NCBI GenBank assembly: GCA_903835005.1
Contig: CAILLK010000127.1
Coordinates: 1-64,000, forward strand
DNA length: 64,000 bases
Source of the DNA: an uncultured Bacteroidota bacterium
GTDB taxonomy: Bacteria > Bacteroidota > Bacteroidia > Chitinophagales > Chitinophagaceae
Direction of reading: 5' to 3'
In this document: piece by piece, positions 1-64,000 of the stretch
Layout of the letters: the number at the start of each line of letters is the position of its first letter
Numbering within the stretch: the first letter of the stretch is position 1
Translations under genes and position numbers: made by a program
Notes under the pieces: generated by a model
Seen by the model: only the letters and a program-made list of their open reading frames with translations
What the model was told of the DNA's origin: nothing
Databases searched by the model: none

Positions 1-1
1 C

Positions 2-115
2 TATATTCAACTGCTTACTGATGTAAAGAAAATCCGCATCAACGACTCCTGGTATCTAAATGAGTATACAAATGAGACAAAAAAATTAATAGAAAAATTA
101 AAAATAATACTATAA
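2..115 (+). CDS. 3' end of an unrecognised gene (partial)
   Basis: An open frame enters from the left edge and ends at TAA after 37 residues (ends LIEKLKIIL). It is lysine-rich and probably helical. I do not recognise the family. It overlaps the first bases of the downstream amidase-like frame in another reading frame, so the two may be remnants of one frameshifted gene, but the visible part lacks the DPGHGG-type zinc motif expected there. Confidence 0.3.
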   Translation, partial: YIQLLTDVKKIRINDSWYLNEYTNETKKLIEKLKIIL

Positions 116-813
116 TACGTAACTCCTTTCCAAGTTACGGGTTAAAAGAATTATCATCATCATGGAATATAGATATCCAACTTACCAGGGTTGATGACAA
201 AAACATATCTCTGGCCCGGCGTGCAGAGCAGGCAAATAAGCTAAACCCTGATCTGTTTTTATCACTGCACCTCAATAACGAACCCGGCACAGAAAAAGCT
301 AAGGGAGATTTTGATATCTATGTATCTGCACAGAGTACCTATGCAGCTCAAAGCAACAGCTACAGTACTGCCATTTTCACTGCTTTGCAGCAAGGCAATC
401 TGTTACCTGCTGCAGCCGCCTGCAACCATGGGCCTGATGAAACATGCGAAAATTGCCGGAACAATCCTAATAACAATAGTATCCCGAAAATAGTGCCGGC
501 TGACAGAGATGATATTTATCTGCTCAGGAATGCGAAAGTTCCAAGCCTTGTAATGGTTTTAGGAAATATAAAGAATAGGGAGCGTATGAAGCAATTTACG
601 GACGGTAACAGGCTGGACATAATTTGCAATTCGATTTTAAGTGGTATTGCAAATGGTGCAAACAGACAGGGTAATCCTGACCTTAATGATCCGGCATTTT
701 CAAAAACCAACAACTCTTTATTCTCCGCAAAAGCAGAAAATGCGCCAACAGTTCCCACCTGCGGCGGGAATAGTATGGCCGCAGTACAGATAAGTATCAA
801 CAGATCTCAATGA
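76..813 (+). pseudogene. N-acetylmuramoyl-L-alanine amidase (Amidase_3), N-terminally incomplete
   Basis: The frame is open from base 76 to the TGA at 811-813 and reads as the C-terminal two thirds of a zinc-dependent cell-wall amidase, which cleaves the amide bond between MurNAc and the stem peptide in the periplasm. Recognisable blocks are IQLTRVDD, then SLARRAEQANKLNPDLFLSLHLN (second zinc His in SLHLN), then DDIYLLRNAKVPSLVMVLGNI, the usual end of the fold. The first zinc ligands (DPGHGG and the Glu about 15 residues later) should lie near base 16, but no frame there encodes them. There is no in-frame ATG; the first accepted start in the track is a TTG at 385, which would drop the SLHLN histidine as well. 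A Ser/Asn-rich tail follows the domain. I read this as a decayed or deletion-truncated gene. A frameshift at the window edge is the alternative. Confidence 0.6.
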
Positions 814-929
814 AGGTAGCCCAGATCTAAAAAAGCTCCCCCGATTATAAAAAGTAATGCCTGTATATGGGCATTCCTGGGCAGGTGTTGACCAAACTTT
901 ATTATTTAACCCGAATAAAAATGTAACTT

Positions 930-2357
930 ATGAAGCAAGTCATTTCATTTATAGTACTCTCTGCATTTACCCTATTGTGTTTTGGACAAGTTAAACAGGT
1001 ATCCGAAGCAAATGCAGAAACAGGCAATGCCGCAGGAAAATCCAAAATTACGAATCCTGAAAAAAATACACCATGGCCTTATAAGCATTCGGTGAACTGT
1101 AGTATACAAGACAAAAACGGCGATATCTGGTTTGGCACTACTGACGGGTTATACAGATATAATGGCAAACTGTTTACTAATTACAAGACTATTGATGGCA
1201 TAAGTTTTGAGGGCATGACAAAAATTATAGAAGACAAAGCCGGGAATATATATTTTGGTGCAACCGGAGGTGTTATCCGCTATAATATCTTACAGTCAAA
1301 GAGCCGGAGCAATCCATCATTTACAGGTATAAAAATCCCTGTTTCCATGTCCAACGTCAATTTCTCAGAATCGTTGAAAAGTAATTTGTATGGCAACGAG
1401 TCAGTAAAACCAGTAAACCAACTTATGGAGGATAGTAAGGGAATAATCCGGTTTACGGTTGGGTATCATTTGTATTATATAGACAAGGTTACAGATGATG
1501 CCAGATGCACAGCCATTGGCAATTATCTCCGGAACGAAAAAATACAAATGAGCAAAGGTGATCCCGATGACTTTGGCATAACAGCCATGTGCGAGGACCC
1601 GCAAGGCAACATTCTGCTAGGTGTCGTTTCATGCGGATGCTGCTACAATGTGACTTATAAAATAAACAGGGAGCGGCTGGAGCATCCTTGCATTCTAAAT
1701 AATTGCCATCATGACCTGAGCAATCCCGAAGACCTTGCCACCCACAACTCGGAAATTACAGCATCATTAAAAAAAATAACACAGGAAAGTACTAACATGT
1801 CATTTGGAACTGCATTAAAAGACAGGCATGGTAATATGTGGTTCGGAGGAGTAGAAAAAGGAGGTGTATATAAGTATGATGGAGCGCATTTTATCCGCTG
1901 CATGGATAATGAAGAGCTGAATAAAAGTATAATAAGCACCATATTTGAAGACAGCAAAGGAAATTTCTGGTTTGGCACATACGCCGATTCAACCCTTGCC
2001 GGAAATGGTGTATTCAGGTACAATCCTTATGCTAAGGGTGGATCTTCAATAGCGCACTACACTATAAAAGATGGTTTATGCAGCAATCATCCATTCAGTA
2101 ACGACGTTATTACTTCTTTAAACGAAGATAAAACTGGTAAAATGTGGTTTGGTGGCGATGGCGGTATTTGCTATTATGCCACAGGCGCGCATAATGCTGG
2201 CAATGTCAATTTCACCAATTTCAGAGAGGAGGAAGGCATGAATGACGACCATGTTAACTTTATTCTTAAAACCAGATCGGGTGAAATATGGTTGGGTACA
2301 TGGAATCTGGGGATTTATAAATATGATGGCAAGCAGTTGATAAGTTTTAATAATTAA
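930..2357 (+). CDS. Secreted two-component-regulator-type beta-propeller (Reg_prop) protein
   Basis: A 475-aa protein with a signal peptide (MKQVISFIVLSAFTLLCFGQ) followed by repeated Reg_prop blades: GDIWFGTTDGLYRYNGK near residue 67, GNIYFGATGGVIRYN near 107, GNMWFGGVEKGGVYKYDG near 300, GNFWFGTYAD near 340, GKMWFGGDGGICYY near 408 and GEIWLGTWNLGIYKYDG near the C-terminus. In hybrid two-component systems these blades form the periplasmic sensor, but here no TM, kinase or DNA-binding part follows. The protein is therefore a stand-alone exported propeller, probably periplasmic or surface-bound. A CGCC cluster (VVSCGCCYN, about residue 235) interrupts the blades. No T9SS C-terminal domain is visible. 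The ligand is unknown. Confidence 0.75.
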   Translation: MKQVISFIVLSAFTLLCFGQVKQVSEANAETGNAAGKSKITNPEKNTPWPYKHSVNCSIQDKNGDIWFGTTDGLYRYNGKLFTNYKTIDGISFEGMTKIIEDKAGNIYFGATGGVIRYNILQSKSRSNPSFTGIKIPVSMSNVNFSESLKSNLYGNESVKPVNQLMEDSKGIIRFTVGYHLYYIDKVTDDARCTAIGNYLRNEKIQMSKGDPDDFGITAMCEDPQGNILLGVVSCGCCYNVTYKINRERLEHPCILNNCHHDLSNPEDLATHNSEITASLKKITQESTNMSFGTALKDRHGNMWFGGVEKGGVYKYDGAHFIRCMDNEELNKSIISTIFEDSKGNFWFGTYADSTLAGNGVFRYNPYAKGGSSIAHYTIKDGLCSNHPFSNDVITSLNEDKTGKMWFGGDGGICYYATGAHNAGNVNFTNFREEEGMNDDHVNFILKTRSGEIWLGTWNLGIYKYDGKQLISFNN

Positions 2358-2621
2358 TAAAACATAGCATGGTCTTGTTAGACAATATATCCGGAAAAAT
2401 TCCATTACAGTCGCGTGTACTTACCGTTGCATCTTTCTTCTCCCTGTTGCAAAGCCATGCAAGCAGGGCAATCCCTTTTTTATTGTAATTTTACCACATT
2501 ATTACAACTATCACCTATAATCAAGAGGTTTCCCTTAAGTTAAAAGGATAATCTCAAAATTAGTTGATAGTGTTAAATATATGAGGTCTCTTTTTTTAAA
2601 GATTTTAATGCTGAATAAATC
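2358..2621. other. Intergenic stretch, no gene seen
   Basis: AT-rich spacer. A short AGGG-CAAT-CCCT stem followed by a T run at about 2464-2480 could be a weak terminator for the propeller gene. No clear TAnnTTTG promoter box is visible before the aminotransferase. Confidence 0.3.
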
Positions 2622-3701
2622 ATGATCAATGTTACCAAGCCGTTTCTGCCGGAGATTGAGGAATACATAACGTATTTAAGGGGCATATGGGACCGCAACT
2701 GGCTCACTAATAACGGGCCGCTGGTCAATGACCTGGAGCTAAAGCTGAAGGAGTACCTGAATGTGAAGCACCTGCTCTACCTGGGCAATGGCACTATAGC
2801 CCTGCAGATAGCCATTAAGGCGCTGGGGTTGAAGGGGGAGATCATTACAACCCCCTTTTCGTATGTGGCTACTACATCGGCTATAGTATGGGAGGGATGT
2901 GATCCGGTTTTCGCGGATATTGATAAAGATACATTTAACATAGATCCGGCAAAAATAGAGCAGGCCATTACTGATAAAACAACTGGCATACTGGCCACAC
3001 ATGTATTCGGTAATCCCTGCGATATAGATGCCATTCAAAAGATAGCTGTTAAGCATAACCTGAAGGTAATTTATGATGCGGCCCATTGTTTCGGCACTCA
3101 TTACAAGGGCAAAAGCGTGTATAACTACGGAGATGTAAGTACTGCAAGTTTTCATGCTACCAAGTTGTTTCATACCATAGAGGGTGGGGCAGTGATAACC
3201 AATAATGCCGAACTACTGAAGAAAATGGCCTATATGCGGAATTTCGGGCATGAAACTGCCGAGACTTTTGCAGGAGTGGGCATCAACGGGAAAAATTCTG
3301 AATTTCATGCGGCTATGGGCCTGGCTAACCTCAGGCATATTGAGGCTATTCAGCAATCCCGGAAAGACCAGGCTGCAATGTATGATAAAGAACTGGCCGG
3401 ATTGAGAGTGAGGCGGCCTAAAATTCAGGCCAATTCAGTATGGAATCATTCGTATTATCCTGTTGTATTTGAAACGGAAGAACTATTGCTGCGCAGTATA
3501 GCAGAACTGAATGATAACTGGATTTATCCCCGGCGGTATTTTTATCCCAGTCTTTCAGGGCTGAATTATGTGAAGAAGGGCGATACGCCTGTATCCGATA
3601 ATTTAGCCAGCCGGATACTGAGTCTGCCGCTCTCTCACTCACTGAAACGGGAGGAGATCGCTTTTATAAGCAGGATATTGCTGCGTGTGCAGAACAATTG
3701 A
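2622..3701 (+). CDS. DegT/DnrJ/EryC1/StrS sugar aminotransferase (VioA/FdtB-like)
   Basis: A 359-aa PLP-dependent transaminase that aminates a nucleotide-linked keto-sugar in the cytoplasm, feeding O-antigen or surface-glycan synthesis. The opening VTKPFLPEIEEYITYL and WLTNNGP is characteristic of the VioA/FdtB branch (dTDP-4-amino-4,6-dideoxyhexose transaminases). The PLP-anchoring Asp is in IYDAAHCFG (D152) and the Schiff-base lysine in FHATKLFHTIEGGA (K181). The length is close to the family norm. It stands convergent to the hddA/GT2 pair, which also points to glycan assembly. The exact sugar substrate cannot be read from sequence; the family branch is fairly certain. Confidence 0.88.
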   Translation: MINVTKPFLPEIEEYITYLRGIWDRNWLTNNGPLVNDLELKLKEYLNVKHLLYLGNGTIALQIAIKALGLKGEIITTPFSYVATTSAIVWEGCDPVFADIDKDTFNIDPAKIEQAITDKTTGILATHVFGNPCDIDAIQKIAVKHNLKVIYDAAHCFGTHYKGKSVYNYGDVSTASFHATKLFHTIEGGAVITNNAELLKKMAYMRNFGHETAETFAGVGINGKNSEFHAAMGLANLRHIEAIQQSRKDQAAMYDKELAGLRVRRPKIQANSVWNHSYYPVVFETEELLLRSIAELNDNWIYPRRYFYPSLSGLNYVKKGDTPVSDNLASRILSLPLSHSLKREEIAFISRILLRVQNN

Positions 3702-3738
3702 TGGGCATTTGTGGCGCATTAAAAGTACAAGATGTCTA

Positions 3739-4656
3739 CTATCTCACAAACACATTTTTCATAAAAAAGCCCTTCAGGGTGAACCATTGGGAGAAGACCA
3801 CATAACGACCCTTAATTTCCTGGCCCTTAAGTGCAAACAATAGCCATAGCAGCCATGAGGCGCCGAACTTGACCATGTATTCAGTCATTTTGCGAAGCAC
3901 TGCAAGGCCTCCTTTTTCTTCGCGCACCCTTATTCTCTCATCTGAGCCGGTTTTGAGGAAGAGTTTCTTAAAACTGCTGAACTGAAGCCGCTCATTATCA
4001 ATGTTGTGATAAACAAGGGCATCGGGTATATAATAAACAATGTCGTTGATGGGCTTTATAGCAAAATAGATCTGTTTATCATCGCTGCGGAAAGTGAGTT
4101 TGTTATTAAATCCGCCGGATTTTAAAAGAACATCTTTTCGGTAGGTCATGTTGCAACCGGCGGGGTATTTCATTTTGCCTTCATAGCGGCGCGGGGGCTG
4201 GCCATGATCGGCTACGCCCACATAGCCGGCAAGGTATTTGTTCATCCAGCGGGGTTCACCATCTTCCGAATATTTTGGTAATACCCGCCCGCCAGCTCCC
4301 GCCGCCTCAGGATGCAGTATCAGGAAGTCGTAAATCGTTTTGGCAAATTCAGGTATTGCCTCAGCATCGTCATCTATAAAGGTAATGACATCATACTTGG
4401 CCTCCTGTATGCCCCGGTTGCGGGCAAATGCAAGCCCTTTGCTGGCTTCAAATACATATCGGTAGGGCAGATCCGGATGGGTGCTTATATACTCCTTAAT
4501 GATCTCGGCAGATTTATCGGTGCTGTTATTATCCACAAATACCACTTCAAAACAAGCCTTATCAAGGGTTTGCAGCGAAAGGCATTGCAGGCAGTTATAA
4601 ATAAACTTCTGGCGGTTGTAAGTGCAAACAACTATAGATAGCCCTGGTCCCTGCAT
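3739..4656 (-). CDS. Family 2 glycosyltransferase
   Basis: A 305-aa GT-A fold enzyme that transfers a sugar from a nucleotide donor to a surface-glycan acceptor. The N-terminal nucleotide-binding strand is LSIVVCTYNRQKFI, followed by VVFVDNNSTDKS, and the metal-binding DXD-type motif is FIDDDAEAIPEF at about residue 115. A basic, hydrophobic C-terminus (WLLWLLFALKGQEIKGRY) suggests peripheral membrane attachment. It lies 93 nt downstream of hddA on the same strand, so the two are probably cotranscribed, which makes a heptose or amino-sugar glycan a reasonable but unproven acceptor or donor context. Confidence 0.88.
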   Translation of the reverse strand: MQGPGLSIVVCTYNRQKFIYNCLQCLSLQTLDKACFEVVFVDNNSTDKSAEIIKEYISTHPDLPYRYVFEASKGLAFARNRGIQEAKYDVITFIDDDAEAIPEFAKTIYDFLILHPEAAGAGGRVLPKYSEDGEPRWMNKYLAGYVGVADHGQPPRRYEGKMKYPAGCNMTYRKDVLLKSGGFNNKLTFRSDDKQIYFAIKPINDIVYYIPDALVYHNIDNERLQFSSFKKLFLKTGSDERIRVREEKGGLAVLRKMTEYMVKFGASWLLWLLFALKGQEIKGRYVVFSQWFTLKGFFMKNVFVR

Positions 4657-4749
4657 AATGAGTATATTGTAAATTGCGGTAAAGCAGCGGAGGTAAAAAT
4701 AATCAAAATGATAGTATCATTGCCAGGCCACAAACATCGTTGAACAGTT

Positions 4750-5772
4750 TTAGATACTCCAGGTAACCAAACCCCGCTCTGTGAACTGATAAGCCCTGAA
4801 TTCGCCGCCAAAGTTTTCGAGCGCTTTCTTAACCTGATAACGCGTATTGCCGGGGCAGTAGAACATCATAAACCCGCCTCCGCCCGCTCCCGATATTTTG
4901 CCACCGGTAGCGCCGGCTTTAAGAGCAGTTTCATATATCTCGTCCATCGAAGAATTAGAAATGCCCTTGGCCATTTGTTTTTTATAGCGGAAGCCAAAAT
5001 CGAGTATGCTGCCTATGTCGTGTATATTGCCTTTGAGCAGGGCTTCTTTCATCATCAGCGCCTGTTCCTTTAGGTGGTGCATGGCCTCTATGGATTCTTT
5101 GTTTTTATCCTTTACATTCTGGCTCTGGGCTTCTATAATTGTAGAAGACAATCTGCTGGTGGCAGTAAAGTAAAGTAAGAGGTTGTTCTCAAGTTCAAAC
5201 AGGTACTCCTGCTTGATGCGGAGCGGATTAACTATAACTTTATTATCATGATAAAACTCCATGAAGTTGACACCGCCGAAAGTTGCTGCATACTGGTCCT
5301 GCTTGCCGCCGGCCATAGCCAGTTCCACCCGCTCCACATCGTAGGCCATCTGGGCAATATCATATTCGCCCAGGGGCAGGTTGAGCCATTCGGCAAAAAC
5401 ACCGATGATAGCTACCATAAGGGTAGATGAACTGCCCAACCCAGATCCGGCAGGGGCATCAACAATAGTTGATAATTTAAATCCGGATGGCACAGGGCCA
5501 TATTTCTTAACAATATAATTATAAGCTCCGCAAGCCAGGTCCAGTTGCCCGTCAATGGGAAGCGAGTCGCTCCTGTCATAGCTCACTGTTTCTTCCCGGT
5601 CAACCGCCTCTATAATAATTTCTGGTAGCGCCAGTGGCTCAATGGTAGCATAGGCATAGAGGGAAATTGTGGCATTGAGTATGGCTCCGCCATAGAGGTC
5701 GCAATAAGGGCTTACATCTGTGCCGCCACCGGCAAGGCCTATACGCAACGGCGCTTTACTTCTGTATATCAT
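4750..5772 (-). CDS. hddA: D-glycero-alpha-D-manno-heptose-7-phosphate kinase (GHMP kinase)
   Basis: A 340-aa GHMP-superfamily kinase. It matches HddA, which phosphorylates D-glycero-alpha-D-manno-heptose 7-phosphate at C1 on the way to GDP-heptose for S-layer or capsule glycans. Diagnostic blocks are RSKAPLRIGLAGGGTDVSPY at the N-terminus, the ATP-binding DAPAGSGLGSSSTL (about 105-118), GGKQDQYAATFGG, and motif 3 KISGAGGGGFMMFYC near the C-terminus. The initiating ATG at 5772 fits the family start. Leading gene of a probable two-gene operon with the downstream GT2. Related L-fucose kinase-like GHMP enzymes are the main alternative. Confidence 0.87.
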   Translation of the reverse strand: MIYRSKAPLRIGLAGGGTDVSPYCDLYGGAILNATISLYAYATIEPLALPEIIIEAVDREETVSYDRSDSLPIDGQLDLACGAYNYIVKKYGPVPSGFKLSTIVDAPAGSGLGSSSTLMVAIIGVFAEWLNLPLGEYDIAQMAYDVERVELAMAGGKQDQYAATFGGVNFMEFYHDNKVIVNPLRIKQEYLFELENNLLLYFTATSRLSSTIIEAQSQNVKDKNKESIEAMHHLKEQALMMKEALLKGNIHDIGSILDFGFRYKKQMAKGISNSSMDEIYETALKAGATGGKISGAGGGGFMMFYCPGNTRYQVKKALENFGGEFRAYQFTERGLVTWSI

Positions 5773-5948
5773 AATGTGGAGGCTAAATTAATGAAATAAT
5801 AGGGTTTTAACTCCTGATCAAATGATAAATAACACATAAATTCTATTCGGCATTTATGGTTTCCGGATTGTTTTCACAAAAAATTACATGCCACCATTAC
5901 TTTGGTATACTTTAATGGTGTAAAATTGTATAAAGAAATAAAATAATT

Positions 5949-6941
5949 ATGATCGATCCTGTTTCAGAACCGGTTAGTCTGGATGCTACTGCTGCTATAG
6001 GGCATCTGGTGGACAATATAGAAAAGGTAATTCGCGGTAAGCGCAAACAAATAGAAATGGTGGTGACCTGCCTCCTGGCCGGTGGTCACATACTTATGGA
6101 AGATAACCCGGGAACGGGGAAAACGGTGCTGGCCCGCTCACTGGCGCAGTGTATAAGCGGGAGCCGGGAAGGCGAGCATGTGGTTTTTAAGCGCATTCAG
6201 TTCACTCCCGACCTGCTGCCTATGGACCTGATAGGCACGCATATTTTTGACGACCGGAATAAGGAATTTGTTTTCAAAAAAGGGCCGTTGTTCTGCAATG
6301 TGCTGCTGGCAGATGAAATTAACCGCGCCTCGCCAAAAGTGCAGAGTGCGCTGCTTGAAGCTATGGCCGAGCAACAGATTACAGTGGGCGATACAACATT
6401 ATTGCTGGAGCGTCTGTTCTTTACCATTGCCACCCAGAACCCGATAGAGATGGAAGGTACTTACCCTCTGCCCGCGGCACAGCTCGATCGTTTCTACATG
6501 AAGATACAATTTGGGTATGTGGATGAAGTAACAGAGCTGGACATCTACCGCGACTACCTGAACATTGCCAAAAACCTGGTGGACCTGCAGCAGGTGTTGA
6601 GTATGCAGGACATTCTTTCTTTGCAGGCACAGGCCGGCGAGGTTTTTGTGCATGAAGAGATACTGAAGTCAGTAAGTAACATTGTAAGGCAAACACGTGA
6701 GCACCAGGATATCTCTCTGGGTGCATCTACACGCAGTGGAATCGCCTTCCTGAAATGTTTGCGGGCTTATGCGCTGGTAAAAGGCCGTACTTACATTATT
6801 GAAGATGATGTGAAAGATATTGCCAGGGCAGTTCTGGAGCACAGGCTGGTATACCGCAATAAAGATGGCAAACTGAAAGCGCTGGACGGAATAATAAGTA
6901 AAGAAACAGAGCGGCTTGCCAAGTTGAAGCTATATAATTAA
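5949..6941 (+). CDS. MoxR-family AAA+ ATPase
   Basis: A 330-aa AAA_3 chaperone-like ATPase. Walker A is EDNPGTGKT (51-59), Walker B is LLADEINRA (119-127), followed by SPKVQSALLEAMAEQ and the sensor-1 ATQNPIEMEGTYPLP. MoxR proteins usually act with von Willebrand factor A partners (BatA/BatB or DUF58) in maturation of envelope complexes. No such partner is seen next to it here, which is slightly unusual; the next gene is a large exported protein of unknown role. Full length for the family. Confidence 0.9.
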   Translation: MIDPVSEPVSLDATAAIGHLVDNIEKVIRGKRKQIEMVVTCLLAGGHILMEDNPGTGKTVLARSLAQCISGSREGEHVVFKRIQFTPDLLPMDLIGTHIFDDRNKEFVFKKGPLFCNVLLADEINRASPKVQSALLEAMAEQQITVGDTTLLLERLFFTIATQNPIEMEGTYPLPAAQLDRFYMKIQFGYVDEVTELDIYRDYLNIAKNLVDLQQVLSMQDILSLQAQAGEVFVHEEILKSVSNIVRQTREHQDISLGASTRSGIAFLKCLRAYALVKGRTYIIEDDVKDIARAVLEHRLVYRNKDGKLKALDGIISKETERLAKLKLYN

Positions 6942-7016
6942 ACGGAAGTTTGATTATAATGGAAGAGGATATTGTACCAGTCCGGGAATAGTAAATAATT
7001 GAAGGTATTTGTGATC

Positions 7017-9113
7017 ATGAAAATAAGGCTTTTAATATTTCTCAGTTGTTTTCTGGCGCTTACCCTCTGCGCTGGAGTCAGCTATGCTCAGAAGGCTAAA
7101 GTGGCAGCCCCGCGCACACCTCCGGTTATGCCCCAATTGCCGCCGCAACTGATGCCACCGCATCCGGCAAATAAAATGCAGCAACGCTATTTTGATATTG
7201 ATGCTAAACGGATGATAGAGGATGTGAACGGGGAGGATGCATTGCCCCGGTCGCGGGAGTTTAAGCGTATAGACAGTACTTATTACGTGGGCTGGATGTT
7301 TGAAGGCGCTTATAAATATAACCATTCGGCCGACTACCTGGGATACCGCAATGCTGCTGTGCCCCTGGAGCGCGCACTTGACCTTATGGAGCATGATTAT
7401 GCCAAAGCCCTTGCTACCAGAACAGGGGATATTATGACGTTTTATCCAATAAGGATACTGGTGCCCGACTATACTATGATAGCCTACTACCTGATGAACT
7501 GCTATGCCAACACAGACCAGCCAGATAAAGTGTATAAATTATTGCGCCGGACATTGAAGTGGAAGTTTCAGGCAACTTATTACATGGACTCCTGGAACCA
7601 TTTGGCCTGGACTGTGCACCGCAACCGGTTTTATACTACTTCGAAATATTCTTTCCTCAAAAACTCTATTGAAGAAAATGAAAAACTGGCTCAAAGGTAC
7701 CTGGATACATCAATGATGACCATTGAGAAAAACAGTGCGCTCAATGAGCAGCTGGGTGCCAATGTGCCCTACCTGCATGGCAATGCCGACAGGGAAAGGA
7801 TTGGGGTTTACCACTACCGCAACATATTGTACAGCTACTCTTTCCAGATTGATTCGGCGGCTTATTATTTTGAACTGATGCGCAAGGCAGGCAGGTTGCC
7901 TCATAATAACTTCGCGAACTTCAAAGGTATATGCGGTGATTTCCGGACTGCAGAATCGGAATATAAACTGGCCTCCATGCAGGACGCAGGAGATAAGCGC
8001 CTGCAGGAGTGGGCTTACTATTCATCGATAATAGATATCTACAAAGCAAAGCCGGCAGCAGGGGCCAGCCTGAGCAAAAATATGATTAAGGCCGCCGGTT
8101 CAACGCCCGGTTACGGATGGTATAATATAGCCCTGGCCCGTTGTATGACCTACGATGGCCAGATCAGTGAATCGGACAGGTATGCCGACAAAGCTGCTGA
8201 TTTCAAAGAACTGCATATAGGCACTACACTTGGCCAGAGCCAGTATGATTTCAGTGTGCAGCTGCTGAAGCTTATCAATAAAGAACAGACCTGGGAGATG
8301 CAGAAATTTGAACATGCCAACTGGTGGTATAATCCGGCAGTTTTGGTGGATATGACCGGCAAGCTGAGTGAAACCTACCTGCAGCAATTGCTTATAATCA
8401 ACCAGTTTGCCCTTAACCCGGAGCGCGACAGGGTGATCTACAAACTGTTCTCTACAGAGAGCACCGTATCGTGGGATGAAGTCTGGTACCTGCTGCATGA
8501 TTTCAGTACGGAATACTTCATCAAGCGATTTCAGAAAGAGGCGGAGACTGACAGCAGGGCCTACATTCGTAAGTATTATGAGCTGTTTGTGGCCAGGCTC
8601 AAGATGCAGCAGGGCAAGTATAAAGAAGCAAAACCTTTGCTGGATAAATTGCTCACTGATCCCAGTACAGATGTTGATTATGAAAAACTATTCATAGCCA
8701 GGGTATACCAGGCCGAAGCGGAATGTGCCAAAGAACTTAAAGATAACAGCAAACATGACCTCTGGCTTTACAGGATGTATACTTTATACCCTCAGTTGGT
8801 GCCGTTTACCGGGATGGCAATGAATATGAATCTGCATGTGAGCGGAGAAATAGACAAGGATGTCGAAAAGCGGCTGAGGGCCTGTAATATCCGCTGGACA
8901 ACAGACCGGAGTATACCGGCCCCTGAAGCTTATGTGGAGTTTACGCATACCGGCAAGAATAAAGATATCACCTTTTATGTGCTCGACCAGACAGGTAATT
9001 ATATAGTGCAAAAGCAATCTTTTGCCTGGCAAAAGGCTGATGAAGCGGGCAGGCAACTGGCTTATAAGCTGTTTAATATTGGCAGCAGGGTGGATGAAAA
9101 GGAATCGGAATAA
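7017..9113 (+). CDS. Large exported protein of unknown function, TPR-like helical
   Basis: 698 aa from the ATG at 7017, which opens directly into a signal peptide (MKIRLLIFLSCFLALTLCAGVSYAQ). The upstream in-frame TTG at 6999 would add six non-signal residues and is less likely. A Pro-rich linker (PPVMPQLPPQLMPPHP) follows the signal. The rest is rich in Tyr, Trp and helix-forming stretches with loosely repeated Y-A-K-A type units resembling tetratricopeptide repeats (for example RLKMQQGKYKEAKPLLDKLL near residue 530). No catalytic motif is recognisable. It follows the MoxR gene by 75 nt on the same strand, so the pair may be cotranscribed. Function unknown. Confidence 0.75.
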   Translation: MKIRLLIFLSCFLALTLCAGVSYAQKAKVAAPRTPPVMPQLPPQLMPPHPANKMQQRYFDIDAKRMIEDVNGEDALPRSREFKRIDSTYYVGWMFEGAYKYNHSADYLGYRNAAVPLERALDLMEHDYAKALATRTGDIMTFYPIRILVPDYTMIAYYLMNCYANTDQPDKVYKLLRRTLKWKFQATYYMDSWNHLAWTVHRNRFYTTSKYSFLKNSIEENEKLAQRYLDTSMMTIEKNSALNEQLGANVPYLHGNADRERIGVYHYRNILYSYSFQIDSAAYYFELMRKAGRLPHNNFANFKGICGDFRTAESEYKLASMQDAGDKRLQEWAYYSSIIDIYKAKPAAGASLSKNMIKAAGSTPGYGWYNIALARCMTYDGQISESDRYADKAADFKELHIGTTLGQSQYDFSVQLLKLINKEQTWEMQKFEHANWWYNPAVLVDMTGKLSETYLQQLLIINQFALNPERDRVIYKLFSTESTVSWDEVWYLLHDFSTEYFIKRFQKEAETDSRAYIRKYYELFVARLKMQQGKYKEAKPLLDKLLTDPSTDVDYEKLFIARVYQAEAECAKELKDNSKHDLWLYRMYTLYPQLVPFTGMAMNMNLHVSGEIDKDVEKRLRACNIRWTTDRSIPAPEAYVEFTHTGKNKDITFYVLDQTGNYIVQKQSFAWQKADEAGRQLAYKLFNIGSRVDEKESE

Positions 9114-9149
9114 AGGTTGGCTTGGTTTCCTGTTCTCAAAATTTAAAAC

Positions 9150-10814
9150 CTATTTACTCAACTCAATCGGCAATGTCATTTCCTTACCATCGCGGGTAAA
9201 TACTACATTGGTTTTATCTCCGGGCTTAAATTTGCTGAGGGCTTCCATATAGCTCTGCATTCCGTTGATTTTTATGTCGCCCAGCTTGGTAATGATGTCG
9301 CCTTGTTTCAGTCCGGCTTTTATGGCAGGACGGTTATCGCTCACGCCATCAATGCGAACACCGCCTGATTCGAAGGTATAGTCGGGCATAATACCGAGGG
9401 TTACTTTGAAGGAAGATTTGCCGGTGGATTTTTGTTTGGTGGCAGTAAATTCAGGTTTCTTGTTTTCTTTGTCCATCTTAGCTACTACACGCTCTATGTA
9501 TTTTATGATCGCAACTTCACCAGGGTAGTTGATGGCATCTGCCACATCCGATGGTTTATGATAGTCTTTGTGGGAGCCGGTAAAGAAAAAAAGTACGGGC
9601 ATATTGGCATAATAAAAGCTGGTATGATCGGATGGGCCAACACCTGAACTATCTATGTTCAGTTTAAAATCATCGCCGGCCATATCAACCACATCATTCC
9701 ATGCAGGCGAGGTGCCTACGCCGCCAAGGGTGAGAGAGTGGGTGCTGTCGTTGAGCCGGCCCACCATGTCCATATTGATCATGAAGGCAAAATGAGCGCT
9801 GTCTATGCCCTGCTCTTTTACAAAAGCCTTGGAGCCATAAAGCCCAAGTTCCTCGCCCGAAAAGTGAACAAACAAATAGTTGAAGTTCCTGAGTTTTTTA
9901 TTCTTTTTTATAGCCCTGGCCATTTCCATCAGCGCTGCTGTGCCACTGCCGTTATCATCGGCTCCGTGGTGTATTTTATGCTCTTTTACAGCATTGGCAT
10001 AAAGGCTGTTGCCGTCTTCGCCATATCCCAGGTGGTCGTAATGCGCTCCTAGTATAACGGTATAGGGGGCTTTATTATCTATATAGGCAGCTATGTTGGT
10101 GCCGGTACGTTCGGCTTTGTTGATGGTAATATTCAGATCAATGTTTACAGGCCCCTTATCAGTAGTGGCAGCGGAGAAGTATTTTTGATAAGTAGTGTTG
10201 CTCAGGTAGATCACCGGAATATCGAGTGGTTCGTACTCCGAATGCCGGTCGAATGCCGGAGGAAAACTCCCCCCGAAATTATCGTAAAAGACAACACCCG
10301 AAGCGCCCTTCTTTGCTTCTTCTTTTGCTTTTTCATACATGAATTTCTCTGCCTCAAAATGGGGATCAGTACTCTGATCCTGGTTAGTATACAGCGGCAC
10401 CAGCCATATATTGCCCTGCTCCAGTATATCGGGCATTACATCGCCCGTAGCATGTTTTGAGGCGCTGAAAGGAAGCGGGAAGCCATCATCTTTCAGTTGT
10501 AAAGAAGTATTGCCTATCCTTATCTGTGTACCAGCGGCGATTTCTTTTCCATATACAAAATGAAACGGCAATTTGTAATCACTTTTATACGGGCTGATCT
10601 TTATTGTTTTATACCTTGCCACAATATAATCGCCTGCTTTCCTTTCGCCCTCCGTGCTGGTCCGTCTGCCCTCCAGGCTGTCGGAAGCCAGGTATGTAAT
10701 ATCTGCCCGCAACTGAGTGGCTACCTTTTTGTCGGCTTTGCTTTGGGCAATTGCGGCAGAAAATGTAGTACTGAAAGTTAACAGAAGTAAAAAAGAATAA
10801 TATCGGGCAGTCAT
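9150..10814 (-). CDS. M28-family zinc peptidase with C-terminal PDZ domain
   Basis: A 554-aa exported aminopeptidase-like enzyme. It has a signal peptide ending near AIAQ (residue 24), a protease-associated-type insert, then the M28 core: GAHYDH (zinc His 258), HHGADDNGSG (bridging Asp 287), FSGEELG (general base and ligand Glu 321/322), NMDMVGR (Asp 349) and SDHTSF (His 397). Residues about 455-554 form a PDZ domain (GVRIDGVSDNRPAIKAGLKQ, GDIITKLGDIKI). All catalytic ligands are present, so the protein should be active on peptides in the periplasm or at the surface. It is convergent with the preceding large exported protein. A TACATTTG box lies 15 nt upstream of the ATG. Confidence 0.92.
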   Translation of the reverse strand: MTARYYSFLLLLTFSTTFSAAIAQSKADKKVATQLRADITYLASDSLEGRRTSTEGERKAGDYIVARYKTIKISPYKSDYKLPFHFVYGKEIAAGTQIRIGNTSLQLKDDGFPLPFSASKHATGDVMPDILEQGNIWLVPLYTNQDQSTDPHFEAEKFMYEKAKEEAKKGASGVVFYDNFGGSFPPAFDRHSEYEPLDIPVIYLSNTTYQKYFSAATTDKGPVNIDLNITINKAERTGTNIAAYIDNKAPYTVILGAHYDHLGYGEDGNSLYANAVKEHKIHHGADDNGSGTAALMEMARAIKKNKKLRNFNYLFVHFSGEELGLYGSKAFVKEQGIDSAHFAFMINMDMVGRLNDSTHSLTLGGVGTSPAWNDVVDMAGDDFKLNIDSSGVGPSDHTSFYYANMPVLFFFTGSHKDYHKPSDVADAINYPGEVAIIKYIERVVAKMDKENKKPEFTATKQKSTGKSSFKVTLGIMPDYTFESGGVRIDGVSDNRPAIKAGLKQGDIITKLGDIKINGMQSYMEALSKFKPGDKTNVVFTRDGKEMTLPIELSK

Positions 10815-10829
10815 AATCTGTATTTAGTG

Positions 10830-10837
10830 CAAATGTA
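10830..10837 (-). promoter_or_regulatory. Bacteroidota -7 box (TACATTTG) of the M28 gene
   Basis: On the minus strand TACATTTG matches TAnnTTTG and ends 15 nt before the start codon. No clear TTTG at -33 is present, so the promoter is only half-supported. Confidence 0.45.
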
Positions 10838-11065
10838 CTATAAAATCAACCAAGGAACACCTGCGATGAGTTCAAAATAACTGCTGTAAGCTCAATAATT
10901 CCTGGCCGGCAAAATTATTTCCTCATTGCAAATCATGTTCTAATATATAATTGTGCCGAATATGCTGTGAGAAGAACAAAATGACTTTTTGAGCGGATAT
11001 GCCTGTAACTTCCACAATTTCCGGTGTATTTTTATCAATTACTTCCTTTCAAGACAAAATTTACT

Positions 11066-11073
11066 TAGATTTG
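11066..11073 (+). promoter_or_regulatory. -7 box (TAGATTTG) upstream of the beta-barrel gene
   Basis: Matches TAnnTTTG, 28 nt upstream of the ATG at 11102. No good -33 TTTG is seen. Confidence 0.4.
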
Positions 11074-11101
11074 AAACTAATTTCTAAAAATTGCTAACAA
11101 T

Positions 11102-11824
11102 ATGAAGGCATTTTTACTCACCGCGGCTACTTTTCTGGCCATCGCGGGTAGTGTGTTTGCGCAAAATCTGCCTCCCGATTATCTTTGGGAAGTGGGTGTC
11201 AATTACGGTACAGCCGGCTATACCAGGCCGCTGGGCCCTGCTACCAATTACCAGGGTACCCGTACCAATACAGTGCCTGATTTTTCGGTAAAACTTGACT
11301 ATTATTTTAATCCGCACTGGATGATAAATCTGGATCTCGGATCAAGGAAATGGGTAAGTTATGGCACCTGGGACCTTAATGATCTTTACGGCCAGTCATT
11401 ACAACCCCGCGAAATAACTTTCCTGGAAGCCAGGCATGCATTCAATGAGTCTGTTGCAATGAATTATGTGATTCCTTTATACACCAGATACAATACCTAT
11501 AATAAGGCAAATATTTATTTCGGTGCACAGTTTGGCCTCATGCAGACAGTTAACGACGGTTCTCTGGGATACAGCAGGTACGGTACAGCTCCGGACTCTT
11601 CTTTCAGCTATATGTCGAAATACGATTATGGTAATGGTAAAGGGTTCACTTATGGTATACAGATGGGTATAACCTACTATATCATGCCAAGACTGGGTAT
11701 TAACCTCGACCTGGCTATGCGCTATGCATCAATCAAGACCGATGATCAGCATTATGGCAGTGAAAACAATCATTTTTACCTGCTTTACTTTCCCGAAACG
11801 GTGGGTATAAGGTGGCGGTTTTAA
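11102..11824 (+). CDS. Outer-membrane beta-barrel protein
   Basis: A 240-aa protein with signal peptide MKAFLLTAATFLAIAGSVFAQ. Alternating hydrophobic/aromatic strands follow (VKLDYYFNPHWMINLDLG, ANIYFGAQFGLM, GFTYGIQMGITYYIMPRLGINLDLAMRY) and it ends in VGIRWRF, a C-terminal aromatic as required by the BAM complex. This is the small OMP_b-brl type fold, eight to ten strands. The role (porin, adhesin or structural) cannot be deduced. Monocistronic: its own -7 box lies upstream and a strong terminator lies about 145 nt downstream. Confidence 0.8.
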   Translation: MKAFLLTAATFLAIAGSVFAQNLPPDYLWEVGVNYGTAGYTRPLGPATNYQGTRTNTVPDFSVKLDYYFNPHWMINLDLGSRKWVSYGTWDLNDLYGQSLQPREITFLEARHAFNESVAMNYVIPLYTRYNTYNKANIYFGAQFGLMQTVNDGSLGYSRYGTAPDSSFSYMSKYDYGNGKGFTYGIQMGITYYIMPRLGINLDLAMRYASIKTDDQHYGSENNHFYLLYFPETVGIRWRF

Positions 11825-11968
11825 TACATTTTGCTCCTCCTTATGTTAAATTTTTGAGATCCGGTAATTCAGGCACGGTTTTTGAACTATACTTTTTGCA
11901 TTTCCTGCATGGTGTGTGTTTGATGGAAATTTAATGGAAATGGAAATGCCCGATTTTTAGATTTCCGT

Positions 11969-11995
11969 AAAGGGCGCCTTTTCAGGCGCCTTTTA
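11969..11995 (+). terminator. Rho-independent terminator of the beta-barrel gene
   Basis: GGCGCC (11973-11978), loop TTTTCA, GGCGCC (11985-11990), followed by TTTT and flanked by A residues that extend the stem. Confidence 0.8.
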
Positions 11996-12105
11996 TATTG
12001 TGGTAATTTCTTCAATAATACCAACCCGAAAAAGGCTCACCAGACTAATGCGTCGACAACAATTTTCAATTTTACCCTGATTATTATATTGCCATCATAA
12101 CTATA

Positions 12106-12142
12106 CAAAAAAACAGGGCTGGTATACCACCAACCCTGCTTC
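12106..12142 (-). terminator. Rho-independent terminator of the hydroxyacyl-CoA dehydrogenase gene
   Basis: Arms CAGGGCTGGT (12114-12123) and ACCAACCCTG (12129-12138) pair with one mismatch. Read on the minus strand the hairpin is followed by a run of seven T residues. Confidence 0.75.
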
Positions 12143-12175
12143 AATTTGATTTAAACTACTATTGTTCGTAAATCA

Positions 12176-13090
12176 TTAATCCCATTTGCGGCTAACAAAG
12201 CGGTCGCTTACAACCAGCTCTTTACTGCCTGGGGTGTATTTATAAAAACCTTCGCCCGATTTTACACCCAGGTAGCCTGCCTGAACCATATTGGCGAGCA
12301 GGGTAGCGGGGGCGTATTTCTGGTTGCCAAAACCCATGTGCAATACGTGCATAATGGAGTAGCAGGTATCCAGGCCAATGAAATCTGCAAGTTGCAGCGG
12401 CCCCATAGGGTGCGCCATACCCAGCTTCATAATGGTATCAATCTCTTCAATACCGGCTACGCCTTCCTGCAGGGCAAGAACGGCTTCATTGATCAGCGGC
12501 ATCAGGATACGGTTAGAAATAAAACCGGGATAGTCATTAACTACACATGGCACTTTGCCCAGTTCTTCGGACAACTTAACAATGGTTTGTGTAACTTCCC
12601 TGTCGGTGCCATAGCCATTGATGATTTCCACCAGCCTCATAACTGGCACAGGGTTCATAAAGTGCATACCTATTACTTTTCCCGGGCGCTTGGTAACTGA
12701 AGCAATGCGGGTAAGCGAAATAGATGAGGTATTGGATGCAAGGATGCAATGAGCTGGCGAATGCTCATCGAGCTGGCGGAAAATGTTCAGTTTCAGTTCT
12801 ATATTTTCTGTGGCCGCTTCTACTACCAGGTCGGCATCAGCTACTGCTTCAGCCATATCGGTATAGGTGCTGATGCGGCCCATGGCCTCATTTTTAGCTT
12901 CCTCGCTCAGGGTTCCCTTGGTTACCTGGCGATCCATATTTTTACCGATGGTGGCCAGTGCTTTGTTGAGTGCAACCTGGTTAATATCCATCATGTGAAC
13001 GGCAAAACCACATTGTGCAAACACGTGGCTGATCCCGTTTCCCATTGTTCCCGAACCAATAATGGTTACTGTTTTAATATCGTAAGACAT
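12176..13090 (-). CDS. 3-hydroxyacyl-CoA (3-hydroxybutyryl-CoA) dehydrogenase
   Basis: 304 aa from the chosen ATG at 13090. It oxidises 3-hydroxyacyl-CoA to 3-ketoacyl-CoA with NAD in fatty-acid beta-oxidation or butanoate metabolism. The NAD fold opens with TVTIIGSGTMGNGISHVFAQ; the catalytic His is in GKVIGMHFMNPVPVMRLVE; DYPGFISNRILMPLINEA and MGPLQLADFIGLD belong to the C-terminal domain. The track start at 13189 is excluded because a consensus promoter (13159-13190) lies over it. ATGs at 13138 and 13114 remain possible and would add 8-16 residues, but the family start matches MSYDIKTV. Confidence 0.92.
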   Translation of the reverse strand: MSYDIKTVTIIGSGTMGNGISHVFAQCGFAVHMMDINQVALNKALATIGKNMDRQVTKGTLSEEAKNEAMGRISTYTDMAEAVADADLVVEAATENIELKLNIFRQLDEHSPAHCILASNTSSISLTRIASVTKRPGKVIGMHFMNPVPVMRLVEIINGYGTDREVTQTIVKLSEELGKVPCVVNDYPGFISNRILMPLINEAVLALQEGVAGIEEIDTIMKLGMAHPMGPLQLADFIGLDTCYSIMHVLHMGFGNQKYAPATLLANMVQAGYLGVKSGEGFYKYTPGSKELVVSDRFVSRKWD

Positions 13091-13158
13091 AATGCCGTTT
13101 TCTTTTTTTAAGGACATTGTTTCTGCTTCCAAAGTCATAATTCTTAAATTTTGTGGTG

Positions 13159-13190
13159 CAAAGGTACGGATTAGAAACAGGATGGGCAAA
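13159..13190 (-). promoter_or_regulatory. Consensus Bacteroidota promoter TTTG-N20-TACCTTTG
   Basis: Minus strand: TTTG at 13190-13187, exactly 20 nt, then TACCTTTG at 13166-13159. This places transcription start near 13153-13155 and rules out translation from the 13189 ORF start. Confidence 0.75.
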
Positions 13191-13331
13191 AAACGGAAGA
13201 TGTCTTTAGTCAGTATTACGTTATTGCATATTGCAGATCTTTTATTGTTTTCATGATAGAAATCAGGAATTAAACAGAAAATAAAAATATTATAATTCCG
13301 TTCTTGTATTCAGGGTATTTTCTTAATTTTT

Positions 13332-13850
13332 ATGCGCGAATTTAATCTTATAAGCATCTTTAGCACTTTCACTTTCCTGTTTCTCATCAGCTCTTTTGTA
13401 TTGTTTGGGCAAAACTGTAATATTAAAATGGATGCAATTACTCAGAACAATATAATAGGTGAACGGAGTGAAAAAGTTGCGGTAAAACCTGAAATTGAGT
13501 TGATTAACATTCACCTCACAGATGTTTTACTGCCTGAGGATTGGGAAACCAACAATAAAAAACACAGGTCTGTAACTGGTAAAAAACTTCATTGTGCCAC
13601 ATTTAGAGCAGGAGAAATTATTACCGGTACTTTTTTAATAGCTGGTGCGTTTTTATCTTCCTCAGGAAATGAATCGTCTTTGAGTTCTAAACAACAATCT
13701 CTTTTGCTGGATTAAACGATTGCCTGCGTTGGCGGAATAGCTATTGGTTTTGAATTATTACATATCGGCAATAAATATGAAAATGATCATCCGGTACGTT
13801 TTGGCCTTTACGAAAATGGCAGACAGATCGGAATAGCCTGTAAGTTCTGA
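13332..13850 (+). pseudogene. Exported protein gene interrupted by an in-frame TAA
   Basis: The first 127 codons begin with a signal-peptide-like segment (FLFLISSFVLFGQN) and stop at TAA 13713-13715. Translation resumed in the same frame gives 44 more coding-like residues (TIACVGGIAIGFELLHIGNKY, then VRFGLYENGRQIGIACKF) to a TGA at 13848-13850. The join SLLLD-stop-TIACVGGIAIGFEL reads as a continuous hydrophobic segment, so a single change such as CAA to TAA probably inactivated a 172-codon gene. I do not recognise the family. A recoded stop or sequencing error are alternatives. Base composition is more AT-rich than the neighbours. Confidence 0.6.
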
Positions 13851-13979
13851 ATGTGCAGACAGCTTGTTTCTTAACCCGGTTTTCACCATCTTATTTACAC
13901 TACATTGATTACTAATCTCTGCAATAAATATTCTGGCATTGTTTTTGTTAGTAAATTAGTACCGAAAACAGAATTATCT

Positions 13980-14369
13980 ATGGCTAAGAAGAGTGCTATC
14001 AACTGGTTTGAGATCCCCGTAAACGATTTTGACAGGGCAAAGAAATTTTACGAAACGCTTTTTGATTTTTCAATGAAGGAACAGACCTGGGGCAATACCC
14101 GGATAGGTTATTTTGAATGGGACAGGGAAGAAGATGGCCGTGGCGGCTCCATAGTTTATGACCCTGAATATTACACGCCATCTACGCATGGACCGCTGAT
14201 ATACCTGAATTGCGAACCCCGTATTCAGAGAGTAATAGACCGGGTGATACCCGCAGGAGGCAAACTGCTTCAGAATAAGACCATAGTTGCAGCAACTTTC
14301 GACCTCGGTTACTGGGCGCTCATATTGGATACGGAGGGGAATAGGATAGCGCTGCATGCATTGGAGTAA
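13980..14369 (+). CDS. VOC (glyoxalase/bleomycin-resistance) family protein
   Basis: 129 aa from ATG 13980, which matches the family start (INWFEIPVNDFDRAKKFYETLFDF). The upstream track start at 13905 is not needed. The fold is the paired beta-alpha-beta-beta-beta module; the closing FDLGYWALILDTEGNRIALHALE carries the typical D-T-E-G-N-R-I metal-side motif. Members bind divalent metals or small hydrophobic molecules; the substrate cannot be assigned. A lipoprotein gene follows 27 nt downstream on the same strand. Confidence 0.85.
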   Translation: MAKKSAINWFEIPVNDFDRAKKFYETLFDFSMKEQTWGNTRIGYFEWDREEDGRGGSIVYDPEYYTPSTHGPLIYLNCEPRIQRVIDRVIPAGGKLLQNKTIVAATFDLGYWALILDTEGNRIALHALE

Positions 14370-14396
14370 GTTTGTTTACCAATTAAAATAAACCCT

Positions 14397-15140
14397 GTGA
14401 AACAGAATCTGATTTTTGTAATTACCCTGATTTTAATCGCTTTTGTTTCGTGCAGGAAAACCCATTCAACCACGGTATCTCCTGCGCTCATCAGTCTGCC
14501 AGCTGATGTGCCTGGAACAACGATAACTTTAGATAGTTTCCCTTTAAAAATCGGCTACCAGTGGGTATATAGAATGATAACCCAAACGACAATGTCAGTA
14601 AGCTCGGGAACTGCATCCCTGAACATTTCAACCCCTGATTCCGGTTTTCTGACTGTTGGTGTTGTTTCTGATACTTTGATCAATGGATTCAGAATGTATG
14701 GATTTTCTGTTCCTTCCCGGTCGGCATTTTTTACCTATAATTCTATATATTTAACCGACAGTTTTTTATATGCAAATTTAGCTGACGGCCTGCACCGTAT
14801 CACTGCGGGCGGCAGGACAGATAGCAACTATGTTCTTGACAGCACTGAGGAGTTGATTAAATTGCCGGTCGCAATGAATAATACATGGTCCTATAATTAC
14901 GGTTCAAGGCAATGGACAGATTATGTTAGAGTAACGACGCCGGCTGGTAGTTTCGATTGCATAAAACTATTTGTTAACGAAGACAGGGGAAGTGATCAGT
15001 ATGGCATGGTTCAATACTATTCTTCCAAAGGGCTTATCCAGGAATTGCAATGGTATACAAGCTGGACTTCGGCCGGTACGGGAGTTCATGACAATTACAC
15101 CTATTATACTATGCTTACTTTGCAATCCTTAAATTTCTAG
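14397..15140 (+). CDS. Lipoprotein of unknown function
   Basis: 247 aa starting at GTG 14397. A short hydrophobic signal runs into the lipobox AFVSC (Cys 19), so the mature protein is lipid-anchored, probably in the outer membrane. The remainder is beta-rich with features such as FPLKIGYQWVYR and VTTPAGSFDCIKL, a pattern seen in Bacteroidota lipoproteins that fold as small beta-sandwiches. No catalytic motif is visible. It may be cotranscribed with the VOC gene. Confidence 0.75.
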   Translation: MKQNLIFVITLILIAFVSCRKTHSTTVSPALISLPADVPGTTITLDSFPLKIGYQWVYRMITQTTMSVSSGTASLNISTPDSGFLTVGVVSDTLINGFRMYGFSVPSRSAFFTYNSIYLTDSFLYANLADGLHRITAGGRTDSNYVLDSTEELIKLPVAMNNTWSYNYGSRQWTDYVRVTTPAGSFDCIKLFVNEDRGSDQYGMVQYYSSKGLIQELQWYTSWTSAGTGVHDNYTYYTMLTLQSLNF

Positions 15141-15276
15141 TATCGCAAAATAAATCGGCGCCTGGGCCGTTTATGAACAAATAGCGGTTAATAGCCTCAT
15201 ATTGTGGGCAAAGCCATTGTTTTCTCTTACTTACTATTACCGTGGTGGGGAACAAGAATGTCTTTTTGATAAACTG

Positions 15277-15284
15277 TATCTTCG
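15277..15284 (+). promoter_or_regulatory. Near-consensus -7 box (TATCTTCG) abutting the pth start
   Basis: One mismatch to TAnnTTTG, ending 5 nt before the ATG at 15290. If used, the pth mRNA would be leaderless or nearly so. No TTTG at the expected -33 spacing. Confidence 0.4.
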
Positions 15285-15289
15285 CACAC

Positions 15290-15850
15290 ATGAAATTCCT
15301 GATAGTCGGCCTCGGTAACATTGGTATGGAATATGATGCTACCCGCCATAACATAGGCTTTGATGTGGCCGATACTTTTGTAATTAAGCATGGCGGAACC
15401 TATACTCTTGACCGTCATGCTTATGTGGCTGAAGTGAAATGGAAAGGTAAAACTTTTCTTGTAGTAAAGCCTACCACCTTTATGAACCTTAGTGGTAAGG
15501 CAGTAAAGTACTGGATGGACAAGGAAAAAATACCCATGGAACAAATGCTCGTCCTGGTGGATGAACTGGCGTTGCCGCTGGGTACTATCCGGCTAAGGGG
15601 GTCAGGTGGCAGTGCGGGTCATAACGGGCTGAAAAGCATTGAGCAAACCCTGATGACCGAGAAATACCAGCGGCTGAGATTCGGTATAGGCAGCGACTAC
15701 CCAAAGGGTATGCAGGTTCAGTTTGTGCTGGGCAAATGGAAGCCATCGGAAGTGCCAGTTGTTAAAGACATGCTGCTTAAATGCGTAGATGCAATTGAGT
15801 GCTTTGCCACTCAGGGTTTGGGAAAAGCAATGACCGAATATAACAAGTAA
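15290..15850 (+). CDS. pth: Peptidyl-tRNA hydrolase
   Basis: 186 aa from ATG 15290. It releases tRNA from peptidyl-tRNA that drops off ribosomes. All hallmark residues are present: Asn 10 in IVGLGN, catalytic His 20 in YDATRHNIGF, FMNLSGKAV, the Asp in VLVDELALP, GSGGSAGHNGLKSI and QRLRFGIG. The track start at 15242 adds 16 residues that no Pth has, so the internal ATG is chosen. A beta-barrel gene follows 30 nt downstream. Confidence 0.96.
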   Translation: MKFLIVGLGNIGMEYDATRHNIGFDVADTFVIKHGGTYTLDRHAYVAEVKWKGKTFLVVKPTTFMNLSGKAVKYWMDKEKIPMEQMLVLVDELALPLGTIRLRGSGGSAGHNGLKSIEQTLMTEKYQRLRFGIGSDYPKGMQVQFVLGKWKPSEVPVVKDMLLKCVDAIECFATQGLGKAMTEYNK

Positions 15851-15880
15851 GTAATACCCTGGAATAGGTATAGTGATTTT

Positions 15881-16543
15881 ATGCAGTTAAAATATCTGCT
15901 CCTTTATGTTTTTCTATGTGGCCTTAAGGCTGCCGGAACGTGTTTTGCCCAGGACGATGATTTTGGTAAACAGCGATTATTTGAGGGCAGGCTCACTTTC
16001 GGATCAGCTATAAGCAAAGTTGGTGGTGATAGTTATAGTGGTTATCATAAAATAGGCATTCAGGCCGGGGGGATGGTCTATATAAAGACCAGCCGGTTTT
16101 TCGGTTTAAGCCTGGAGATGCTGTATGTGAATAAAGGCGCAAGGGGTGGCAATACTGAAGAGTCAATTTATGTAGGTACTTACATTGATAAGTACTACCT
16201 GAACCTTAACTATGTTGAAATTCCATTGGTAGCCCATTTAATACTTTATCCCTGGGATTTTGAATGTGGGTTTTCTTATTCCCGGCTTGTAAAAAGCAAA
16301 GAATGGGCAGAGGCTGATGTGCCGGTACCCATATATCCGGCTTATAACTATTTCAATAAAGACGATTATGAATATGTGCTCGGTGTTTCTTTGCGGCTCG
16401 ATAAGCGCTGGCTGGCAAGCGCACGTTATGAACTGTCTTCGCAACCCATACGCACCTGGGACAGGATACCGCCCCGTTATAGCCAGTATGGCGTAAACGA
16501 GTTCAACAATGTGGTGATTTTGAGGGTGATTTATGTTCTTTAA
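15881..16543 (+). CDS. Outer-membrane beta-barrel protein (PorT-like fold)
   Basis: A 220-aa protein with a signal peptide ending near CFAQ (residue 24). Alternating-strand segments follow (RLTFGSAISKVGG, KIGIQAGGMVYIKTSRFFGLSLEMLYVNKGA, YLNLNYVEIPLVAHLILYPW, YEYVLGVSLRLDKRWLASARYEL) up to a C-terminal VILRVIYVL. The LNYVEIPLV strand is typical of the outer-membrane beta-barrel domain family that includes PorT. Whether it takes part in T9SS is not shown by sequence. Probably cotranscribed with pth. Confidence 0.75.
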   Translation: MQLKYLLLYVFLCGLKAAGTCFAQDDDFGKQRLFEGRLTFGSAISKVGGDSYSGYHKIGIQAGGMVYIKTSRFFGLSLEMLYVNKGARGGNTEESIYVGTYIDKYYLNLNYVEIPLVAHLILYPWDFECGFSYSRLVKSKEWAEADVPVPIYPAYNYFNKDDYEYVLGVSLRLDKRWLASARYELSSQPIRTWDRIPPRYSQYGVNEFNNVVILRVIYVL

Positions 16544-16572
16544 TATTCTTATTCTGCCTTTCGTATTTAAAT

Positions 16573-16580
16573 TACATTTG
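16573..16580 (+). promoter_or_regulatory. -7 box (TACATTTG) of the M23 peptidase gene
   Basis: Matches TAnnTTTG, 50 nt upstream of the ATG at 16631. -33 element not evident. Confidence 0.45.
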
Positions 16581-16630
16581 TATATAAAAATTGATGGGAA
16601 TTATTGCTGACACTTCAATAAAATTCAGTT

Positions 16631-17602
16631 ATGAAAAAATTGCTGATACTGGCCACTTTCCTGTTCATTTCTGCTATGACATCCTTCGCGCAATCTGCTG
16701 AAGCAAATTATGATCTGGCAGCGGCACGATTGGTTGAGTTATACAATCATGCTTACTACGACAGCATCTGCCAGCTATTTTCGAAGTCTATGCAAACTGC
16801 GCTTCCGCTTGAAAAAACAATTGAATTCTTTTCAGGAGTGAGGAAGATGTGCGGGAATATTGATCTATATGCCTATAGCCATAAAAGTGGTAGAACCGCT
16901 ACCTATAAATTAACTTTCGAAGAAGGCATTAGAGGCTTGAATTTTATATTGGACAAGGATGATAAAATTGCCGGATTAACGATTAAGCAGTTTGAACCCG
17001 GAAACCTGCCTGTGCTGGTCAGAAATTCCACCAGGCTCATATTGCCGTTTAACGGGGCCTGGAATATTGCATGGGGTGGTGATACCAGGGCTCAGAATCA
17101 TCACATAGATGTAGCGGCTCAAAAGGGCGCTTTCGATATAGTGATAATGAATGATGAGGGGAAAACATACAGAACCAATGGTAAAACCAACGAAGATTAT
17201 TATGCATTCGGACAGCCCTTGCTAGCTCCCTGCGATGCCGAAGTGGTTCAGGCGGTAGATGGTATAAAGGATAATATACCCGGAGAAAAGAACCCGATGT
17301 TTGTGCCGGGAAATTCGGTGATGCTGAAAACACCAAATAATGAATTTATACTGCTGGCCCATTTCAAAAATCATTCGGTGCAGGTAAAGGAAGGCGATCA
17401 TGTGAAGCAGGGGCAAGTGCTGGGCTATTGTGGTAATTCGGGCAACTCAACAGGGCCGCATCTGCATTTCCATATCGAGAATGTAGAGGATATGAATATT
17501 GCTACCGGTGCAAAATGTTATTTTGAGAATATAGTAGTGAATGGTACCGGGCAAAAAGACTATTCGCCGGTTAAAGGAGATAAAGTGGAGAATATCCGAT
17601 AA
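16631..17602 (+). CDS. M23-family (LytM) peptidase with N-terminal DUF3887
   Basis: 323 aa. Signal peptide MKKLLILATFLFISAMTSFAQ, a DUF3887-like domain (about 27-120, with LYNHAYYDSICQLFSKSMQ), then an M23 metallopeptidase domain that would cut peptidoglycan cross-bridges or related peptides in the periplasm. Zinc-site residues are visible: NHHID (His 157/158, Asp 160) and GPHLHFH (His 277, His 279). The lysostaphin-like fold elements (FGQPLLAPCDAEVVQAVDG, VKEGDHVKQGQVLGYCGNSGNS) are intact, so an active enzyme is expected. Combined DUF3887-M23 proteins are common in this phylum. Confidence 0.88.
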   Translation: MKKLLILATFLFISAMTSFAQSAEANYDLAAARLVELYNHAYYDSICQLFSKSMQTALPLEKTIEFFSGVRKMCGNIDLYAYSHKSGRTATYKLTFEEGIRGLNFILDKDDKIAGLTIKQFEPGNLPVLVRNSTRLILPFNGAWNIAWGGDTRAQNHHIDVAAQKGAFDIVIMNDEGKTYRTNGKTNEDYYAFGQPLLAPCDAEVVQAVDGIKDNIPGEKNPMFVPGNSVMLKTPNNEFILLAHFKNHSVQVKEGDHVKQGQVLGYCGNSGNSTGPHLHFHIENVEDMNIATGAKCYFENIVVNGTGQKDYSPVKGDKVENIR

Positions 17603-17655
17603 CCTGGCCAAAATTCATAAAACAGTTGTAGTATTGCCGCAAAATAGCTTTAACA

Positions 17656-17883
17656 ATGGCGGGTACTAAAGTAACTATCAATAATAACGGTTCAATAAAA
17701 ATAGAAGGTGATTTTGAAATTGTGGACAGAAGCGGCAACGCATATGATCTGGCAGGAAGAAATGCCATAGGATTGTGCCGCTGCGGTCAATCGAAAAATA
17801 AACCATTTTGCGATGGCTCCCACAATGGCTGTTTTGAACATGAGGCTATTGCCTTTGCATTGCCTCCCAAGAAGCAGGCATAA
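17656..17883 (+). CDS. CDGSH iron-sulfur domain protein
   Basis: 75 aa with the complete [2Fe-2S] ligand set C-x-C-x2-S-x3-P-x-C-D-G-S-H: Cys 41, Cys 43, Cys 52 and His 56 in LCRCGQSKNKPFCDGSH. No signal peptide or TM segment, so cytoplasmic. Members serve in electron transfer or redox sensing; the partner is unknown. A TAGTATTG sequence about 20 nt upstream is a one-mismatch -7 box. Confidence 0.9.
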   Translation: MAGTKVTINNNGSIKIEGDFEIVDRSGNAYDLAGRNAIGLCRCGQSKNKPFCDGSHNGCFEHEAIAFALPPKKQA

Positions 17884-18040
17884 TTTCAGCCATGTGTTCG
17901 CGATATTGTTTCTCCTGATCAGTTCTGGTTTTTACGCCGTTGTGTAAATGGCAGGAATTATTTTGTTTAAGTCACAAAATACCCTCAGGTATTTTGAAGG
18001 AATACTGCTGTTCTGGAACACCATAAAAACCGAATTAAAG

Positions 18041-18070
18041 TTGTTTTTATCAATATGTTTCTTATTTTTG
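18041..18070 (+). promoter_or_regulatory. Probable promoter of the AbiE operon (GTTG-N19-TATTTTTG)
   Basis: TTG at 18041-18043, 19 nt, TATTTTTG at 18063-18070. Predicted transcription start is near 18075, which favours ATG 18097 over the track start at 18055. Confidence 0.5.
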
Positions 18071-18096
18071 TTAAAAATAACAATTATAAGAAACAA

Positions 18097-18720
18097 ATGA
18101 ATTTCCTCGAATTCAGAAAAAACATGCTTCCATTCAAGGTCTTTTCTACAAAAGATATAGCTAAGCGTTTTCCCGATTTCGACTCACGCAGGCTGTTTGA
18201 GTGGCAGGAGAAAGGATACATTCAAAAGCTGATCAACAAATGGTATTTATTAACTGAAACGGAAAAGAGTGAGTATCTGTATTTCCGGATCAGCAACAGC
18301 ATTGTTAAGCCTTCTTATGTTTCCATGGAGACAGCACTATCGTGGTACAATCTTATTCCGGAGTCTGTATTTTCTATACAGACCATCACCACCAGGAAAT
18401 CACAGCATTATGAAACGGTGGCAGGAAATTATAATTGCAGGAGCGTGAAACCATCTGCTTTTTTCGGTTATACCGTACTCCGCGAAAGTGATTTGCCGAT
18501 ACTGCTCGCCGAAAAAGAAAAAGCGATACTTGATTATCTTTACCTTACCACCGGTATTAGAAGCAAGGAAGATATAGCTGCCCTGAGGTTGAATATTGAA
18601 GAAACAAAAGACATTGACTGGCAAAAGTTTGACCATTATGCAGGGGCATTAAACAGTAAGTCGCTCAACCGGCGGATTGAGTTTTTTAAATCAATTATAG
18701 CAGATGATGTTGCTGAGTGA
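18097..18720 (+). CDS. AbiEi-like antitoxin of a type IV toxin-antitoxin system
   Basis: 207 aa from ATG 18097. The N-terminal winged helix (VFSTKDIAKRFPDFDSRRLFEWQEKGYIQKL, then NKWYLL) is the AbiEi-type DNA-binding domain. The C-terminal part holds SYVSMETALSWYNLIPESV, TITTRK and LLAEKEKAILDYLYL, the pattern of AbiEi_4/transcriptional-regulator antitoxins. It should repress its own promoter and neutralise the downstream nucleotidyltransferase toxin without stable protein contact, as in known type IV systems. It overlaps the toxin gene by 17 nt, so the two are translationally linked. Confidence 0.82.
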   Translation: MNFLEFRKNMLPFKVFSTKDIAKRFPDFDSRRLFEWQEKGYIQKLINKWYLLTETEKSEYLYFRISNSIVKPSYVSMETALSWYNLIPESVFSIQTITTRKSQHYETVAGNYNCRSVKPSAFFGYTVLRESDLPILLAEKEKAILDYLYLTTGIRSKEDIAALRLNIEETKDIDWQKFDHYAGALNSKSLNRRIEFFKSIIADDVAE

Positions 18721-19483
18721 AATAGCGAAAAGTTACCCGGATCATCTGAAGGGATTCAGGCAGTTTATTTTGCGTGAGTACCTGCAGCATAAGCTGCTGC
18801 AAATAACATTTGACAGCGAATATGCCAGCCAGCTCTGCTTTCTGGGAGGCACCTGCCTTCGGATTGTTCATGGCAACGCCCGGTTTTCGGAAGAGCTCGA
18901 TTTTGACAATACAGGATTAGACGAACCTGCATTCACATCCATAGCTGAATTAATAAAAAAGCAGTTTGAACTGGAAGGGTATGAGGTGGAAATGAAGACT
19001 GTATTTAAGGGCGCATACCATTGCTACATCCGGTTTCCGGAGTTGCTGTTTAAGGAAGGGTTGTCGGGATACCAGGAAGAGAAAATATTGATTCAACTGG
19101 ATACCGAACCGCAGCATTTTGAATTTGCACCGGAAAGGTATATCCTCAACAGGTTTGATGTTTTTACACAAATAAACATTACGCCATTGGATATTCTGCT
19201 TGCTCAGAAATTTTATGCCATTCTGAACAGGACAAGAAATAAAGGCCGGGATTTTTTTGATGTGGTATTTCTTTTATCTCTGGTCGATAAGCCCAACTAT
19301 GATTACCTGAGGCAAAAAGTGAAAATTGGAACGCCGGAGGCATTAAAGGAGGCTGTACTCGCACGCTGTGCAGCAATAAATATGCAGGAAATGGCGAAGG
19401 ATGTGCAACCGTTTTTGTTTAACCCGGCAGATGCAAGAAAGGTGACACTATTTAGCAAGATAATCCGTCAGCATAAGCTTTGA
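18704..19483 (+). CDS. AbiEii/AbiGii-family nucleotidyltransferase toxin
   Basis: 259 aa. The DNA-polymerase-beta-like nucleotidyltransferase signature is present: FLGGTCLRIVHGNARFSEELDFD (GGT 48-50, the two metal Asp residues 66 and 68), followed by ITPLDILLAQKFYAILNRTRNKGRDFFDVVFLL, the conserved lysine and D-F/D-V block of the AbiEii family. Here the usual SxDLDF reads SEELDFD, with the catalytic Asp pair retained. Related toxins add nucleotides to tRNA acceptor ends. The start codon is either of two adjacent ATGs (18704 or 18707) inside the antitoxin gene. Confidence 0.85.
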   Translation: MMLLSEIAKSYPDHLKGFRQFILREYLQHKLLQITFDSEYASQLCFLGGTCLRIVHGNARFSEELDFDNTGLDEPAFTSIAELIKKQFELEGYEVEMKTVFKGAYHCYIRFPELLFKEGLSGYQEEKILIQLDTEPQHFEFAPERYILNRFDVFTQINITPLDILLAQKFYAILNRTRNKGRDFFDVVFLLSLVDKPNYDYLRQKVKIGTPEALKEAVLARCAAINMQEMAKDVQPFLFNPADARKVTLFSKIIRQHKL

Positions 19484-19571
19484 GAGTCGAGGTTATGAGT
19501 TGTAGAGTGGGGCAAATAATTTACGTTACTGCATTAATATCGGCATTAAGGACCAAGAATACAATGGCTGC

Positions 19572-20177
19572 ATGAAACTTATCCCGTTACTTTTTTTTAA
19601 ATGTTGCATTCTTCTTGCGGTTGCAACAGGCTGCAGTCGGGCACACGAAGACGGCCAGATACAAAAAGCTGTAAGCACAATACTGGCATCTTCCGACCGG
19701 GTGCAGCTTTGCGGGGTTTGGCGGGATGCTGGTAATCCCTGGTTGCCCTATAAATTAATTTTAAAACCAGACAGCAGTTTTATGTTTACGAGGGAGGGCT
19801 GCTATGAATACAGTTTTACTGTCGGGCATTGGCAGGTTGATGGGCGGAATGTTACCCTGACAAGTGAGGATTCGTTCAGTGCTTCTGGGCTTAAACCTGA
19901 AAAGGAAGCACATGATACCGATGCGAAACCTGCACCCGTTAAAAGTGCCGGAATGGTGGTCTGGACCATTGATACAGCTCAATTGAATAAAATATCGAAC
20001 GGCTATAAATATAATATCAGTCTCTTTGATACGTTCAGAATATATTTAGAAAATACACGTTTCAGACTGGAGAACGACACATTAAACCCGGCCACGGATG
20101 CCGGCTATCTGTCGAACACCCGTTTTATAAAGAATAAAACCTTTTTTCCATTTACCTTTGAGCCTGAAATACGATAA
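19572..20177 (+). CDS. Lipoprotein of unknown function
   Basis: 201 aa with a hydrophobic signal and lipobox (LAVATGC, Cys 21), so lipid-anchored. The body has a lipocalin-like opening (LCGVWRDAGNPWLPYKLILKPDSSFMFT, then FTVGHWQVDGRNVTLTS), which resembles small beta-barrel lipoproteins that compare residual activity, but no family is certain. The stop is 3 nt before the cystathionine-lyase-family gene, so the two are one transcription unit, although a functional link is not obvious. Confidence 0.72.
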   Translation: MKLIPLLFFKCCILLAVATGCSRAHEDGQIQKAVSTILASSDRVQLCGVWRDAGNPWLPYKLILKPDSSFMFTREGCYEYSFTVGHWQVDGRNVTLTSEDSFSASGLKPEKEAHDTDAKPAPVKSAGMVVWTIDTAQLNKISNGYKYNISLFDTFRIYLENTRFRLENDTLNPATDAGYLSNTRFIKNKTFFPFTFEPEIR

Positions 20178-20180
20178 CTC

Positions 20181-21335
20181 ATGTCTGATAAAAATTACAA
20201 GCTCAATACCAAACTGATACATGCCGGTGTGCATCCCGACCCTACTACCGGGGCCATAATGACACCTATCTACCAGACCTCTACCTATGTGCAGGCAGGG
20301 CCCGGCGATCATAAGGGTTATGAATATGCCCGCACACAAAATCCCACCCGTAATGTGCTGCAGAATGCGCTTGCAGCAATTGAGAACGGAAAATTTGGCC
20401 TTTGTTTCGGTAGCGGTATGGCGGCAACGGATGCGGTTATTAAGCTGCTGGCTCCCGGAGATGAAGTAATTGTATCGAATGATCTTTATGGTGGTACTTA
20501 TCGGGTAATGACAAAGGTATTTGCCAACTACGGAATAAAATTTCATTTCATTGGCATGCAGGATGCCGGCAACATTACCGGCTACATCAACGCCAACACG
20601 AAGATGGTGTGGATTGAAACCCCTACTAATCCGTTGCTGAATGTAATTGATATTGCAGCCTCAGCGGCAATTTGCAAAGCTCATAACCTGATCCTTGTTT
20701 GCGATAATACATTTGCTTCACCGTATCTGCAGACCCCACTGGACCTGGGAGCCGATATCGTGCTTCACTCTGCGACCAAGTACCTGGGCGGCCACAGCGA
20801 TGTGGTACATGGCGCTCTTATAATGAATGATGCGGGGCTGGAAGAACGCCTGCGTTTTATACAAAACAGCTGCGGCGCGGTGCCCGGCCCGCAGGATTGC
20901 TTCCTTGTATTGCGTGGCATTAAAACCTTGCATGTGCGTATGCAGCGGCATTGCGAGAATGGCAAGGCTATAGCTCATTATCTGCGCAACCACCCCAAAG
21001 TAGGCAAGGTATTGTGGGTAGGTTTTGAAGACCATCCCAACCACCATATTGCTGCAAAGCAAATGCGCGGCTATGGTGGAATGATCTCCTTCACCCTGAA
21101 GAATGACCACCTGGACGAAGCGCTTGTTGTGCTGAAAAAAACACAATTATTTGCACTTGCAGAATCCTTGGGCGGTGTAGAATCATTGATAGGCCACCCG
21201 GCCACTATGACTCATGCCTCTATACCCAGGGAAGACAGGATAAAGAACGGACTTGTTGATTCATTGATCCGGCTTAGTGTAGGCATAGAAGACATTGATG
21301 ACCTGATAGCTGATCTGGAGCAGGCGATCGGGTAA
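20181..21335 (+). CDS. Cys/Met-metabolism PLP enzyme (cystathionine gamma-synthase/lyase type)
   Basis: 384 aa. PLP-dependent enzyme of trans-sulfuration: either joining an activated homoserine with cysteine to cystathionine or splitting cystathionine. Family marks: GYEYARTQNPTRN, FGSGMAA, NDLYGGTYR, WIETPTNPLL, Asp 175 in VCDNTFASPYLQ, and the Schiff-base Lys 200 in LHSATKYLGGHSD. The ending SLGGVESLIGHPATMTHAS plus LIRLSVGIED is intact. Sequence alone does not separate synthase from lyase. A bidirectional terminator follows. No SAM riboswitch or Met box is visible in the 3-nt gap upstream. Confidence 0.93.
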   Translation: MSDKNYKLNTKLIHAGVHPDPTTGAIMTPIYQTSTYVQAGPGDHKGYEYARTQNPTRNVLQNALAAIENGKFGLCFGSGMAATDAVIKLLAPGDEVIVSNDLYGGTYRVMTKVFANYGIKFHFIGMQDAGNITGYINANTKMVWIETPTNPLLNVIDIAASAAICKAHNLILVCDNTFASPYLQTPLDLGADIVLHSATKYLGGHSDVVHGALIMNDAGLEERLRFIQNSCGAVPGPQDCFLVLRGIKTLHVRMQRHCENGKAIAHYLRNHPKVGKVLWVGFEDHPNHHIAAKQMRGYGGMISFTLKNDHLDEALVVLKKTQLFALAESLGGVESLIGHPATMTHASIPREDRIKNGLVDSLIRLSVGIEDIDDLIADLEQAIG

Positions 21336-21395
21336 AATGTTTTATCAGGAACCGGGAGCTGATAAAACAATAATAGGAGATCAACAATTAATAAA

Positions 21396-21432
21396 CAAAA
21401 CAGGCTGTCTTAAAAAGACAGCCTGCTGCATT
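21396..21432. terminator. Bidirectional Rho-independent terminator
   Basis: CAGGCTGTCT (21401-21410), loop TAAAA, AGACAGCCTG (21416-21425), a perfect 10-bp stem. T-rich sequence follows on the minus strand (TTTTGTTTATT) and a shorter T run on the plus strand. It separates the convergent PLP-enzyme and T9SS genes. Confidence 0.85.
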
Positions 21433-21450
21433 TTAAAGAAAGCTAATCAA

Positions 21451-22674
21451 TTATTCAACTACTATCTTCCCTACATACTTTCCATGTTCTATTGTTGCTG
21501 AAATTAAATAAATACCTGCCGGGGTATCCAGTTTTATTTCATTCTTTTTGTTGGTTGTCGTGGTCAGTTCATATACTTTTTCGCCAGTCATGTTTGAGAT
21601 TACAACCGCAGCCGGCTCCTCCTTATCTGTGTTTATTGTTACACTGAAATTACCATCAGTCGCTGGATTCGGAGAAATGACCAGCTCTTCAGGCCTGGCA
21701 GTCAAGCTTTTTACAGAAAGCTTATTGCAGTCTGTATCCGAAAGAACTTGTATTCCTTTGGTCGCCGTTGCAGTACCACAACTATTGGTTACCGAGTAAG
21801 TCATAATGGCCAGGCCGGCAGCGACTCCGGTTACAGTGCCTGAGCCGGAGACAATGGTTGCTACTGTGGCATCGCTGCTCGACCAGTTCCCGCAGCAGGA
21901 ATCACTGGTACAGGTGATGCTCGCCGCAATACATACAAAATCATTTGCTGTAACTGTGCCGGCATGAGGTGCAGGATTTACAGTAACTGAGGTGCTGATT
22001 GCACACCCGAATGAATTCGTAAATGTAATATTGGCGGTTCCCACTGACAATCCGGTAATGTTACCGGAAGTGCCCAGTGAAATTACAAGCGGCGCATCGG
22101 TACCCCAGATGCCGGTGCCAGCCTCAAAAAGCGAGTCGGCAATACCCTGGCAATAGGTGCCTGATGTAGCAATGGCGACAGGAACTGGATTAACAGTAAC
22201 TATAGCTGTGCGCGAACAGCCATTGGGACCGGTATAGGTTATACCCACCGTATCGGCGGATATACCTGTCACCATGCCAGTGCTGTCTGATACCATAGCG
22301 ACAAAACTATTATTGCTGCTCCATAGGCCTCCTGCTGTTACATCTGCCAATGTAATTGCCTGGTCTACGCAAACGGATGTGGTACCTGTAATTACCGCAG
22401 GCAACGGATTTACGGTTACTGTTACCGATGATGACCCACCTCCGGGATAATAATAGGTAATCAGGGCAGTGCCAGGAGCTACACCCATAATATTTCCAGA
22501 AAAGCTGTCGATGGTAGCAATAGAAGTTGCCCCGCTTACCCAAATACCGCCAAAAGATGTATCAGTCAGGGCAGATACCGATCCGGGACAGATATTCAGA
22601 TTTCCTGTAATCGGCATTGCAAATGCGCCTGTTGCGCTTATTGCCGATAAAATGATTAAAATTATCTTTTTCAT
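21451..22674 (-). CDS. T9SS-secreted protein with Big_2/Ig-like repeats
   Basis: 407 aa. Signal peptide (MKKIILIILSAISATGAFA), about four Ig-like units of the form GIWVSG..SIATIDSFSGNIMGVAPGTALITYYY and VNPLPAVITGTTSVC, each closing in a TVNP linker, and a T9SS type A sorting domain in the last 75 or so residues (ISPNPATDGNFSVTI, GEKVYEL, GIYLISATIEHGKYVGKIVVE). The protein should be exported by T9SS and attached to the surface, most likely as an adhesin or matrix component. It sits 105 nt downstream of the giant paralogue on the same strand and looks like a short version of it. Confidence 0.87.
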   Translation of the reverse strand: MKKIILIILSAISATGAFAMPITGNLNICPGSVSALTDTSFGGIWVSGATSIATIDSFSGNIMGVAPGTALITYYYPGGGSSSVTVTVNPLPAVITGTTSVCVDQAITLADVTAGGLWSSNNSFVAMVSDSTGMVTGISADTVGITYTGPNGCSRTAIVTVNPVPVAIATSGTYCQGIADSLFEAGTGIWGTDAPLVISLGTSGNITGLSVGTANITFTNSFGCAISTSVTVNPAPHAGTVTANDFVCIAASITCTSDSCCGNWSSSDATVATIVSGSGTVTGVAAGLAIMTYSVTNSCGTATATKGIQVLSDTDCNKLSVKSLTARPEELVISPNPATDGNFSVTINTDKEEPAAVVISNMTGEKVYELTTTTNKKNEIKLDTPAGIYLISATIEHGKYVGKIVVE

Positions 22675-22779
22675 AAATATTTTTTTTAAGATTGATTTTC
22701 AAATTACTTACTGATCAGACCATAAAATATTTGGGGTGGCAATTGGGTAATATGCACCAATTGCCACCTGCAAATACGC

Positions 22780-25700
22780 CTATTGAATCACCACTTTAGA
22801 TGAATAACTACCGTTAGCTGTTGTCACGCTTACGATGTAAATTCCGGGAGCGTTGTTAATTTCCATCAGATTCACCTTGTTGGTAACAGAGGTGAGCTTC
22901 TTCACTGTCTGGCCGAGAATGTTGGCAACCTTAATCTCAGCGGCTTCATCTCTGTCCGACAAGAGGTTTACGGTAAAATTCCCTTCATTCGGATTTGGAT
23001 AAACCTGCAATTCAGGACCAGTAACCAAAACATCTTCGCCATCGCCAGATGCGCGGCCACCCTTATGTATGCATGGATTTACGGTAACAACCGTGGTCGC
23101 AGTTGCTGAGAAGCAAACATTATGCACAGTGTAGGTGATAGAGCACAAACGGGGGAAAAAGCTGTAACCGGTAGCAATTGCGTGCGTTCCTGTAAACGAA
23201 AAGATGGAACACGAAGAACCGTATACGCCGCCAGGGTCGCCGCCTGTGTTGATGATATTGGTACCAACGGGGCCGTAACACAACGGGTTCGGAGATGCTG
23301 TTATTGTTCCGGCATTCGGATATCCGATCACGTCTATGTAATTGGTGGCTGACACACACCCGTACACGCTCTTGTAGTATATACCGGTCCAGCCCGGAGT
23401 GGTTCCCTTAACACTGGTAATCCAGCCGCCCGGAGGTAACGGAGTTATGCCTCCTCCCAAAGATATGGTGTACCAGCCACCGAACACCGGCGATGCGGAG
23501 TATGGGATTGTGGAACCCAGGCAAACCGTTGTTCCGCCGCTTATAACCGGACTCGGATTGACGGTTACAGCCCCAAAAACAATACAGCCGTTTTTATTGT
23601 AGGTGATGTATTCGGTGCAAGGCCCCGAAACACCGGTTAACACGCCGGCCGGCGTAATGCTTGCACAACCCGAAGATAAACTGAATGTTCCTCCGGCAGG
23701 GTTTACAGTACAGGTTACTGAAGCACCAACGCAAACATTTGCCGGTAAGTTAATCGTTGGTATCGGATTGATGGTTACTGTAACCTGTCCGGAACAGCCG
23801 TATGAATTGGTGAAGTAGAACGTCTCTGGTCCGGGACTCATGGCATTCACACCATTGTTCAGGGCAGTTGGCGAAATCGGGGTAGCATGCCCCAGGCCGG
23901 AAGTAGTCCAGGTGCCGGGACCCGGCGTTGCATGAAGCGTATTTACATAAGATTCAAGATTACAGTAGCTGAACTGTGTAGCCCAGACAGTTGGCGTCGG
24001 GTTGTTGGTTACAGTATAAGTACTGGTACATCCTGAGCCCGATGTATAGGTAATTGTAGCAGAACATGGCGTTGTAATACTACCCGCACCACTGCAAACA
24101 CCGGTCAAAGGATTTACAGACACACAAGAAGGATTGCTGCTGGTCCATGACCCTCCGGAGCAGGATACAGACAATGCAATTGAACTGCCGGAGCAGACAG
24201 TATGCGGATTTACAACCGGTCCGGTAATAGTGCATACCGGATTAACCGTTACCGGAACGGTTACCGAACAGCCGCCGGCTGAATAAGTAACCGAACCCAC
24301 ACATGGTGCGAACAACCCGGTTACTACCCTCGATGAAGTGGTTCCCACAGGTGTCATATTTACGCATGGGGTGCTGGTCCATGTACCACCTGAAGGCGTG
24401 GGGTTAAGGGTAGCCGAGGTCCCCGCACATATTGTCACAGGATCGGGGGACACCGAAGGTATGGCCAGAACGTTTACAGTAAAAGAAGCTGGACAGCCTG
24501 AAGTAGTAGTATAACTGATTACGGTATAGCCGGGAGCTGCACCAGTAAACAAGCCGCTCATCAAATTTATCGGCCCTACCGAAGGGGTACTGCTTAACCA
24601 GGTGCCACCCGTACAAGGTGCCGCACTGTAGATATATGTACTGCCGGTACATAGAGTAGCTGGCCCGGCTATAGGACATACCGCATTCACCGTAACATTG
24701 TAAGTAGTGATACATCCTGCAGCAGAAGTATAGCTTATAGTAACTACACCTGATCCTACGCCATGAACAATGCCAGTGCAGCTAACTGTAGCCACAGAAG
24801 CATCACTGCTGCTCCAGGGGCAAGGCGGAGCGGGGCTGCAGGAAGTAGTTAATGTCAGATTATTGCCAACGCATATAGATGTGGCTGATCCGGATATCGG
24901 GCACGGGGCAATCGGAGCTGAAGTTACAGATCCCGACATATTACTGGTGCAACCAATGGAATTAGTTGCTTTTATGGTATAAGTACACGGGCCGCATTCA
25001 GGGCCAAAATCCAGGGCGCTTCCGGTTCCTGCCAGCACCGGAGTTACCAATGTAGAGCCACATGATAATTGGTAATTGACCCCAGTCTGGGAGCAACCTA
25101 AGAATACATGAGGGCAAGCATTAGGGCACGGGCCACCTGTGCAATAGCTGCCACCGCCGGTTACGGAACATACAGCAGGTAAAGCATCTACTGTAACTGT
25201 CATATAGGTACTGCAGCCGATATCGGATACATGCGTAATTGTAACTGTTCCACCTGAAATTCCAGTCACAACACCGGTACACGAGCCTACAGTTGCAACA
25301 CTTGGATTGCTGCTGCTCCAGGTGCAACTGCTGCAGCTGCTTAATGTAGCAGTTCCGCCGGCACAAATGTGATTGTTGCCGGTTATCTCACAGCCTGCGC
25401 AGCAACAGGGTACTGCTTTGGTTTCATTTACTATTAATGAACCGGCATCATGGGTTGATTTAATAGTACCAACGACATTAAGTCCGGCAGAATTTGGCGA
25501 TATATCGGTGCCTCCTGAAGGATGTGAATAATTATAAACATCAACATTCAGATAGTGGATACCAGCTGTCAAATAAAGAGTTGTGCTGGCAGTATGAAAA
25601 GAAGCAGCTGCGCAATCAGCTCCCACAGGATAAGAGTAAAATGAAGCGCCACCGTCAATATTAGTTGCCGCAATGTAGTTGTCAAACGCCAATTGCAGGT

Positions 25701-28107
25701 TAATGGTTACCGTATCTGATGTGCACATTGAAAATGGCCTGGTCAAAATCATATGGTAGAGACTGCCTGCATATGTTTTATATCCACCACTATTATTAAG
25801 ACAGCTTATCCAGCCACTTTTTGGGTTGGTGCCCCAACAGGCACTGAAGCCAATGTCTATCACATCCGCACTGGCACCTGCAGCCACTTCTATAATCCCG
25901 GGGCAAGGTGGATCCGAAAGCAGCGAGGCTGCTATCGTAGGACTTTCATAGGTAACAATCCACTTCGGATCCGGAACCGGTGCACTGCAGTCTGTTCCGT
26001 GTACTACAGCTGAATTTGTTACCGGGTCATAACCCGTATTGACGATTATAGAATCCACACAACAGGAAGTTGTATCTCTTACCACAGTGCCGCCACAATA
26101 CGGTATAGTCACTATAGCAGTTACAAAGCATCCGGGCGATGTCTGATACTTGATTGTAGTCGTGCAGGGGCCAGGACCTGCATTGGTTGCAGTTACAACA
26201 CCCGTTGAGCTTATGGAACCACATGCCGTATTACTGCTGCTCCACGAGCCACCACCGGTGGGGTCAGTAAGCGTAATACTTGTTGCAGGACAAACAATGG
26301 ACGTTGGCCCTGATATAGGTGCCGGTGGCGCAGTAATAGACACTGTAGCGCTGCCTAGCATATTGTTCACACAACCTGTTATATTATCAGTGCCTGTAAC
26401 TGTGTAGGTGCAGGAAACGCACTGAGGGCCCAGGTCTAAAGGCCCGCCTGTTCCGCCCATAGAAGCAACCACGGTAGTGCCGCAATAAACCTTGTAGGTA
26501 ACACCGGCTTGCGAATTGCTCAGGTATATGTGCGGGCAACCTGCAGAGCTGTCGCAATAGCTGCCTCCGCCCGAAACGTTATAAACAACAGGCAGCGGGG
26601 CCACTGTAACCGTAGCGCTTCCATTCATTGTGTCGCTGCATCCTGAAGTTGCATTGGTAGCTACCACCTTGTAAATACAATTGCTGCAGAATAATCCGAA
26701 ATTCAATGCCGAGCCAGTACCAGACAAAGGTGCCCCCACGGGGGTTGTTCCGCAATACAACTGATAGTTGATACCAGGCGTAGAACAGCTCAATCCAACC
26801 GGAACACCGGCTGAACCCGTGCAACAATACCCGCCTCCCGTCACTGTACACAAGGGAGGTAAAGTGCCCAGAGTTACAGTTGCGCTTCCGGTCATTGTGC
26901 TGCTGCACCCTGTTACCAGGTTGGTTGCAACAACTGTATAAGCACATGCTGTGCAGAAAGCGCCAAAATCAATAGCTGCGCCGGTTCCGGCCACAGGAGC
27001 ACCTACAGGCGAAGCCCCGCACATCAGCTGATAACTTATACCGGGTGCGGAGCAGCTCAATCCAACATGCACACCCGTGCCACCCGGACAGCAAACACCG
27101 CCTCCGGTTACCGTGCACAAAGGAGGCAAAGGATTTACAGTTATTGTAACGGTCTGCGGTGTCCCGGGGCAACCATTTGCCGAAGGAGTTACTGTTATTG
27201 TGGCCACCACCGGGGTTGACCCTGAATTTATGGCTGTAAACGGAGCAATGGTACTGCCTGTGCCTGCTGCCGCCAGCCCGATAGACGGGTTAGTATTGGT
27301 CCACGAAAAAGTAGTTCCTGGTACGGTTGATGTAAAAATAATCGCGGCAGTGTTTGACTGGCTGCAAATTACCTGGCTGGCAGATACAGTTACCACCGGA
27401 ACAGGGAACACAGATACCGTTGCCGTGGCATAACAGCCGTCAGCCAATGTGTAAGTTACTGTGCCGGTGCACGGAGCAGTGACGCCGGTGCAGACACCCG
27501 TTAAGGCCGCAACCGACACGCATGGGCTGCCGCTGCTGAAGGTGCCTCCTGATGTGGGATCAGATAGTGTAGTTGTGTTACCTGCCCCGCATATACTCAT
27601 CGTGCCCGTTATAGCTGCCGGTGAGGCATTGACCGAGACAGTATGTGTCACATAGCAGGCGGGGTTTCCATAAGTAATGGTAGCCACACAGGGCGCCGTA
27701 ACGCCTGTAACTACGCCGGTAGCGCTGACAGTTGCGCAGGGGTTACTGCTGGACCAGGAATTTCCCGGCGTAGGATCTGTCAGCACTATCGTTTGTCCCG
27801 CACAAACCGACGAAGCGCCCGAAATGGGGGCCGGCGTGGCATATACCGTAACAGGATACGTGGTAAAACCACCACCTGAAAAATTGTAGGTAATAGTGGT
27901 TACACCGACTGAGATGCCAATGATTAATCCGGTTGAGCTTCCAATGCTCCCGACAGCCGAATTACTGCTGGCCCAGGTGCCGCCTCCCGAAGCGTCTGTT
28001 ACTGTAATGGTGGATCCGGTACATACTACATTCGGGCCACCTATCGGTTGCGCAAAAGCACCCAGTGTGCTTAAGTAAAACACGAGTAATAAAATTACGT
28101 TTTTCAT
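22780..28107 (-). CDS. Giant T9SS-secreted, cysteine-rich Ig-like repeat protein
   Basis: 1775 aa. After a signal peptide come two repeat types. Type A (about 70-75 residues) reads GGTWSSSNPSVATV..TGVVTGVS.GT.TITY, a Big_2/Ig-like unit ending in TVNP. Type B (about 80-90 residues) occurs about four times (starting near residues 327, 412, 505 and 980) as CTVTGGG.CC, VGLSCS..GI.YQL.CG, FG.FC..C.Y.VVATN. Both carry cysteines at repeated positions, far more than usual for these families, so disulfide-stabilised modules are likely. A non-repeat domain lies at about 700-890 (KWIVTYESPTIAASL to VVGTIKSTHDAGSL). The last 77 residues are the T9SS sorting domain (VYPNPNEGNFTVNL, GIYIVSVTTANGSY). Surface adhesin or matrix protein by inference. 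Confidence 0.9.
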   Translation of the reverse strand: MKNVILLLVFYLSTLGAFAQPIGGPNVVCTGSTITVTDASGGGTWASSNSAVGSIGSSTGLIIGISVGVTTITYNFSGGGFTTYPVTVYATPAPISGASSVCAGQTIVLTDPTPGNSWSSSNPCATVSATGVVTGVTAPCVATITYGNPACYVTHTVSVNASPAAITGTMSICGAGNTTTLSDPTSGGTFSSGSPCVSVAALTGVCTGVTAPCTGTVTYTLADGCYATATVSVFPVPVVTVSASQVICSQSNTAAIIFTSTVPGTTFSWTNTNPSIGLAAAGTGSTIAPFTAINSGSTPVVATITVTPSANGCPGTPQTVTITVNPLPPLCTVTGGGVCCPGGTGVHVGLSCSAPGISYQLMCGASPVGAPVAGTGAAIDFGAFCTACAYTVVATNLVTGCSSTMTGSATVTLGTLPPLCTVTGGGYCCTGSAGVPVGLSCSTPGINYQLYCGTTPVGAPLSGTGSALNFGLFCSNCIYKVVATNATSGCSDTMNGSATVTVAPLPVVYNVSGGGSYCDSSAGCPHIYLSNSQAGVTYKVYCGTTVVASMGGTGGPLDLGPQCVSCTYTVTGTDNITGCVNNMLGSATVSITAPPAPISGPTSIVCPATSITLTDPTGGGSWSSSNTACGSISSTGVVTATNAGPGPCTTTIKYQTSPGCFVTAIVTIPYCGGTVVRDTTSCCVDSIIVNTGYDPVTNSAVVHGTDCSAPVPDPKWIVTYESPTIAASLLSDPPCPGIIEVAAGASADVIDIGFSACWGTNPKSGWISCLNNSGGYKTYAGSLYHMILTRPFSMCTSDTVTINLQLAFDNYIAATNIDGGASFYSYPVGADCAAASFHTASTTLYLTAGIHYLNVDVYNYSHPSGGTDISPNSAGLNVVGTIKSTHDAGSLIVNETKAVPCCCAGCEITGNNHICAGGTATLSSCSSCTWSSSNPSVATVGSCTGVVTGISGGTVTITHVSDIGCSTYMTVTVDALPAVCSVTGGGSYCTGGPCPNACPHVFLGCSQTGVNYQLSCGSTLVTPVLAGTGSALDFGPECGPCTYTIKATNSIGCTSNMSGSVTSAPIAPCPISGSATSICVGNNLTLTTSCSPAPPCPWSSSDASVATVSCTGIVHGVGSGVVTISYTSAAGCITTYNVTVNAVCPIAGPATLCTGSTYIYSAAPCTGGTWLSSTPSVGPINLMSGLFTGAAPGYTVISYTTTSGCPASFTVNVLAIPSVSPDPVTICAGTSATLNPTPSGGTWTSTPCVNMTPVGTTSSRVVTGLFAPCVGSVTYSAGGCSVTVPVTVNPVCTITGPVVNPHTVCSGSSIALSVSCSGGSWTSSNPSCVSVNPLTGVCSGAGSITTPCSATITYTSGSGCTSTYTVTNNPTPTVWATQFSYCNLESYVNTLHATPGPGTWTTSGLGHATPISPTALNNGVNAMSPGPETFYFTNSYGCSGQVTVTINPIPTINLPANVCVGASVTCTVNPAGGTFSLSSGCASITPAGVLTGVSGPCTEYITYNKNGCIVFGAVTVNPSPVISGGTTVCLGSTIPYSASPVFGGWYTISLGGGITPLPPGGWITSVKGTTPGWTGIYYKSVYGCVSATNYIDVIGYPNAGTITASPNPLCYGPVGTNIINTGGDPGGVYGSSCSIFSFTGTHAIATGYSFFPRLCSITYTVHNVCFSATATTVVTVNPCIHKGGRASGDGEDVLVTGPELQVYPNPNEGNFTVNLLSDRDEAAEIKVANILGQTVKKLTSVTNKVNLMEINNAPGIYIVSVTTANGSYSSKVVIQ

Positions 28108-28402
28108 ATTTTTTTGTATTTTATGGTTAAATAATGGATTGACCTTTTCACTGCGCCGACTGGCGATTTGCTTTAATCAGCCATCTGGCAGGCGGATTGT
28201 ATAAATTATCTTTATCATGATGACTGCTTTTTTTCTGATGACTAATGCTTTTTCCGAGAAGTAACTGGCGATTTCAGGCATCGTTTTTTGCCCTCAATCA
28301 ACGGTGTAAAGGTGGCACAGTGCGGGCTCCTTAAAGAGAGCGATAGAACTGAATTTGAATTGGAAACCAACGGTAATTTCTACCCCGTTCCTTTTGGAAA
28401 TC

Positions 28403-28424
28403 AATACCGTTAAACAACGGTATT
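28403..28424. repeat. Inverted repeat, possible operator
   Basis: AATACCGTT-aaac-AACGGTATT, 9-bp perfect arms, 9 nt upstream of the -7 box of the signalling operon. Both adjacent genes point away, so a terminator is unlikely and a regulator site is possible. Confidence 0.4.
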
Positions 28425-28433
28425 TTGGTATTG

Positions 28434-28441
28434 TATTTTTG
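28434..28441 (+). promoter_or_regulatory. -7 box (TATTTTTG) of the signalling operon
   Basis: Matches TAnnTTTG. The predicted leader to the ATG at 28583 is about 135 nt. Confidence 0.4.
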
Positions 28442-28582
28442 AGTATAATATAGTATTAGCAATGCTTTGCGCATTTGATCATACTGAATCAGTTAATAAT
28501 TAGAAAAAACCTTTATGAGATCTTAAATTCAATGACTACTTTAGATTGGAAAATCATTCTTAACAACCTAAACCAAATAAAA

Positions 28583-29362
28583 ATGAAAGTTCAAAAAGTA
28601 ATTATTTCAGCTTTGGTAATACTGAGCCTGGGAACTATTGGTTACCTTTTCTGGCAGAATCAACTTATGGCCAAGCAAATTGCATCTTATAAAATGGTGA
28701 CAACGTGTTCTAGCTGCTATTCGCCAAATTGCGAGATTTCACCACAATTTGACCTCCCTGCTGCCATGGAACTGGTTAGCAATTATAGAAATAATCATTG
28801 GATGAAAATCAATGGTAATTGTGCTCCTTTTAATATTGCAACTATGGCAGGTAAGAAAGATGCCGATACAATAATAGATTCACGAAGTGCTTGGTTCGAT
28901 CTGGATACATTGAAGAAATTCATACATACGATTGAAGTCAGTTCCTGTTGTGATACATGTCCGAATCTGGTACTTGGAATAAGAATTTATTATGCGGAAT
29001 ATCCGCAAGATACAGCTGAATTGAGAGTCAGGTACAACGTAAACAATCCAAGTTATGCAGGTCTTCATACTTTATTAATGATTCCTACCTTCAGGGATGA
29101 GATAAGCAGAGATGTAGATTTCAATCCAGGCCAGATAATCAGAACTGGCTGTTCAGTATTATCCACTTTCGAAACAACCACAACCGGCCCTGTTTTTTCA
29201 ATGTTACCTTCAACAACTGCAAAAAACCATGGAGGCTTAGCCCCACCACCCTATTTCTGTAATCTTTATTGGAATAACACAGGAGCCCTCTTTATGAAAT
29301 ATGTTGATGCCAATGGATATAATAGTTCTGGAACACTGAATTGCCCACCCACAGGAAATTAG
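28583..29362 (+). CDS. Membrane-anchored cysteine-rich protein of unknown function
   Basis: 259 aa from ATG 28583. The start was chosen because it opens directly into an N-terminal anchor (VIISALVILSLGTIGYLFW); the track start at 28475 would bury that anchor behind 36 polar residues. The extracytoplasmic part has several Cys pairs (TTCSSCYSPNC, SSCCDTCPN, GTLNC), a predicted helix LDTLKKFIHTIE, and YCLY-like beta strands (LVLGIRIYYAEY). I do not recognise the family. It heads a tight operon with a polytopic membrane protein (13 nt), a histidine kinase and a response regulator, so a sensory or accessory role is plausible. The gene is more AT-rich than the regulator genes. Confidence 0.7.
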   Translation: MKVQKVIISALVILSLGTIGYLFWQNQLMAKQIASYKMVTTCSSCYSPNCEISPQFDLPAAMELVSNYRNNHWMKINGNCAPFNIATMAGKKDADTIIDSRSAWFDLDTLKKFIHTIEVSSCCDTCPNLVLGIRIYYAEYPQDTAELRVRYNVNNPSYAGLHTLLMIPTFRDEISRDVDFNPGQIIRTGCSVLSTFETTTTGPVFSMLPSTTAKNHGGLAPPPYFCNLYWNNTGALFMKYVDANGYNSSGTLNCPPTGN

Positions 29363-29375
29363 ATAAAACAGGATC

Positions 29376-30044
29376 ATGGATATTTCATTGGTTATATTTT
29401 ATTGTTTTGAGGCATTGCCATTGCTGGTAAGTCTTTTTTATCTGAATAAAGTAAGAGGCAATCATTTCAAATGGTTTGCTTTTTACTTGCTATACATATT
29501 TATTGCCGACCTGTTTGGTGAGTTCATGAATATTATGCAAATTCACAACCAATGGTTTTATGCTTGTCTTGTTATTCCGGTAGAATTCGCTTTCTTCTTT
29601 TGGCTTTTTTATAAAGCTTCCATGACAAAAACTGAAAAAAGGTTGCCAATTATTTTTTTGGGAATATATTCAATGAGTCTCATATTCGATTTCCTCTATT
29701 TTGCGAAGCATCTATTTCCTTTTTACTCATTTTCCTACAGTATTGGCAATCTTTTATTGTTGATCCTGATAATCTCTTTTTTTATTCAGCTTACCAATAG
29801 CGACTTAATTTTAACCTACAGAAATAATATGATGTTTTGGATAAGCATTGGCTTACTCATATTTTACCTGGGTAGCCTCCCATATTACGGTCTATTCAAC
29901 GAATTTGCTTTTAAATATGTGAGGCTGAATATTATTTATAATAAAGTTTCGAAGATATTGGATTGCACTATGTACCTTATGTTTGCATTCAGTTTTATAT
30001 GGGGGAAACCGAACTTACAATCTTCGCAGTCATCATCAACCTGA
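29376..30044 (+). CDS. Polytopic membrane protein of unknown function in signalling operon
   Basis: 222 aa with six or seven hydrophobic segments: LVIFYCFEALPLLVSLFYL, WFAFYLLYIFIADLF, WFYACLVIPVEFAFFFWLFY, LPIIFLGIYSMSLIFDFLYF, IGNLLLLILIISFFIQL, MMFWISIGLLIFYLGSL and a last one (MYLMFAFSFIW). No enzyme motif. The last 46 nt overlap the histidine-kinase gene in another frame, so production of the two proteins is coupled. By position it may be the signal-receiving partner of the kinase, whose own N-terminus has only one TM helix. This is inference from context. Confidence 0.72.
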   Translation: MDISLVIFYCFEALPLLVSLFYLNKVRGNHFKWFAFYLLYIFIADLFGEFMNIMQIHNQWFYACLVIPVEFAFFFWLFYKASMTKTEKRLPIIFLGIYSMSLIFDFLYFAKHLFPFYSFSYSIGNLLLLILIISFFIQLTNSDLILTYRNNMMFWISIGLLIFYLGSLPYYGLFNEFAFKYVRLNIIYNKVSKILDCTMYLMFAFSFIWGKPNLQSSQSSST

Positions 30045-30802
30045 TTCTGCTCGTATTCATAGGAGGCATCATTATATTCTTCCTCAAATACACGCAGCGC
30101 AAGTTGATCAGCGAAAAAGAAAAGGCATTGCTCCGCGAGCAACATGCACAGGAACTCCTTAACTCAAAACTCGAGATGCAGCAGTTGACTATGCAGGATA
30201 TTGGCCGTGAGATTCATGATAATATAGGCCAGTTGCTCACTGTAGCATCCATCTCTGCCTATCAGGTCGCTTACGACAATGTCTGCCCGGAGGTAAATGA
30301 CAGGGTAACGGATGTGGGTAAAATTATAGACCGGTCGTTGACCGAACTCCGCAGCTTGTCACGCAGTCTTACCGATGAAAAAGCCGAAATGGCTGACTTC
30401 CTGCTACAGATACAAAAAGAGTGCGACCGGATTAATGCTCTTCAGATCTGTGTAGTTACCTGCACCTGCAATGAAAACGAATTCACCATATCAAGCAGCA
30501 GCAAGAACTTTATGCAGCGAATCATCCAGGAGTTTATTCAGAACAGCCTGAAACATGCGGAGTGTAATAACATTGAAATCCGGTTTTTTTATGGAACACT
30601 TGGCCTCTCTATGTATTTGCAAGATGATGGGAAGGGATTTGATACTCAAGCTGCAAAAAATAAAATAGGCCATGGAATAGGCCTTAAGAATATGAAAAAA
30701 CGATCGGAAATGATTGGTGCAGATTTTTTGCTTGACAGCGTTATTAATGAAGGCACTACCGTCGGTATTTTGATTCCATTGAACAGACTAAATTTATCCT
30801 AG
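29999..30802 (+). CDS. Sensor histidine kinase, NarX/HPK7 type
   Basis: 267 aa from ATG 29999 (MGETELTIFAVIINL). One N-terminal TM helix (FAVIINLILLVFIGGIIIFFL), a coiled coil (QRKLISEKEKALLREQHAQELL), the HisKA_3 H-box DIGREIHDNIGQLL (His 73) and a HATPase_c domain with N-box FIQNSLKHAE, G1 DDGKGFD and G2 GHGIGLKNMKKR. It lacks a sizeable sensor domain, so it probably reads a partner protein. The response regulator starts 1 nt after the stop. Overlap with the upstream membrane-protein gene implies translational coupling. Confidence 0.92.
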   Translation: MGETELTIFAVIINLILLVFIGGIIIFFLKYTQRKLISEKEKALLREQHAQELLNSKLEMQQLTMQDIGREIHDNIGQLLTVASISAYQVAYDNVCPEVNDRVTDVGKIIDRSLTELRSLSRSLTDEKAEMADFLLQIQKECDRINALQICVVTCTCNENEFTISSSSKNFMQRIIQEFIQNSLKHAECNNIEIRFFYGTLGLSMYLQDDGKGFDTQAAKNKIGHGIGLKNMKKRSEMIGADFLLDSVINEGTTVGILIPLNRLNLS

Positions 30803-30803
30803 C

Positions 30804-31463
30804 ATGGAATACAGCCTTGTTATTGTCGACGACCACAATATGGTATCAGGTGCGCTGGCTAAAGTGATCAACAGTTACGCCGGTTATAAGGTATTGTATA
30901 TAGCAGAACACGGCAAGGAGATGACAGAAAGGTTCAAACAGCCCAAAAACATCCCGGATATTGTGTTGCTCGATATTGCCATGCCGGTCATGGATGGCTT
31001 TGCCACTGTACAATGGCTGAAAAAAAACCATCCCGGGGTGTTGGTAATTGCACTCTCTATGCAGAATGATGATGTCTCCATTATCCGGATGATTAAATCG
31101 GGTGCCAAAGGCTACCTTCTGAAAAATAACCACCCTGAACAATTGAAACTAGCACTGGATGAGTTGGTGGCCAAAGGCTATTACTTCCCCGATTGGGTAG
31201 CCAGTAAAATATTCCTGAACCTGGGGGATGACAAAATGCATAGCCCCGTAAATATTCATTTTACTGACCGGGAAATAGAGTTTCTGAAATATTGCACCCT
31301 TGAACTCACTTATCGTGAAATTGCTGAAAAAATGATCTGCAGCAGTCGTACTGCAGAGGGATATAGAGATGCCTTGTTTGATAAACTGGGTATAAAAACC
31401 CGGGTAGGGTTGGCAGTTTATGCTATTAAAAGCGGCATTGAACATTATAATCAGGGCCAATAA
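30804..31463 (+). CDS. NarL/LuxR-type response regulator
   Basis: 219 aa. Receiver domain with acidic pocket VIVDDHN (Asp 9/10), phospho-acceptor Asp 57 in VLLDIAMPVMDG, and the conserved Lys in KGYLLKNNHP. The C-terminal LuxR-type HTH begins at about residue 150 (FTDREIEFLKYCTLELTYREIAEKM, RTAEGYRDALFDKLGI). DNA-binding partner of the kinase immediately upstream. Targets unknown; the inverted repeat ahead of the operon is a candidate for autoregulation. Confidence 0.94.
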   Translation: MEYSLVIVDDHNMVSGALAKVINSYAGYKVLYIAEHGKEMTERFKQPKNIPDIVLLDIAMPVMDGFATVQWLKKNHPGVLVIALSMQNDDVSIIRMIKSGAKGYLLKNNHPEQLKLALDELVAKGYYFPDWVASKIFLNLGDDKMHSPVNIHFTDREIEFLKYCTLELTYREIAEKMICSSRTAEGYRDALFDKLGIKTRVGLAVYAIKSGIEHYNQGQ

Positions 31464-31549
31464 GGCTTATCCCAACGGAGATAATTAGATTCATACTCCG
31501 TAAAATATCTCCATCCTAATTTGTAATTTAGCCCTAACAATTATGCCCA

Positions 31550-32353
31550 TTGTCCCAACCAATCATTACCCTTCTTTCTGATCTCGGTACCTCGAGTCCG
31601 TCCATACCGGTTGCAAAAGCTGAGTTGATGGGTATGGTGACGGACGCAGTGCTGACAGATATTTCACACAACATTGCAGTTGGAGACCTGCGTCAGGCAT
31701 CTTTAATACTTCAGTCTGCTAACCGCTATTATCCGGCAGGCGCTGTCCATATCATCATCGTTGAAATAATGGCCGGCTATCATCACCGCCTGATGCTGGC
31801 ACACAAGGAAGATCAGTGGTTTTTAGCTCCTGATAACGGAATTTTGCCACTTGCTTTTGGCGGAGAGCTGCAAACCTGGCTCTGTTATGAATTCAGCGGA
31901 CCTTTTACGTTTGAAGAATGGATAATTCAGGCAGGTCATGCAGCGTCCGCTATATATACCGGTAATCCACTTCCATACACTCCCGGCAGTTTTATGGTAG
32001 CGCCGCTTCCCACTTTGCCCGCTCAGTTGCCGGACTGTATGGAGTGCAGTATTCTGTTTATAGACCGATACGATAATGTGGTGTTGGATATTACAAAAGA
32101 CCACTTTGAGAAGATATTGAATGGAAGGGCCTTCAGCATAAAAATGATGCGCCTGGCCGATATCACCGCCATCAGTCACAATTATAACGATGTGCCTAAA
32201 GGGGAGGCGCTATGCCGGTTTAATGCCGCTGGCTATCTTGAGATTGCAGTGAATCATGGCAGCGCCGCTGGCCTTTTGGGAATTAAGACAGATGATGCCG
32301 CGAACCTCGGATACAGGACTATAAAAATTTATACGGGGAAAAACGCCTCCTGA
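31550..32353 (+). CDS. SAM hydrolase / SAM hydroxide adenosyltransferase family protein (DUF62), atypical
   Basis: 267 aa starting at TTG 31550; an ATG at 31543 is out of frame. The fold follows the family: IITLLSDLGTSS (usually LTTDFG), VTDAVLTDISHNIAVGDLRQASLIL, YPAGAVHIIIVE, LAPDNGILPLAF and a C-terminal barrel (SILFIDRYDNVVLDITKDHF). Active members hydrolyse S-adenosylmethionine to adenosine and methionine with conserved Asp, Arg and His. Two of the blocks carrying them are altered here: VDPGVGT reads VEIMAGY and FHGRD reads FEEW. The protein may therefore have lost that activity or changed substrate. Confidence 0.8.
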   Translation: MSQPIITLLSDLGTSSPSIPVAKAELMGMVTDAVLTDISHNIAVGDLRQASLILQSANRYYPAGAVHIIIVEIMAGYHHRLMLAHKEDQWFLAPDNGILPLAFGGELQTWLCYEFSGPFTFEEWIIQAGHAASAIYTGNPLPYTPGSFMVAPLPTLPAQLPDCMECSILFIDRYDNVVLDITKDHFEKILNGRAFSIKMMRLADITAISHNYNDVPKGEALCRFNAAGYLEIAVNHGSAAGLLGIKTDDAANLGYRTIKIYTGKNAS

Positions 32354-32372
32354 TACGAAAAGCCAAAGTATG

Positions 32373-33884
32373 CTAAATACCCTGATACTGATAAATACAA
32401 TAGCCGTTAATTATTGAGATCAATTTGAATTTGCTGGTATCAAAATGTGTAAAAGGTAATGAATCGCTACAGAGATTAATATCATTACGGCGCTCATCTG
32501 CAACAATGTATTTAATCATGCCGCTATTCATACCTTTAATAAATCCGCTATAATCGTATGTGTTATTATTGGCCCTATATACCATTGAAGTTACATCCAT
32601 AGTGGGCATTATGGCATATTCTATAAACAGGTTGTCGAGAAAATGCCGCTCGGTAAAGAATATCTTTTCTCCCGTCTGAATGTTCAGTGACAGCCTGAAA
32701 TAGTTATAAAGCATTGCATCTCTTGCATATTCATCCCGGTTGTTTTTAAATCCCTTTTCTATATATACTACGCTGAAAAAACCAACCGTTTTGGATGTGA
32801 TGAGAATGATAAAAGCAAGGAGGGCAAATCGATAAATCAACCTCCTGAATTCATCTGTCCGGAAGGTTAATTCCTGACTGCTCACATATTGCAAAAAGCA
32901 GGGTAGTGCAAGCAATACCATAATCAGGAACTCTGTAAAATAGTTGTTGCTGCTTCCCTTCTTTAAACCGGTAATAACAGCAAACAAAAAAGACAGAGCT
33001 GCACCTGCTGCTAATATCTGGTATGTTTTATTCTGTATTTTTTTGAGCGCAAACCAGGCCATTAATCCACCCAGTATGTAAAATGGTACCATGTCAAGAT
33101 AGAACTGGCTGATGAACATGGAATACAGAAAACTCAGGTCAAAACCATTCTTCAGTCCGAGCCAGGTATTCAGGTAAAACAAATGCACATTATTGAGGCC
33201 AACAATGAGTACTGTAATCAATCCTGAAAAGATAACGGTAAGGGTTGCATAAATAATTGCCGGAAGATAACGCCGCTCAACGAAAATCATACAATATCCG
33301 GTAATACCCAGGCACAACAGCCCGCTTTGCTTAACAAATATACATCCGGCTGTCAGCAATGCAGCAAGTACAATGTAAAGGATGCTACCTTTCTGGCTGT
33401 AATGAAGATAAGTCCATATCGCAGCTACAAACAGAAACAGGTGCATACTATCGCCGCGGGTATAATAGTGCGAGGTAAGCACCAGGAGTACAGGCAAAGA
33501 AAAGACAACGCATCTGGACAAACTCAAACCCATGCCCCTGATGATAAAAGTGCAGAGTCCTATGGTGAGCAGGTTAAAAATCAGGGCTATTATTCTGCAT
33601 AGCACAAAAACAGACTGTACATCCAACGCTTTTATACCTGCAAGCCTGCCAATGCCTGCCACGAAGTAATAATACAATGGTGTATACTGGATAACTGCAT
33701 AGCTGCCTGCAGCCGGATCCTGATACAATGGCTGACCCAGCATTAATCGCTGTATGCCATAAACCACATTCAGCTCTATGCCTCCCAGGTTATTGTTGTA
33801 ATAACCGATGAGCACTACCCTTAAAACCAAGGTTATGAGGAAGAGTATAATGATGTATGTAGGCAGGTAACGGGGGAGTTTCAT
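32373..33884 (-). CDS. GT-C-type polytopic glycosyltransferase (GT39/GT87-like)
   Basis: 503 aa with about ten to twelve TM helices. The first periplasmic loop, following LRVVLIGYYNNNLGGIELNVVYGIQ, contains the Glu that GT-C enzymes use as catalytic acid/base, and QYTPLYYYFVAGIGR follows as in the GT87/mannosyltransferase families. A soluble C-terminal domain of about 120 residues (FFTERHFLDNLFIEYAIMPTMD to YCIYQYQGI) follows the last helix. Such enzymes use polyprenyl-phosphate sugars and act at the outer face of the inner membrane. The preceding GT2 gene (34 nt upstream) may make that lipid donor. Confidence 0.8.
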   Translation of the reverse strand: MKLPRYLPTYIIILFLITLVLRVVLIGYYNNNLGGIELNVVYGIQRLMLGQPLYQDPAAGSYAVIQYTPLYYYFVAGIGRLAGIKALDVQSVFVLCRIIALIFNLLTIGLCTFIIRGMGLSLSRCVVFSLPVLLVLTSHYYTRGDSMHLFLFVAAIWTYLHYSQKGSILYIVLAALLTAGCIFVKQSGLLCLGITGYCMIFVERRYLPAIIYATLTVIFSGLITVLIVGLNNVHLFYLNTWLGLKNGFDLSFLYSMFISQFYLDMVPFYILGGLMAWFALKKIQNKTYQILAAGAALSFLFAVITGLKKGSSNNYFTEFLIMVLLALPCFLQYVSSQELTFRTDEFRRLIYRFALLAFIILITSKTVGFFSVVYIEKGFKNNRDEYARDAMLYNYFRLSLNIQTGEKIFFTERHFLDNLFIEYAIMPTMDVTSMVYRANNNTYDYSGFIKGMNSGMIKYIVADERRNDINLCSDSLPFTHFDTSKFKLISIINGYCIYQYQGI

Positions 33885-33918
33885 TCAGAGGATTGGTTTA
33901 AATTTACAGATCATAGCA

Positions 33919-35109
33919 TTACTCCAATTCTTTAAGCATTTCCGGGTCATACCCTATTGTAAACTGTTCAGGAATTAGTTTATTGATTAGTTTGACTGCC
34001 TGGCCCAATTCCGGATTATACCTGTTCTCAATCCATATTGTTTTTGCAGTAAGACGATTTTTATAATCAAATAAAATCTGGCAGCCATCTATGATATCGG
34101 GGTTATTGTAATAATTAAATGTATCCAGGGAATCCAGATTGAGTTGGGATAGCATTTTGAGGAAAATAGTTGGTTTTAATTTTTGATGAAATACAAGGGA
34201 ATCCGGGAAACCAAAATGGTGAAATCTGATCTCTGCAGAGCTATCTGTTATCACATATACATCGCCGTAACCCGAAGCCAGATAATGCTCGTACCTGTAA
34301 AGACTCAATGTAAATGGTTCAATTTTAAAACTATCTTGTTTACTATAATGGTTATCCTTTGGGTTCGTATTGTTTTGGCAGGACAAACATAAAAAGAACA
34401 GTATTGCTGGCAGCAACCTGTAGAGTTTTCTGCCATCCCAATATTCAATAAAAGACTTCAGGGCATGGTGGCACAACTTTGCAAAACTCATTTTGGAACT
34501 GCCCCCTAAACGATTGCCCCTGGCAGCAACCACATATTGTTTCGCCCGGTTTTGCTTTGCCAGGTATGCAGGCAGATGATTGAACCCGGCAGCGATTGCA
34601 GCCTCCAATACTTCCCGGTTGATAAGGCAATAATTGCCGAAATTCATCTGCTTGCCGGTAAGCAAACGAAATGTGTTTTTATAGATCCAGTAATTCGCTC
34701 TGAAAAATAATGATTCCTTGCGTTTTCCTCTCACAACATGAACAATATCCGCATCTCTGCAATTCAGTAAGTTGGCTATTATTCCGGGATCATCCTGCCC
34801 GTCCGAATCCATAACAACGAAGCGATTTCCCGGCATTTTTTGAGCATACAGGAACCCTTTATAAATTGCAGCCTGATGACCGCAGTTTTCAGATAATTCA
34901 ATTATATCAAGGCCGGTAGTGCTGCTGTTGAAACGGAAACTTTCTAACTGCAGTGAGGTGTCGTCTGTAGAGCAGTCGTTAACCACAATTACATGGAATG
35001 TATACGGCAGTAATGCCACAGCCTTTTCCAGCCTTTCCAGGAACCTGACCACTACATCACTTTCATTATAGCAGGGAGTAATGATAGTTATCAATGGTTG
35101 CCGGTTCAT
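33919..35109 (-). CDS. Family 2 glycosyltransferase fused to a lipoprotein-like domain
   Basis: 396 aa. Residues 1-220 are a DPM1-like GT2: ITIITPCYNESDVV, VVNDCSTDDTSL, Asp-x-Asp motif VVMDSDGQDDP (about 99-107) and RGNRLGGSSKMSFAKL, which in homologues leads into C-terminal TM helices. Instead, residues 231-244 read RLLPAILFFLCLSC, a complete lipoprotein signal with lipobox, followed by about 150 residues of an unrelated polar domain (YYNNPDIIDGCQILFDY, LGQAVKLINKLIPEQF). An in-frame TTG at 34414-34416 would start the lipoprotein part at the signal peptide. Either a true fusion that uses the segment as a TM anchor, or two genes joined in frame with internal translation. Confidence 0.78.
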   Translation of the reverse strand: MNRQPLITIITPCYNESDVVVRFLERLEKAVALLPYTFHVIVVNDCSTDDTSLQLESFRFNSSTTGLDIIELSENCGHQAAIYKGFLYAQKMPGNRFVVMDSDGQDDPGIIANLLNCRDADIVHVVRGKRKESLFFRANYWIYKNTFRLLTGKQMNFGNYCLINREVLEAAIAAGFNHLPAYLAKQNRAKQYVVAARGNRLGGSSKMSFAKLCHHALKSFIEYWDGRKLYRLLPAILFFLCLSCQNNTNPKDNHYSKQDSFKIEPFTLSLYRYEHYLASGYGDVYVITDSSAEIRFHHFGFPDSLVFHQKLKPTIFLKMLSQLNLDSLDTFNYYNNPDIIDGCQILFDYKNRLTAKTIWIENRYNPELGQAVKLINKLIPEQFTIGYDPEMLKELE

Positions 35110-35154
35110 ATCAGTCGCAGAATAGTTAAAAGTAACCCAGCTTTGCTAACCAAT

Positions 35155-38097
35155 TTAATACCCGAATATCTCCTGCAATGTCAGTTTCTTTACATCACCT
35201 ACGCTGGCAAGCTGTTCCTTACTCAGTTTTTTCTCTGATGCAACTATACAGTAGGTATAGGGTTTATTGGCCATATTCTCATCATGAAATTGTTTCAGCT
35301 CGGCATAAGATAGTTTATCAGCCTTTTCATAAATTCTTTTACGGATATCCTCATTCAGTCCGTGCCTTTCAGCTGCCAGGTAATTATTGATAATGTCGTC
35401 TTCAGTTATGCGATCAGTTTCAATGCTTTTCTTCAGCTCAGATCTTGCTGCCAGTATATTATTCTCTACTGATGGCAGGTCATTCAGCAATTCATTCATC
35501 GCCTTTATAGATTCATTGAATTTATCGGCCTGGCAACCTACATAAGCATTAATGGCGTATGGATCTTCCTTCTTTTCAGGTGTGCCAATGTTGGAAAAGG
35601 TAGAATATGCCAAAGCCTTACTCTCCCTTATTGTCTGGAAAACCAGCGAACCCATACCACCGCCAAAATAGTTATTGAACATATTGATTGTAGGCTGCTT
35701 ATCAGGGTCGTAACCCGGTATATTCCTTACCCAGCGAATTTCGCTCTGCACCATATCATAATCGGCAAATAATACCTGGTTTGAAGATTGGGTAGTAAAC
35801 GAATAAACTTTGGGCGCCGGTGCAGGACTGAACATTACCGGCATTTTATGTACTGATTTGAGTGAACTGGTCAGCCCAGATAAAGTTGCAGGTCCGTAAT
35901 AGATGATCCTGTGGCTGGTTGCTGAAATATTGTGCAGCAGATCTGTTAGGGCTGATCCGGTAAGTGCATTGAGTTCTGCATCAGATAAGGCATTATTAAA
36001 AGGATTATCAGCGCCGTATCGGGCATAGCTTACCAGGCCGTTCATTATCGCCTGTTTGTTATTTTTTGCATCAGCCCTCGATTTGCTCAGCCGTTTTTTC
36101 AAGGATGCAAGCGCTGCTTCATCTGGCTTGCAATTGGTAAGCAGATCTTCCAGTAAAGCCTCGGCTTTATCAAAGTTTTCCTGCAGGCCCTCCAGGCTCA
36201 TTGTGGTATATTCATTATCTACCCTCATGCTGAAAGAACATGCCAGCTTGTAAAATTCCTTTGAGAAATTTTCGGCGGTTTTTGAATCTGTGCCGAGAAA
36301 CTGAAGATAGGATGCTGCAACAGCCAGTTTCTTATCATTCCAGCTGCCCATTTTATACCTGAAACCTAATCTGAATAAACCGTTTTCATCGTTATGCACA
36401 TACAATATTTCGGCAGGGCCAAGGTTGCCTTTCTGCATATCTTTGTTATAATCTACCCATACAGGCTCAATAGGTGTTACCGGTGCTGAAATAACTGCTT
36501 TTACAAAAGGAGATTGCGAATTCCGGTTCGTTTCTACAGGAGTTATTGGCGGCTTAACCACCTTTATTACGCTCTTATCTTCTCCCTTACGCTTATAGAC
36601 CACAACATAATTCTCTCCGAAATATTTATTGGCGAAAGCTACTATGTCCTTCTTGGTCAGTTTAGAAAGCTTATCAGTATAGGCCACATCATCCAGCCAG
36701 TCCTCTTCTCCTGTAAAAGCATTCATCAGGGCAGAGGCACGGGAACCATACTTTTCGCTTTGCTGCATCATTGCTTTCTTGGCGTTATTAACTATTGATA
36801 CCAGCAAGTCATCATCAAAGTTCCCTTTCTTCAGGTTATCAATTTCACCCAGCATCAGGTCTTTTACATCTTCCAGCTTCTGATTCAGGGTAGGCGTTCC
36901 CTGCAGGTTCATATAGCCATAATCAACTAACACATCGGCTCTTGCTGATGCCCTGAGTAATTTTTGCTTTTTCACCAGGTTAAGATCTATCAATCCTGCC
37001 CGGCCATTGGTAAGCACCTGCCCCACAAGGTCGGCCAGCAGCGCATCTTTATCATGCACGCCCGGTAGCCGGTAACCTATTGCTGCAAATTCGGCATCAG
37101 GACCATATACTTCTTTGATAACAGGCGAAGTGATAGGCGCTTCAGGTTTAAAAGTATACTCAGGTATATCTTTCTTTTCCATGCTGCTGAAGTAGGTTTC
37201 AATTTTTTTGATCATTACATCCGGTTCAAAATCTCCGGATACTATGATTCCCATATTATTGGGCACGTAGTAGGTATTGAAATACTTCCTTATTTCAAGC
37301 AGAGAGGGATTCTTGAGGTGTTCGATAGTACCTATGGTAGTTTGCTTGCCATAATTATGGTTCAGGAATAAATTGGCCAGCATCATTTCAGATACCTTCC
37401 TTGGGTCATTATCCAGACCGCGGTTCTTTTCTTCATATACTGCTTCCAGTTCTGTATGAAAAATCCGGAATACCGGGTTGCTGAACCTGTCGGCCTGTAC
37501 TTTCAGGAACTTATCTACAGCATTTGCCGGGATGTCTTCGGTATATACAGTTTGCTCAAATGATGTGAATGCATTAGTTCCTTTCGCGCCCATTGACGTC
37601 ATCATTTTATCATACTCATTTGCGATAGCAAATTTTGCTGCTATGCCCGAAACAGAATCAATACGGTGATAGATTTCTTTTCTCTTTTCTTCGTCTTTGG
37701 TATGGTTATACTCCTCATACAGATCATTGATCTTATCAAGCCAGGGTTTTTCATCAGCCCAGTTTAGGGAGCCATAATGCTGGGTACCTTTGAACATCAT
37801 ATGTTCCAGGTAGTGGGCAAGGCCGGTATGATCTGCCGGGTCTGTTTTACTCCCTGCTTTTGTAGCAATATAAAAATGCATTCTTGGCTCCTTATGGGTA
37901 GGGCTGAGAATTACTGTGAGGCCATTTTTGAGTTTGTAGAACCGGGTCTGCATCGGGTCACCGGTTACATAACGGTACTTAAAACCATCGGCGCTTTTTT
38001 CGGCCCATTTATGTTCTTCCTGGGCGAAAGCCGCATTTGAAAACTGTAATCCGGAGACGAGTAGGAGCAAAACAGTAATTCTCATTATTAGTTTCAT
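35155..38097 (-). CDS. M16-family zinc metalloprotease (pitrilysin/insulinase type), two-domain
   Basis: 980 aa from ATG 38097, chosen because it opens into the signal peptide (MKLIMRITVLLLLVSG, ending near AFAQ); the track start adds 27 residues that do not fit a signal peptide. The inverted zinc motif HxxEH is HYLEH (95-99), with downstream GTQHYGSLNWADEKPWL and EEKNRGLDNDPRKVSEMM. A second, inactive M16 half follows (residues about 570-980). Such enzymes degrade peptides in the periplasm. It is followed closely on the same strand by the GT2 fusion gene (45 nt). An ATG at 38109 is the other plausible start. Confidence 0.92.
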   Translation of the reverse strand: MKLIMRITVLLLLVSGLQFSNAAFAQEEHKWAEKSADGFKYRYVTGDPMQTRFYKLKNGLTVILSPTHKEPRMHFYIATKAGSKTDPADHTGLAHYLEHMMFKGTQHYGSLNWADEKPWLDKINDLYEEYNHTKDEEKRKEIYHRIDSVSGIAAKFAIANEYDKMMTSMGAKGTNAFTSFEQTVYTEDIPANAVDKFLKVQADRFSNPVFRIFHTELEAVYEEKNRGLDNDPRKVSEMMLANLFLNHNYGKQTTIGTIEHLKNPSLLEIRKYFNTYYVPNNMGIIVSGDFEPDVMIKKIETYFSSMEKKDIPEYTFKPEAPITSPVIKEVYGPDAEFAAIGYRLPGVHDKDALLADLVGQVLTNGRAGLIDLNLVKKQKLLRASARADVLVDYGYMNLQGTPTLNQKLEDVKDLMLGEIDNLKKGNFDDDLLVSIVNNAKKAMMQQSEKYGSRASALMNAFTGEEDWLDDVAYTDKLSKLTKKDIVAFANKYFGENYVVVYKRKGEDKSVIKVVKPPITPVETNRNSQSPFVKAVISAPVTPIEPVWVDYNKDMQKGNLGPAEILYVHNDENGLFRLGFRYKMGSWNDKKLAVAASYLQFLGTDSKTAENFSKEFYKLACSFSMRVDNEYTTMSLEGLQENFDKAEALLEDLLTNCKPDEAALASLKKRLSKSRADAKNNKQAIMNGLVSYARYGADNPFNNALSDAELNALTGSALTDLLHNISATSHRIIYYGPATLSGLTSSLKSVHKMPVMFSPAPAPKVYSFTTQSSNQVLFADYDMVQSEIRWVRNIPGYDPDKQPTINMFNNYFGGGMGSLVFQTIRESKALAYSTFSNIGTPEKKEDPYAINAYVGCQADKFNESIKAMNELLNDLPSVENNILAARSELKKSIETDRITEDDIINNYLAAERHGLNEDIRKRIYEKADKLSYAELKQFHDENMANKPYTYCIVASEKKLSKEQLASVGDVKKLTLQEIFGY

Positions 38098-38256
38098 AAA
38101 CAATCGCATTTTGGTTGAAATTAAAAAATATTCGGCAAACGGTAAGAACAATATGATGATGGATGGGAATTCCGGCAAACAGGTAACCAGGTAAATTCAG
38201 GTGCTAGGAAAAGGATATTTTCTGAAAACCTTAATTGTATTATTGTGGCACAGTAC

Positions 38257-39045
38257 TTAACCAACGGTATAATAAACGCAGGTTGTAACAAAATCCCTGA
38301 AATAAGGGATCCAGCTAAGCGGAGGCCATTGTTTTCTGGGTTTAAGTCCGAATTTGTATTTGTAGATGGGGTTAATGAGGTAGTGCCTTTTATTAAGCAC
38401 TTTCAGGCCACTCTTCTTTATAATGCGTTCAAAACGCTCAATAGTAATTCCGGTATCCTTTAATTCCAGTAACTCTTTGATAATAGAAGGATGTTCTCCG
38501 GCTATATTTAAAATACCCTTGTACATGAACCGGGGCAGCAGGTGATACCAAGGTATAACACTAGCCCACTTTTTCCTGCATGCCTGCTGATGTCCGCCAA
38601 AAGGCATTTGCCAGGGAGGGAATCCAAAAAAAATCTGCCCTCCCGGTTTAAGAAAATTTCTGAGATAAGGAATAAATTTTTCCTGTTCCGGAACATGTTC
38701 AATTACATCCTTTAAAATAATAACATCAAAGAAATTCCGGTATTTATTCAGGAATTCCTCATCATAAATGTTCTGGCATACAAACTCTGCCTTTCCCGCA
38801 TTGACTTCATTTGCAAGAAATTCATTTGCTGTTACAATCCTTTCTGCAGCAAGGTCTACTCCCACACAATGGCAGCCATGATTTATAAAAGGTTTCAAAA
38901 CGCCACCTTCGCCAGTGCCTACTTCCATAACAGTAGTTCCCGGAATCATCGGTTTTGTCATTTCTATGAATGGCAACAGATAAGATTCCGAATTTTCTTC
39001 CTGTTGGTCGAAACGGACTTTGAGATCAAAATGCTGTATTAGCAA
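38257..39045 (-). CDS. Class I SAM-dependent methyltransferase
   Basis: 262 aa. Rossmann-type methyltransferase with motif I VMEVGTGEGGVLKPFINHGCHCVGVDLA, the acidic end of strand 2 (Asp in GVDLA), and VIILKDVIEHVPEQEKFIPYLRNFLKPGGQIFFGFPPW as the post-motif block. This is the UbiE/Methyltransf_11-like pattern, often seen in glycan or lipid modification. The substrate is not deducible. The C-terminal 60 residues are basic (KYKFGLKPRKQWP). Independent of the neighbouring M16 gene, which starts 160 nt downstream. Confidence 0.85.
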   Translation of the reverse strand: MLIQHFDLKVRFDQQEENSESYLLPFIEMTKPMIPGTTVMEVGTGEGGVLKPFINHGCHCVGVDLAAERIVTANEFLANEVNAGKAEFVCQNIYDEEFLNKYRNFFDVIILKDVIEHVPEQEKFIPYLRNFLKPGGQIFFGFPPWQMPFGGHQQACRKKWASVIPWYHLLPRFMYKGILNIAGEHPSIIKELLELKDTGITIERFERIIKKSGLKVLNKRHYLINPIYKYKFGLKPRKQWPPLSWIPYFRDFVTTCVYYTVG

Positions 39046-39261
39046 GATTTTAATTTTTTGGTGGGCAAATTTAGTTATATTTTATCCTTAGTGAAGCTTT
39101 CAAAATAATTACTGCAATATTACGAAGATATTTTACTGTTTATCGAGGAGTAAATTCTGCGAATAGAAGCCCTGTATTTAAAGACTTTACAACTAAGAGA
39201 AACCGGAAAAGAACGAGTAAGAGTGCAGGAGGTATATTGAAATATTCACCTGACATCTGTA

Positions 39262-40005
39262 TTATTCTACCTCAAATGCAGCATGGTAAAAATTATTCTG
39301 TGCAGATATTGGGCGTAATTTTACATAGAAGCATTCTGTAAATAACCGGTATGCCATAAATTCATGAGTGCTCACATTGAATTCATCAAACATAATAATG
39401 TCGCCTTTCTGCAAGTAGGGATATAGCTGGGATAAAGCAAATAAGGTAGCAGTGAACAGATCCGCATCCATGTGAATCACCTTCCTTTTATTTTTAAAGA
39501 CAGGGCTGTTTTCCTGAATAAATCCATGTAAAGTATCCTGAAAAATCCCTTTTATAAAAAGCCCTCTTTTATCATCTATCTGAGGTATTCCGGATTGCAT
39601 ATCTCCTTTTGCAAACAGGCCCCAGTCTTCAGGCAGCCCCTCAAATGTGTCGAAACCATAGAAACGGGAATCAGGATTATCGCAATGGCTTAACCACCAT
39701 TTGAAAGATGTTCCACCGAAAACGCCGAACTCTAAATAGCATACCGGATTGTCTTTCAGATTGTAAGATTCAACTATAGCGGCAAAGCTTTTCAGCCGGT
39801 TGTTATAATCTCTTACCGGAACATAAAAGTCGTTCATCAGCATTTTATCTTTCTTATGTTTATGTACCCATGAAGTAAGTAGATTGAAATTATAAATAAA
39901 TCCGAAAAGCTTATTAAAGGGTTGAAATATCTGCAATAACCGGGTAGCCAGCAGGAAGTCCTTGGTGAATTTTATTACAGAAAGTTTCTTTGTTCTGAGA
40001 GACAT
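39262..40005 (-). CDS. TylF/MycF-like class I methyltransferase
   Basis: 247 aa from ATG 40005 (MSLRTKKLSVIKF); the track start at 40098 adds residues not expected in the family. Motifs: YLEFGVFGGTSFKWW (SAM-binding glycine loop), GFDTFEGLPEDW, KVIHMDADLFTATLFAL (metal/SAM contact) and GDIIMFDEFNVSTHEFMA, all typical of the macrocin-O-methyltransferase-like (TylF) family that methylates sugars. In this setting a surface-glycan sugar is a likely target, but that is inference. Relatively AT-rich. Confidence 0.8.
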   Translation of the reverse strand: MSLRTKKLSVIKFTKDFLLATRLLQIFQPFNKLFGFIYNFNLLTSWVHKHKKDKMLMNDFYVPVRDYNNRLKSFAAIVESYNLKDNPVCYLEFGVFGGTSFKWWLSHCDNPDSRFYGFDTFEGLPEDWGLFAKGDMQSGIPQIDDKRGLFIKGIFQDTLHGFIQENSPVFKNKRKVIHMDADLFTATLFALSQLYPYLQKGDIIMFDEFNVSTHEFMAYRLFTECFYVKLRPISAQNNFYHAAFEVE

Positions 40006-40155
40006 AGTATTTATTAAAGTGGAAAAAAGCAGCAATTTAATACAGAATAGTGTAAATATTATCCGGTATCGGTAAAGTATCGGATTTGTAGCCGGCAATT
40101 GCTAAAAAGTAAGTAGTTGCCATTTTACTTTTCAGAACGATTACTGATACCAGAA

Positions 40156-41595
40156 TTATCGTTTTACAAATTTCTTTACTTCTGAGCTATTGATCCTTAA
40201 AAGGTAAACACCTGCTGGAAGGTACTGAATATTAAGTTTGACCTGATTGGCATTGAAGTCTGAGGAATACACGATTTCTCCAATAACATTAGATACATCT
40301 ATATGCTTAATAACAGCTGAGGAAGATACGTTTAAATCATCATATACTGGATCTGGATAGGCAGTATAACTATTTTCTTTTTCAGATATTATATTGATAC
40401 CTGTGTGGCATTGTGAATAAGACCTGACCATAAACGGGAATATGGCGGATGATATACCACAACTATTGCTGACAGTATAAACGATAGTATCCATACCCGG
40501 AATTAATCCTTCGGCAACCCCTGAGCTTGTAATACCTGAAACAGTGTAATTGCTTGTACTCCAGAATCCATCTGAAGACGATTCAAACAGATTGACACTT
40601 TCTCCGGGGCAGACACTATCAACCCCTGAAATTATTCCCGGATCTGGATAGGGATTGATAATAATATTAATGGTTGTGGTATCAGAATAAGCACCGTTTG
40701 AAACAACCGTTTTAAACAGATCAGTACCCGTATAACCACTGACAGGCGTATAAGTTAAACCAACAGGAATAAGAATACTCCCTGTTGATAAAGTGGTATA
40801 AGAAGTTAGTGCAGTGCCATGAGATGGGGGAGTAATTAAACTCCAGGTTTCTGTTAGTCCGGAAACTGAATCAATGGCTGCCAACTGTGTATTTACAGGC
40901 ACTGTAGCAGTGGCTTCACTGACACAAATTGTTAAGCTCTGACTATGGCCATTGGTAAAATATACATGATCTGAACCATGACCATATATCAGTATCTGTG
41001 GCCTTACTGATGAATCAGGAGCTGAAGATGAATGGAACATCATTGAATTATAAGGCGTTGTTTCCTGCCTCGATTTCAGCATAAAGCCATAGTTATATCC
41101 GCTTGCAACTATATCATTAAGCAGGTTAGTAACATTGATATGCAGATAGTTTTCTGTTGTTGAAGTGCTTTGTGGCAAAATAACTGAATCAACAGAAGTA
41201 TAGGATGGCATTGTTAGCCAGTTAATCGTTGTAGCCCACGGGCTGGTAATCCGGTATAGAACGCATGTATTGTTTGTTCCATACATTGGGGTGCCATAAT
41301 ACCCCCATCCGGTTGTAGGATCGGCCCATAGCTGCATGATGGCAGAATCTATAGTAATACCTGCGAGTGCACTGTCATTGAGTATGAAAAATGTTCTCCA
41401 GCCGCCGGGTACACCACCTTCTGTCCAGGCCTGTCCGCATAAATCCAGGGGATTTGGTCCGCTGGCAGTGGGAGCAGGAGATGCTACAGCTGCAGCATAT
41501 GCATTTGACGGGTTGCTCTTTACTATTACAATCTGGGATACTGCAGAATTGTAAATAAGAAAAGACAATATCGTCGAAAGTAAATAGCGCTTCAT
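40156..41595 (-). CDS. T9SS-secreted DNRLRE-domain protein
   Basis: 479 aa from ATG 41595 (MKRYLLSTILSFLIYNSAVSQ signal). The DNRLRE domain covers about residues 20-215 (IVIVKSNPSNAYAAA, SAIMQLWADPTTG, LYRITSPWATTINWLTMPSY, YLHINVTNLLNDIVA, YGFMLKS, RPQILIYG). It is followed by a cadherin/Ig-like part (GLTYTPVSGYTGTDLFKTVVSNGAYSDT), a short Big-like unit (PGIISGVDSVCPGESVNL) and a T9SS sorting domain (AYPDPVYDDLNVS, GVYLLRINSSEVKKFVKR). Expected surface-exposed. The track start at 41664 would place 23 residues before the signal and is rejected. Confidence 0.85.
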   Translation of the reverse strand: MKRYLLSTILSFLIYNSAVSQIVIVKSNPSNAYAAAVASPAPTASGPNPLDLCGQAWTEGGVPGGWRTFFILNDSALAGITIDSAIMQLWADPTTGWGYYGTPMYGTNNTCVLYRITSPWATTINWLTMPSYTSVDSVILPQSTSTTENYLHINVTNLLNDIVASGYNYGFMLKSRQETTPYNSMMFHSSSAPDSSVRPQILIYGHGSDHVYFTNGHSQSLTICVSEATATVPVNTQLAAIDSVSGLTETWSLITPPSHGTALTSYTTLSTGSILIPVGLTYTPVSGYTGTDLFKTVVSNGAYSDTTTINIIINPYPDPGIISGVDSVCPGESVNLFESSSDGFWSTSNYTVSGITSSGVAEGLIPGMDTIVYTVSNSCGISSAIFPFMVRSYSQCHTGINIISEKENSYTAYPDPVYDDLNVSSSAVIKHIDVSNVIGEIVYSSDFNANQVKLNIQYLPAGVYLLRINSSEVKKFVKR

Positions 41596-41665
41596 AGGCT
41601 GTGTTGTTTTATGTAAATATAATTTGTTCATGATCTTGCAATAAATTAGTTTATTGCTCATCATT

Positions 41666-42247
41666 TTATGTAGTTTGTTTTGTGATCCATTTCGCGGTTT
41701 CCGGAGCCGAATAGTTATTCATCTGATCTATCAAATCACTGATAGACCCGCTTGTAAGCAACATGCATTTTATCTGCTCATTCAGAAAACCCTCCTGAAC
41801 CATATTGTCGCAAAGGGCTATCAGGGCATCATAGAATCCATTAATGTTGAGCAGGCCTACTGGTTTGCTGTGTAGGCCAAGCTGTCCCCAGGTGAGCATT
41901 TCGAACAATTCTTCCATTGTACCCCAGCCACCAGGCATGGCAATAATACCATCGCACAGGTCATGCATTTTCATTTTGCGGTCATGCATTGTGTTCACGG
42001 TAATCAGATCTGTCAATCCGTCGTGAACTACTTCTTTTGTCTGTAAAAAGTAGGGGATAACCCCTGTTATTTTACCATTGTGTTGTAATACACCTTCGGC
42101 AAGAGCCCCCATGAGGCCTACTTTTGCGCCGCCATACACTACCCGTATATTCATATAGGCGAGCGTTTTACCGAGTTCGTAAGCAGCCTCCCGGTAGCAG
42201 TCATTATATCCCTCACCTGACCCACAAAAAACAACAATACTTTTCAT
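41666..42247 (-). CDS. LOG-family protein (nucleotide 5'-monophosphate phosphoribohydrolase, TIGR00730 type)
   Basis: 193 aa with the lysine-decarboxylase-like Rossmann fold. Signature MPGGWGTMEELFEMLTW (PGGxGTxxE at 105-113) and FCGSGEGYNDCYREAAYELG at the N-terminus. LOG proteins cleave the N-glycosidic bond of nucleoside monophosphates (cytokinin riboside-5'-P in plants; AMP and pyrimidine nucleotides in some bacteria). The bacterial substrate is not settled. A TATATTTG box lies about 18 nt upstream. Confidence 0.93.
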   Translation of the reverse strand: MKSIVVFCGSGEGYNDCYREAAYELGKTLAYMNIRVVYGGAKVGLMGALAEGVLQHNGKITGVIPYFLQTKEVVHDGLTDLITVNTMHDRKMKMHDLCDGIIAMPGGWGTMEELFEMLTWGQLGLHSKPVGLLNINGFYDALIALCDNMVQEGFLNEQIKCMLLTSGSISDLIDQMNNYSAPETAKWITKQTT

Positions 42248-42264
42248 ATTATTTTTTTACTGAT

Positions 42265-42272
42265 CAAATATA
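42265..42272 (-). promoter_or_regulatory. -7 box (TATATTTG) of the LOG gene
   Basis: Matches TAnnTTTG on the minus strand, 17 nt upstream of the ATG at 42247. No -33 TTTG evident. Confidence 0.45.
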
Positions 42273-42317
42273 ACAGATGTAGAGGTAATTATCTTTATTA
42301 TCAGTATTATTTTATGA

Positions 42318-42345
42318 TAAAAATCCCGCACAGGCGGGATTCTGA
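42318..42345 (-). terminator. Rho-independent terminator of the DUF2795 gene
   Basis: AATCCCGC (42322-42329), loop ACAG, GCGGGATT (42334-42341), followed on the minus strand by TTTATCATAAAA. The perfect 8-bp stem lies just downstream of the DUF2795 stop. Confidence 0.72.
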
Positions 42346-42420
42346 AGTTGGAATTACCAACGGACCGGTAAATAAGAATAATTTTATTCAGTGTATAGAG
42401 GCGAATAAAAACCGAATTGA

Positions 42421-42642
42421 TCAATACTCATCCTCGTTGAAGAAAAAGTCTTCCTGGGTTGGGTAATCTGGCCATATGTCTTCAATGCCTTCGTATATTT
42501 CTCCTTCATCATCCAGTTCCTGCAGGTTTTCAACCACTTCAAGTGGCGCGCCCGAGCGTATTGCGTAATCAATCAGCTCATCTTTGGTGGCAGGCCATGG
42601 GGCATCTTCGAGATGAGAGGCTAATTCAAGTGTCCAAAACAT
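42421..42642 (-). CDS. DUF2795 domain protein
   Basis: 73 aa, strongly acidic at the C-terminus (LDDEGEIYEGIEDIWPDYP, then NEDEY). The N-terminal WTLELASHLEDAPWPATKDELIDYAIRSGAPLEVVENLQEL is the DUF2795 helix-turn-helix-like fold common in Bacteroidota. Function is unknown. It has its own -7 box and terminator, so it is probably monocistronic. No Cys, no signal peptide: cytoplasmic. Confidence 0.88.
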   Translation of the reverse strand: MFWTLELASHLEDAPWPATKDELIDYAIRSGAPLEVVENLQELDDEGEIYEGIEDIWPDYPTQEDFFFNEDEY

Positions 42643-42675
42643 ATTATAATCAGATTTATTTTGTTATATTTTTCG

Positions 42676-42683
42676 CAAATGTA
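42676..42683 (-). promoter_or_regulatory. -7 box (TACATTTG) of the DUF2795 gene
   Basis: Minus-strand match to TAnnTTTG, 33 nt upstream of the ATG. TTTG sequences occur 17 and 24 nt further upstream, neither at the ideal spacing. Confidence 0.5.
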
Positions 42684-42685
42684 AG

Positions 42686-42721
42686 GGAAAATTCAAAATT
42701 CAAAAGCCAAAATTCAAAAGA
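42686..42721. repeat. Short AT-rich direct repeats (AAAATTCAAAA)
   Basis: Three near-copies of AAAATTCAAAA in a row between divergent genes. Low complexity; probably of no function beyond raising AT content in the promoter region. Confidence 0.5.
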
Positions 42722-42887
42722 TATATTTTCATGCAAGAAAAAACTAATCAGAAACTAACCGCATATTGAATTTCCAGACCACTAATAGATAAGCTGGCAC
42801 CCGTAAAGTTTAACTGCCTGAAAATAATCCTGTTAATTTTACAATATTGCCTGATATTTACACAATAATTCTGTTCAATTTTTCAAT

Positions 42888-43553
42888 ATGCTGGTTGCAA
42901 AAAACCTGGTCAGGAAATATTCCGGTTTGACGGTGGTAAATGATGTTTCACTCACAGTTGGCAAAGGTGAAATTGTGTCTATTATAGGCCCGTCGGGAGC
43001 GGGAAAGAGTACCTTACTGCACCTGGTGGGTGCATTGGATAAACCAGACAGCGGCAGCGTATTGATTGAAGATACCGATATTCTGAAATTACCATCGGGC
43101 AAGCAGGCTAAATTCCGTAATTCCCGCCTTGGGTTTGTGTTCCAGTTTCATCATCTTCTGCCAGAATTCAGCGCCATTGAAAATGTATGCGTGCCATTAT
43201 GGATAAAAGGGCTTGGAAAAAAAGAAGCTGCTGATCTTGCAGTTGAAATGCTTAAGGAGGTTGGTCTTGAAAACAGGCTAAACAATAAACCTTCAGAACT
43301 GTCGGGTGGTGAACAACAGAGGGTGGCAATAGCAAGGGCCCTGGTAAACAGGCCATCGGTGGTAATGGCGGATGAACCTACAGGTAACCTGGATACGGCG
43401 AACGCCCATGCCCTGCACAACCTGTTCTTGCATCTTCGCGATAAATTCGGCCAGACGTTTATAATGATTACCCATAATGATGCACTGGCGAAACTGACTG
43501 ACCGGACTTTGTCTATGCAGGACGGGAGAATTGTGGATGAATGGGTAAATTAA
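42888..43553 (+). CDS. lolD: LolD-like ABC transporter ATP-binding protein
   Basis: 221 aa, full length for LolD/MacB-type ATPases. Walker A GPSGAGKST (34-42), Q-loop FQFHHLLPEFSA (LolD signature), ABC signature LSGGEQQR (138-145), Walker B VVMADEPTGNLD and switch His in ITHNDALA. LolD powers release of lipoproteins from the inner membrane with LolC/E. The membrane partner is not adjacent, as is common in this phylum. Macrolide-export MacB-type ATPases are the alternative, but FQFHHLLPEF strongly favours the Lol branch. Confidence 0.9.
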   Translation: MLVAKNLVRKYSGLTVVNDVSLTVGKGEIVSIIGPSGAGKSTLLHLVGALDKPDSGSVLIEDTDILKLPSGKQAKFRNSRLGFVFQFHHLLPEFSAIENVCVPLWIKGLGKKEAADLAVEMLKEVGLENRLNNKPSELSGGEQQRVAIARALVNRPSVVMADEPTGNLDTANAHALHNLFLHLRDKFGQTFIMITHNDALAKLTDRTLSMQDGRIVDEWVN

Positions 43554-43621
43554 TATTTAGTTTATGCCGCAACATCAAAGTGCAGAGCTATTTTACATAC
43601 CCTAAAATTACATGAGGGCCT

Positions 43622-44032
43622 TTAATCAACTTCGGCCCCGGTAATATCAACCAGTACTGTACTGGCACCTTTTACATGGCTGAGTTTTACCTTAAAATTG
43701 TCTGAAGAATTAGGTTTCACCACATCATCAATTACCTTACTGTCTTTTTCTATTACAGATCCATCAGCGTCCTTGAAAATAATCTGCAGTTTCATGTTTT
43801 TATAGCTTACCAATGTGGCATTATTTGCTATCTCACCTTCTACTACCGTCTGGCCTATTATGTTGTTGCGCAGCGAACCTTTGACCTTAAGGAATTTCAG
43901 TGGATTGTCTGTTTCAGATTCCTTTAATGATTTCTTTTTCTCCTCATACTGTGCAGATGGGTGCGAGCTGTTGGCACTGTCGCAGGCGGAGAGGATCAAA
44001 CAAATTAAAGTGAGGCCGTAAAGACTTTTCAT
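43622..44032 (-). CDS. Small lipoprotein with FxLYD-like domain
   Basis: 136 aa; signal with lipobox ILSAC (Cys 17). The mature part has a charged linker (EEKKKSLKESETD) and a beta domain resembling the FxLYD family (VEGEIANNATLVSYKNMKLQI, SVIEKDSKVIDDVVKPNSSDNFKVKL). Lipid-anchored, probably periplasm-facing. Role unknown. A TAGTTTTG box lies 16 nt upstream of the ATG. Confidence 0.78.
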   Translation of the reverse strand: MKSLYGLTLICLILSACDSANSSHPSAQYEEKKKSLKESETDNPLKFLKVKGSLRNNIIGQTVVEGEIANNATLVSYKNMKLQIIFKDADGSVIEKDSKVIDDVVKPNSSDNFKVKLSHVKGASTVLVDITGAEVD

Positions 44033-44380
44033 AACTGAATTTTCACCTCAAAACTACCGTAATTATGGAAATAATACCAATTTTCAATTCACTGTTGCCG
44101 CTCATTTAATAGAGAATTTACAGATCAGCCATTATAAGCCTTCTGCAGGCTTTACCAGAAATATAGTAATCCATCTGGATTATGATCACAAATGGATAAA
44201 TTTACGGCTATGATGCGATTCAATTCTGAGATGGAACTCAAGTTGGTTAATGATTTTTTAATAGCTTTTTTAATCTGACCGGCCTATAAACACCAAAATA
44301 GCTTACTTTAGCACTTTCAGAAATTACACTGTTAATATATGAATTGCACTCATGCAAAACATTGAACTAACATCCGGAAT
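44033..44380. other. 348-nt divergent intergenic region
   Basis: AT-rich spacer between the lipoprotein (leftward) and the GT2 operon (rightward). Apart from a -7 box for the lipoprotein (44049-44056) and a one-mismatch TACTTTAG box near 44303 for the glycan operon, I see nothing in it. Confidence 0.4.
44049..44056 (-). promoter_or_regulatory. -7 box (TAGTTTTG) of the small lipoprotein gene
   Basis: Minus-strand match to TAnnTTTG, 16 nt upstream of the ATG at 44032. A TTGG about 20 nt further upstream is a weak -33 candidate. Confidence 0.45.
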
Positions 44381-45127
44381 ATGCACATAACTATAGTATT
44401 ACCTGCATACAATGAAGAAGATTCATTGCCTCCTTTATTGCAAAGGATCAATGAGGCTTACAACCTTTTTAAATGGGATGCCAGCGTACTTGTGGTAAAT
44501 GACGGCAGCAAGGATAATACACTTGGTGTTGCCCGTGGCTTTAAAGGCGATATCAAAGTAGAAGTGCTGGACATACAACCCAACAGCGGTCTGGCCAATG
44601 CCATAAACCAGGGTATGCGTAAAGCTATAGAGGGATTGAAAGATACGGATATAGTAGTAACGCTGGATGCTGATGACAGCCAAAACCCCTTTCTGATTCA
44701 ACGTATGATGCAGCAGATAGCCGAGGGAAGTGACCTGGTTATAGCATCACGATACCAGCCTGGGGCAAGAATAAAAGGGCTTAAGGCATCAAGGAAATTA
44801 TTCAGCTGGGCAGCAGGTATGCTGTTCCGGGTTTTTGTGGGCTTTGAAGGTATAAAGGACTATACCTGCGGATTCAGGGCATACCGGGTAGATATGCTGC
44901 GGAAAACCATCAAATATTACGGCGATAAATTCATTACGCAAAAAGGTTTTGGCTGCATGGTTGAAGTGCTGCTGAAAGTGGCCAGCCAGAGCGCTACTAT
45001 GAACGAGGTGCCTATGATACTGCGATACGACCTGAAGCAGGGTGTATCCAAAATGAATGTGCAGAAAACCATGAAGCAGACCCTGAAGCTTTTACTGGAC
45101 TATAAACTGGGCAGAATCAATCCATAA
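44381..45127 (+). CDS. DPM1-like family 2 glycosyltransferase (polyprenyl-phosphate sugar synthase type)
   Basis: 248 aa. ITIVLPAYNEEDSLPPLL, LVVNDGSKDNT, SGLANAINQGMRKA, DXD motif VVTLDADDSQNPF (about 94-106) and SRYQPGARIKGLKASRK are those of dolichyl/polyprenyl-phosphate mannose-type synthases. It probably loads a sugar onto undecaprenyl phosphate for the polytopic GT-C encoded 2 nt downstream. First gene of a three-gene operon with GT-C and wecB. Unlike the fusion at 33919-35109, it ends normally. Confidence 0.88.
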   Translation: MHITIVLPAYNEEDSLPPLLQRINEAYNLFKWDASVLVVNDGSKDNTLGVARGFKGDIKVEVLDIQPNSGLANAINQGMRKAIEGLKDTDIVVTLDADDSQNPFLIQRMMQQIAEGSDLVIASRYQPGARIKGLKASRKLFSWAAGMLFRVFVGFEGIKDYTCGFRAYRVDMLRKTIKYYGDKFITQKGFGCMVEVLLKVASQSATMNEVPMILRYDLKQGVSKMNVQKTMKQTLKLLLDYKLGRINP

Positions 45128-45129
45128 TA

Positions 45130-46590
45130 ATGGCAATGCAGGGAATATTCAGGAAAAGAGGATTAACTGAAATCATTAATCTTGTCTGCCTGATTACCGG
45201 TATTTTTATAATCATTCTGCTTCCTTTGAAAAAGGAGATATGGTATGATGAAACCGTTTCCATACTGATCTCAAAAGGCATCAGCCCGGATACAAAGCAG
45301 TTGTTTGCTGATAATACACCGGTTTCATCAGCTACGCTTCATCAGTTCAATACCATTCCTCATGTATTTGAAGCAACTGTAAGCGACAATGCCAACAGCT
45401 TTATCTATAATCTGGCTTTGCACTGGTATACTCAATTGTGCGGCAATACTATTGCCGGATATATGTGGTTTTCTAAGCTGATAGCCATAGCCACCCTGAT
45501 TGCATTCTGGTTTCTTTGCAAGTTGTTTTTCAATAACAACATTTTTACTTCTGTAGCCATTCTGTTACTTTCCACCGATATTGACTTCGTAGCCATGAGC
45601 CATGAGATACGGGCTTATGCTATGGGCATTTTGTTTATAACATTGGCTGCTGTCAATTTTTATAAATTCATGTACCGCGCAGAGAAGCCTGTATGGCTTT
45701 TCCTTACAGGCCTATTTTCGGTGGCTGCTGTGCTGTGCCATTTCCTGAGTGTGTATGTGGTAGTTGTATTCCTGGTGGCGCTGATATATAATAAGGGGCG
45801 GGCATTGTTTGCCACTAAAAATATAATTGCAATTGTAATGCCTGTGCTGATGATTGCCGCTTACTTTTTGGGTACTTATTCCGGCCTGCAAACCATGAGC
45901 CGTCAGAACCATGAAATACAGGAAAGAGCTCTTGCTGCCGGTTTCAGCAACCTTGAAGTAATGAGCCGGGCCATGAAGTTTACGGCTGTGAACCTCAAGC
46001 TGGTATTCCCTTCTTTTATGGGCAGCAGGCAGGTAATCATTATGTCTTTCCTTTTGGCGGTTGCACTTTATGGGGCAGGAATAAAACTGGCAAAAGATAA
46101 AGAGCAGAAAAGCACCCTTCATCTTCTGCTTGCCCTCAGTGCAGGCAGCAGTATTTTCCTGGCTTTATTGTGTGCAAAGTCGCACCATTATACGGCGCTT
46201 TATTACCGGTATTTTTCGTTTTGTCTGCCATTCTGTTGCCTGTTTGTTGCCTATCTGCTTTACTTGTTTTTTACGTCGCCCAGGATTAAAAATGCCATTG
46301 CATCAGGAATTGCAGTTGTAATTATTTTGCCTTCCGTTCTGTTGTTTGTTCAATGGGTTAAAAATACAAAGCCTGTACAAAAATATAACTTTACTGATGT
46401 CGCAGGAATTATAACAGCTTCGGGATATAATAAAATTGAAGTACCCCAATGGCGCGATGCCTTTCTGATAAATGCACTTTTGCCTGATGGGTATAAAATA
46501 GATTATTTTCGCAACCCGGCAGCTACTGAATTTACTGTTTATAAAGCTGAGGGGATAACTAAAATTCCGGTTATCAGAAACGACGAATAG
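45130..46590 (+). CDS. GT-C (GT39/PMT-like) polytopic glycosyltransferase
   Basis: 486 aa with about ten to twelve TM helices. The catalytic acidic pair of the first periplasmic loop is visible in KKEIWYDETVSIL (about residue 37-41), and MSHEIRAYAMGILFITLAAVNFY is the second conserved GT39-type loop. It would transfer a sugar from a polyprenyl-phosphate donor outside the cytoplasm. It follows the DPM1-like GT2 by 2 nt and precedes wecB by 6 nt, so donor synthesis, sugar modification and transfer are encoded together. Confidence 0.85.
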   Translation: MAMQGIFRKRGLTEIINLVCLITGIFIIILLPLKKEIWYDETVSILISKGISPDTKQLFADNTPVSSATLHQFNTIPHVFEATVSDNANSFIYNLALHWYTQLCGNTIAGYMWFSKLIAIATLIAFWFLCKLFFNNNIFTSVAILLLSTDIDFVAMSHEIRAYAMGILFITLAAVNFYKFMYRAEKPVWLFLTGLFSVAAVLCHFLSVYVVVVFLVALIYNKGRALFATKNIIAIVMPVLMIAAYFLGTYSGLQTMSRQNHEIQERALAAGFSNLEVMSRAMKFTAVNLKLVFPSFMGSRQVIIMSFLLAVALYGAGIKLAKDKEQKSTLHLLLALSAGSSIFLALLCAKSHHYTALYYRYFSFCLPFCCLFVAYLLYLFFTSPRIKNAIASGIAVVIILPSVLLFVQWVKNTKPVQKYNFTDVAGIITASGYNKIEVPQWRDAFLINALLPDGYKIDYFRNPAATEFTVYKAEGITKIPVIRNDE

Positions 46591-46596
46591 CGCAAC

Positions 46597-47709
46597 ATGA
46601 AGAAGAAAGTAATTATTTTTTTAGGTACACGGCCCGAGGCCATAAAGCTGGCACCTGTGTTAGATGTATTGATGGCGGATGATCATTTTGAAACGATCGT
46701 ATGCTCTTCGGGCCAGCATAAAGAAATGCTGCAGCAGGTGATTGATTTTTTTAAAATCCCAGTCCACTATACACTTGATGTAATGGAGCCCAACCAGCAA
46801 CTGGCCGGGCTTACCGCAAAGCTCCTGGTGAAGATCAATGAGCTATTGCTTCAGGAAAAGCCTGATTACATCATTGTGCAGGGCGATACCACCACCACAT
46901 TTGCCGCATCGCTGGCTGCCTTTTACAACAAGATAAAAGTGCTGCATGTAGAGGCCGGTTTGCGTACCTTCAATAAGTTCTCACCATTCCCTGAAGAGAT
47001 TAACAGGGTGATGACTACAAGGGTTGCCGACTTCCATTATCCGCCCACAGAGCAATCGCGGCAGAATCTGCTGTCTGAGGGTATACCAGCCGATAAGGTA
47101 TTGGTGACCGGAAATACGGTAATAGATGCGCTCTTTCTGGGGTTAAAGAAAATTGAGAACAGCATACCTGCCGGAATTACGGATCTGAACCTGCAGAATA
47201 TTAAAAACTACATTCTCATTACTATGCACCGCCGCGAGAACCACGGTGAAGGAATCAGAAACATATGCATTGCCCTGAAAAGGATAGCAGAGGATGCCAA
47301 TATACCGGTAATATTCCCTGTGCACCTGAACCCTAATGTGAAGAATGTGGTACATGAACTGTTGGGCAACCACCCACTGATACACCTTACTCCGCCGTTT
47401 GCTTATCCTGAATTTCTGTGGCTGCTGGACAACTCCAGGCTGATACTGACCGACAGCGGAGGTGTGCAGGAAGAAGCGCCGTCGCTGGGAAAGCCGGTAT
47501 TGCTGCTGAGAGATACCACCGAGCGGCCGGAAGCGCTGCAGGCAGGCACCGTGGTAAAAGTGGGCAGCGATACAGAACTGATATATAAAGAAGCGATGCA
47601 CCTGCTTACCAATAAGGAGGCTTATGAGGCTATGTCGGGCAGATCGAACCCTTATGGGGATGGTAAGGCAGCTGGGCGTATCCTGGAATCGATGCGGGCA
47701 TTGGAGTAA
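46597..47709 (+). CDS. wecB: UDP-N-acetylglucosamine 2-epimerase (non-hydrolysing)
   Basis: 370 aa. Converts UDP-GlcNAc to UDP-ManNAc. GT-B fold: IFLGTRPEAIKLAPVL, SSGQHKEMLQQVIDFF, VQGDTTTTFAASLAAF, LHVEAGLRTF, PFPEEINRVMTTRVADFHYPPTE, TMHRRENHG, TDSGGVQEEAPSLGKPVLLLRDTTERPEAL: all diagnostic, including the Asp, Glu and His catalytic residues. Full length. Last gene of the GT2/GT-C/wecB operon. Confidence 0.95.
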   Translation: MKKKVIIFLGTRPEAIKLAPVLDVLMADDHFETIVCSSGQHKEMLQQVIDFFKIPVHYTLDVMEPNQQLAGLTAKLLVKINELLLQEKPDYIIVQGDTTTTFAASLAAFYNKIKVLHVEAGLRTFNKFSPFPEEINRVMTTRVADFHYPPTEQSRQNLLSEGIPADKVLVTGNTVIDALFLGLKKIENSIPAGITDLNLQNIKNYILITMHRRENHGEGIRNICIALKRIAEDANIPVIFPVHLNPNVKNVVHELLGNHPLIHLTPPFAYPEFLWLLDNSRLILTDSGGVQEEAPSLGKPVLLLRDTTERPEALQAGTVVKVGSDTELIYKEAMHLLTNKEAYEAMSGRSNPYGDGKAAGRILESMRALE

Positions 47710-47797
47710 ATAAGTTCAACCGCAACAGGGGCTAAGGTTTTGCAAAGATGGAGCTAAGGCATTTCGACATAGATTATTTGGATCAACTTATTATTTT

Positions 47798-48532
47798 ATG
47801 AACACTTCTGGAAATACGATTCTTATTACTGGCGCTACATCGGGCATAGGGCTGGCTTTTGCAGAGCAGTTTGTGCATGAGGGCAATACCGTTATCATTT
47901 GTGGCCGCAGGGCAGACAGGCTTGCTGAAATCAAAGATAAACATCCGGGCATCATTACCCGGGTTTGTGATATTACCAGCGAACACCAGAGGGCTGAACT
48001 GCACGACTGGGTTATAACCAATTATCCTGCTGTGAATGTGCTCATCAACAATGCCGGGATACAACTGGTTACCGACCTGACCAAGCCTGTAGACATTGAC
48101 CTGGTGCGGATGGAAATGGAAACCAACTTTATAGCGCCGGTGCACCTTGCGTCGTTATTTGCTGAGCATCTTAAAACGGCCAGAGACCCTGCCATTATCA
48201 ATATATCATCGGGACTGGCCTTTGTGCCAATAGCTTTTATGCCGGTATATTGCGCTACCAAGGCTGCTATTCATTCGCTTACATTATCTCTGCGGCACCA
48301 GTTGAAAAATACGCCTGTCAAGGTTTTCGAGATAGCCCCGCCATCCGTGGATACCGAACTTGGACACCAGCGCAGGGAAGATAAGACCCAGACTCATGGC
48401 GGAATACCAATACAGGAATTTCTTACGGAGGCTATGGATGCGCTGAAGAATGATATTCTGGAGGCGCCTATCGGGCAGTCGAAAGGGTTGAGGGCTAAAC
48501 GTGAAGATTTGTTTGGCGCGATGAACCAATAG
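47798..48532 (+). CDS. Short-chain dehydrogenase/reductase, DltE-like
   Basis: 244 aa. Rossmann SDR with cofactor motif TGATSGIG (11-18), VLINNAGIQ, catalytic Ser in INISSGLAF and YCATK (Tyr-x-x-x-Lys). The opening NTILITGATSGIGLAFAEQF, then VIICGRRADRL, and NYPAVNVLINNAG closely match the DltE branch of SDRs found near D-alanylation or lipid genes. Substrate unknown. It stands 88 nt after wecB, so a separate unit is possible. Confidence 0.9.
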   Translation: MNTSGNTILITGATSGIGLAFAEQFVHEGNTVIICGRRADRLAEIKDKHPGIITRVCDITSEHQRAELHDWVITNYPAVNVLINNAGIQLVTDLTKPVDIDLVRMEMETNFIAPVHLASLFAEHLKTARDPAIINISSGLAFVPIAFMPVYCATKAAIHSLTLSLRHQLKNTPVKVFEIAPPSVDTELGHQRREDKTQTHGGIPIQEFLTEAMDALKNDILEAPIGQSKGLRAKREDLFGAMNQ

Positions 48533-48789
48533 GTGGTTTCCAGTTTGCAGTTGACAATTGGCAGTTGACATTTTACCGTTTGATCTGCCCCGGCTAATAT
48601 CTGAACCAACTCCAGCAGGGCAGCCCCTTATTCTATCACTAAGGGCAGGCTATGGTGGGGCGTATTTATAGTTTCTGATGTAGTTCGCTAACAGGAACAA
48701 AGTGCGATGCGCATATGTTTCTTTTGGTGGGTATAGGGCAATAAATTCAGTTGTCCAGCACCTCACAGGTGCGGGACAACTAATGACCT
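48533..48789. other. Intergenic region with a hairpin and short repeats
   Basis: 257 nt between convergent genes. It holds GCAGTTGACA twice (48547-48556, 48561-48570) and a long palindrome at 48749-48781. No gene seen. Confidence 0.5.
48749..48781. repeat. REP-like palindrome / bidirectional terminator candidate
   Basis: AGTTGTCC-A-GCACCT, loop CAC, AGGTGC-G-GGACAACT: 14 bp of pairing with one 1x1 internal mismatch. It has no long T run and lies 8 nt before the end of the cyanophycinase-like gene. Confidence 0.6.
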
Positions 48790-49662
48790 TTAATCTTCCG
48801 GAATTACGATCTCGGCGCCATGAAACTTGCGGGTTTCCATGTTGTACTGATCGCCTTTAGACATGATGTGTACAATGATATTCTCTACCGAAATGGGCTT
48901 GCCGAATTCGATATCGGCTATGTTGTTATACTCAATGTTTTTTCCGTCAATGATAACCACACTGCCTGAACCTATTGCTTCCAGAATAATTCCTTTGGAA
49001 ACTATGATTCCTGTATCCTCGCCAAGGCCTACGCCTATTGCGCCCGGCTGCTGTGCTACTGCCTGAGCCAGCCTGTTGAAACGGCCCCGCTTATCGAAAT
49101 GGGTATCTATGATCGCATATCTGAGCAGGCCAAGGCCTGTGGTTATTTTTACTTCGCCCTTAAGGTGCGCAAGGCTGGCGTTGCCTTCATAGATCATGGT
49201 TTGACCCATTGCCATGGCTCCGGCGCTGGTGCCCGCTACTACAAAATTCTCGTGCTTGAACCGGTCTGTAAGAATATCAAGGAATTCGGTGCCGCCAAAA
49301 ATAGACGACAACCGCAGCTGGTTGCCCCCCGAAATCATAACACAATTGCAGGCCTTAAGGCGGTCCAGGAATTCTGGCTTTCCGGCATCTTCTCGGTTGC
49401 GTATGCGCAGATGGCCAATGTTGTTGCAACCCAGTTTATGAAATGCGTCGATGTAATTCTGGGCTACTTCATCTGGTATGGATGATGCTGTAGTAACAAC
49501 CTCTACATGAGGCTCCGGCCCATCTATAAGACTCACAATATTTTTAAGTATGCCCAGCTCCATGAAGTTGAGCCTGTTGCGCTGAAGGATTCCCTTTTCA
49601 AGATCTGTTCCTTTATCTTCCGCCCCACCTACTGCTACTAAATGCCCTTGAGGATATGCCAC
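48790..49662 (-). CDS. Cyanophycinase-like S51 peptidase
   Basis: 290 aa starting at GTG 49662 (no in-frame ATG upstream). Class I glutamine-amidotransferase-like fold with nucleophile Ser 146 in AGTSAGAM, His in IIDTHFDKRGRFNRL and an acidic residue in GLGEDTG, plus the N-terminal LVAVGGAEDKG and TTASSIPDEV of cyanophycinases. The family hydrolyses cyanophycin to beta-Asp-Arg dipeptides. Cyanophycin synthetase is not seen in this window, so the storage-polymer role is unproven here, and other isopeptidase activities are possible. Confidence 0.87.
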   Translation of the reverse strand: MAYPQGHLVAVGGAEDKGTDLEKGILQRNRLNFMELGILKNIVSLIDGPEPHVEVVTTASSIPDEVAQNYIDAFHKLGCNNIGHLRIRNREDAGKPEFLDRLKACNCVMISGGNQLRLSSIFGGTEFLDILTDRFKHENFVVAGTSAGAMAMGQTMIYEGNASLAHLKGEVKITTGLGLLRYAIIDTHFDKRGRFNRLAQAVAQQPGAIGVGLGEDTGIIVSKGIILEAIGSGSVVIIDGKNIEYNNIADIEFGKPISVENIIVHIMSKGDQYNMETRKFHGAEIVIPED

Positions 49663-49883
49663 CTGGTATTGCTGTATTTTTATAAATGAAAAAAGTTAAA
49701 CGGCAATATTAACAAATTAATCTGAGAGCTGAATTACCGGGTTATGCACATAGGTGCAATTCATATTGTTGCCGGCAAGTATTTATTTTACAAGTGCGGC
49801 TCCGGCCACACTACTAAATAAATAAAAGAGAACACTTGAAATTCAGCCTGGAACATTATTATTAATTGTTGTTGGAGGTATAA

Positions 49884-50966
49884 CTATTCATCACCTTTCA
49901 GTACTTTATTATTCTGTTCCAATACTGCCAACTGGCGCCTGATACTCTCGTGGTGTATTTTTTCGTAAACCTCTACTATAAAATCTTTGGGCAACTGATG
50001 TAGTGCTGCCCTTTCTGCCCGGGTATCTACTATTTCGCGCCAGCGGCCGGGCTGATAGGCGGTTAGGTTGCATTCGCGCTTTATGATTCCCATTTTTTCA
50101 CTCAGCTCCATTCGCTTGCCTATCAGGTCTATTATCTCGGCATCCAGGCTGTCCATCAGCTGGCGGAGGTATTCCAGTTGCACCAGTCCGCTCATATCGT
50201 CAGTGAATTCTTCGCGGACAATTAGGCTTTGCAATATCAGTTTCAGGGCTGCCGGGGTTACCTGCTGGGCGGCATCCGTCCATGCATTATCAGGATCAGG
50301 GTGCGTTTCTATCATGAGGCCGTCGAAATGCATATCCAGTGCCTTCTGGGCTATTTCGGCAATGCGGTTCCTGTTGCCGGTGATATGGCTGGGGTCACAG
50401 ATCAGGGTTAATTCAGGGCGGCGGCGTTTCAGTTCTATAGGTATGGGCCAGTTAGGCTGGTTGCGATAGCCCACCGCCGAAGTATATCCGGAAAAGCCCC
50501 GGTGTATTGCGGCTACCTCGCGGGTGCCCGAGACCTCGAATCGCTCAATGGCGCCTTGCCATAGATCAACATCGGCATTGACCGGGTTTTTGACCATTAC
50601 CGGAATATTTACCCCCTTTAATGCATCGGCCAGGTGCTGCACCTGGAAGGGGTTGACAGTAGTGCGGGCTCCTATCCAAAATACATCAGCACCATATTTC
50701 AGGGCCAGATCAATGTGGGCAGGTTCTGCTACTTCTACTGATATAGGAATATTGTATGTTGCTTTAGCTTCTGCAAGCCACTGCAGTGCCTGTTCTCCAT
50801 TGCCCTCAAATGAACCGGGCCGGGTGCGGGGTTTCCAGACACCCGCGCGGAATAAATTTACGCTTATAGCCGATAAGGCTTGTGCAGTGGTCATTACCTG
50901 CTCCCGGGTCTCAGCACTGCAGGGGCCGGCAATAATAAATGGTTTGGCTTTTTTGAAAAAAGACAT
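49884..50966 (-). CDS. Bifunctional 3-deoxy-7-phosphoheptulonate synthase / chorismate mutase
   Basis: 360 aa. Residues 1-265 are a type Ibeta DAHP synthase: FIIAGPCSAETREQV, FRAGVWKPRTRPGSFEG, VMVKNPVNADVDLWQGAIER, ICDPSHITGNR and IETHPDPDNAW. Residues about 266-360 are an AroQ chorismate mutase (LMDSLDAEIIDLIGKRMELSEKMGIIKRE). Joining entry and branch-point enzymes of aromatic biosynthesis allows feedback by prephenate/chorismate, as in other Bacteroidota. The -7 box ends 4 nt before the ATG, suggesting a leaderless mRNA. Confidence 0.95.
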   Translation of the reverse strand: MSFFKKAKPFIIAGPCSAETREQVMTTAQALSAISVNLFRAGVWKPRTRPGSFEGNGEQALQWLAEAKATYNIPISVEVAEPAHIDLALKYGADVFWIGARTTVNPFQVQHLADALKGVNIPVMVKNPVNADVDLWQGAIERFEVSGTREVAAIHRGFSGYTSAVGYRNQPNWPIPIELKRRRPELTLICDPSHITGNRNRIAEIAQKALDMHFDGLMIETHPDPDNAWTDAAQQVTPAALKLILQSLIVREEFTDDMSGLVQLEYLRQLMDSLDAEIIDLIGKRMELSEKMGIIKRECNLTAYQPGRWREIVDTRAERAALHQLPKDFIVEVYEKIHHESIRRQLAVLEQNNKVLKGDE

Positions 50967-50970
50967 ACTG

Positions 50971-50978
50971 CAAAGGTA
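50971..50978 (-). promoter_or_regulatory. -7 box (TACCTTTG) abutting the DAHP synthase start
   Basis: Minus strand TACCTTTG, followed by CAGT and then ATG. Predicted transcription start falls on or next to the start codon: leaderless mRNA. Confidence 0.55.
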
Positions 50979-51078
50979 GGGGGATTGGGTGATAGGTTAA
51001 TCGGTTGATAGAGGGATAAGTTGGCAGGTTAAAAAATTAATATAATATGTTTATGTGTAAGTTTATAAGGTGCCCGGT

Positions 51079-51103
51079 AGAGACGTTGCAGTGCAACGTC
51101 TCT
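51079..51103. repeat. 25-nt palindrome AGAGACGTTGCA-g-TGCAACGTCTCT
   Basis: Perfect 12-bp arms with a single central base. It resembles the GTAGAGACGTTGCA palindromes that are dispersed in many Bacteroidota and cyanobacterial genomes. One copy in this window. Confidence 0.7.
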
Positions 51104-51136
51104 GCTATAGTAATAAATCTCTGCTATAGTAATAAA
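51099..51136. repeat. 19-bp tandem duplication
   Basis: TCTCTGCTATAGTAATAAA occurs twice back to back (51099-51117 and 51118-51136), the first copy starting inside the right arm of the palindrome. Probable replication slippage or palindrome-induced duplication downstream of trmB. Confidence 0.75.
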
Positions 51137-51164
51137 TAGGTATATTTTTAAAGAAGCAAATGAA

Positions 51165-51884
51165 TCATTCATCCGTATCCTCCGGTTGTTCCGGCTCATT
51201 TTCTTCCTCTTCATGTTTTCCAAAACGGCCGGTTAAAACTATAGGCGCTTCGGGCAGGGAAAAACTGATGAAATAAATGGTCCGGCCTTCGGCGAGGTGC
51301 ATTTTCTCGTAAAAAGTCTGGATGGCGAGGGAACCTGTGGCAAGGCCTTTTCCGTAAATATCGGCTATATTTTCGTGAATAATGCAGCCTTCCTCCGCAA
51401 TGGTTTCGAGTGTAAAATCATAGAGTTCTTTTGAGTCGGTTTTGAGGTTTATGGTTGCTCCGGGTTTCAGGATCTGCTGGTACAGATGCAGGAAGCGGGG
51501 ATGGGTGAGGCGGTTCTTGGCTTTTTTAAGGAAGGGATCAGGAAATATAATCCAGATTTGTGCTACCTCGCCGGGGGCAAAATAATTGGTTATCTGCCCG
51601 ATGTGTATGCGCAGAAAACCAACATTATCCAGGCCTTCGGTGAGCGCTGTAGTTGCTCCCCTGTATATTCGGTTGCCTTTTATATCTACTCCAATGTAGT
51701 TCTTCTCTTTATGTTCACGGCCCAGGCCCACGCTATACTCACCCTTGCCACAAGCCAGCTCGAGGGTAATAGGGTGGTCGTTGCGAAAAAAAGTTTTCCA
51801 GTTGCCCGGCATGTTTTCGGGGTACTGCAGCACATTTTTGTAAGTATCAATAGCCTGGAATTTGATCAGTTTTTTATGTCCCAT
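51165..51884 (-). CDS. trmB: tRNA (guanine-N7-)-methyltransferase
   Basis: 239 aa from ATG 51884; the track start at 51893 is a TTG inside the -7 box and is rejected. Rossmann methyltransferase with TLELACGKGEYSVGLG, GVDIKGNRIYRGA, and the TrmB-specific IFPDPFLKKAKNRLTHPRFLHLY. It forms m7G46 in the tRNA variable loop. A Glu/Asp-rich tail (EEEENEPEQPEDTDE) follows the domain. The -7 box ends 6 nt before the ATG, so the mRNA may be leaderless. Confidence 0.94.
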   Translation of the reverse strand: MGHKKLIKFQAIDTYKNVLQYPENMPGNWKTFFRNDHPITLELACGKGEYSVGLGREHKEKNYIGVDIKGNRIYRGATTALTEGLDNVGFLRIHIGQITNYFAPGEVAQIWIIFPDPFLKKAKNRLTHPRFLHLYQQILKPGATINLKTDSKELYDFTLETIAEEGCIIHENIADIYGKGLATGSLAIQTFYEKMHLAEGRTIYFISFSLPEAPIVLTGRFGKHEEEENEPEQPEDTDE

Positions 51885-51890
51885 GAGTAG

Positions 51891-51898
51891 CAAAGGTA
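51891..51898 (-). promoter_or_regulatory. -7 box (TACCTTTG) abutting the trmB start
   Basis: Minus strand TACCTTTG followed by CTACTC and ATG. It decides the start codon: the upstream TTG lies within the box. No -33 TTTG seen. Confidence 0.55.
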
Positions 51899-52092
51899 CG
51901 TTTTACGGAATTTCTGGTGCTTTTGAGCCTGGGTTTTAAATAAACTGATTAAAAGATAGCCGGATTCATTGTAAAAGCTAGCATGAGAATTTCCATGTAG
52001 ATAATATGATGTATGTATATTGTTTTGAATTTTAGTTAGATGAATTAATGGTAAATTAACTTACAAATTGACGACTATGATACATAGCCAAC

Positions 52093-52100
52093 TACTTTTG
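52093..52100 (+). promoter_or_regulatory. -7 box (TACTTTTG) of the first choice-of-anchor V gene
   Basis: Matches TAnnTTTG, 47 nt upstream of the ATG. An ATTG 22 nt upstream is a weak -33. Confidence 0.5.
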
Positions 52101-52147
52101 CGCTTTTAAGTTTAAGATAAAACACAATATAATAACAGCAATTAATT

Positions 52148-53005
52148 ATGAAAAAAAATTCATTAATATTGGTAGCAGCTGCTGCTCTGATTTATATTAC
52201 GCTTTCCAGCGATATAGATGGCGCTGCTCATCATGGACATGGAGATGTTACCGGAGCCCCATCAGGAGTGGCTGGCCATTGCCAGACAAGCAGTTGCCAT
52301 GGAAGTAATAATGTATTGACAGTCGTTAAGCTTCAGGTCTTGGATTCATCATCAATGCTTCCGGTAACTAATTATAATCCGGGCCAGACCTACCTGGTTA
52401 CACTGAACGGAGATGCAACGGCAGTTTCTACCAATCTTCCCGGATTTGGATTTATGGTATCGGCTGTATCTGGCAGCCATACATATTCCGGAACATATAG
52501 TATCCCAACGGCATTGGCAAGTTATATACATACTTATCCCTGCGGAGGTACAACGGTGGTGGAACATTCAATAACGTTGAGGCAAATAACTACCGGGACG
52601 AATACTTATGCCACACAATTTTACTGGACAGCGCCCACAGGTACAAGCGACAGTGTATCGTTCTTTTCTCTGTTGAATGCAGTAAACGGAAACAGTGCGA
52701 GCTCAGGTGACTACCCGAATGCGGCACCCGTAGTAACCATATATCAAAATGTAACAACATCCGTGGCTCCCACTCAATCGGCCGGTAATGAAATAGCTGT
52801 TTACCCTAACCCTGCAAGGAACCAGATTAATATAGCATATAACGAAAAAATAACCGACATTGCAATTCTGAATTTTTTGGGGCAAACAGTTTATTGTTCA
52901 AAGAATAATTCAGTAAACCCTGCTATTAAAATAAGTGATCTGCCATCCGGCCTTTATTATGTATTAATAAATAATCGTGTTTCTGCGAAGTTTTTGAAGG
53001 ACTGA
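52148..53005 (+). CDS. T9SS-secreted choice-of-anchor V protein, copy 1 (CX4CH)
   Basis: 285 aa. Signal peptide, then a Gly/His-rich lead (GAAHHGHGDVTGAP) and GHCQTSSCHGSN, a CX4CH motif at about residues 43-49. The reeler-like beta domain follows (VVKLQVLDSSSMLPVTNYNPGQTYLVTLNG, GFGFMVSAVSG, QFYWTAPTGTSDSVSFFSLLNAVNG) and a T9SS sorting domain ends the protein (AVYPNPARNQINIAY, GLYYVLINNRVSAKFLKD). The C-terminal part differs from copies 2-4, so it is the most distant member of the array. Predicted surface or secreted. CXnCH could bind haem or a metal, but only classical CXXCH is known to carry haem c. Confidence 0.85.
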   Translation: MKKNSLILVAAAALIYITLSSDIDGAAHHGHGDVTGAPSGVAGHCQTSSCHGSNNVLTVVKLQVLDSSSMLPVTNYNPGQTYLVTLNGDATAVSTNLPGFGFMVSAVSGSHTYSGTYSIPTALASYIHTYPCGGTTVVEHSITLRQITTGTNTYATQFYWTAPTGTSDSVSFFSLLNAVNGNSASSGDYPNAAPVVTIYQNVTTSVAPTQSAGNEIAVYPNPARNQINIAYNEKITDIAILNFLGQTVYCSKNNSVNPAIKISDLPSGLYYVLINNRVSAKFLKD

Positions 53006-53069
53006 TTAGGGTATCCAGGCTGACTAAGAATAATCAGGTATTTTTAATAAAACAGGATAAAAGTTGATT

Positions 53070-53098
53070 GGGCCAATTTGTAATTGGCCCTTTCGTAA
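53070..53098 (+). terminator. Terminator of choice-of-anchor V copy 1
   Basis: GGGCCAAT (53070-53077), loop TTTGTA-like 5 nt, ATTGGCCC (53083-53090), then TTTCGTAATTTT. Perfect 8-bp stem with a short T run. Confidence 0.72.
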
Positions 53099-53354
53099 TT
53101 TTAGAATTATAAATATTAATAATGCATCTGCGTCTAACGGACTGGTGGAAATCGAATTCTTTCTTTTGTACAGATATGTGCTCTTACTCCTAATCCTGCT
53201 CCCCTGAGTGGTTTTTAGAATAATTTCGACAACAAAAATAAAGTTTGGCCTGGTTTTTGCTGCAAACTATTCGGTTGCAGTTTTTCCCGGTTCAGCAGCT
53301 GCAAAAGAGGGCCTGTAAGGTTTGTTGCCGGGTATGGTTTTTTATTAACTTAAT

Positions 53355-53386
53355 TTTGGTTCTATTTATTTAAGTACCTACATTTG
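53355..53386 (+). promoter_or_regulatory. Consensus promoter TTTG-N20-TACATTTG of copy 2
   Basis: TTTG at 53355-53358, exactly 20 nt, TACATTTG at 53379-53386. Leader to the ATG at 53441 is about 50 nt. Confidence 0.78.
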
Positions 53387-53440
53387 ATTTTTGCCAAATA
53401 TTCAATAACTATTTCATAAACAACAAAAACCACACAAAAA

Positions 53441-54352
53441 ATGAAGAAAAGAATTTTACTATTTACCATTGCTGCAGGTATGTGTACCCTTACTTTAAGC
53501 AGTTACCTTGCCGGTCCTGCATCTATGGGTTATGACTGCACCGGAGCTGAATCAGCAGGTACAGGTGCTTTTACTAACCCTACAGGCTGCACAATAGGAT
53601 CTGGATGCCACTCATCTTCTGCCACTACAACAATTACTGCAGGCATAGAGCTTGACTCTGCCGGTATAGCAACTACTCACTACAGGCCCGGAGTAACATA
53701 CACCATAAAACTTACCGGAACTAACGGAACGGCGACATCTTATCCGGATTATGGTTTCCAGATTGCTGTTCTAAAAGGAACTGCATCAGCTGGAACAAAT
53801 ACTGATGCCGGAGCCTTTGCTACAACTAGTCTGCCCACAAATACACATATTCAGGCTCCGGGCGCACATACAGCTTTAACTATTGCAGAACATAGTACGG
53901 CGCTTGCTGTTACCGGTACAACCTTTACACAATCCTTTGTATGGACTGCCCCTTCGACAAACGTTGGCAGCATATCTATATGGGCAGGAGTTAATTTTAC
54001 AAATGGTAGTACTATAAATTATTCTGGTGATCAGTGGAATACTAATCATGTTACTATTGCTGTTTGGCCCTCAGTTACAAGCGTCTCCAGTGTTATAACT
54101 GATCTTTCTGTAACTGCCTTCCCTAACCCGGCAATATCCAACTTCAACTTGCAGCTTGAGAATGCTCAGCAAGGCATTTACACACTGCAAATATTCAACA
54201 TGAACGGAAGTGTTATTACCAGCCAGAATGTAGCAGTAAATAATGCTATAGAAACTGCAAGCATAAATACCAGCAACTGGCCCGCAGGGTTGTATAATGT
54301 AGTTGTTGAAAAAGATGGTAATAAGAAGAGTTTGATTGTGGTGAAGCAATAA
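53441..54352 (+). CDS. T9SS-secreted choice-of-anchor V protein, copy 2 (CX5CH)
   Basis: 303 aa. Begins MKKRILLFTIAAG, shared with copy 3 (MKKRILLFTLVAG). The family core GYDCTGAESAGTGAFTNPTG is followed by CTIGSGCH (CX5CH), then GIELDSAGIATTHYRPGVTYTIKLTG, YGFQIAVLKGT, TIAEHSTALAVTGTTFTQSFVWTAP, and a T9SS domain (AFPNPAISNFNLQLENAQQG, NGSVITSQNVAVNNAIETA, GLYNVVVEKDGNKKSLIVVKQ). The C-terminal ~75 residues are nearly the same in copies 2, 3 and 4. Own promoter and terminator, so monocistronic. Confidence 0.87.
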   Translation: MKKRILLFTIAAGMCTLTLSSYLAGPASMGYDCTGAESAGTGAFTNPTGCTIGSGCHSSSATTTITAGIELDSAGIATTHYRPGVTYTIKLTGTNGTATSYPDYGFQIAVLKGTASAGTNTDAGAFATTSLPTNTHIQAPGAHTALTIAEHSTALAVTGTTFTQSFVWTAPSTNVGSISIWAGVNFTNGSTINYSGDQWNTNHVTIAVWPSVTSVSSVITDLSVTAFPNPAISNFNLQLENAQQGIYTLQIFNMNGSVITSQNVAVNNAIETASINTSNWPAGLYNVVVEKDGNKKSLIVVKQ

Positions 54353-54370
54353 TTATAATAAACATTAATC

Positions 54371-54406
54371 AAATGCCATTCGGATTAGCCGGGTGGCATT
54401 TTTTAT
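54371..54406 (+). terminator. Terminator of copy 2
   Basis: AAATGCCA (54371-54378), 15-nt loop, TGGCATTTTTT (from 54394). 8-bp stem with T run. Confidence 0.75.
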
Positions 54407-54451
54407 TGTATGATTGGTTGTTTAAGTAAAAGGGGATAAGATGGTCCTGAA

Positions 54452-54483
54452 TTTGTTTATTTTTATGAATGTACCTACATTCG
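54452..54483 (+). promoter_or_regulatory. Promoter TTTG-N20-TACATTCG of copy 3
   Basis: TTTG at 54452-54455, exactly 20 nt, TACATTCG (one mismatch) at 54476-54483. The stretch GTACCTACATT is shared with the copy 2 promoter, showing that promoter and gene were duplicated together. Confidence 0.7.
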
Positions 54484-54532
54484 CATTTCTCGAATTTATT
54501 AAAAATCAATTTTTTAGCATTCAAAAAGTTTT

Positions 54533-55450
54533 ATGAAGAAAAGAATTTTACTATTTACATTAGTTGCAGGATTGGGATCTGTGGTATTCAGCAGCTATCA
54601 TGGTGGGGCTGCAATAAGCGGTTATGACTGTACGGGTGCGGAATCGGCTGGCACAGGTATGCAGGCAAATCCCACGGGTTGTGCCGCATCGGGTAGTGGC
54701 TGCCACGCTACATCTGCTACTACAGGAATTACAGTTGCAATGGAGCTGGATTCGGCAGGAACTCCTACTACCTACTGGAAGGCAGGCCATACCTATACGG
54801 TTAAAATCACAGGTACCAATACTACAGGCAATACATTGCCAAAGTATGGTTTCCAGATAGCTGCTCTTAAAGGAACCACTTCTGCTGCTACGGAACATGA
54901 TGCAGGCACCTTGTCAGGTGCACCGGCAGGTACCCATATCACGGCAGCAGTGGCACCCTATACTTATGTGCAGTTAAGCATTGCTGAGCAAAGCTCGGCT
55001 ATTGCACTCAGCGGTACTTCATTTACTCAGTCGTTCACCTGGACAGCACCTGCTGCCGGTACAGGCAGTGTGTCATTCTGGGGTGCAGCTAATTTTGTAA
55101 ATGGCAACGGTGTTCAGGATGCGGGCGATCTGTGGAATACCACCCATATCACGGCAACAGAAATTGTATCGAATGCCGGCGTAGCAAGCATTGGTAATGA
55201 ATTGACCATAAAAGTTTACCCTAATCCGGCAACAACCAGTTGTAATCTGCAACTGCTCAATGCAGAGCCGGGAACTTATGCACTGCAGATCTTCAGTATG
55301 AACGGGAGTGCAGTAATCACCAGGCCCATTGAGGTGAACAATGCCATAGAATCTGCCGGCATTAATACCAGCAACTGGGCCAGCGGATTGTATAATGTGG
55401 TAATAGAAAAAGACGGTAATAAGAAGAGCCTGATTATTGTGAAACAATAA
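54533..55450 (+). CDS. T9SS-secreted choice-of-anchor V protein, copy 3 (CX6CH)
   Basis: 305 aa. GYDCTGAESAGTGMQANPTG leads into CAASGSGCH (CX6CH). Domain as in copy 2: MELDSAGTPTTYWKAGHTYTVKITG, YGFQIAALKGTTS, SIAEQSSAIALSGTSFTQSFTWTAP, SFWGAANFVNGNG. T9SS domain: KVYPNPATTSCNLQLLNAEPG, GLYNVVIEKDGNKKSLIIVKQ. The closest relative in the window is copy 2, so these two are probably the youngest duplication. Own promoter and terminator. Confidence 0.87.
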   Translation: MKKRILLFTLVAGLGSVVFSSYHGGAAISGYDCTGAESAGTGMQANPTGCAASGSGCHATSATTGITVAMELDSAGTPTTYWKAGHTYTVKITGTNTTGNTLPKYGFQIAALKGTTSAATEHDAGTLSGAPAGTHITAAVAPYTYVQLSIAEQSSAIALSGTSFTQSFTWTAPAAGTGSVSFWGAANFVNGNGVQDAGDLWNTTHITATEIVSNAGVASIGNELTIKVYPNPATTSCNLQLLNAEPGTYALQIFSMNGSAVITRPIEVNNAIESAGINTSNWASGLYNVVIEKDGNKKSLIIVKQ

Positions 55451-55471
55451 CCATAGTAAGTAATATTTGAC

Positions 55472-55507
55472 TGCCATCCTTTGGAAAAAGGGTGGCATTT
55501 TTTTTGC
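55472..55507 (+). terminator. Terminator of copy 3
   Basis: TGCCATCC and GGGTGGCA pair (one G-U) around an ~10-nt loop, followed by a run of eight or more T residues. Confidence 0.8.
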
Positions 55508-55656
55508 AGGGCGCAGCCTCGATCTAATAATTTAGTTACCTAAACTTAATTCAACGGTAACGCCTGCTTTTTTTGATGTATCTACTTTTACCGATGAAAT
55601 TATACGCACAAAAAAGTTAAAAACGAATCCTGTAGTAACCAAAACTAATACATACG

Positions 55657-56541
55657 ATGAAGAAAAAAGCTTTACTTCTCCCTATACTTGCAGGATTGGC
55701 CTATGTGCTTTTCTCCAGCTATGCAAGCGGCCCCGCCTATTATGGTATCAACCGTACAGGCTCACAATCAACAGTTACCAATTGCAGCGGCTCTGTGAGT
55801 GGCACCGGCTGCCACGGCGCCGGTACCGGCACAAGCGTATTGCTGACAGTAGATTCGGGCGCCACTACCACTGCCACTACCCACTACATACCTGGGTATA
55901 CCTATACCATCAAAATACATGGCACAAATACTGCCTCATTGCCTGATTTCGGCTGGGAACTTTCAACAGTGAGCGGCACAGGCTCAGGGCAGGTGCAGGC
56001 AGGGGCATTTTCCACTACTATACCGACTCATACTTATGTGGACTCGTGCGCCGGTACAGGGTTGCATATATTTGAGCAAGGAGCTCCATGGCTGGGTGCT
56101 CCGGCCGGAACCTACGATGTAGCGGTGCAATGGACAGCGCCGGCAACAAATGTGGGAAATATTACCTTATACTGCACGCTTAATGCTGTTGTTGGTACCT
56201 CGGGTTCCGTATCGGCATCAGATGCATCAGGCAATACTTCTCTGGTACTTACACCAATTACTTCTGCATCTGTTGTCTCTGCCGTAAGCGAAACCGGCTT
56301 GAGCGCCTACCCGAATCCGGTTACCGGCAATTTCAACATGCAACTGGATAATGCCCAATCTGGAACATATACTATACAGATATTCAATATGATTGGAAGT
56401 GTAATCACTACACAGAATATTGAGGTTAACAATGCCATTGAATCAGCCACCATTAATACTAGCAACTGGGCCAGCGGGTTATATAACGTGGTTATAGAAA
56501 AGGACGGTAATAAGAAGAGCGTGCTTGTAGTGAAACAATAA
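55657..56541 (+). CDS. T9SS-secreted choice-of-anchor V protein, copy 4 (CX8CH)
   Basis: 294 aa. The Cys spacing is longest here: CSGSVSGTGCH (CX8CH). The N-terminus keeps GPAYYGINRTGSQSTVTN; the core (VLLTVDSGATTTATTHYIPGYTYTIKIHG, FGWELSTVSGTGSGQ, APAGTYDVAVQWTAPATNVGNITLYCTLNAVVG) has diverged from copies 2 and 3. The T9SS domain (AYPNPVTGNFNMQLDNAQSG, GLYNVVIEKDGNKKSVLVVKQ) is almost unchanged. The promoter region keeps TTACCTAAACTTA, a decayed version of the copy 2/3 box. Own terminator. Cargo of T9SS, function unknown. Confidence 0.86.
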   Translation: MKKKALLLPILAGLAYVLFSSYASGPAYYGINRTGSQSTVTNCSGSVSGTGCHGAGTGTSVLLTVDSGATTTATTHYIPGYTYTIKIHGTNTASLPDFGWELSTVSGTGSGQVQAGAFSTTIPTHTYVDSCAGTGLHIFEQGAPWLGAPAGTYDVAVQWTAPATNVGNITLYCTLNAVVGTSGSVSASDASGNTSLVLTPITSASVVSAVSETGLSAYPNPVTGNFNMQLDNAQSGTYTIQIFNMIGSVITTQNIEVNNAIESATINTSNWASGLYNVVIEKDGNKKSVLVVKQ

Positions 56542-56565
56542 ATGTGTATTAAGCTGTATTATATA

Positions 56566-56599
56566 AAAAAGCCATCCACTATCTGGGATGGTTTTTTTA
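56566..56599 (+). terminator. Terminator of copy 4
   Basis: AAGCCATCC and GGATGGTT pair around an 8-nt loop (one G-U), followed by a T7 run. Confidence 0.8.
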
Positions 56600-56668
56600 T
56601 AAATTTTAATCTGTTGTTTGGTTATAAGAAAAATAGTGATTTACTTAGATGAAGCATAATTTGATTTC

Positions 56669-56974
56669 GTGAACATAATCCACTTCCTGGAGTCGCACAG
56701 CCTGCCTTGCCCATCAAAGGCATTGGTGCATTTCGATTGCCCGGGTTGTGGTATGCAGCGCAGTTTTATTTATCTGCTCAAAGGCGACCTGGTGAAAAGC
56801 ATATCCATGCACCCGGCTACTATACCTACGCTGGGCCTGGTTGTTTTTGCTCTGTTACATTTTATTTTCAGGTTCAGTAAGGGAGCAAAAATTATCGTTA
56901 TACTACAGTTGTCTGTTGCAATTATCACTATGGTTTTTTATATTTACAAAATTGTTACTCACAAAATTTTTTAA
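56669..56974 (+). CDS. DUF2752 membrane protein
   Basis: 101 aa starting at GTG 56669. The hallmark CPGCGMQRSFIYLLKGDLVKSISMHP (DUF2752: C-P-x-C-G-x-x-R) is followed by two TM helices (TIPTLGLVVFALLHFIF, IIVILQLSVAIITMVFYIYKIV). Conserved cysteines suggest metal or redox chemistry, but the family's function is unknown. It lies 3 nt before the CCC-motif gene, a pairing often seen in Bacteroidota, and directly downstream of the Cys-rich T9SS array. Confidence 0.88.
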   Translation: MNIIHFLESHSLPCPSKALVHFDCPGCGMQRSFIYLLKGDLVKSISMHPATIPTLGLVVFALLHFIFRFSKGAKIIVILQLSVAIITMVFYIYKIVTHKIF

Positions 56975-56977
56975 GTA

Positions 56978-57346
56978 ATGGAAAATCAAACAACAAACAG
57001 CTCTGTATTTGATAATAACGGCCCTCAGCAGAGTCTTCCCAATGCTACAGCCGTGCTGGTATTGGGTATTATATCTATTGTTGGCTGTTTTTGTTATGGC
57101 CTTGTGGGTACTATATGCGGTATTATAGCGCTGGTACTGGCATCGAAGGATAATGCCCGCTATATGGCCACACCGCACTTGTTCACTCCTGCATCTTACA
57201 GCAATCTGAGAGGCGGGCGTGTATGCGCTATTATCGGGTTGATCATCTCTTCGCTGTATCTTATTTTTGTGATTGTGATTATTGCTGCTATCGGGTTTGC
57301 CGGATTAAGCCATCCGCAGGATTTCTTTCAGCACCTCAATCATTAA
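56978..57346 (+). CDS. CCC-motif membrane protein (DUF4190-like)
   Basis: 122 aa with two hydrophobic hairpins (ATAVLVLGIISIVGCFCYGLVGTICGIIALVLAS, GRVCAIIGLIISSLYLIFVIVIIAAIGF) and spaced cysteines (GCFCYG, TICG) of the CCC-motif family. A polar N-terminus (ENQTTNSSVFDNNGPQQS) is cytoplasmic. It shares an operon with the DUF2752 gene. Role unknown; transport or assembly accessory is a guess. Confidence 0.8.
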   Translation: MENQTTNSSVFDNNGPQQSLPNATAVLVLGIISIVGCFCYGLVGTICGIIALVLASKDNARYMATPHLFTPASYSNLRGGRVCAIIGLIISSLYLIFVIVIIAAIGFAGLSHPQDFFQHLNH

Positions 57347-57365
57347 TCTGCTATAAAAATTGATA

Positions 57366-57412
57366 ACTTCATCTTTTGAAAAGCCACGACACCGGGCTTT
57401 TCAAAAGATGAG
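57366..57412. terminator. Bidirectional terminator overlapping the ubiA-family stop codon
   Basis: Perfect 16-bp stem: CATCTTTTGAAAAGCC (57370-57385) and GGCTTTTCAAAAGATG (57395-57410) around a 9-nt loop. The right arm contains the UbiA-family stop codon (57401-57403) and its last codons. It separates two convergent genes. Confidence 0.82.
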
Positions 57413-58225
57413 TATTATAGCGGCATATAGCAGCATCATTCCATCGGCCAGGCCCATATACCCGATTTCGGAGGGTTTCTTCCGGAGGTAAACAACTACA
57501 AGCCAGGTAATGATTGCAGTTGTCCATGCTGCTATCAGCCTTTCGGGTGCCGGGTGCCTGAAATATTGTACCGCATTGAGGGCGGCAAAAAAAAGCAAAG
57601 CAATATTTATGGTCAGATAACTGTTTCTGAGGCCCAGCTTGAGGGGCAGCGTATCAATGTTGTTGCGCATATCTGTGCGGATATCCCGGATATCGAATAC
57701 AATGCATAGGGCGAATATAAAAACAAACCGGTTGAGCAGTTCAAACGGATAATTTGTAAATGATTTGTTCCAGTACATCATGGGCAACAAGGCAGTGGCA
57801 ATGGTCCAGACGCCGGCCAGGACAAGTATTTTGAGCCAGCCATATTCGCGTAGCCGCTTTTTGTTTTTAAAGGGCAGGAAGGGTAGCGAATAAGAAAAGG
57901 TGAGCAAAGCCAGCCCAACTCCGAACCAGATGATGCGTAACGGAAGCCAGAAAACAGAAAGTAAAATCAATAGCGTGCCTGCAATGAAAAACAACCGGAA
58001 CCAGCTGCGGTAAGGCTGTGGGGTGGTTATCTTTCGGAAAAACAGGCGGGGGGCATTGTAAACCATCAAAGTGCCACCAAATATTGCCAGATGAAGGGGG
58101 CTTATCAGTGCAGGTAGGGTGTTATTAATGAAACGCTCGGTGGCCATACACAGGCCCGTGGCGCAGCAGGCAGTAAACAGGCTGGTGCATAAAAACAGGT
58201 CGGTAAAGCGGTGGAACAGTTTCAC
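57401..58225 (-). CDS. UbiA-family prenyltransferase-like membrane protein
   Basis: 274 aa with about eight TM helices. The second Asp-rich motif of the family is clear (FDIRDIRTDMRNNIDTLPLKLG, DxxxD type); the first is less obvious (around NAPRLF, where an NxxxDxxxD would be expected), so the enzyme may be divergent. Active members join an isoprenyl chain to an aromatic or chlorophyll-like acceptor. No quinone or haem biosynthesis genes are adjacent, so the substrate is open. Its coding end is part of the strong hairpin above. Confidence 0.78.
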   Translation of the reverse strand: MKLFHRFTDLFLCTSLFTACCATGLCMATERFINNTLPALISPLHLAIFGGTLMVYNAPRLFFRKITTPQPYRSWFRLFFIAGTLLILLSVFWLPLRIIWFGVGLALLTFSYSLPFLPFKNKKRLREYGWLKILVLAGVWTIATALLPMMYWNKSFTNYPFELLNRFVFIFALCIVFDIRDIRTDMRNNIDTLPLKLGLRNSYLTINIALLFFAALNAVQYFRHPAPERLIAAWTTAIITWLVVVYLRKKPSEIGYMGLADGMMLLYAAIILIF

Positions 58226-58354
58226 ATGGTAAAATTAGGTGTATCCACGCAAAAAGACGCTGTTATGCCCTGCAGCTATTAGTGGGTTGTTTATTTTTTT
58301 ACAGTGTGTACCGGGTTAAAGTCTGTATAAAAATAAAATTTTCCGGGTATTCTG

Positions 58355-59860
58355 CTACACCTGTTGACTGTTCAATTTCAGAATTTTATTTGTCCTGGCC
58401 CTGGTATCCCCGCACAGCGCTCCGTCCAGTCCAAGGTCATGGCCAAAAGCAGGGATCATTACCTTAAGTTTTTGCTGCCATTGTGGTGAGTTCATCTGGT
58501 CTTTAAAGCATTGGTTGAGCAGATCGAGCATGATGGCTACTGAGGTAGAAGCGCCGGGGGAAGCGCCAAGTAATGCAGCTATTGAACCATCGGAATGGCT
58601 TACTACTTCTGTTCCGAATTCCAGTATCCCGCCTTCTTTAGCATCTTTTTTGATTACCTGCACCCGTTGTCCGGCTACTACGAGTTCCCAGTCTTCCATT
58701 TTTGCATCAGGGAAAAATTCCTGCAAGGCGTGTATTCTGTCTTCCGGTTTCTGGAGTACCTGCTTAATGAGATATTCGGTAAGCGGAATATTATGGATGC
58801 CCGCGCCAAGCAGCGGAATCAGGTTATCGGAATGTATGGAACCCGGCAGGTCGAGCAATGAACCTTCCTTGAGGAATTTGGTACTGAAACCGGCAAATGG
58901 TCCGAACAGCAACTGTTTTTCGCCGTCTATAATCCGGGTGTCGAGGTGGGGAACCGACATGGGTGGCGTGCCTGTCCCGGCCTTGCCATAAACTTTGGCA
59001 TGATGCTGCTCTATAATCTCTTTATTATTGCATTTCAGCCATTGGCCGCTTACCGGAAAACCGGCAAATCCCTTGCCCTCGTTGATTTTAGATTTCTCGA
59101 GCAGGGGCAAAGAGCCTCCGCCGGCGCCTATAAATACAAATTTAGCCTTCACCTTCTTATGGGAGGAATCAGCTAGATTCTTCATCTCAATAATCCACTC
59201 GCCATGCTCCTGTTGCAGGTGATGCACTTCGTGCTGCAAAAAAAGAGCCACGCCATCTTTTGAAACTAAATGACTGAACAGGTTGCGGGTAAGCGCACCG
59301 AAATTTACATCGGTACCGGTTTCAATCCGCGTTGCCGCTATTTTTTGATTCACGTCCCGGCCTTTCATAATGAGCGGCACCCATTCCGAAAGTTGCCGGT
59401 GATCATCGGAATAAAGGATACCCTGAAACAGGGGGCTGGCCTGCATGGCTTCAAAGCGCTTTCTGAGGTAGGTTACATTTTCATCGCCCCACACCATGCT
59501 CATGTGCGGGCAGCTATTGATGAAATCACCAGGCTCGCAGAAATAGCCGTGCTCCACCATATAGGACCAGAATTGCCTGGATATTTCAAACTGGCCAGCT
59601 ATTTTTTCGGCTTTTGACACAGCTACCGATCCGTCGGGCATTTGGGGGGCATAGTTCAGTTCGCAAAAGCCGGAGTGGCCGGTTCCCGCATTGTTCCAGG
59701 CATCCGAACTTTCGCCCGCCACCTTATCCAGTCGTTCAAATATCTGAATAGTCAGTTCAGGCTGTAATTCCTTCAGCAATGCCCCGAGAGTGGCGCTCAT
59801 AATGCCGGCGCCTATCAGCGCCACATCGCATTCTTGTGCCGGAATGTTGTTATTGGTCAT
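58355..59860 (-). CDS. mqo: Malate:quinone oxidoreductase
   Basis: 501 aa from ATG 59860; the track start at 59884 is a TTG 1 nt after the upstream stop and lies outside the family pattern. FAD-dependent membrane-associated enzyme that oxidises malate to oxaloacetate and passes electrons to quinone. FAD motif DVALIGAGIMSATLGALL, GHSGFCELNYAPQMPDG, FVFIGAGGGSLPLLEKS, GKGFAGFPVSGQWL and LLGASPGASTSVAIMLDLL are the Mqo landmarks; full length. It forms an operon with the RraA-like gene upstream (24-nt gap). Confidence 0.96.
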   Translation of the reverse strand: MTNNNIPAQECDVALIGAGIMSATLGALLKELQPELTIQIFERLDKVAGESSDAWNNAGTGHSGFCELNYAPQMPDGSVAVSKAEKIAGQFEISRQFWSYMVEHGYFCEPGDFINSCPHMSMVWGDENVTYLRKRFEAMQASPLFQGILYSDDHRQLSEWVPLIMKGRDVNQKIAATRIETGTDVNFGALTRNLFSHLVSKDGVALFLQHEVHHLQQEHGEWIIEMKNLADSSHKKVKAKFVFIGAGGGSLPLLEKSKINEGKGFAGFPVSGQWLKCNNKEIIEQHHAKVYGKAGTGTPPMSVPHLDTRIIDGEKQLLFGPFAGFSTKFLKEGSLLDLPGSIHSDNLIPLLGAGIHNIPLTEYLIKQVLQKPEDRIHALQEFFPDAKMEDWELVVAGQRVQVIKKDAKEGGILEFGTEVVSHSDGSIAALLGASPGASTSVAIMLDLLNQCFKDQMNSPQWQQKLKVMIPAFGHDLGLDGALCGDTRARTNKILKLNSQQV

Positions 59861-59884
59861 AGTTATTACTTTTTGCTTTTGCAA

Positions 59885-60376
59885 TCAGTTGTTAAGCGTA
59901 AGTGTTTCGCTGGCTGTTATTATACCATCTTCATCGCAATACACATAATGGCCGGGCATAAAGGTGCTACCTGCAAACATTACCGGTATATTTTCTTCCC
60001 ATACTATATCCGTAACTCTCGATATAGGGTAAGTATTAAGTGCTTTCACACCCAGATCGAGCTGACCCAGGCCTGCCGAATCGCGGATACAGCCGTTAAT
60101 AATTATCCCGTTCCAGTTGTTTTTTACGGCTATACCACCCAGCCGGTCGCCGGTGAGGGCGCAGCGCATAGAGGCCCCGCCATCCACAACCAGCACTTTT
60201 CCGGTGCCATCAGTATTCAGTATTTTTTCTACATGGGCATGATCTTCAAATGTTTTAAGGGTATGTATTTTACCGCTGAACATCTTCCTGCCGCCATAGT
60301 CCCTGAACCCGACAGGCTCGGTAATTATTATCTTTTCATGAAAAGCATCGCATAGATCAGCTGTTTTGTACTCCAT
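59885..60376 (-). CDS. RraA-family protein (HMG aldolase / oxaloacetate decarboxylase-like)
   Basis: 163 aa from ATG 60376, matching the family length (about 160). Conserved blocks: TADLCDAFHEK, FSGKIHTLKTFEDHAHVEKIL, VLVVDGGASMRCALTGDRLGGIAVKN (Asp 77), GIIINGCIRDSAGLGQLDLGVKA (Arg 98, Asp 99) and GSTFMPGHYVYCDEDGI. Family members either regulate RNase E or act as metal-dependent aldolases with oxaloacetate decarboxylase activity; the RD pair is kept here. Bacteroidota lack a canonical RNase E partner in most cases. Operon partner of mqo, which makes oxaloacetate, favours a metabolic role (inference). Confidence 0.88.
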   Translation of the reverse strand: MEYKTADLCDAFHEKIIITEPVGFRDYGGRKMFSGKIHTLKTFEDHAHVEKILNTDGTGKVLVVDGGASMRCALTGDRLGGIAVKNNWNGIIINGCIRDSAGLGQLDLGVKALNTYPISRVTDIVWEENIPVMFAGSTFMPGHYVYCDEDGIITASETLTLNN

Positions 60377-60483
60377 ATGGTATAAGTTTAAATTATTCAA
60401 TAAATTTGAAACAGGTACATAGCAAGCTGTTTCATTAGTTTCTCTTTACTTAAATTGGATTTGTGCTCAAAATAACCCATATT

Positions 60484-60600
60484 ATGAGTAACATCCAAGA
60501 TGAGCGGGTAAATTTAATTTTCCGGCAGTTTGAAATGCGGCAGCAATTCTTGCGCCGGTTAAAAGATTCAATACCTTTATTTCTCAATAAAAAAGAATGA
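60484..60600 (+). CDS. Small 38-aa protein coupled to the MFS gene
   Basis: Too short for the ORF track. ATG 60484 opens a 38-codon frame (MSNIQDERVNLIFRQFEM to SIPLFLNKKE) ending in TGA 60598-60600. That stop overlaps the MFS start codon as ATGA (60597-60600), the classic sign of translational coupling. The peptide is highly charged (Arg, Glu, Asp, Lys) and helix-forming, with no signal or TM segment. No family recognised. It may be a regulatory leader or accessory subunit of the transporter. Confidence 0.6.
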   Translation: MSNIQDERVNLIFRQFEMRQQFLRRLKDSIPLFLNKKE

Positions 60601-61778
60601 AGATCATTACCCGCACGGTGTTGCTGCTCTCCATGGTAAGCCTGTTTACCGATGTATCCAGCGAGATGCTGTACCCGGTCATTCCCATTTACTTGCAAAC
60701 CATCCATTTTTCTGTGCTCTTTATTGGTATGCTGGAGGGCATAGCGGAAGCCACCGCTGGCCTTACCAAGGGCTATTTCGGCAAGCTGAGCGACAACCTG
60801 GGCCGGCGTATGCCGTTTGTAAGACTGGGCTATTCTCAGAGCGCATTGTCGAAGCCCATGATGGCCTTTTTTACTTTTCCGCTCTGGATATTTACGTCCC
60901 GCTCGCTCGACAGGCTGGGGAAAGGCATAAGGACCGGAGCAAGGGATGCTATGCTTTCATCTGAAGCCACACCAGAAACCAAGGGCCGTGTATTTGGTTT
61001 TCACCGGGGCATGGATACGCTTGGAGCGGTAATAGGCCCGGCTTCTGCCCTCTTATTCCTGTTCTTTTACCCGGCACAGTACAAAACACTTTTTTATATA
61101 GCTTTTATACCGGGAATTATTTCTATCGGGTTCACCTTTCTGGTTAAGGAAAAAAGATCTGAGCCCAAGGCCGGTATTATTAAAACCCGCTTTTTCGATT
61201 TTATAAAATACTGGAAGGCCAGTCCGCCGGCATACCGCAAATTGGTTGCCGGGCTCTTGCTGTTTGCACTCATCAACAGCTCGGATATGTTCCTGATACT
61301 GAGAATTAAGGCTGTGGGGTTCAGCGATTCGGCTGCAATAGGGGTATACATTTTTTATAATCTTGTTTATGCCTTATGCTCTTACCCCCTGGGCGGCCTG
61401 AGCGACCGCATTGGTTTCAAAAAAGTGTTTGTTACCGGATTATTACTTTTTGCAGGAGTTTATACAGGAATGGCTTTCAACAGCAATATTTATCTTTTAT
61501 TTGCGTTATTCTTTCTTTACGGTGTTTATGCCGCTGCTACAGATGGTATCAGCAAGGCATGGATATCCAACATTACAGATAAAAAAGATACTGGTACAGC
61601 TATAGGCGCCTATACTGGTTTTCAGAGTATATGCAGTCTTGCGGCCAGTACGCTTGCAGGGTTGGTATGGTTTCAGTTTGGTTCTTTGATATTGTTTTTG
61701 TCTACAGGTATAATTACTTTTATTATAGCAATATATATGTTGCTTTTGGTTAAAACAGGCGGCAAAAATACTAACTGA
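60597..61778 (+). CDS. MFS transporter
   Basis: 393 aa with twelve TM helices. The MFS motif A loop between TM2 and TM3 reads GYFGKLSDNLGRRMPFVRLGY, repeated in the second half as YPLGGLSDRIGFKKVFV. The N-terminus LLLSMVSLFTDVSSEMLYPVIPIYLQ is typical of a subfamily of bacterial drug/sugar MFS proteins (DVSSEM motif). Substrate unknown. Its start codon overlaps the stop of a 38-aa ORF, so it is the second gene of a coupled pair. Confidence 0.9.
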   Translation: MKIITRTVLLLSMVSLFTDVSSEMLYPVIPIYLQTIHFSVLFIGMLEGIAEATAGLTKGYFGKLSDNLGRRMPFVRLGYSQSALSKPMMAFFTFPLWIFTSRSLDRLGKGIRTGARDAMLSSEATPETKGRVFGFHRGMDTLGAVIGPASALLFLFFYPAQYKTLFYIAFIPGIISIGFTFLVKEKRSEPKAGIIKTRFFDFIKYWKASPPAYRKLVAGLLLFALINSSDMFLILRIKAVGFSDSAAIGVYIFYNLVYALCSYPLGGLSDRIGFKKVFVTGLLLFAGVYTGMAFNSNIYLLFALFFLYGVYAAATDGISKAWISNITDKKDTGTAIGAYTGFQSICSLAASTLAGLVWFQFGSLILFLSTGIITFIIAIYMLLLVKTGGKNTN

Positions 61779-61865
61779 AAAACAATATGTGAAGAAATTA
61801 ATAAAATGGCATAATTATTGCAGTAACTAAAGCAGGATTGTATTTCACGCAAAAAACATACAGTT

Positions 61866-61931
61866 ATGAAAACCTTCATCGTATTAATCGCGCTCTACCT
61901 GCTGATCATCTCGCTTACTATTGCTGCATAG
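61866..61931 (+). CDS. Possible 21-aa hydrophobic micropeptide
   Basis: ATG 61866 to TAG 61929-61931, translating MKTFIVLIALYLLIISLTIAA. This is one complete TM helix with a single Lys near the start, the composition of known bacterial membrane micropeptides. No good promoter box was found and it is short enough to occur by chance. Kept as a candidate only. Confidence 0.25.
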   Translation: MKTFIVLIALYLLIISLTIAA

Positions 61932-62041
61932 GAATTTGAGTAATGGAGTTTGGGGAAGTTTGGGTATGTGGTTTATTTTTCAGTTTTTTATCTTTTTATA
62001 TTTAGTGAAGAATCCTGCCTTTATTTGCTCAAACCTGTGTA

Positions 62042-63745
62042 ATGAATAAGTTTACTTTTTTATTGCTCTGTTACCTGGTTCTCTGTTGCGTTAATATTAA
62101 TGCTCAGGGGTGGCAATGGGGGCTGGGAAGTTCCAACCCGGGTGGTGAATGTTATCCGGCAGCAGCAGCGACGGATCATTCCGGCAATTTTTATATAATA
62201 GCAAATGTTTTTCCGGTACCTACAGGATCAACCTTTACCAGTAATTATGGAACATTGCCTTTGACAGATACGGGCGGATTGTCACAGATGGCAATTATCA
62301 AAACTAATTCCGAAGGCAATTATAAATGGGTTATTGGCACCCAGGGTACATACGTATCGCCGGTTGATATGACAACAGATGAATCTGGCAATGTATATGT
62401 ATTGGGCACATACTCCATTGGGCCTATGCGCTTAGGTAGTTCAGTATTAACCGATAGTACTGGTGGCGAAGTCTATTTTATTGCAAAATCAGACTCAAAT
62501 GGATCTGTATTATGGGCCCGGAATATAGGTCCCGGCAATTATTCTCCCCCAAGTCTTAGAAAGGCCTGTGGGCTTAGAACAGACAACCAGGGTAACATTT
62601 ATGTTTCCGGAATGTATTCAGGAGATTCGATCAGAATAGGTACAACTACTTTAACGAATGCATCACCTGGTACTACAGATATTTTTGTGGCTAAATTCAA
62701 TACCGGGGGTACGCCACTCTGGGCAAAAAGCATTGGGGGTGTAAAAATGGACTATGTGAATAACATTGCTGTATCGTCCGGGGGGGAAGTATATATATCC
62801 GGTAATTTTTCTTCTCCATCAATTGTATTTGGAGGAACTACTTTTACTACAGCCTTAGATGCGCAATACATATTTAAGTTCGACAGTCTGGGAAATGAAC
62901 TCTGGGGGAGAACCGCACAATCAACCGACTCAAATGACGTGATTTTCGGAGTCACTACCGACATTTCGGGTAATATATATTTTTCCGGAACTTTATATTC
63001 CGATAGCTTATCTTTTGGTGGCATTAAAATGATTAAATCCGGAGACAGTAATCCATTTATAGTAAAATATAATCACAATGGAGCCATTCTCTGGGCGCAT
63101 AATGCCACCGGTGGCGCATACTATAATTATGGTTTTTCAATTGCAGTAGATTCTTGTGAGAATGCATGGGTGTGCGGTCAGGTTCAGGATAATATTAATT
63201 TTGGTGGCAGAACCATTTATAAACCCTCATACCTCACCGATGTAATGTTTATTGCTGATTTTAACACCGCAGGAGATTGTATTGCTGATACAACATTACC
63301 TGTACTGAATACCTTCTGGAGTTTTATTGCAATTGGCAATAATGGTAGCTTATATGCTGCTACCAGTTACCAGGCTGATTCCCTGATTTTAGGTAGTGAT
63401 ACACTTTACTCAGCTACCGGCACAAACAGTTTATTGGCCGGGAAGTATAATTATACCGGAGCATCCTGCATTTCTCTGGCTGTTGCAGGTTCAGTAGAAG
63501 CAGCAAATTATAATTTATTTCCCAACCCCGCCACCACCGATTTCACCATCCATTCCGAAACCCCATTCCCTCCGGCCTCCAAAGAAGAACTCTATAACCT
63601 CGTCGGCAGGCTCATCAATACCTATCCCTTAACTGGCAACAACACAGTAATTTCAACAGCCAATATCCCACCCGGCATGTATCAGTGCAGGATTTTTGCA
63701 GGCGGGAATAACCCGGTTACGAAGAAGCTGGTAATTATGAAATAA
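62042..63745 (+). CDS. T9SS-secreted SBBP-like beta-propeller protein
   Basis: 567 aa. Signal peptide (MNKFTFLLLCYLVLCCVNINAQ), then repeated blades of SBBP type with D-x-x-G-N-x-Y-x-x-G cores: DHSGNFYIIANVF, DESGNVYVLGTYSIG, DNQGNIYVSGMYSGD, SSGGEVYISGNFSSP, DISGNIYFSGTLYSD, each followed by a W/A-alternating strand (ILWAHNATGG, VLWARNIGPG, PLWAKSIGG). The T9SS sorting domain closes the protein (LFPNPATTDFTIHS, GMYQCRIFAGGNNPVTKKLVIMK). Likely surface-exposed; ligand unknown. Eighth T9SS cargo in the window. Confidence 0.87.
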   Translation: MNKFTFLLLCYLVLCCVNINAQGWQWGLGSSNPGGECYPAAAATDHSGNFYIIANVFPVPTGSTFTSNYGTLPLTDTGGLSQMAIIKTNSEGNYKWVIGTQGTYVSPVDMTTDESGNVYVLGTYSIGPMRLGSSVLTDSTGGEVYFIAKSDSNGSVLWARNIGPGNYSPPSLRKACGLRTDNQGNIYVSGMYSGDSIRIGTTTLTNASPGTTDIFVAKFNTGGTPLWAKSIGGVKMDYVNNIAVSSGGEVYISGNFSSPSIVFGGTTFTTALDAQYIFKFDSLGNELWGRTAQSTDSNDVIFGVTTDISGNIYFSGTLYSDSLSFGGIKMIKSGDSNPFIVKYNHNGAILWAHNATGGAYYNYGFSIAVDSCENAWVCGQVQDNINFGGRTIYKPSYLTDVMFIADFNTAGDCIADTTLPVLNTFWSFIAIGNNGSLYAATSYQADSLILGSDTLYSATGTNSLLAGKYNYTGASCISLAVAGSVEAANYNLFPNPATTDFTIHSETPFPPASKEELYNLVGRLINTYPLTGNNTVISTANIPPGMYQCRIFAGGNNPVTKKLVIMK

Positions 63746-63790
63746 CCTGTACCACCAACTAAAGACTTAATACTTTCGACTAAATACTCC

Positions 63791-64000
63791 TTAAAGAGGT
63801 ATATTTCCATGCTTCCGCTTGGGCATTTTCGCTACCTTATTCTCCAGCATTTTAAAGCCTTTAATCAGCTTGGCACGGGTCTCATCGGGCATGATCACTT
63901 CATCAATAAAACCACGGGAAGCGGCGCCATAAGGGTTGGCAAACTTATCAATGTATTCGGCTTCTTTTTCTTTCAGCTTACCTTCATGGTCATCGGCTTC
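63791..64000 (-). CDS. Acyl-CoA carboxylase beta subunit (propionyl-CoA carboxylase type), 3' end
   Basis: The last 69 codons of a leftward gene that runs off the right edge. Residues FANPYGAASRGFIDEVIMPDETRAKLI and the ending KRKHGNIPL are the standard C-terminus of biotin-dependent acyl-CoA carboxylase carboxyltransferase subunits (PccB/MmdA). Stop TAA at 63793-63791. It transfers CO2 from biotin to propionyl-CoA or a related acyl-CoA. The C-terminal part is intact. Confidence 0.88.
   Translation of the reverse strand, partial: EADDHEGKLKEKEAEYIDKFANPYGAASRGFIDEVIMPDETRAKLIKGFKMLENKVAKMPKRKHGNIPL

Follow-up and report, generated by a model that had tools for sequence, protein, structure and literature searches.

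The LiaFSR and VraTSR systems of Firmicutes are three-component systems in which the gene for a membrane protein adjoins those for a NarL-type regulator and a HisKA_3 kinase that has little in the way of a sensor domain. In UhpABC, a polytopic membrane sensor works in trans, its target being a HisKA_3 kinase that signals to a NarL-type regulator; UhpC is transporter-like and has about 12 helices. The 7TMR-DISM receptor kinases are single polypeptides that carry Pfam 7TMR-DISM domains, and the agr quorum-sensing operon, which is autoregulated, encodes a variable protein, a membrane protein, a kinase and a regulator. For the first of these systems, LiaF is reported to modulate its kinase (PMC7191749).

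Here we describe a four-gene operon within a 64,000-nucleotide stretch of Bacteroidota DNA, the whole of which we refer to as the window. We propose that the operon is probably an autoregulated two-component system in which sensing is split over two separate proteins. The original prediction for this DNA knew of no named system with this set of genes. Genes 1 and 2 are unmatched in Pfam and NCBIfam, and a search of the open-access literature found no description of the four-gene system.

Organization of the locus

Four co-directional ORFs occupy positions 28583 to 31463 of the window (Table 1). The spacings agree with those originally given, with 13 nt between gene 1 and gene 2, an overlap of 46 nt between gene 2 and the kinase gene, and 1 nt between the kinase and regulator genes. 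An inverted repeat had also been placed at the promoter, and it proved to be real, with perfect 9-bp arms. As claimed, the kinase is short and without a sensor domain; a single membrane helix lies at its N-terminus, and no Pfam domain other than HisKA_3 and HATPase_c scored above cut-off. The regulator was correctly called NarL-type, with Response_reg and GerE both above their Pfam cut-offs. With these four domains and with the phospho-His and phospho-Asp residues present (candidate phospho-acceptors H73 of the kinase and D57 of the regulator), the pair belongs to the HisKA_3/NarL class of two-component systems, and phosphotransfer from the kinase to the regulator would be expected. With the UhpB model, the kinase gave a generic score that was far below cut-off. 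A defense system was considered and rejected: PADLOC gave no convincing match, and the one weak match of the kinase, to ZorB, covers the N-terminal helix and coiled coil.

Table 1. Positions of the operon, its operator, the gene 1 core motifs and a neighboring gene in the window
Feature	Position	Strand	Description
Gene 1	28583-29362	+	259 aa; membrane-anchored and exported; protein family without a name
Gene 1 core motif DSRSAWF	28877-28897	+	Family core
Gene 1 core motif GIRIYYAEYP	28976-29005	+	Family core
Gene 1 core motif YAGLHTLLMIPT	29054-29089	+	Family core
Gene 1 core motif NHGGLAPPP	29225-29251	+	Family core
Gene 2	29376-30044	+	222 aa; membrane protein with seven predicted helices, unnamed family, putative receptor/transducer
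Short histidine kinase	29999-30802	+	267 aa; HisKA_3 + HATPase_c
NarL-type response regulator	30804-31463	+	219 aa; Response_reg + GerE
Operator, perfect inverted repeat	28403-28424	.	Predicted target of the operon's own regulator (rarity, paralogue copy, conservation)
Divergent Big_2 Ig-like repeat protein	22780-28107	-	1775 aa; may belong to the regulon; has a type IX secretion tail

Conservation of the four-gene unit

The four-gene unit is not limited to the host genome and is spread over the Bacteroidota. A collection scan with a single-protein query returned nothing, and the same scan with the gene 2 alignment returned 80 loci, every one of which carries a record title naming Bacteroidota or a subgroup (Chitinophagales, Flavobacteriaceae, Spirosomataceae, Saprospiraceae and others). 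Of these loci, 76 have gene 1 as their immediate upstream neighbor and 76 have a kinase downstream, with the regulator right after the kinase in about 71 (a count made on the listed loci). Among the four that lack the kinase, three stop at a contig edge, and the ORFs of gene 2 and the kinase overlap in most of the 80. Because these loci had been picked through gene 2, a reverse search from gene 1 provides an independent test. Across 346 phylum-wide genomes this search gave 54 gene 1 matches, 52 with gene 2 immediately downstream and two adjoining a more distant gene 2 together with a kinase and a regulator.

The host genome itself contains a full second set on contig C120 (identities of 32% for gene 1, 48% for gene 2, 55% for the kinase and 64% for the regulator) and about five looser copies besides. 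Six of its seven HisKA_3 kinases, and a weaker kinase on contig C48, adjoin a gene 2-type gene. Further units of gene 2, kinase and regulator lie on host contigs C13, C117, C3, C48 and C124 (L245, L246, L247, L248 and L249, respectively); with the exception of the one on C48, their upstream proteins no longer match the gene 1 profile, and most have a CPxxC-type motif at the end. In reality the gene 1 superfamily is probably larger than the profile detects.

In a sample of 150 genomes of the same family, relatives of gene 1 were found in 13 and relatives of gene 2 in 60. Twenty regions were mapped, and the close group has the order gene 1, gene 2, kinase, regulator; all kinases with E ≤ 1e-48 are found in this arrangement, with gene 1 partly visible in one fragmented genome. 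Distant members retain gene 2, kinase and regulator, usually preceded by a protein of 155-175 aa. Profile comparison identifies this upstream protein as a distant gene 1 homologue (probability 98.9%) and relates the two gene 2 groups to each other (probability 99.9%), the E-values being those of a single comparison. Thirty kinase loci were examined in the 150 genomes (L075-L104), and 28 adjoin a gene 2-type gene; of the remaining two, L099 has a multi-helix N-terminus of its own and L103 has neither. The original prediction that these genes form one signaling operon is supported: gene 1 homologues co-occur with the other genes, and the kinase loci examined did not show the frequent kinase/regulator pairs lacking the first two genes that would have spoken against it.

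Properties of the gene 1 and gene 2 proteins

Gene 2, for which six or seven helices had been proposed, is predicted to have seven long helices in an AlphaFold2 model made with 74 sequences (pLDDT 93.9). Residues F154, W155 and G159 are invariant, and the charges of the loops are compatible with an N-out/C-in orientation, though not decisive. Neither gene 2 nor the 74-member alignment has a credible match in Pfam or NCBIfam, and no PDB structure matched significantly, none having E below 0.001. The best weak structural matches were GPCRs and rhodopsins, with TM scores of ~0.5 and E of 0.075 or worse, which any seven-helix bundle might give.

Gene 1 had been described as N-anchored and Cys-rich. 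Both terms fit the window copy, which has an N-terminal hydrophobic helix and 10 cysteines in total, among them those of a CSSC motif (residues 42-45) and a CCDTC motif (residues 122-126), but neither is a trait of the family. The cysteines are not conserved, C42 and C45 occur only in some anchored members, and a Cys-rich sensor or redox role was rejected on these grounds. An anchor or lipoprotein signal was detected in 41 of 76 members by a rough hydropathy screen, which misses weak lipoprotein signals and so overestimates the share of members that are signal-less. In the C120 paralogue, and in several relatives too, the protein clearly begins without an export signal. That many homologues have no detectable export signal is a poor fit with a role for gene 1 solely as a periplasmic sensor.

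Members of the gene 1 family are 130-300 aa long and have a conserved core, with the signature D-x-R-S-x-W-F, G-I-R-x-Y-[YF], HT-x-x-M-x-PT and a terminal N-H-G-G-x-x-PP, each element of which varies. Gene 1 is evolving more quickly than gene 2, with a mean column identity in the alignments of 17% compared with 31%, and several genomes carry tandem gene 1 duplicates ahead of one gene 2; faster divergence and tandem duplication are what would be expected of the input part of a signaling system. Five loci of Flavobacteriia (L161, L163, L144, L128 and L150) have gene 1 or gene 2 in tandem within a single operon. No credible match to gene 1 or its alignment was found in Pfam or NCBIfam, and a PDB search with gene 1 gave no match. 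The structure model of gene 1 is moderate to weak (pLDDT 71.4), showing an N-terminal helix followed by an alpha/beta core, and by Foldseek it resembles no solved structure. A metal-binding or known periplasmic domain was likewise rejected, as Pfam, NCBIfam and PDB were empty and Foldseek returned only noise.

The operator and its candidate regulon

The operator, AATACCGTT-AAAC-AACGGTATT, lies about 159 nt upstream of gene 1. Three perfect copies of ATACCGTT-N4-AACGGTAT are present in the 5.9-Mb host genome (in the window, on C69 and on C132), where about 0.001 would be expected by chance for 16 fixed bases, a figure obtained by arithmetic with equal base use. A copy with one mismatch lies ~180 nt before the paralogous gene 1 on C120. 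Upstream of gene 1-type genes, TACCGTT-N4-AACGGTA was found with 0-2 mismatches in 22 of 95 regions compared with 0 of 95 for a reversed control, the former count being somewhat inflated because a few loci are the same operon fetched twice; operator-to-gene distances in these upstream regions are mostly 60-230 nt. Twelve genomes chosen for related operons contained 74 sites at ≤1 mismatch against 20 control sites, and in the 150 family genomes perfect sites numbered 28, compared with 9 for the control, with a concentration in G000 and G099. Several of the perfect sites outside these two genomes are likewise just upstream of such modules, two of them in G029 and one each in G064, G025 and G045.

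A chance match as the explanation of the repeat was rejected on the basis of the controls. We conclude that the repeat is a real operator, predicted to be the site of the operon's own regulator. The conservation of the operator, like the gene unit, the ORF overlap and the domain content, is established at the level of sequence, and so, as a predicted model, are the seven helices of gene 2. Most Flavobacteriia loci among the 95 upstream regions have no copy, and hence autoregulation through TACCGTT-N4-AACGGTA is supported for part of the family only.

The operator sites mark a small candidate regulon, as seen from the genes that follow them in several genomes, and a theme of surface or secreted proteins is suggested. 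One recurrent target, found in four genomes, is a protein of 91-107 aa and of unknown family, which is probably a core regulon member; its genes lie at L260 4225-4500, L299 2570-2845, L290 2510-2833 and L318 735-1016, with the operator about 10-45 nt upstream. A protein of 169-171 aa with a type IX secretion tail and a 120-aa protein (recognized by eye) each recur in two genomes. The 1775-aa Ig-repeat protein of the window has a homologue in G487 (L309, 3229-5499), 60% identical over 776 residues, which is likewise divergent from a gene 1 operon and has an additional operator of its own. Targets seen in single genomes carry, by Pfam, secretion tails, Kelch repeats, a patatin-like domain and weak metallopeptidase matches, and most have no family. 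Some operator-linked proteins look surface-located or secreted and have no evident signal peptide (L258 1793-3922, L314 605-2998, L312 2615-4084 and L304 2725-4536). At L257, on host contig C132, a perfect operator lies between the genes for a 190-aa unknown protein and a divergent protein that is ArdC-like by eye (3982-4851 and 5162-5734).

The operator is also found at L099 (G045, 1492-2868, minus strand), where the kinase is 458 aa long and itself carries several membrane helices at the N-terminus. A perfect copy lies ~49 nt upstream of this kinase, and the accompanying regulator is close to that of the window (E about 5e-80). By analogy, L099 may represent a one-protein version of the system. 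A fusion of gene 2 to the kinase was considered and rejected, since the multi-helix N-terminus has no detectable similarity to the gene 2 profile, and for that reason L099 serves only as an analogy.

Proposed mechanism and alternatives

In the mechanism that we propose, gene 1 would be a fast-evolving input protein, anchored and facing the periplasm in the case of the window copy, and gene 2 would be a seven-helix receptor or transducer in the membrane. Together they would sense a stimulus and relay it, controlling the single-helix, sensor-less histidine kinase, which would then phosphorylate the NarL-type regulator. The regulator would bind TACCGTT-N4-AACGGTA upstream of gene 1, and we infer both this binding and the sign of the regulation that follows from it. 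Regulator binding at this position would mean that the system controls its own expression along with a small regulon that includes surface and secreted proteins. We favor the division of sensing between two proteins, which the original prediction had also suggested, because of the fixed gene order, the gene overlap, the sensor-less kinase, the divergence and duplication of gene 1, and the helix-bearing L099 kinase under the same operator.

It could be argued that gene 2 is the only sensor and that gene 1 encodes an effector or a housekeeping protein, adjacent since it is controlled by the regulator. Gene 1 does come first behind the operator, its homologues exist with and without export signals as if location were irrelevant to sensing, and surplus copies pile up upstream in some operons. 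Regulated outputs, however, are normally found elsewhere in the genome too, and gene 1 is almost never found apart from gene 2, which is unusual for an output gene. We consider this explanation unlikely.

The operon could also be an autoinducing circuit of the agr type, with gene 1 encoding a precursor from which a cell-to-cell signal is made and gene 2 encoding the receptor or processing protein for it. The logic of the four genes is alike (precursor, membrane protein, kinase, regulator), and gene 1, hypervariable but closing with a short conserved stretch (NHGGxxPPP or CPxxC-type), is tandem-duplicated and stands behind a likely autoregulatory operator. Yet at 130-300 aa with a conserved folded core gene 1 is no short precursor, many of its homologues have no export signal, and gene 2 has no peptidase or AgrB match in Pfam or NCBIfam, leaving such a circuit distinctly improbable. 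Finally, HisKA_3 kinase/NarL regulator pairs are common in these genomes, but that an ordinary pair merely sits beside two unrelated genes is very hard to credit, given an order that stays fixed in several of the phylum's families and classes, the gene overlap and the common operator, and it is contradicted by the co-occurrence counts.

A wider and more tentative proposal, which may well prove wrong, is that separate seven-helix receptors, rhodopsin/GPCR-like in overall shape, form a large family in the Bacteroidota, each with a bare kinase in trans and a dedicated, rapidly diversifying upstream ligand or co-receptor. If true, this receptor family with its in-trans kinases would be a modular bacterial receptor system without a named counterpart. 

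The four-gene unit gives a partner and a likely input to a class of short histidine kinases without sensor domains, which Bacteroidota have in abundance and which otherwise look like orphans. Two protein families, those of gene 1 and gene 2, are defined that are absent from both Pfam and NCBIfam, and with the conserved operator both the regulon and what each part does can be tested directly.

Comparison with known systems

The operon resembles LiaFSR and VraTSR in that a membrane partner is encoded beside a HisKA_3 kinase and a NarL regulator. It differs in that LiaF has another domain, one that defines its own family, and no such LiaF-type domain was detected by Pfam or NCBIfam in gene 2 or the 74-member alignment, the membrane protein is a predicted seven-helix protein, and an extra, fast-evolving fourth protein is encoded upstream. 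With UhpABC it shares a membrane partner in trans to a HisKA_3 kinase feeding a NarL-type regulator; gene 2, however, has seven predicted helices in 222 aa and no transporter match, and UhpABC has no counterpart of gene 1. The 7TMR-DISM receptors are similar in stringing together a periplasmic input module, seven helices and a kinase, although here the parts are separate genes and no 7TMR-DISM Pfam domain was found in genes 1 and 2 or their alignments. The agr operon is similar in having four genes of such kinds and autoregulation, whereas here gene 1 is a folded domain, the kinase has a single helix and the signaling proteins are of the HisKA_3 and NarL classes; genes 1 and 2 and their alignments gave no match to the AgrB peptidase or the AgrD precursor in Pfam or NCBIfam. 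The best reading is that the system, while lacking the partner domains that define LiaFSR/VraTSR and UhpABC, works in the manner of one or the other of them.

Follow-up and report, generated by a model that had tools for sequence, protein, structure and literature searches.

A secreted Reeler-fold family of Bacteroidota keeps an invariant Cys-Cys-His triad across an elastic gap, which suggests a putative site, perhaps for covalent haem

Background

What does a Cys-Cys-His motif do in surface proteins in which the gap between the two cysteines differs from one gene to the next? The question is raised by a tandem array of four genes, all on the plus strand (positions 52148-56541), in a freshwater Bacteroidota bacterium; the window, that is, the whole stretch of DNA that was analysed, spans 64,000 nucleotides. 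Each of the four proteins is composed of a signal peptide, a Reeler-fold choice-of-anchor V domain some 160 residues long and a type A tail for the type IX secretion system (T9SS). A short distance after the signal peptide all four carry a Cys-Xn-Cys-His (CXnCH) motif, in which n is 4, 5, 6 and 8 in gene order. A sequence-only reading of this DNA had described the array in these terms, as the open reading frames and motifs bear out. It had left two explanations standing side by side, the decay of a CXXCH motif by stepwise insertion and a loop of tolerated length.

Our literature search returned no papers on choice-of-anchor V domains and none on Reeler domains in Bacteroidetes, and for the corresponding model, NF041895, we found neither the motif spacing nor a function described. 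Should the motif hold haem c, the family would provide a natural series from CX1CH to CX8CH within one small domain, a test of how strictly the assembly enzymes read their motif, and T9SS would export haem-bearing surface proteins. Should it form a disulfide or a metal site instead, an invariant signature would still be explained in a large family of surface proteins that lacks any assigned function, and scans for CXXCH would both miss and over-call its members. Here we report that the invariance of the triad, together with the elasticity of its gap, suggests an uncharacterised putative site, perhaps one for covalent haem.

Results and discussion

Four T9SS cargo proteins built on a Reeler-fold domain

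The motifs were read directly in the sequence. Copy 1 (52148..53005; 285 residues) contains CQTSSCH (n = 4; C45/C50/H51) at 52280..52300, and copy 2 (53441..54352; 303 residues) contains CTIGSGCH (n = 5; C50/C56/H57) at 53588..53611. CAASGSGCH (n = 6; C50/C57/H58) lies at 54680..54706 in copy 3 (54533..55450; 305 residues) and CSGSVSGTGCH (n = 8; C43/C52/H53) at 55783..55815 in copy 4 (55657..56541; 294 residues). Over their full length, copies 3 and 4 are 58% and 48% identical to copy 2, respectively. The tails of copies 1 to 4 (52799..53002, 54119..54349, 55214..55447 and 56308..56538) score 35.9, 40.6, 41.7 and 38.0 bits against TIGR04183, all above its cut-off of 23 bits, which identifies the four proteins as T9SS type A cargo.

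NF041895, the choice-of-anchor V model, describes the same layout as the array proteins, with an exchangeable C-terminal anchor, and has a relative in NF041894 (MXAN_6652, MXYO-CTERM-anchored). Copies 1 (47.6 bits) and 3 (53.0 bits) exceed its cut-off of 42 bits; copies 2 and 4 are not among the matches listed at E<=1, and are homologous despite this miss, as judged by their identity to their neighbours and their place inside the family tree. Against the Reeler model PF02014 (gathering threshold 21 bits) copy 1 scores 24.8 bits, copies 2 and 4 fall below the threshold with 18.6 and 18.1 bits, and copy 3 gives no match. A search of the PDB with a family profile led to the Reeler domain of Spondin-1 (F-spondin; E about 1e-4). 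In the PDB, the four structures closest to the AlphaFold2 model of copy 4 (mean pLDDT 89.6) are F-spondin Reeler/Reelin-N chains (E 6e-6 to 1.7e-5), and a Reeler fold is accordingly predicted by this model for the copy with n = 8. For an n = 1 homologue, modelled with a pLDDT of 94.2, the best 50 structural matches are Ig-like in general and include no F-spondin Reeler chain.

Fold and profile match are shared with the Reeler/Reelin-N domains (PF02014; human F-spondin 2zou, 2zot and 3coo), although the F-spondin segment in the printed alignment leaves the CXnCH region uncovered and shows no His in the column of the second polar position described below. Animal Reelers are eukaryotic extracellular modules that carry no haem. 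Further members of the family are encoded in the same genome: a domain with n = 4 heads a repeat protein of 2090 residues (contig 32; tail TIGR04183), and one with n = 1 lies in a protein with a frame of 437 residues (contig 117).

An invariant triad and a second polar position

Thirty-five genomes of the same genus and, more widely, the family and the phylum were searched for homologues, which yielded 208 different domains whose N-terminus is intact. In the alignment, Cys-Xn-Cys-His is present in 208 of the 208 complete domains, at a mean column identity of 22-23%, and this conservation of the triad is far beyond chance. The tabulation of n had been set beforehand as a check for random loss of Cys or His, and no such loss occurred among the complete domains. 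Matches to the family HMM that lack the motif are two truncations at contig edges and otherwise Ig-like repeats or T9SS tails caught by the C-terminal part of the model; because the family model includes the motif, motif-less homologues may be under-detected. Plasmid records gave no match to the family, and four viral contigs matched over the T9SS-tail region only.

The gap itself varies freely, from one to eight mostly small residues. The commonest spacing is n = 4 (69 domains), followed by n = 2 (57), n = 1 (46), n = 5 (17) and n = 6 (9), with n = 3 (6), n = 8 (3) and n = 7 (1) being rarer. The classical CXXCH is therefore found in 57 of the 208 homologues and in none of the four array copies; in several lineages the members that were sampled show no other spacing. 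Gly, Ser, Ala and Thr make up 71-100% of the Xn residues compared with 47% of the domain background. Both the small size of the inserted residues and a Cys-Cys-His loop of tolerated length, as proposed earlier for the array, hence extend to the family, in which the triad is invariant while n ranges from 1 to 8.

A second, near-exclusive polar position (the H/Q position) follows about 85 residues downstream. It is occupied by His in 143 domains, Gln in 58, Tyr in 6 and Asn in 1, so that His or Gln is found in 201 of 208, and its distance from the motif is 63-107 residues (median 85). In the array this residue is His140 in copy 1 (codon 52565..52567, placed by the family alignment), His151 in copy 2 (53891..53893), Gln153 in copy 3 (54989..54991) and Gln141 in copy 4 (56077..56079). 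Across the 208 domains its identity shows no dependence on n. A mean-field covariation analysis of the 208 sequences recovered strand-like ladders, paired the residue before Cys1 with one that lies three positions ahead of H/Q (rank 25 of 9453 pairs) and coupled both the Cys1 and the H/Q regions to one C-terminal strand. These couplings weakly suggest that the flank of Cys1 lies near the H/Q strand, in a signal that subfamily effects may also produce.

The spacing changes in both directions

One reading takes the motif for a former haem-binding CXXCH that has lost its function and is accumulating small insertions. That all four array copies depart from CXXCH, and do so with small inserted residues, agrees with such a history. 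A tree of 125 domains of the family (f1) that contains the array, built with the loop columns left out, speaks against it: n changed at least 49 times, both up and down, with zero losses of the triad, and across the whole sample Cys, Cys or His was lost in 0 of 208 domains. Orthologues also hold their spacing for long: the six copy-1 orthologues (copy 1 included) all have n = 4, and the nearest orthologue of copy 4 has n = 8, while that of copy 3 has 7 compared with 6. The array copies fall into three old clades, with copies 2 and 3 together, copy 4 in another and copy 1 in a third, so the array is no duplication ladder. Decay by stepwise insertion, which the sequence-only reading had entertained, was rejected on these grounds, and we consider it very improbable.

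We also rejected a trend of n along the array. A monotonic run such as 4, 5, 6, 8 has a chance of 1 in 24, which is not significant, and the series does not recur in other arrays, which read 5-4, 4-6, 3-6, 6-1 and 5-4-4-4-2; the nearest relative of the array (G274) reads 4, 8, 7. The ascending series is therefore a coincidence.

What the triad may hold

We tentatively favour a haem c site that tolerates different loop lengths on CXnCH, a prediction drawn from the sequences and a published model to which we would give somewhat less than an even chance. In the 208 domains the second Cys is always followed by His, and a candidate distal ligand is supplied by the second position with its His (143), Gln (58), Tyr (6) or Asn (1). 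Two published cases point in the same direction. The archaeal protein Igni_0759 has a CXXCH that was modelled on the F-spondin Reelin-N template and proposed to form a monohaem cytochrome c, with the conserved His111 as candidate distal ligand and the haem itself modelled only (PMC4429474). By their published description, proteins of the Igni_0759/Igni_1052 type resemble the present family in the N-terminal Cys-Cys-His, the Reelin-N template and a His 79 residues later (63-107 here, median 85), but differ from it in a strict CXXCH, an archaeal origin and a membrane anchor. The earlier premise that haem c is attached to CXXCH only proved too strict, for in MmcA mass spectrometry detected haem c on peptides with CX3CH and CX4CH (PMC11024163). 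MmcA thereby offers a precedent for spacings 3 and 4; it is, unlike our family, a multihaem protein of another fold, and spacings 1 and 5-8 lie outside the precedent. It is the combination of the Igni_0759 model and the MmcA spacings that leads us to prefer haem c.

Each protein has a Sec signal peptide, one Reeler-fold (choice-of-anchor V) beta-sandwich with CXnCH at its N-terminal edge and a type A C-terminal signal for delivery to the outer surface. On the haem hypothesis, the two Cys and the His would hold a covalent cofactor, in all likelihood a single haem c in each domain, through thioethers to one or both Cys, with the histidine of the CH pair as proximal ligand and the His, Gln or Tyr of the second position near the distal side. 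Haem would probably be added while the protein is still in the periplasm and T9SS has yet to export it, and the proteins may serve as surface modules for electron transfer or for haem or redox sensing; loop length would be near-neutral or would tune exposure and redox potential. The haem-c assembly model PF01578 has three matches in the same genome (best E 3.6e-35), which is uninformative because 247 of 248 genomes carry it.

The genes next to distant homologues lend the haem reading circumstantial support, as redox neighbours recur in separate lineages. Distant homologues with n = 2 adjoin Rieske and YceI genes (L204-L206) or, at L212, YceI and a CXXCH protein whose cytochrome c match stays below the threshold. 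A Vgb_lyase-type propeller lies next to n = 2 members of two families (f23 and f13; L194-L201, L203). An n = 1 pair (L222) adjoins a multihaem gene with nine CXXCH and b561, and a tandem pair (L237) has a cytochrome P460 within a few genes. The four array copies have no redox neighbours in the window. They adjoin a minus-strand gene at 51165-51893 that, from its sequence, we take to be trmB. The same gene is the neighbour at L244, L247, L251, L252 and L253, five loci from across the wider family that bear one or two copies with n from 1 to 6.

Several observations weigh against haem. CX1CH accounts for 22% of the family, and our literature search turned up neither a case of haem c attached at this spacing nor haem data for bacterial family members; the Pfam cytochrome c models gave no match to the domain, the n = 1 and n = 2 members included. 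Gln and Tyr are uncommon distal haem ligands. The domain also heads repeat adhesins of about 2000 residues, in which a redox role is not evident. For these reasons, namely the share of CX1CH, the use of Gln and Tyr as second polar residue and the members that resemble adhesins, a disulfide and a metal site both stay serious rivals. A disulfide between the two cysteines, closing a small surface loop without any cofactor in modules for adhesion or matrix contact, is possible though doubtful. The adjacent His would then hydrogen-bond with the His, Gln or Tyr of a neighbouring strand and so hold the N-terminal segment against the Reeler sandwich, an arrangement that the interchange of these three residues suits better than it suits metal ligation. 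Since a disulfide tolerates loops of varied length, n would be free to range from 1 to 8 small residues, as observed. The capping of large Ig-repeat adhesins and the non-haem, extracellular nature of the animal Reelers fit such a role. So does heparin binding by F-spondin Reelin-N, as given in a title cited in PMC4429474. Yet complete invariance of Cys, Cys and His over 208 divergent domains would be unusual for a merely structural disulfide, the one-residue ring of CXC would be strained, and the CXXCH forms next to Rieske and cytochrome genes would go unexplained.

Less likely still, in our judgement, is a site in which the triad and the distal His or Gln bind copper, zinc or iron for capture or redox work at the surface. 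Four ligand-type residues are retained together, sets of Cys2-His-His/Gln are found in copper proteins, and the loop could vary as long as the residues converge on one ion. Reduced thiolates would, on the other hand, have to survive outside the cell, some members have Tyr at the second residue, and the arrays have no metal-handling genes alongside. To return to haem c, the broadest claim would be a surface class of monohaem proteins, that is, a T9SS-exported Reeler-fold family with a single covalent haem c, free spacing from 1 to 8, an exchangeable distal His, Gln or Tyr and maturation enzymes that ignore Cys spacing; taken in full, we hold this claim to be rather improbable.

Transcription signals and tails within the array

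A promoter-like box, GTACCTACATTTG, lies 62-79 bp upstream of copies 2-4. It is exact at 53374..53386, 67 bp before the start of copy 2, has one mismatch before copy 3 (GTACCTACATTCG, 54471..54483) and is weaker before copy 4 (GTATCTACTTTTA, 55578..55590; three mismatches); upstream of copy 1 it has four. Of 120 family genes, 45 have GTACCTACATTTG upstream with up to three mismatches, compared with about 5 expected from shuffles, and its TACATTTG part fits the Bacteroidota -7 consensus TAnnTTTG. Each gene had been credited with a terminator of its own. For copies 2, 3 and 4 the terminator scan did find terminator-like hairpins (54371..54401, 55472..55497 and 56562..56601), whereas copy 1 is followed by a possible terminator read in the sequence and absent from the scan, a perfect inverted repeat, GGGCCAATT-TGT-AATTGGCCC (53070..53090), followed by a short T tract, TTT. 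Separate terminators, and promoter-like boxes before copies 2-4, are consistent with independent transcription, and the dosage of the copies may, as had been proposed, be set separately.

The tails of copies 2-4, previously called almost constant, are indeed more alike than their domains (33-50% identity), but the likeness amounts to only 68-74%. Domain identity between copy 4 and either of copies 2 and 3 is 33-34%, and the tail of copy 1 shares 25-28% with the other three. Neighbouring genes thus seem to exchange or homogenise their tails while the domains diverge. Relatives of the copy-4 clade in other species are 53-54% identical in the domain and 41-43% in the tail, with the exception of the G274 orthologue of copy 4, in which the domain is 52% and the tail 74% identical.

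Tail similarity and upstream sequences of the array

Pairwise comparison within the array revealed 68-74% identity among the T9SS tails of copies 2, 3 and 4 (window 54119-54349, 55214-55447 and 56308-56538, respectively), whereas their choice-of-anchor V domains share only 33-50%. The same pattern was found in the sister genome G274 (tails 74%, domains 30%). Because the tails are far more similar than the domains, neighbouring array genes seem, as judged from these sequences, to have undergone tail exchange or gene conversion. Copies 2-4 also have in common a promoter-like box, GTACCTACATTTG, located 60-80 bp upstream of their start codons (window 53374-53386, 54471-54483 and 55578-55590); across the genus, many homologues are preceded by this box as well. 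After the array, on the same (+) strand, lie two small membrane-protein-like ORFs (window 56669-57346), the first of which presumably resembles a DUF2752-type protein.

Family coverage and homologues elsewhere

The model NF041895 detected two of the four array members, missing copy 2 (window 53441-54352) and copy 4 (55657-56541); annotation of the choice-of-anchor V family is therefore probably incomplete. In the same genome, locus L138 (contig 32, 12500-20500) encodes a 2090-aa protein with an N-terminal choice-of-anchor V domain (n=4), a T9SS tail and numerous Ig-like repeats that contain Cys; many members of the genus have counterparts, in which n ranges from 1 to 5. In tandem CX4CH pairs of family f22 (L235, L236, L237, L239, L240), one of the two copies carries Tyr rather than His at the second near-invariant position. 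At loci L194-L201 and L203, a short CXXCH homologue of about 180-200 aa, devoid of a T9SS tail, is in every case adjoined by a Vgb_lyase-like propeller protein. The CXXCH homologues at L204-L206 and L212 adjoin operon-like sets encoding YceI together with a Rieske or CXXCH protein, as well as uncharacterised membrane or outer-membrane-like proteins.
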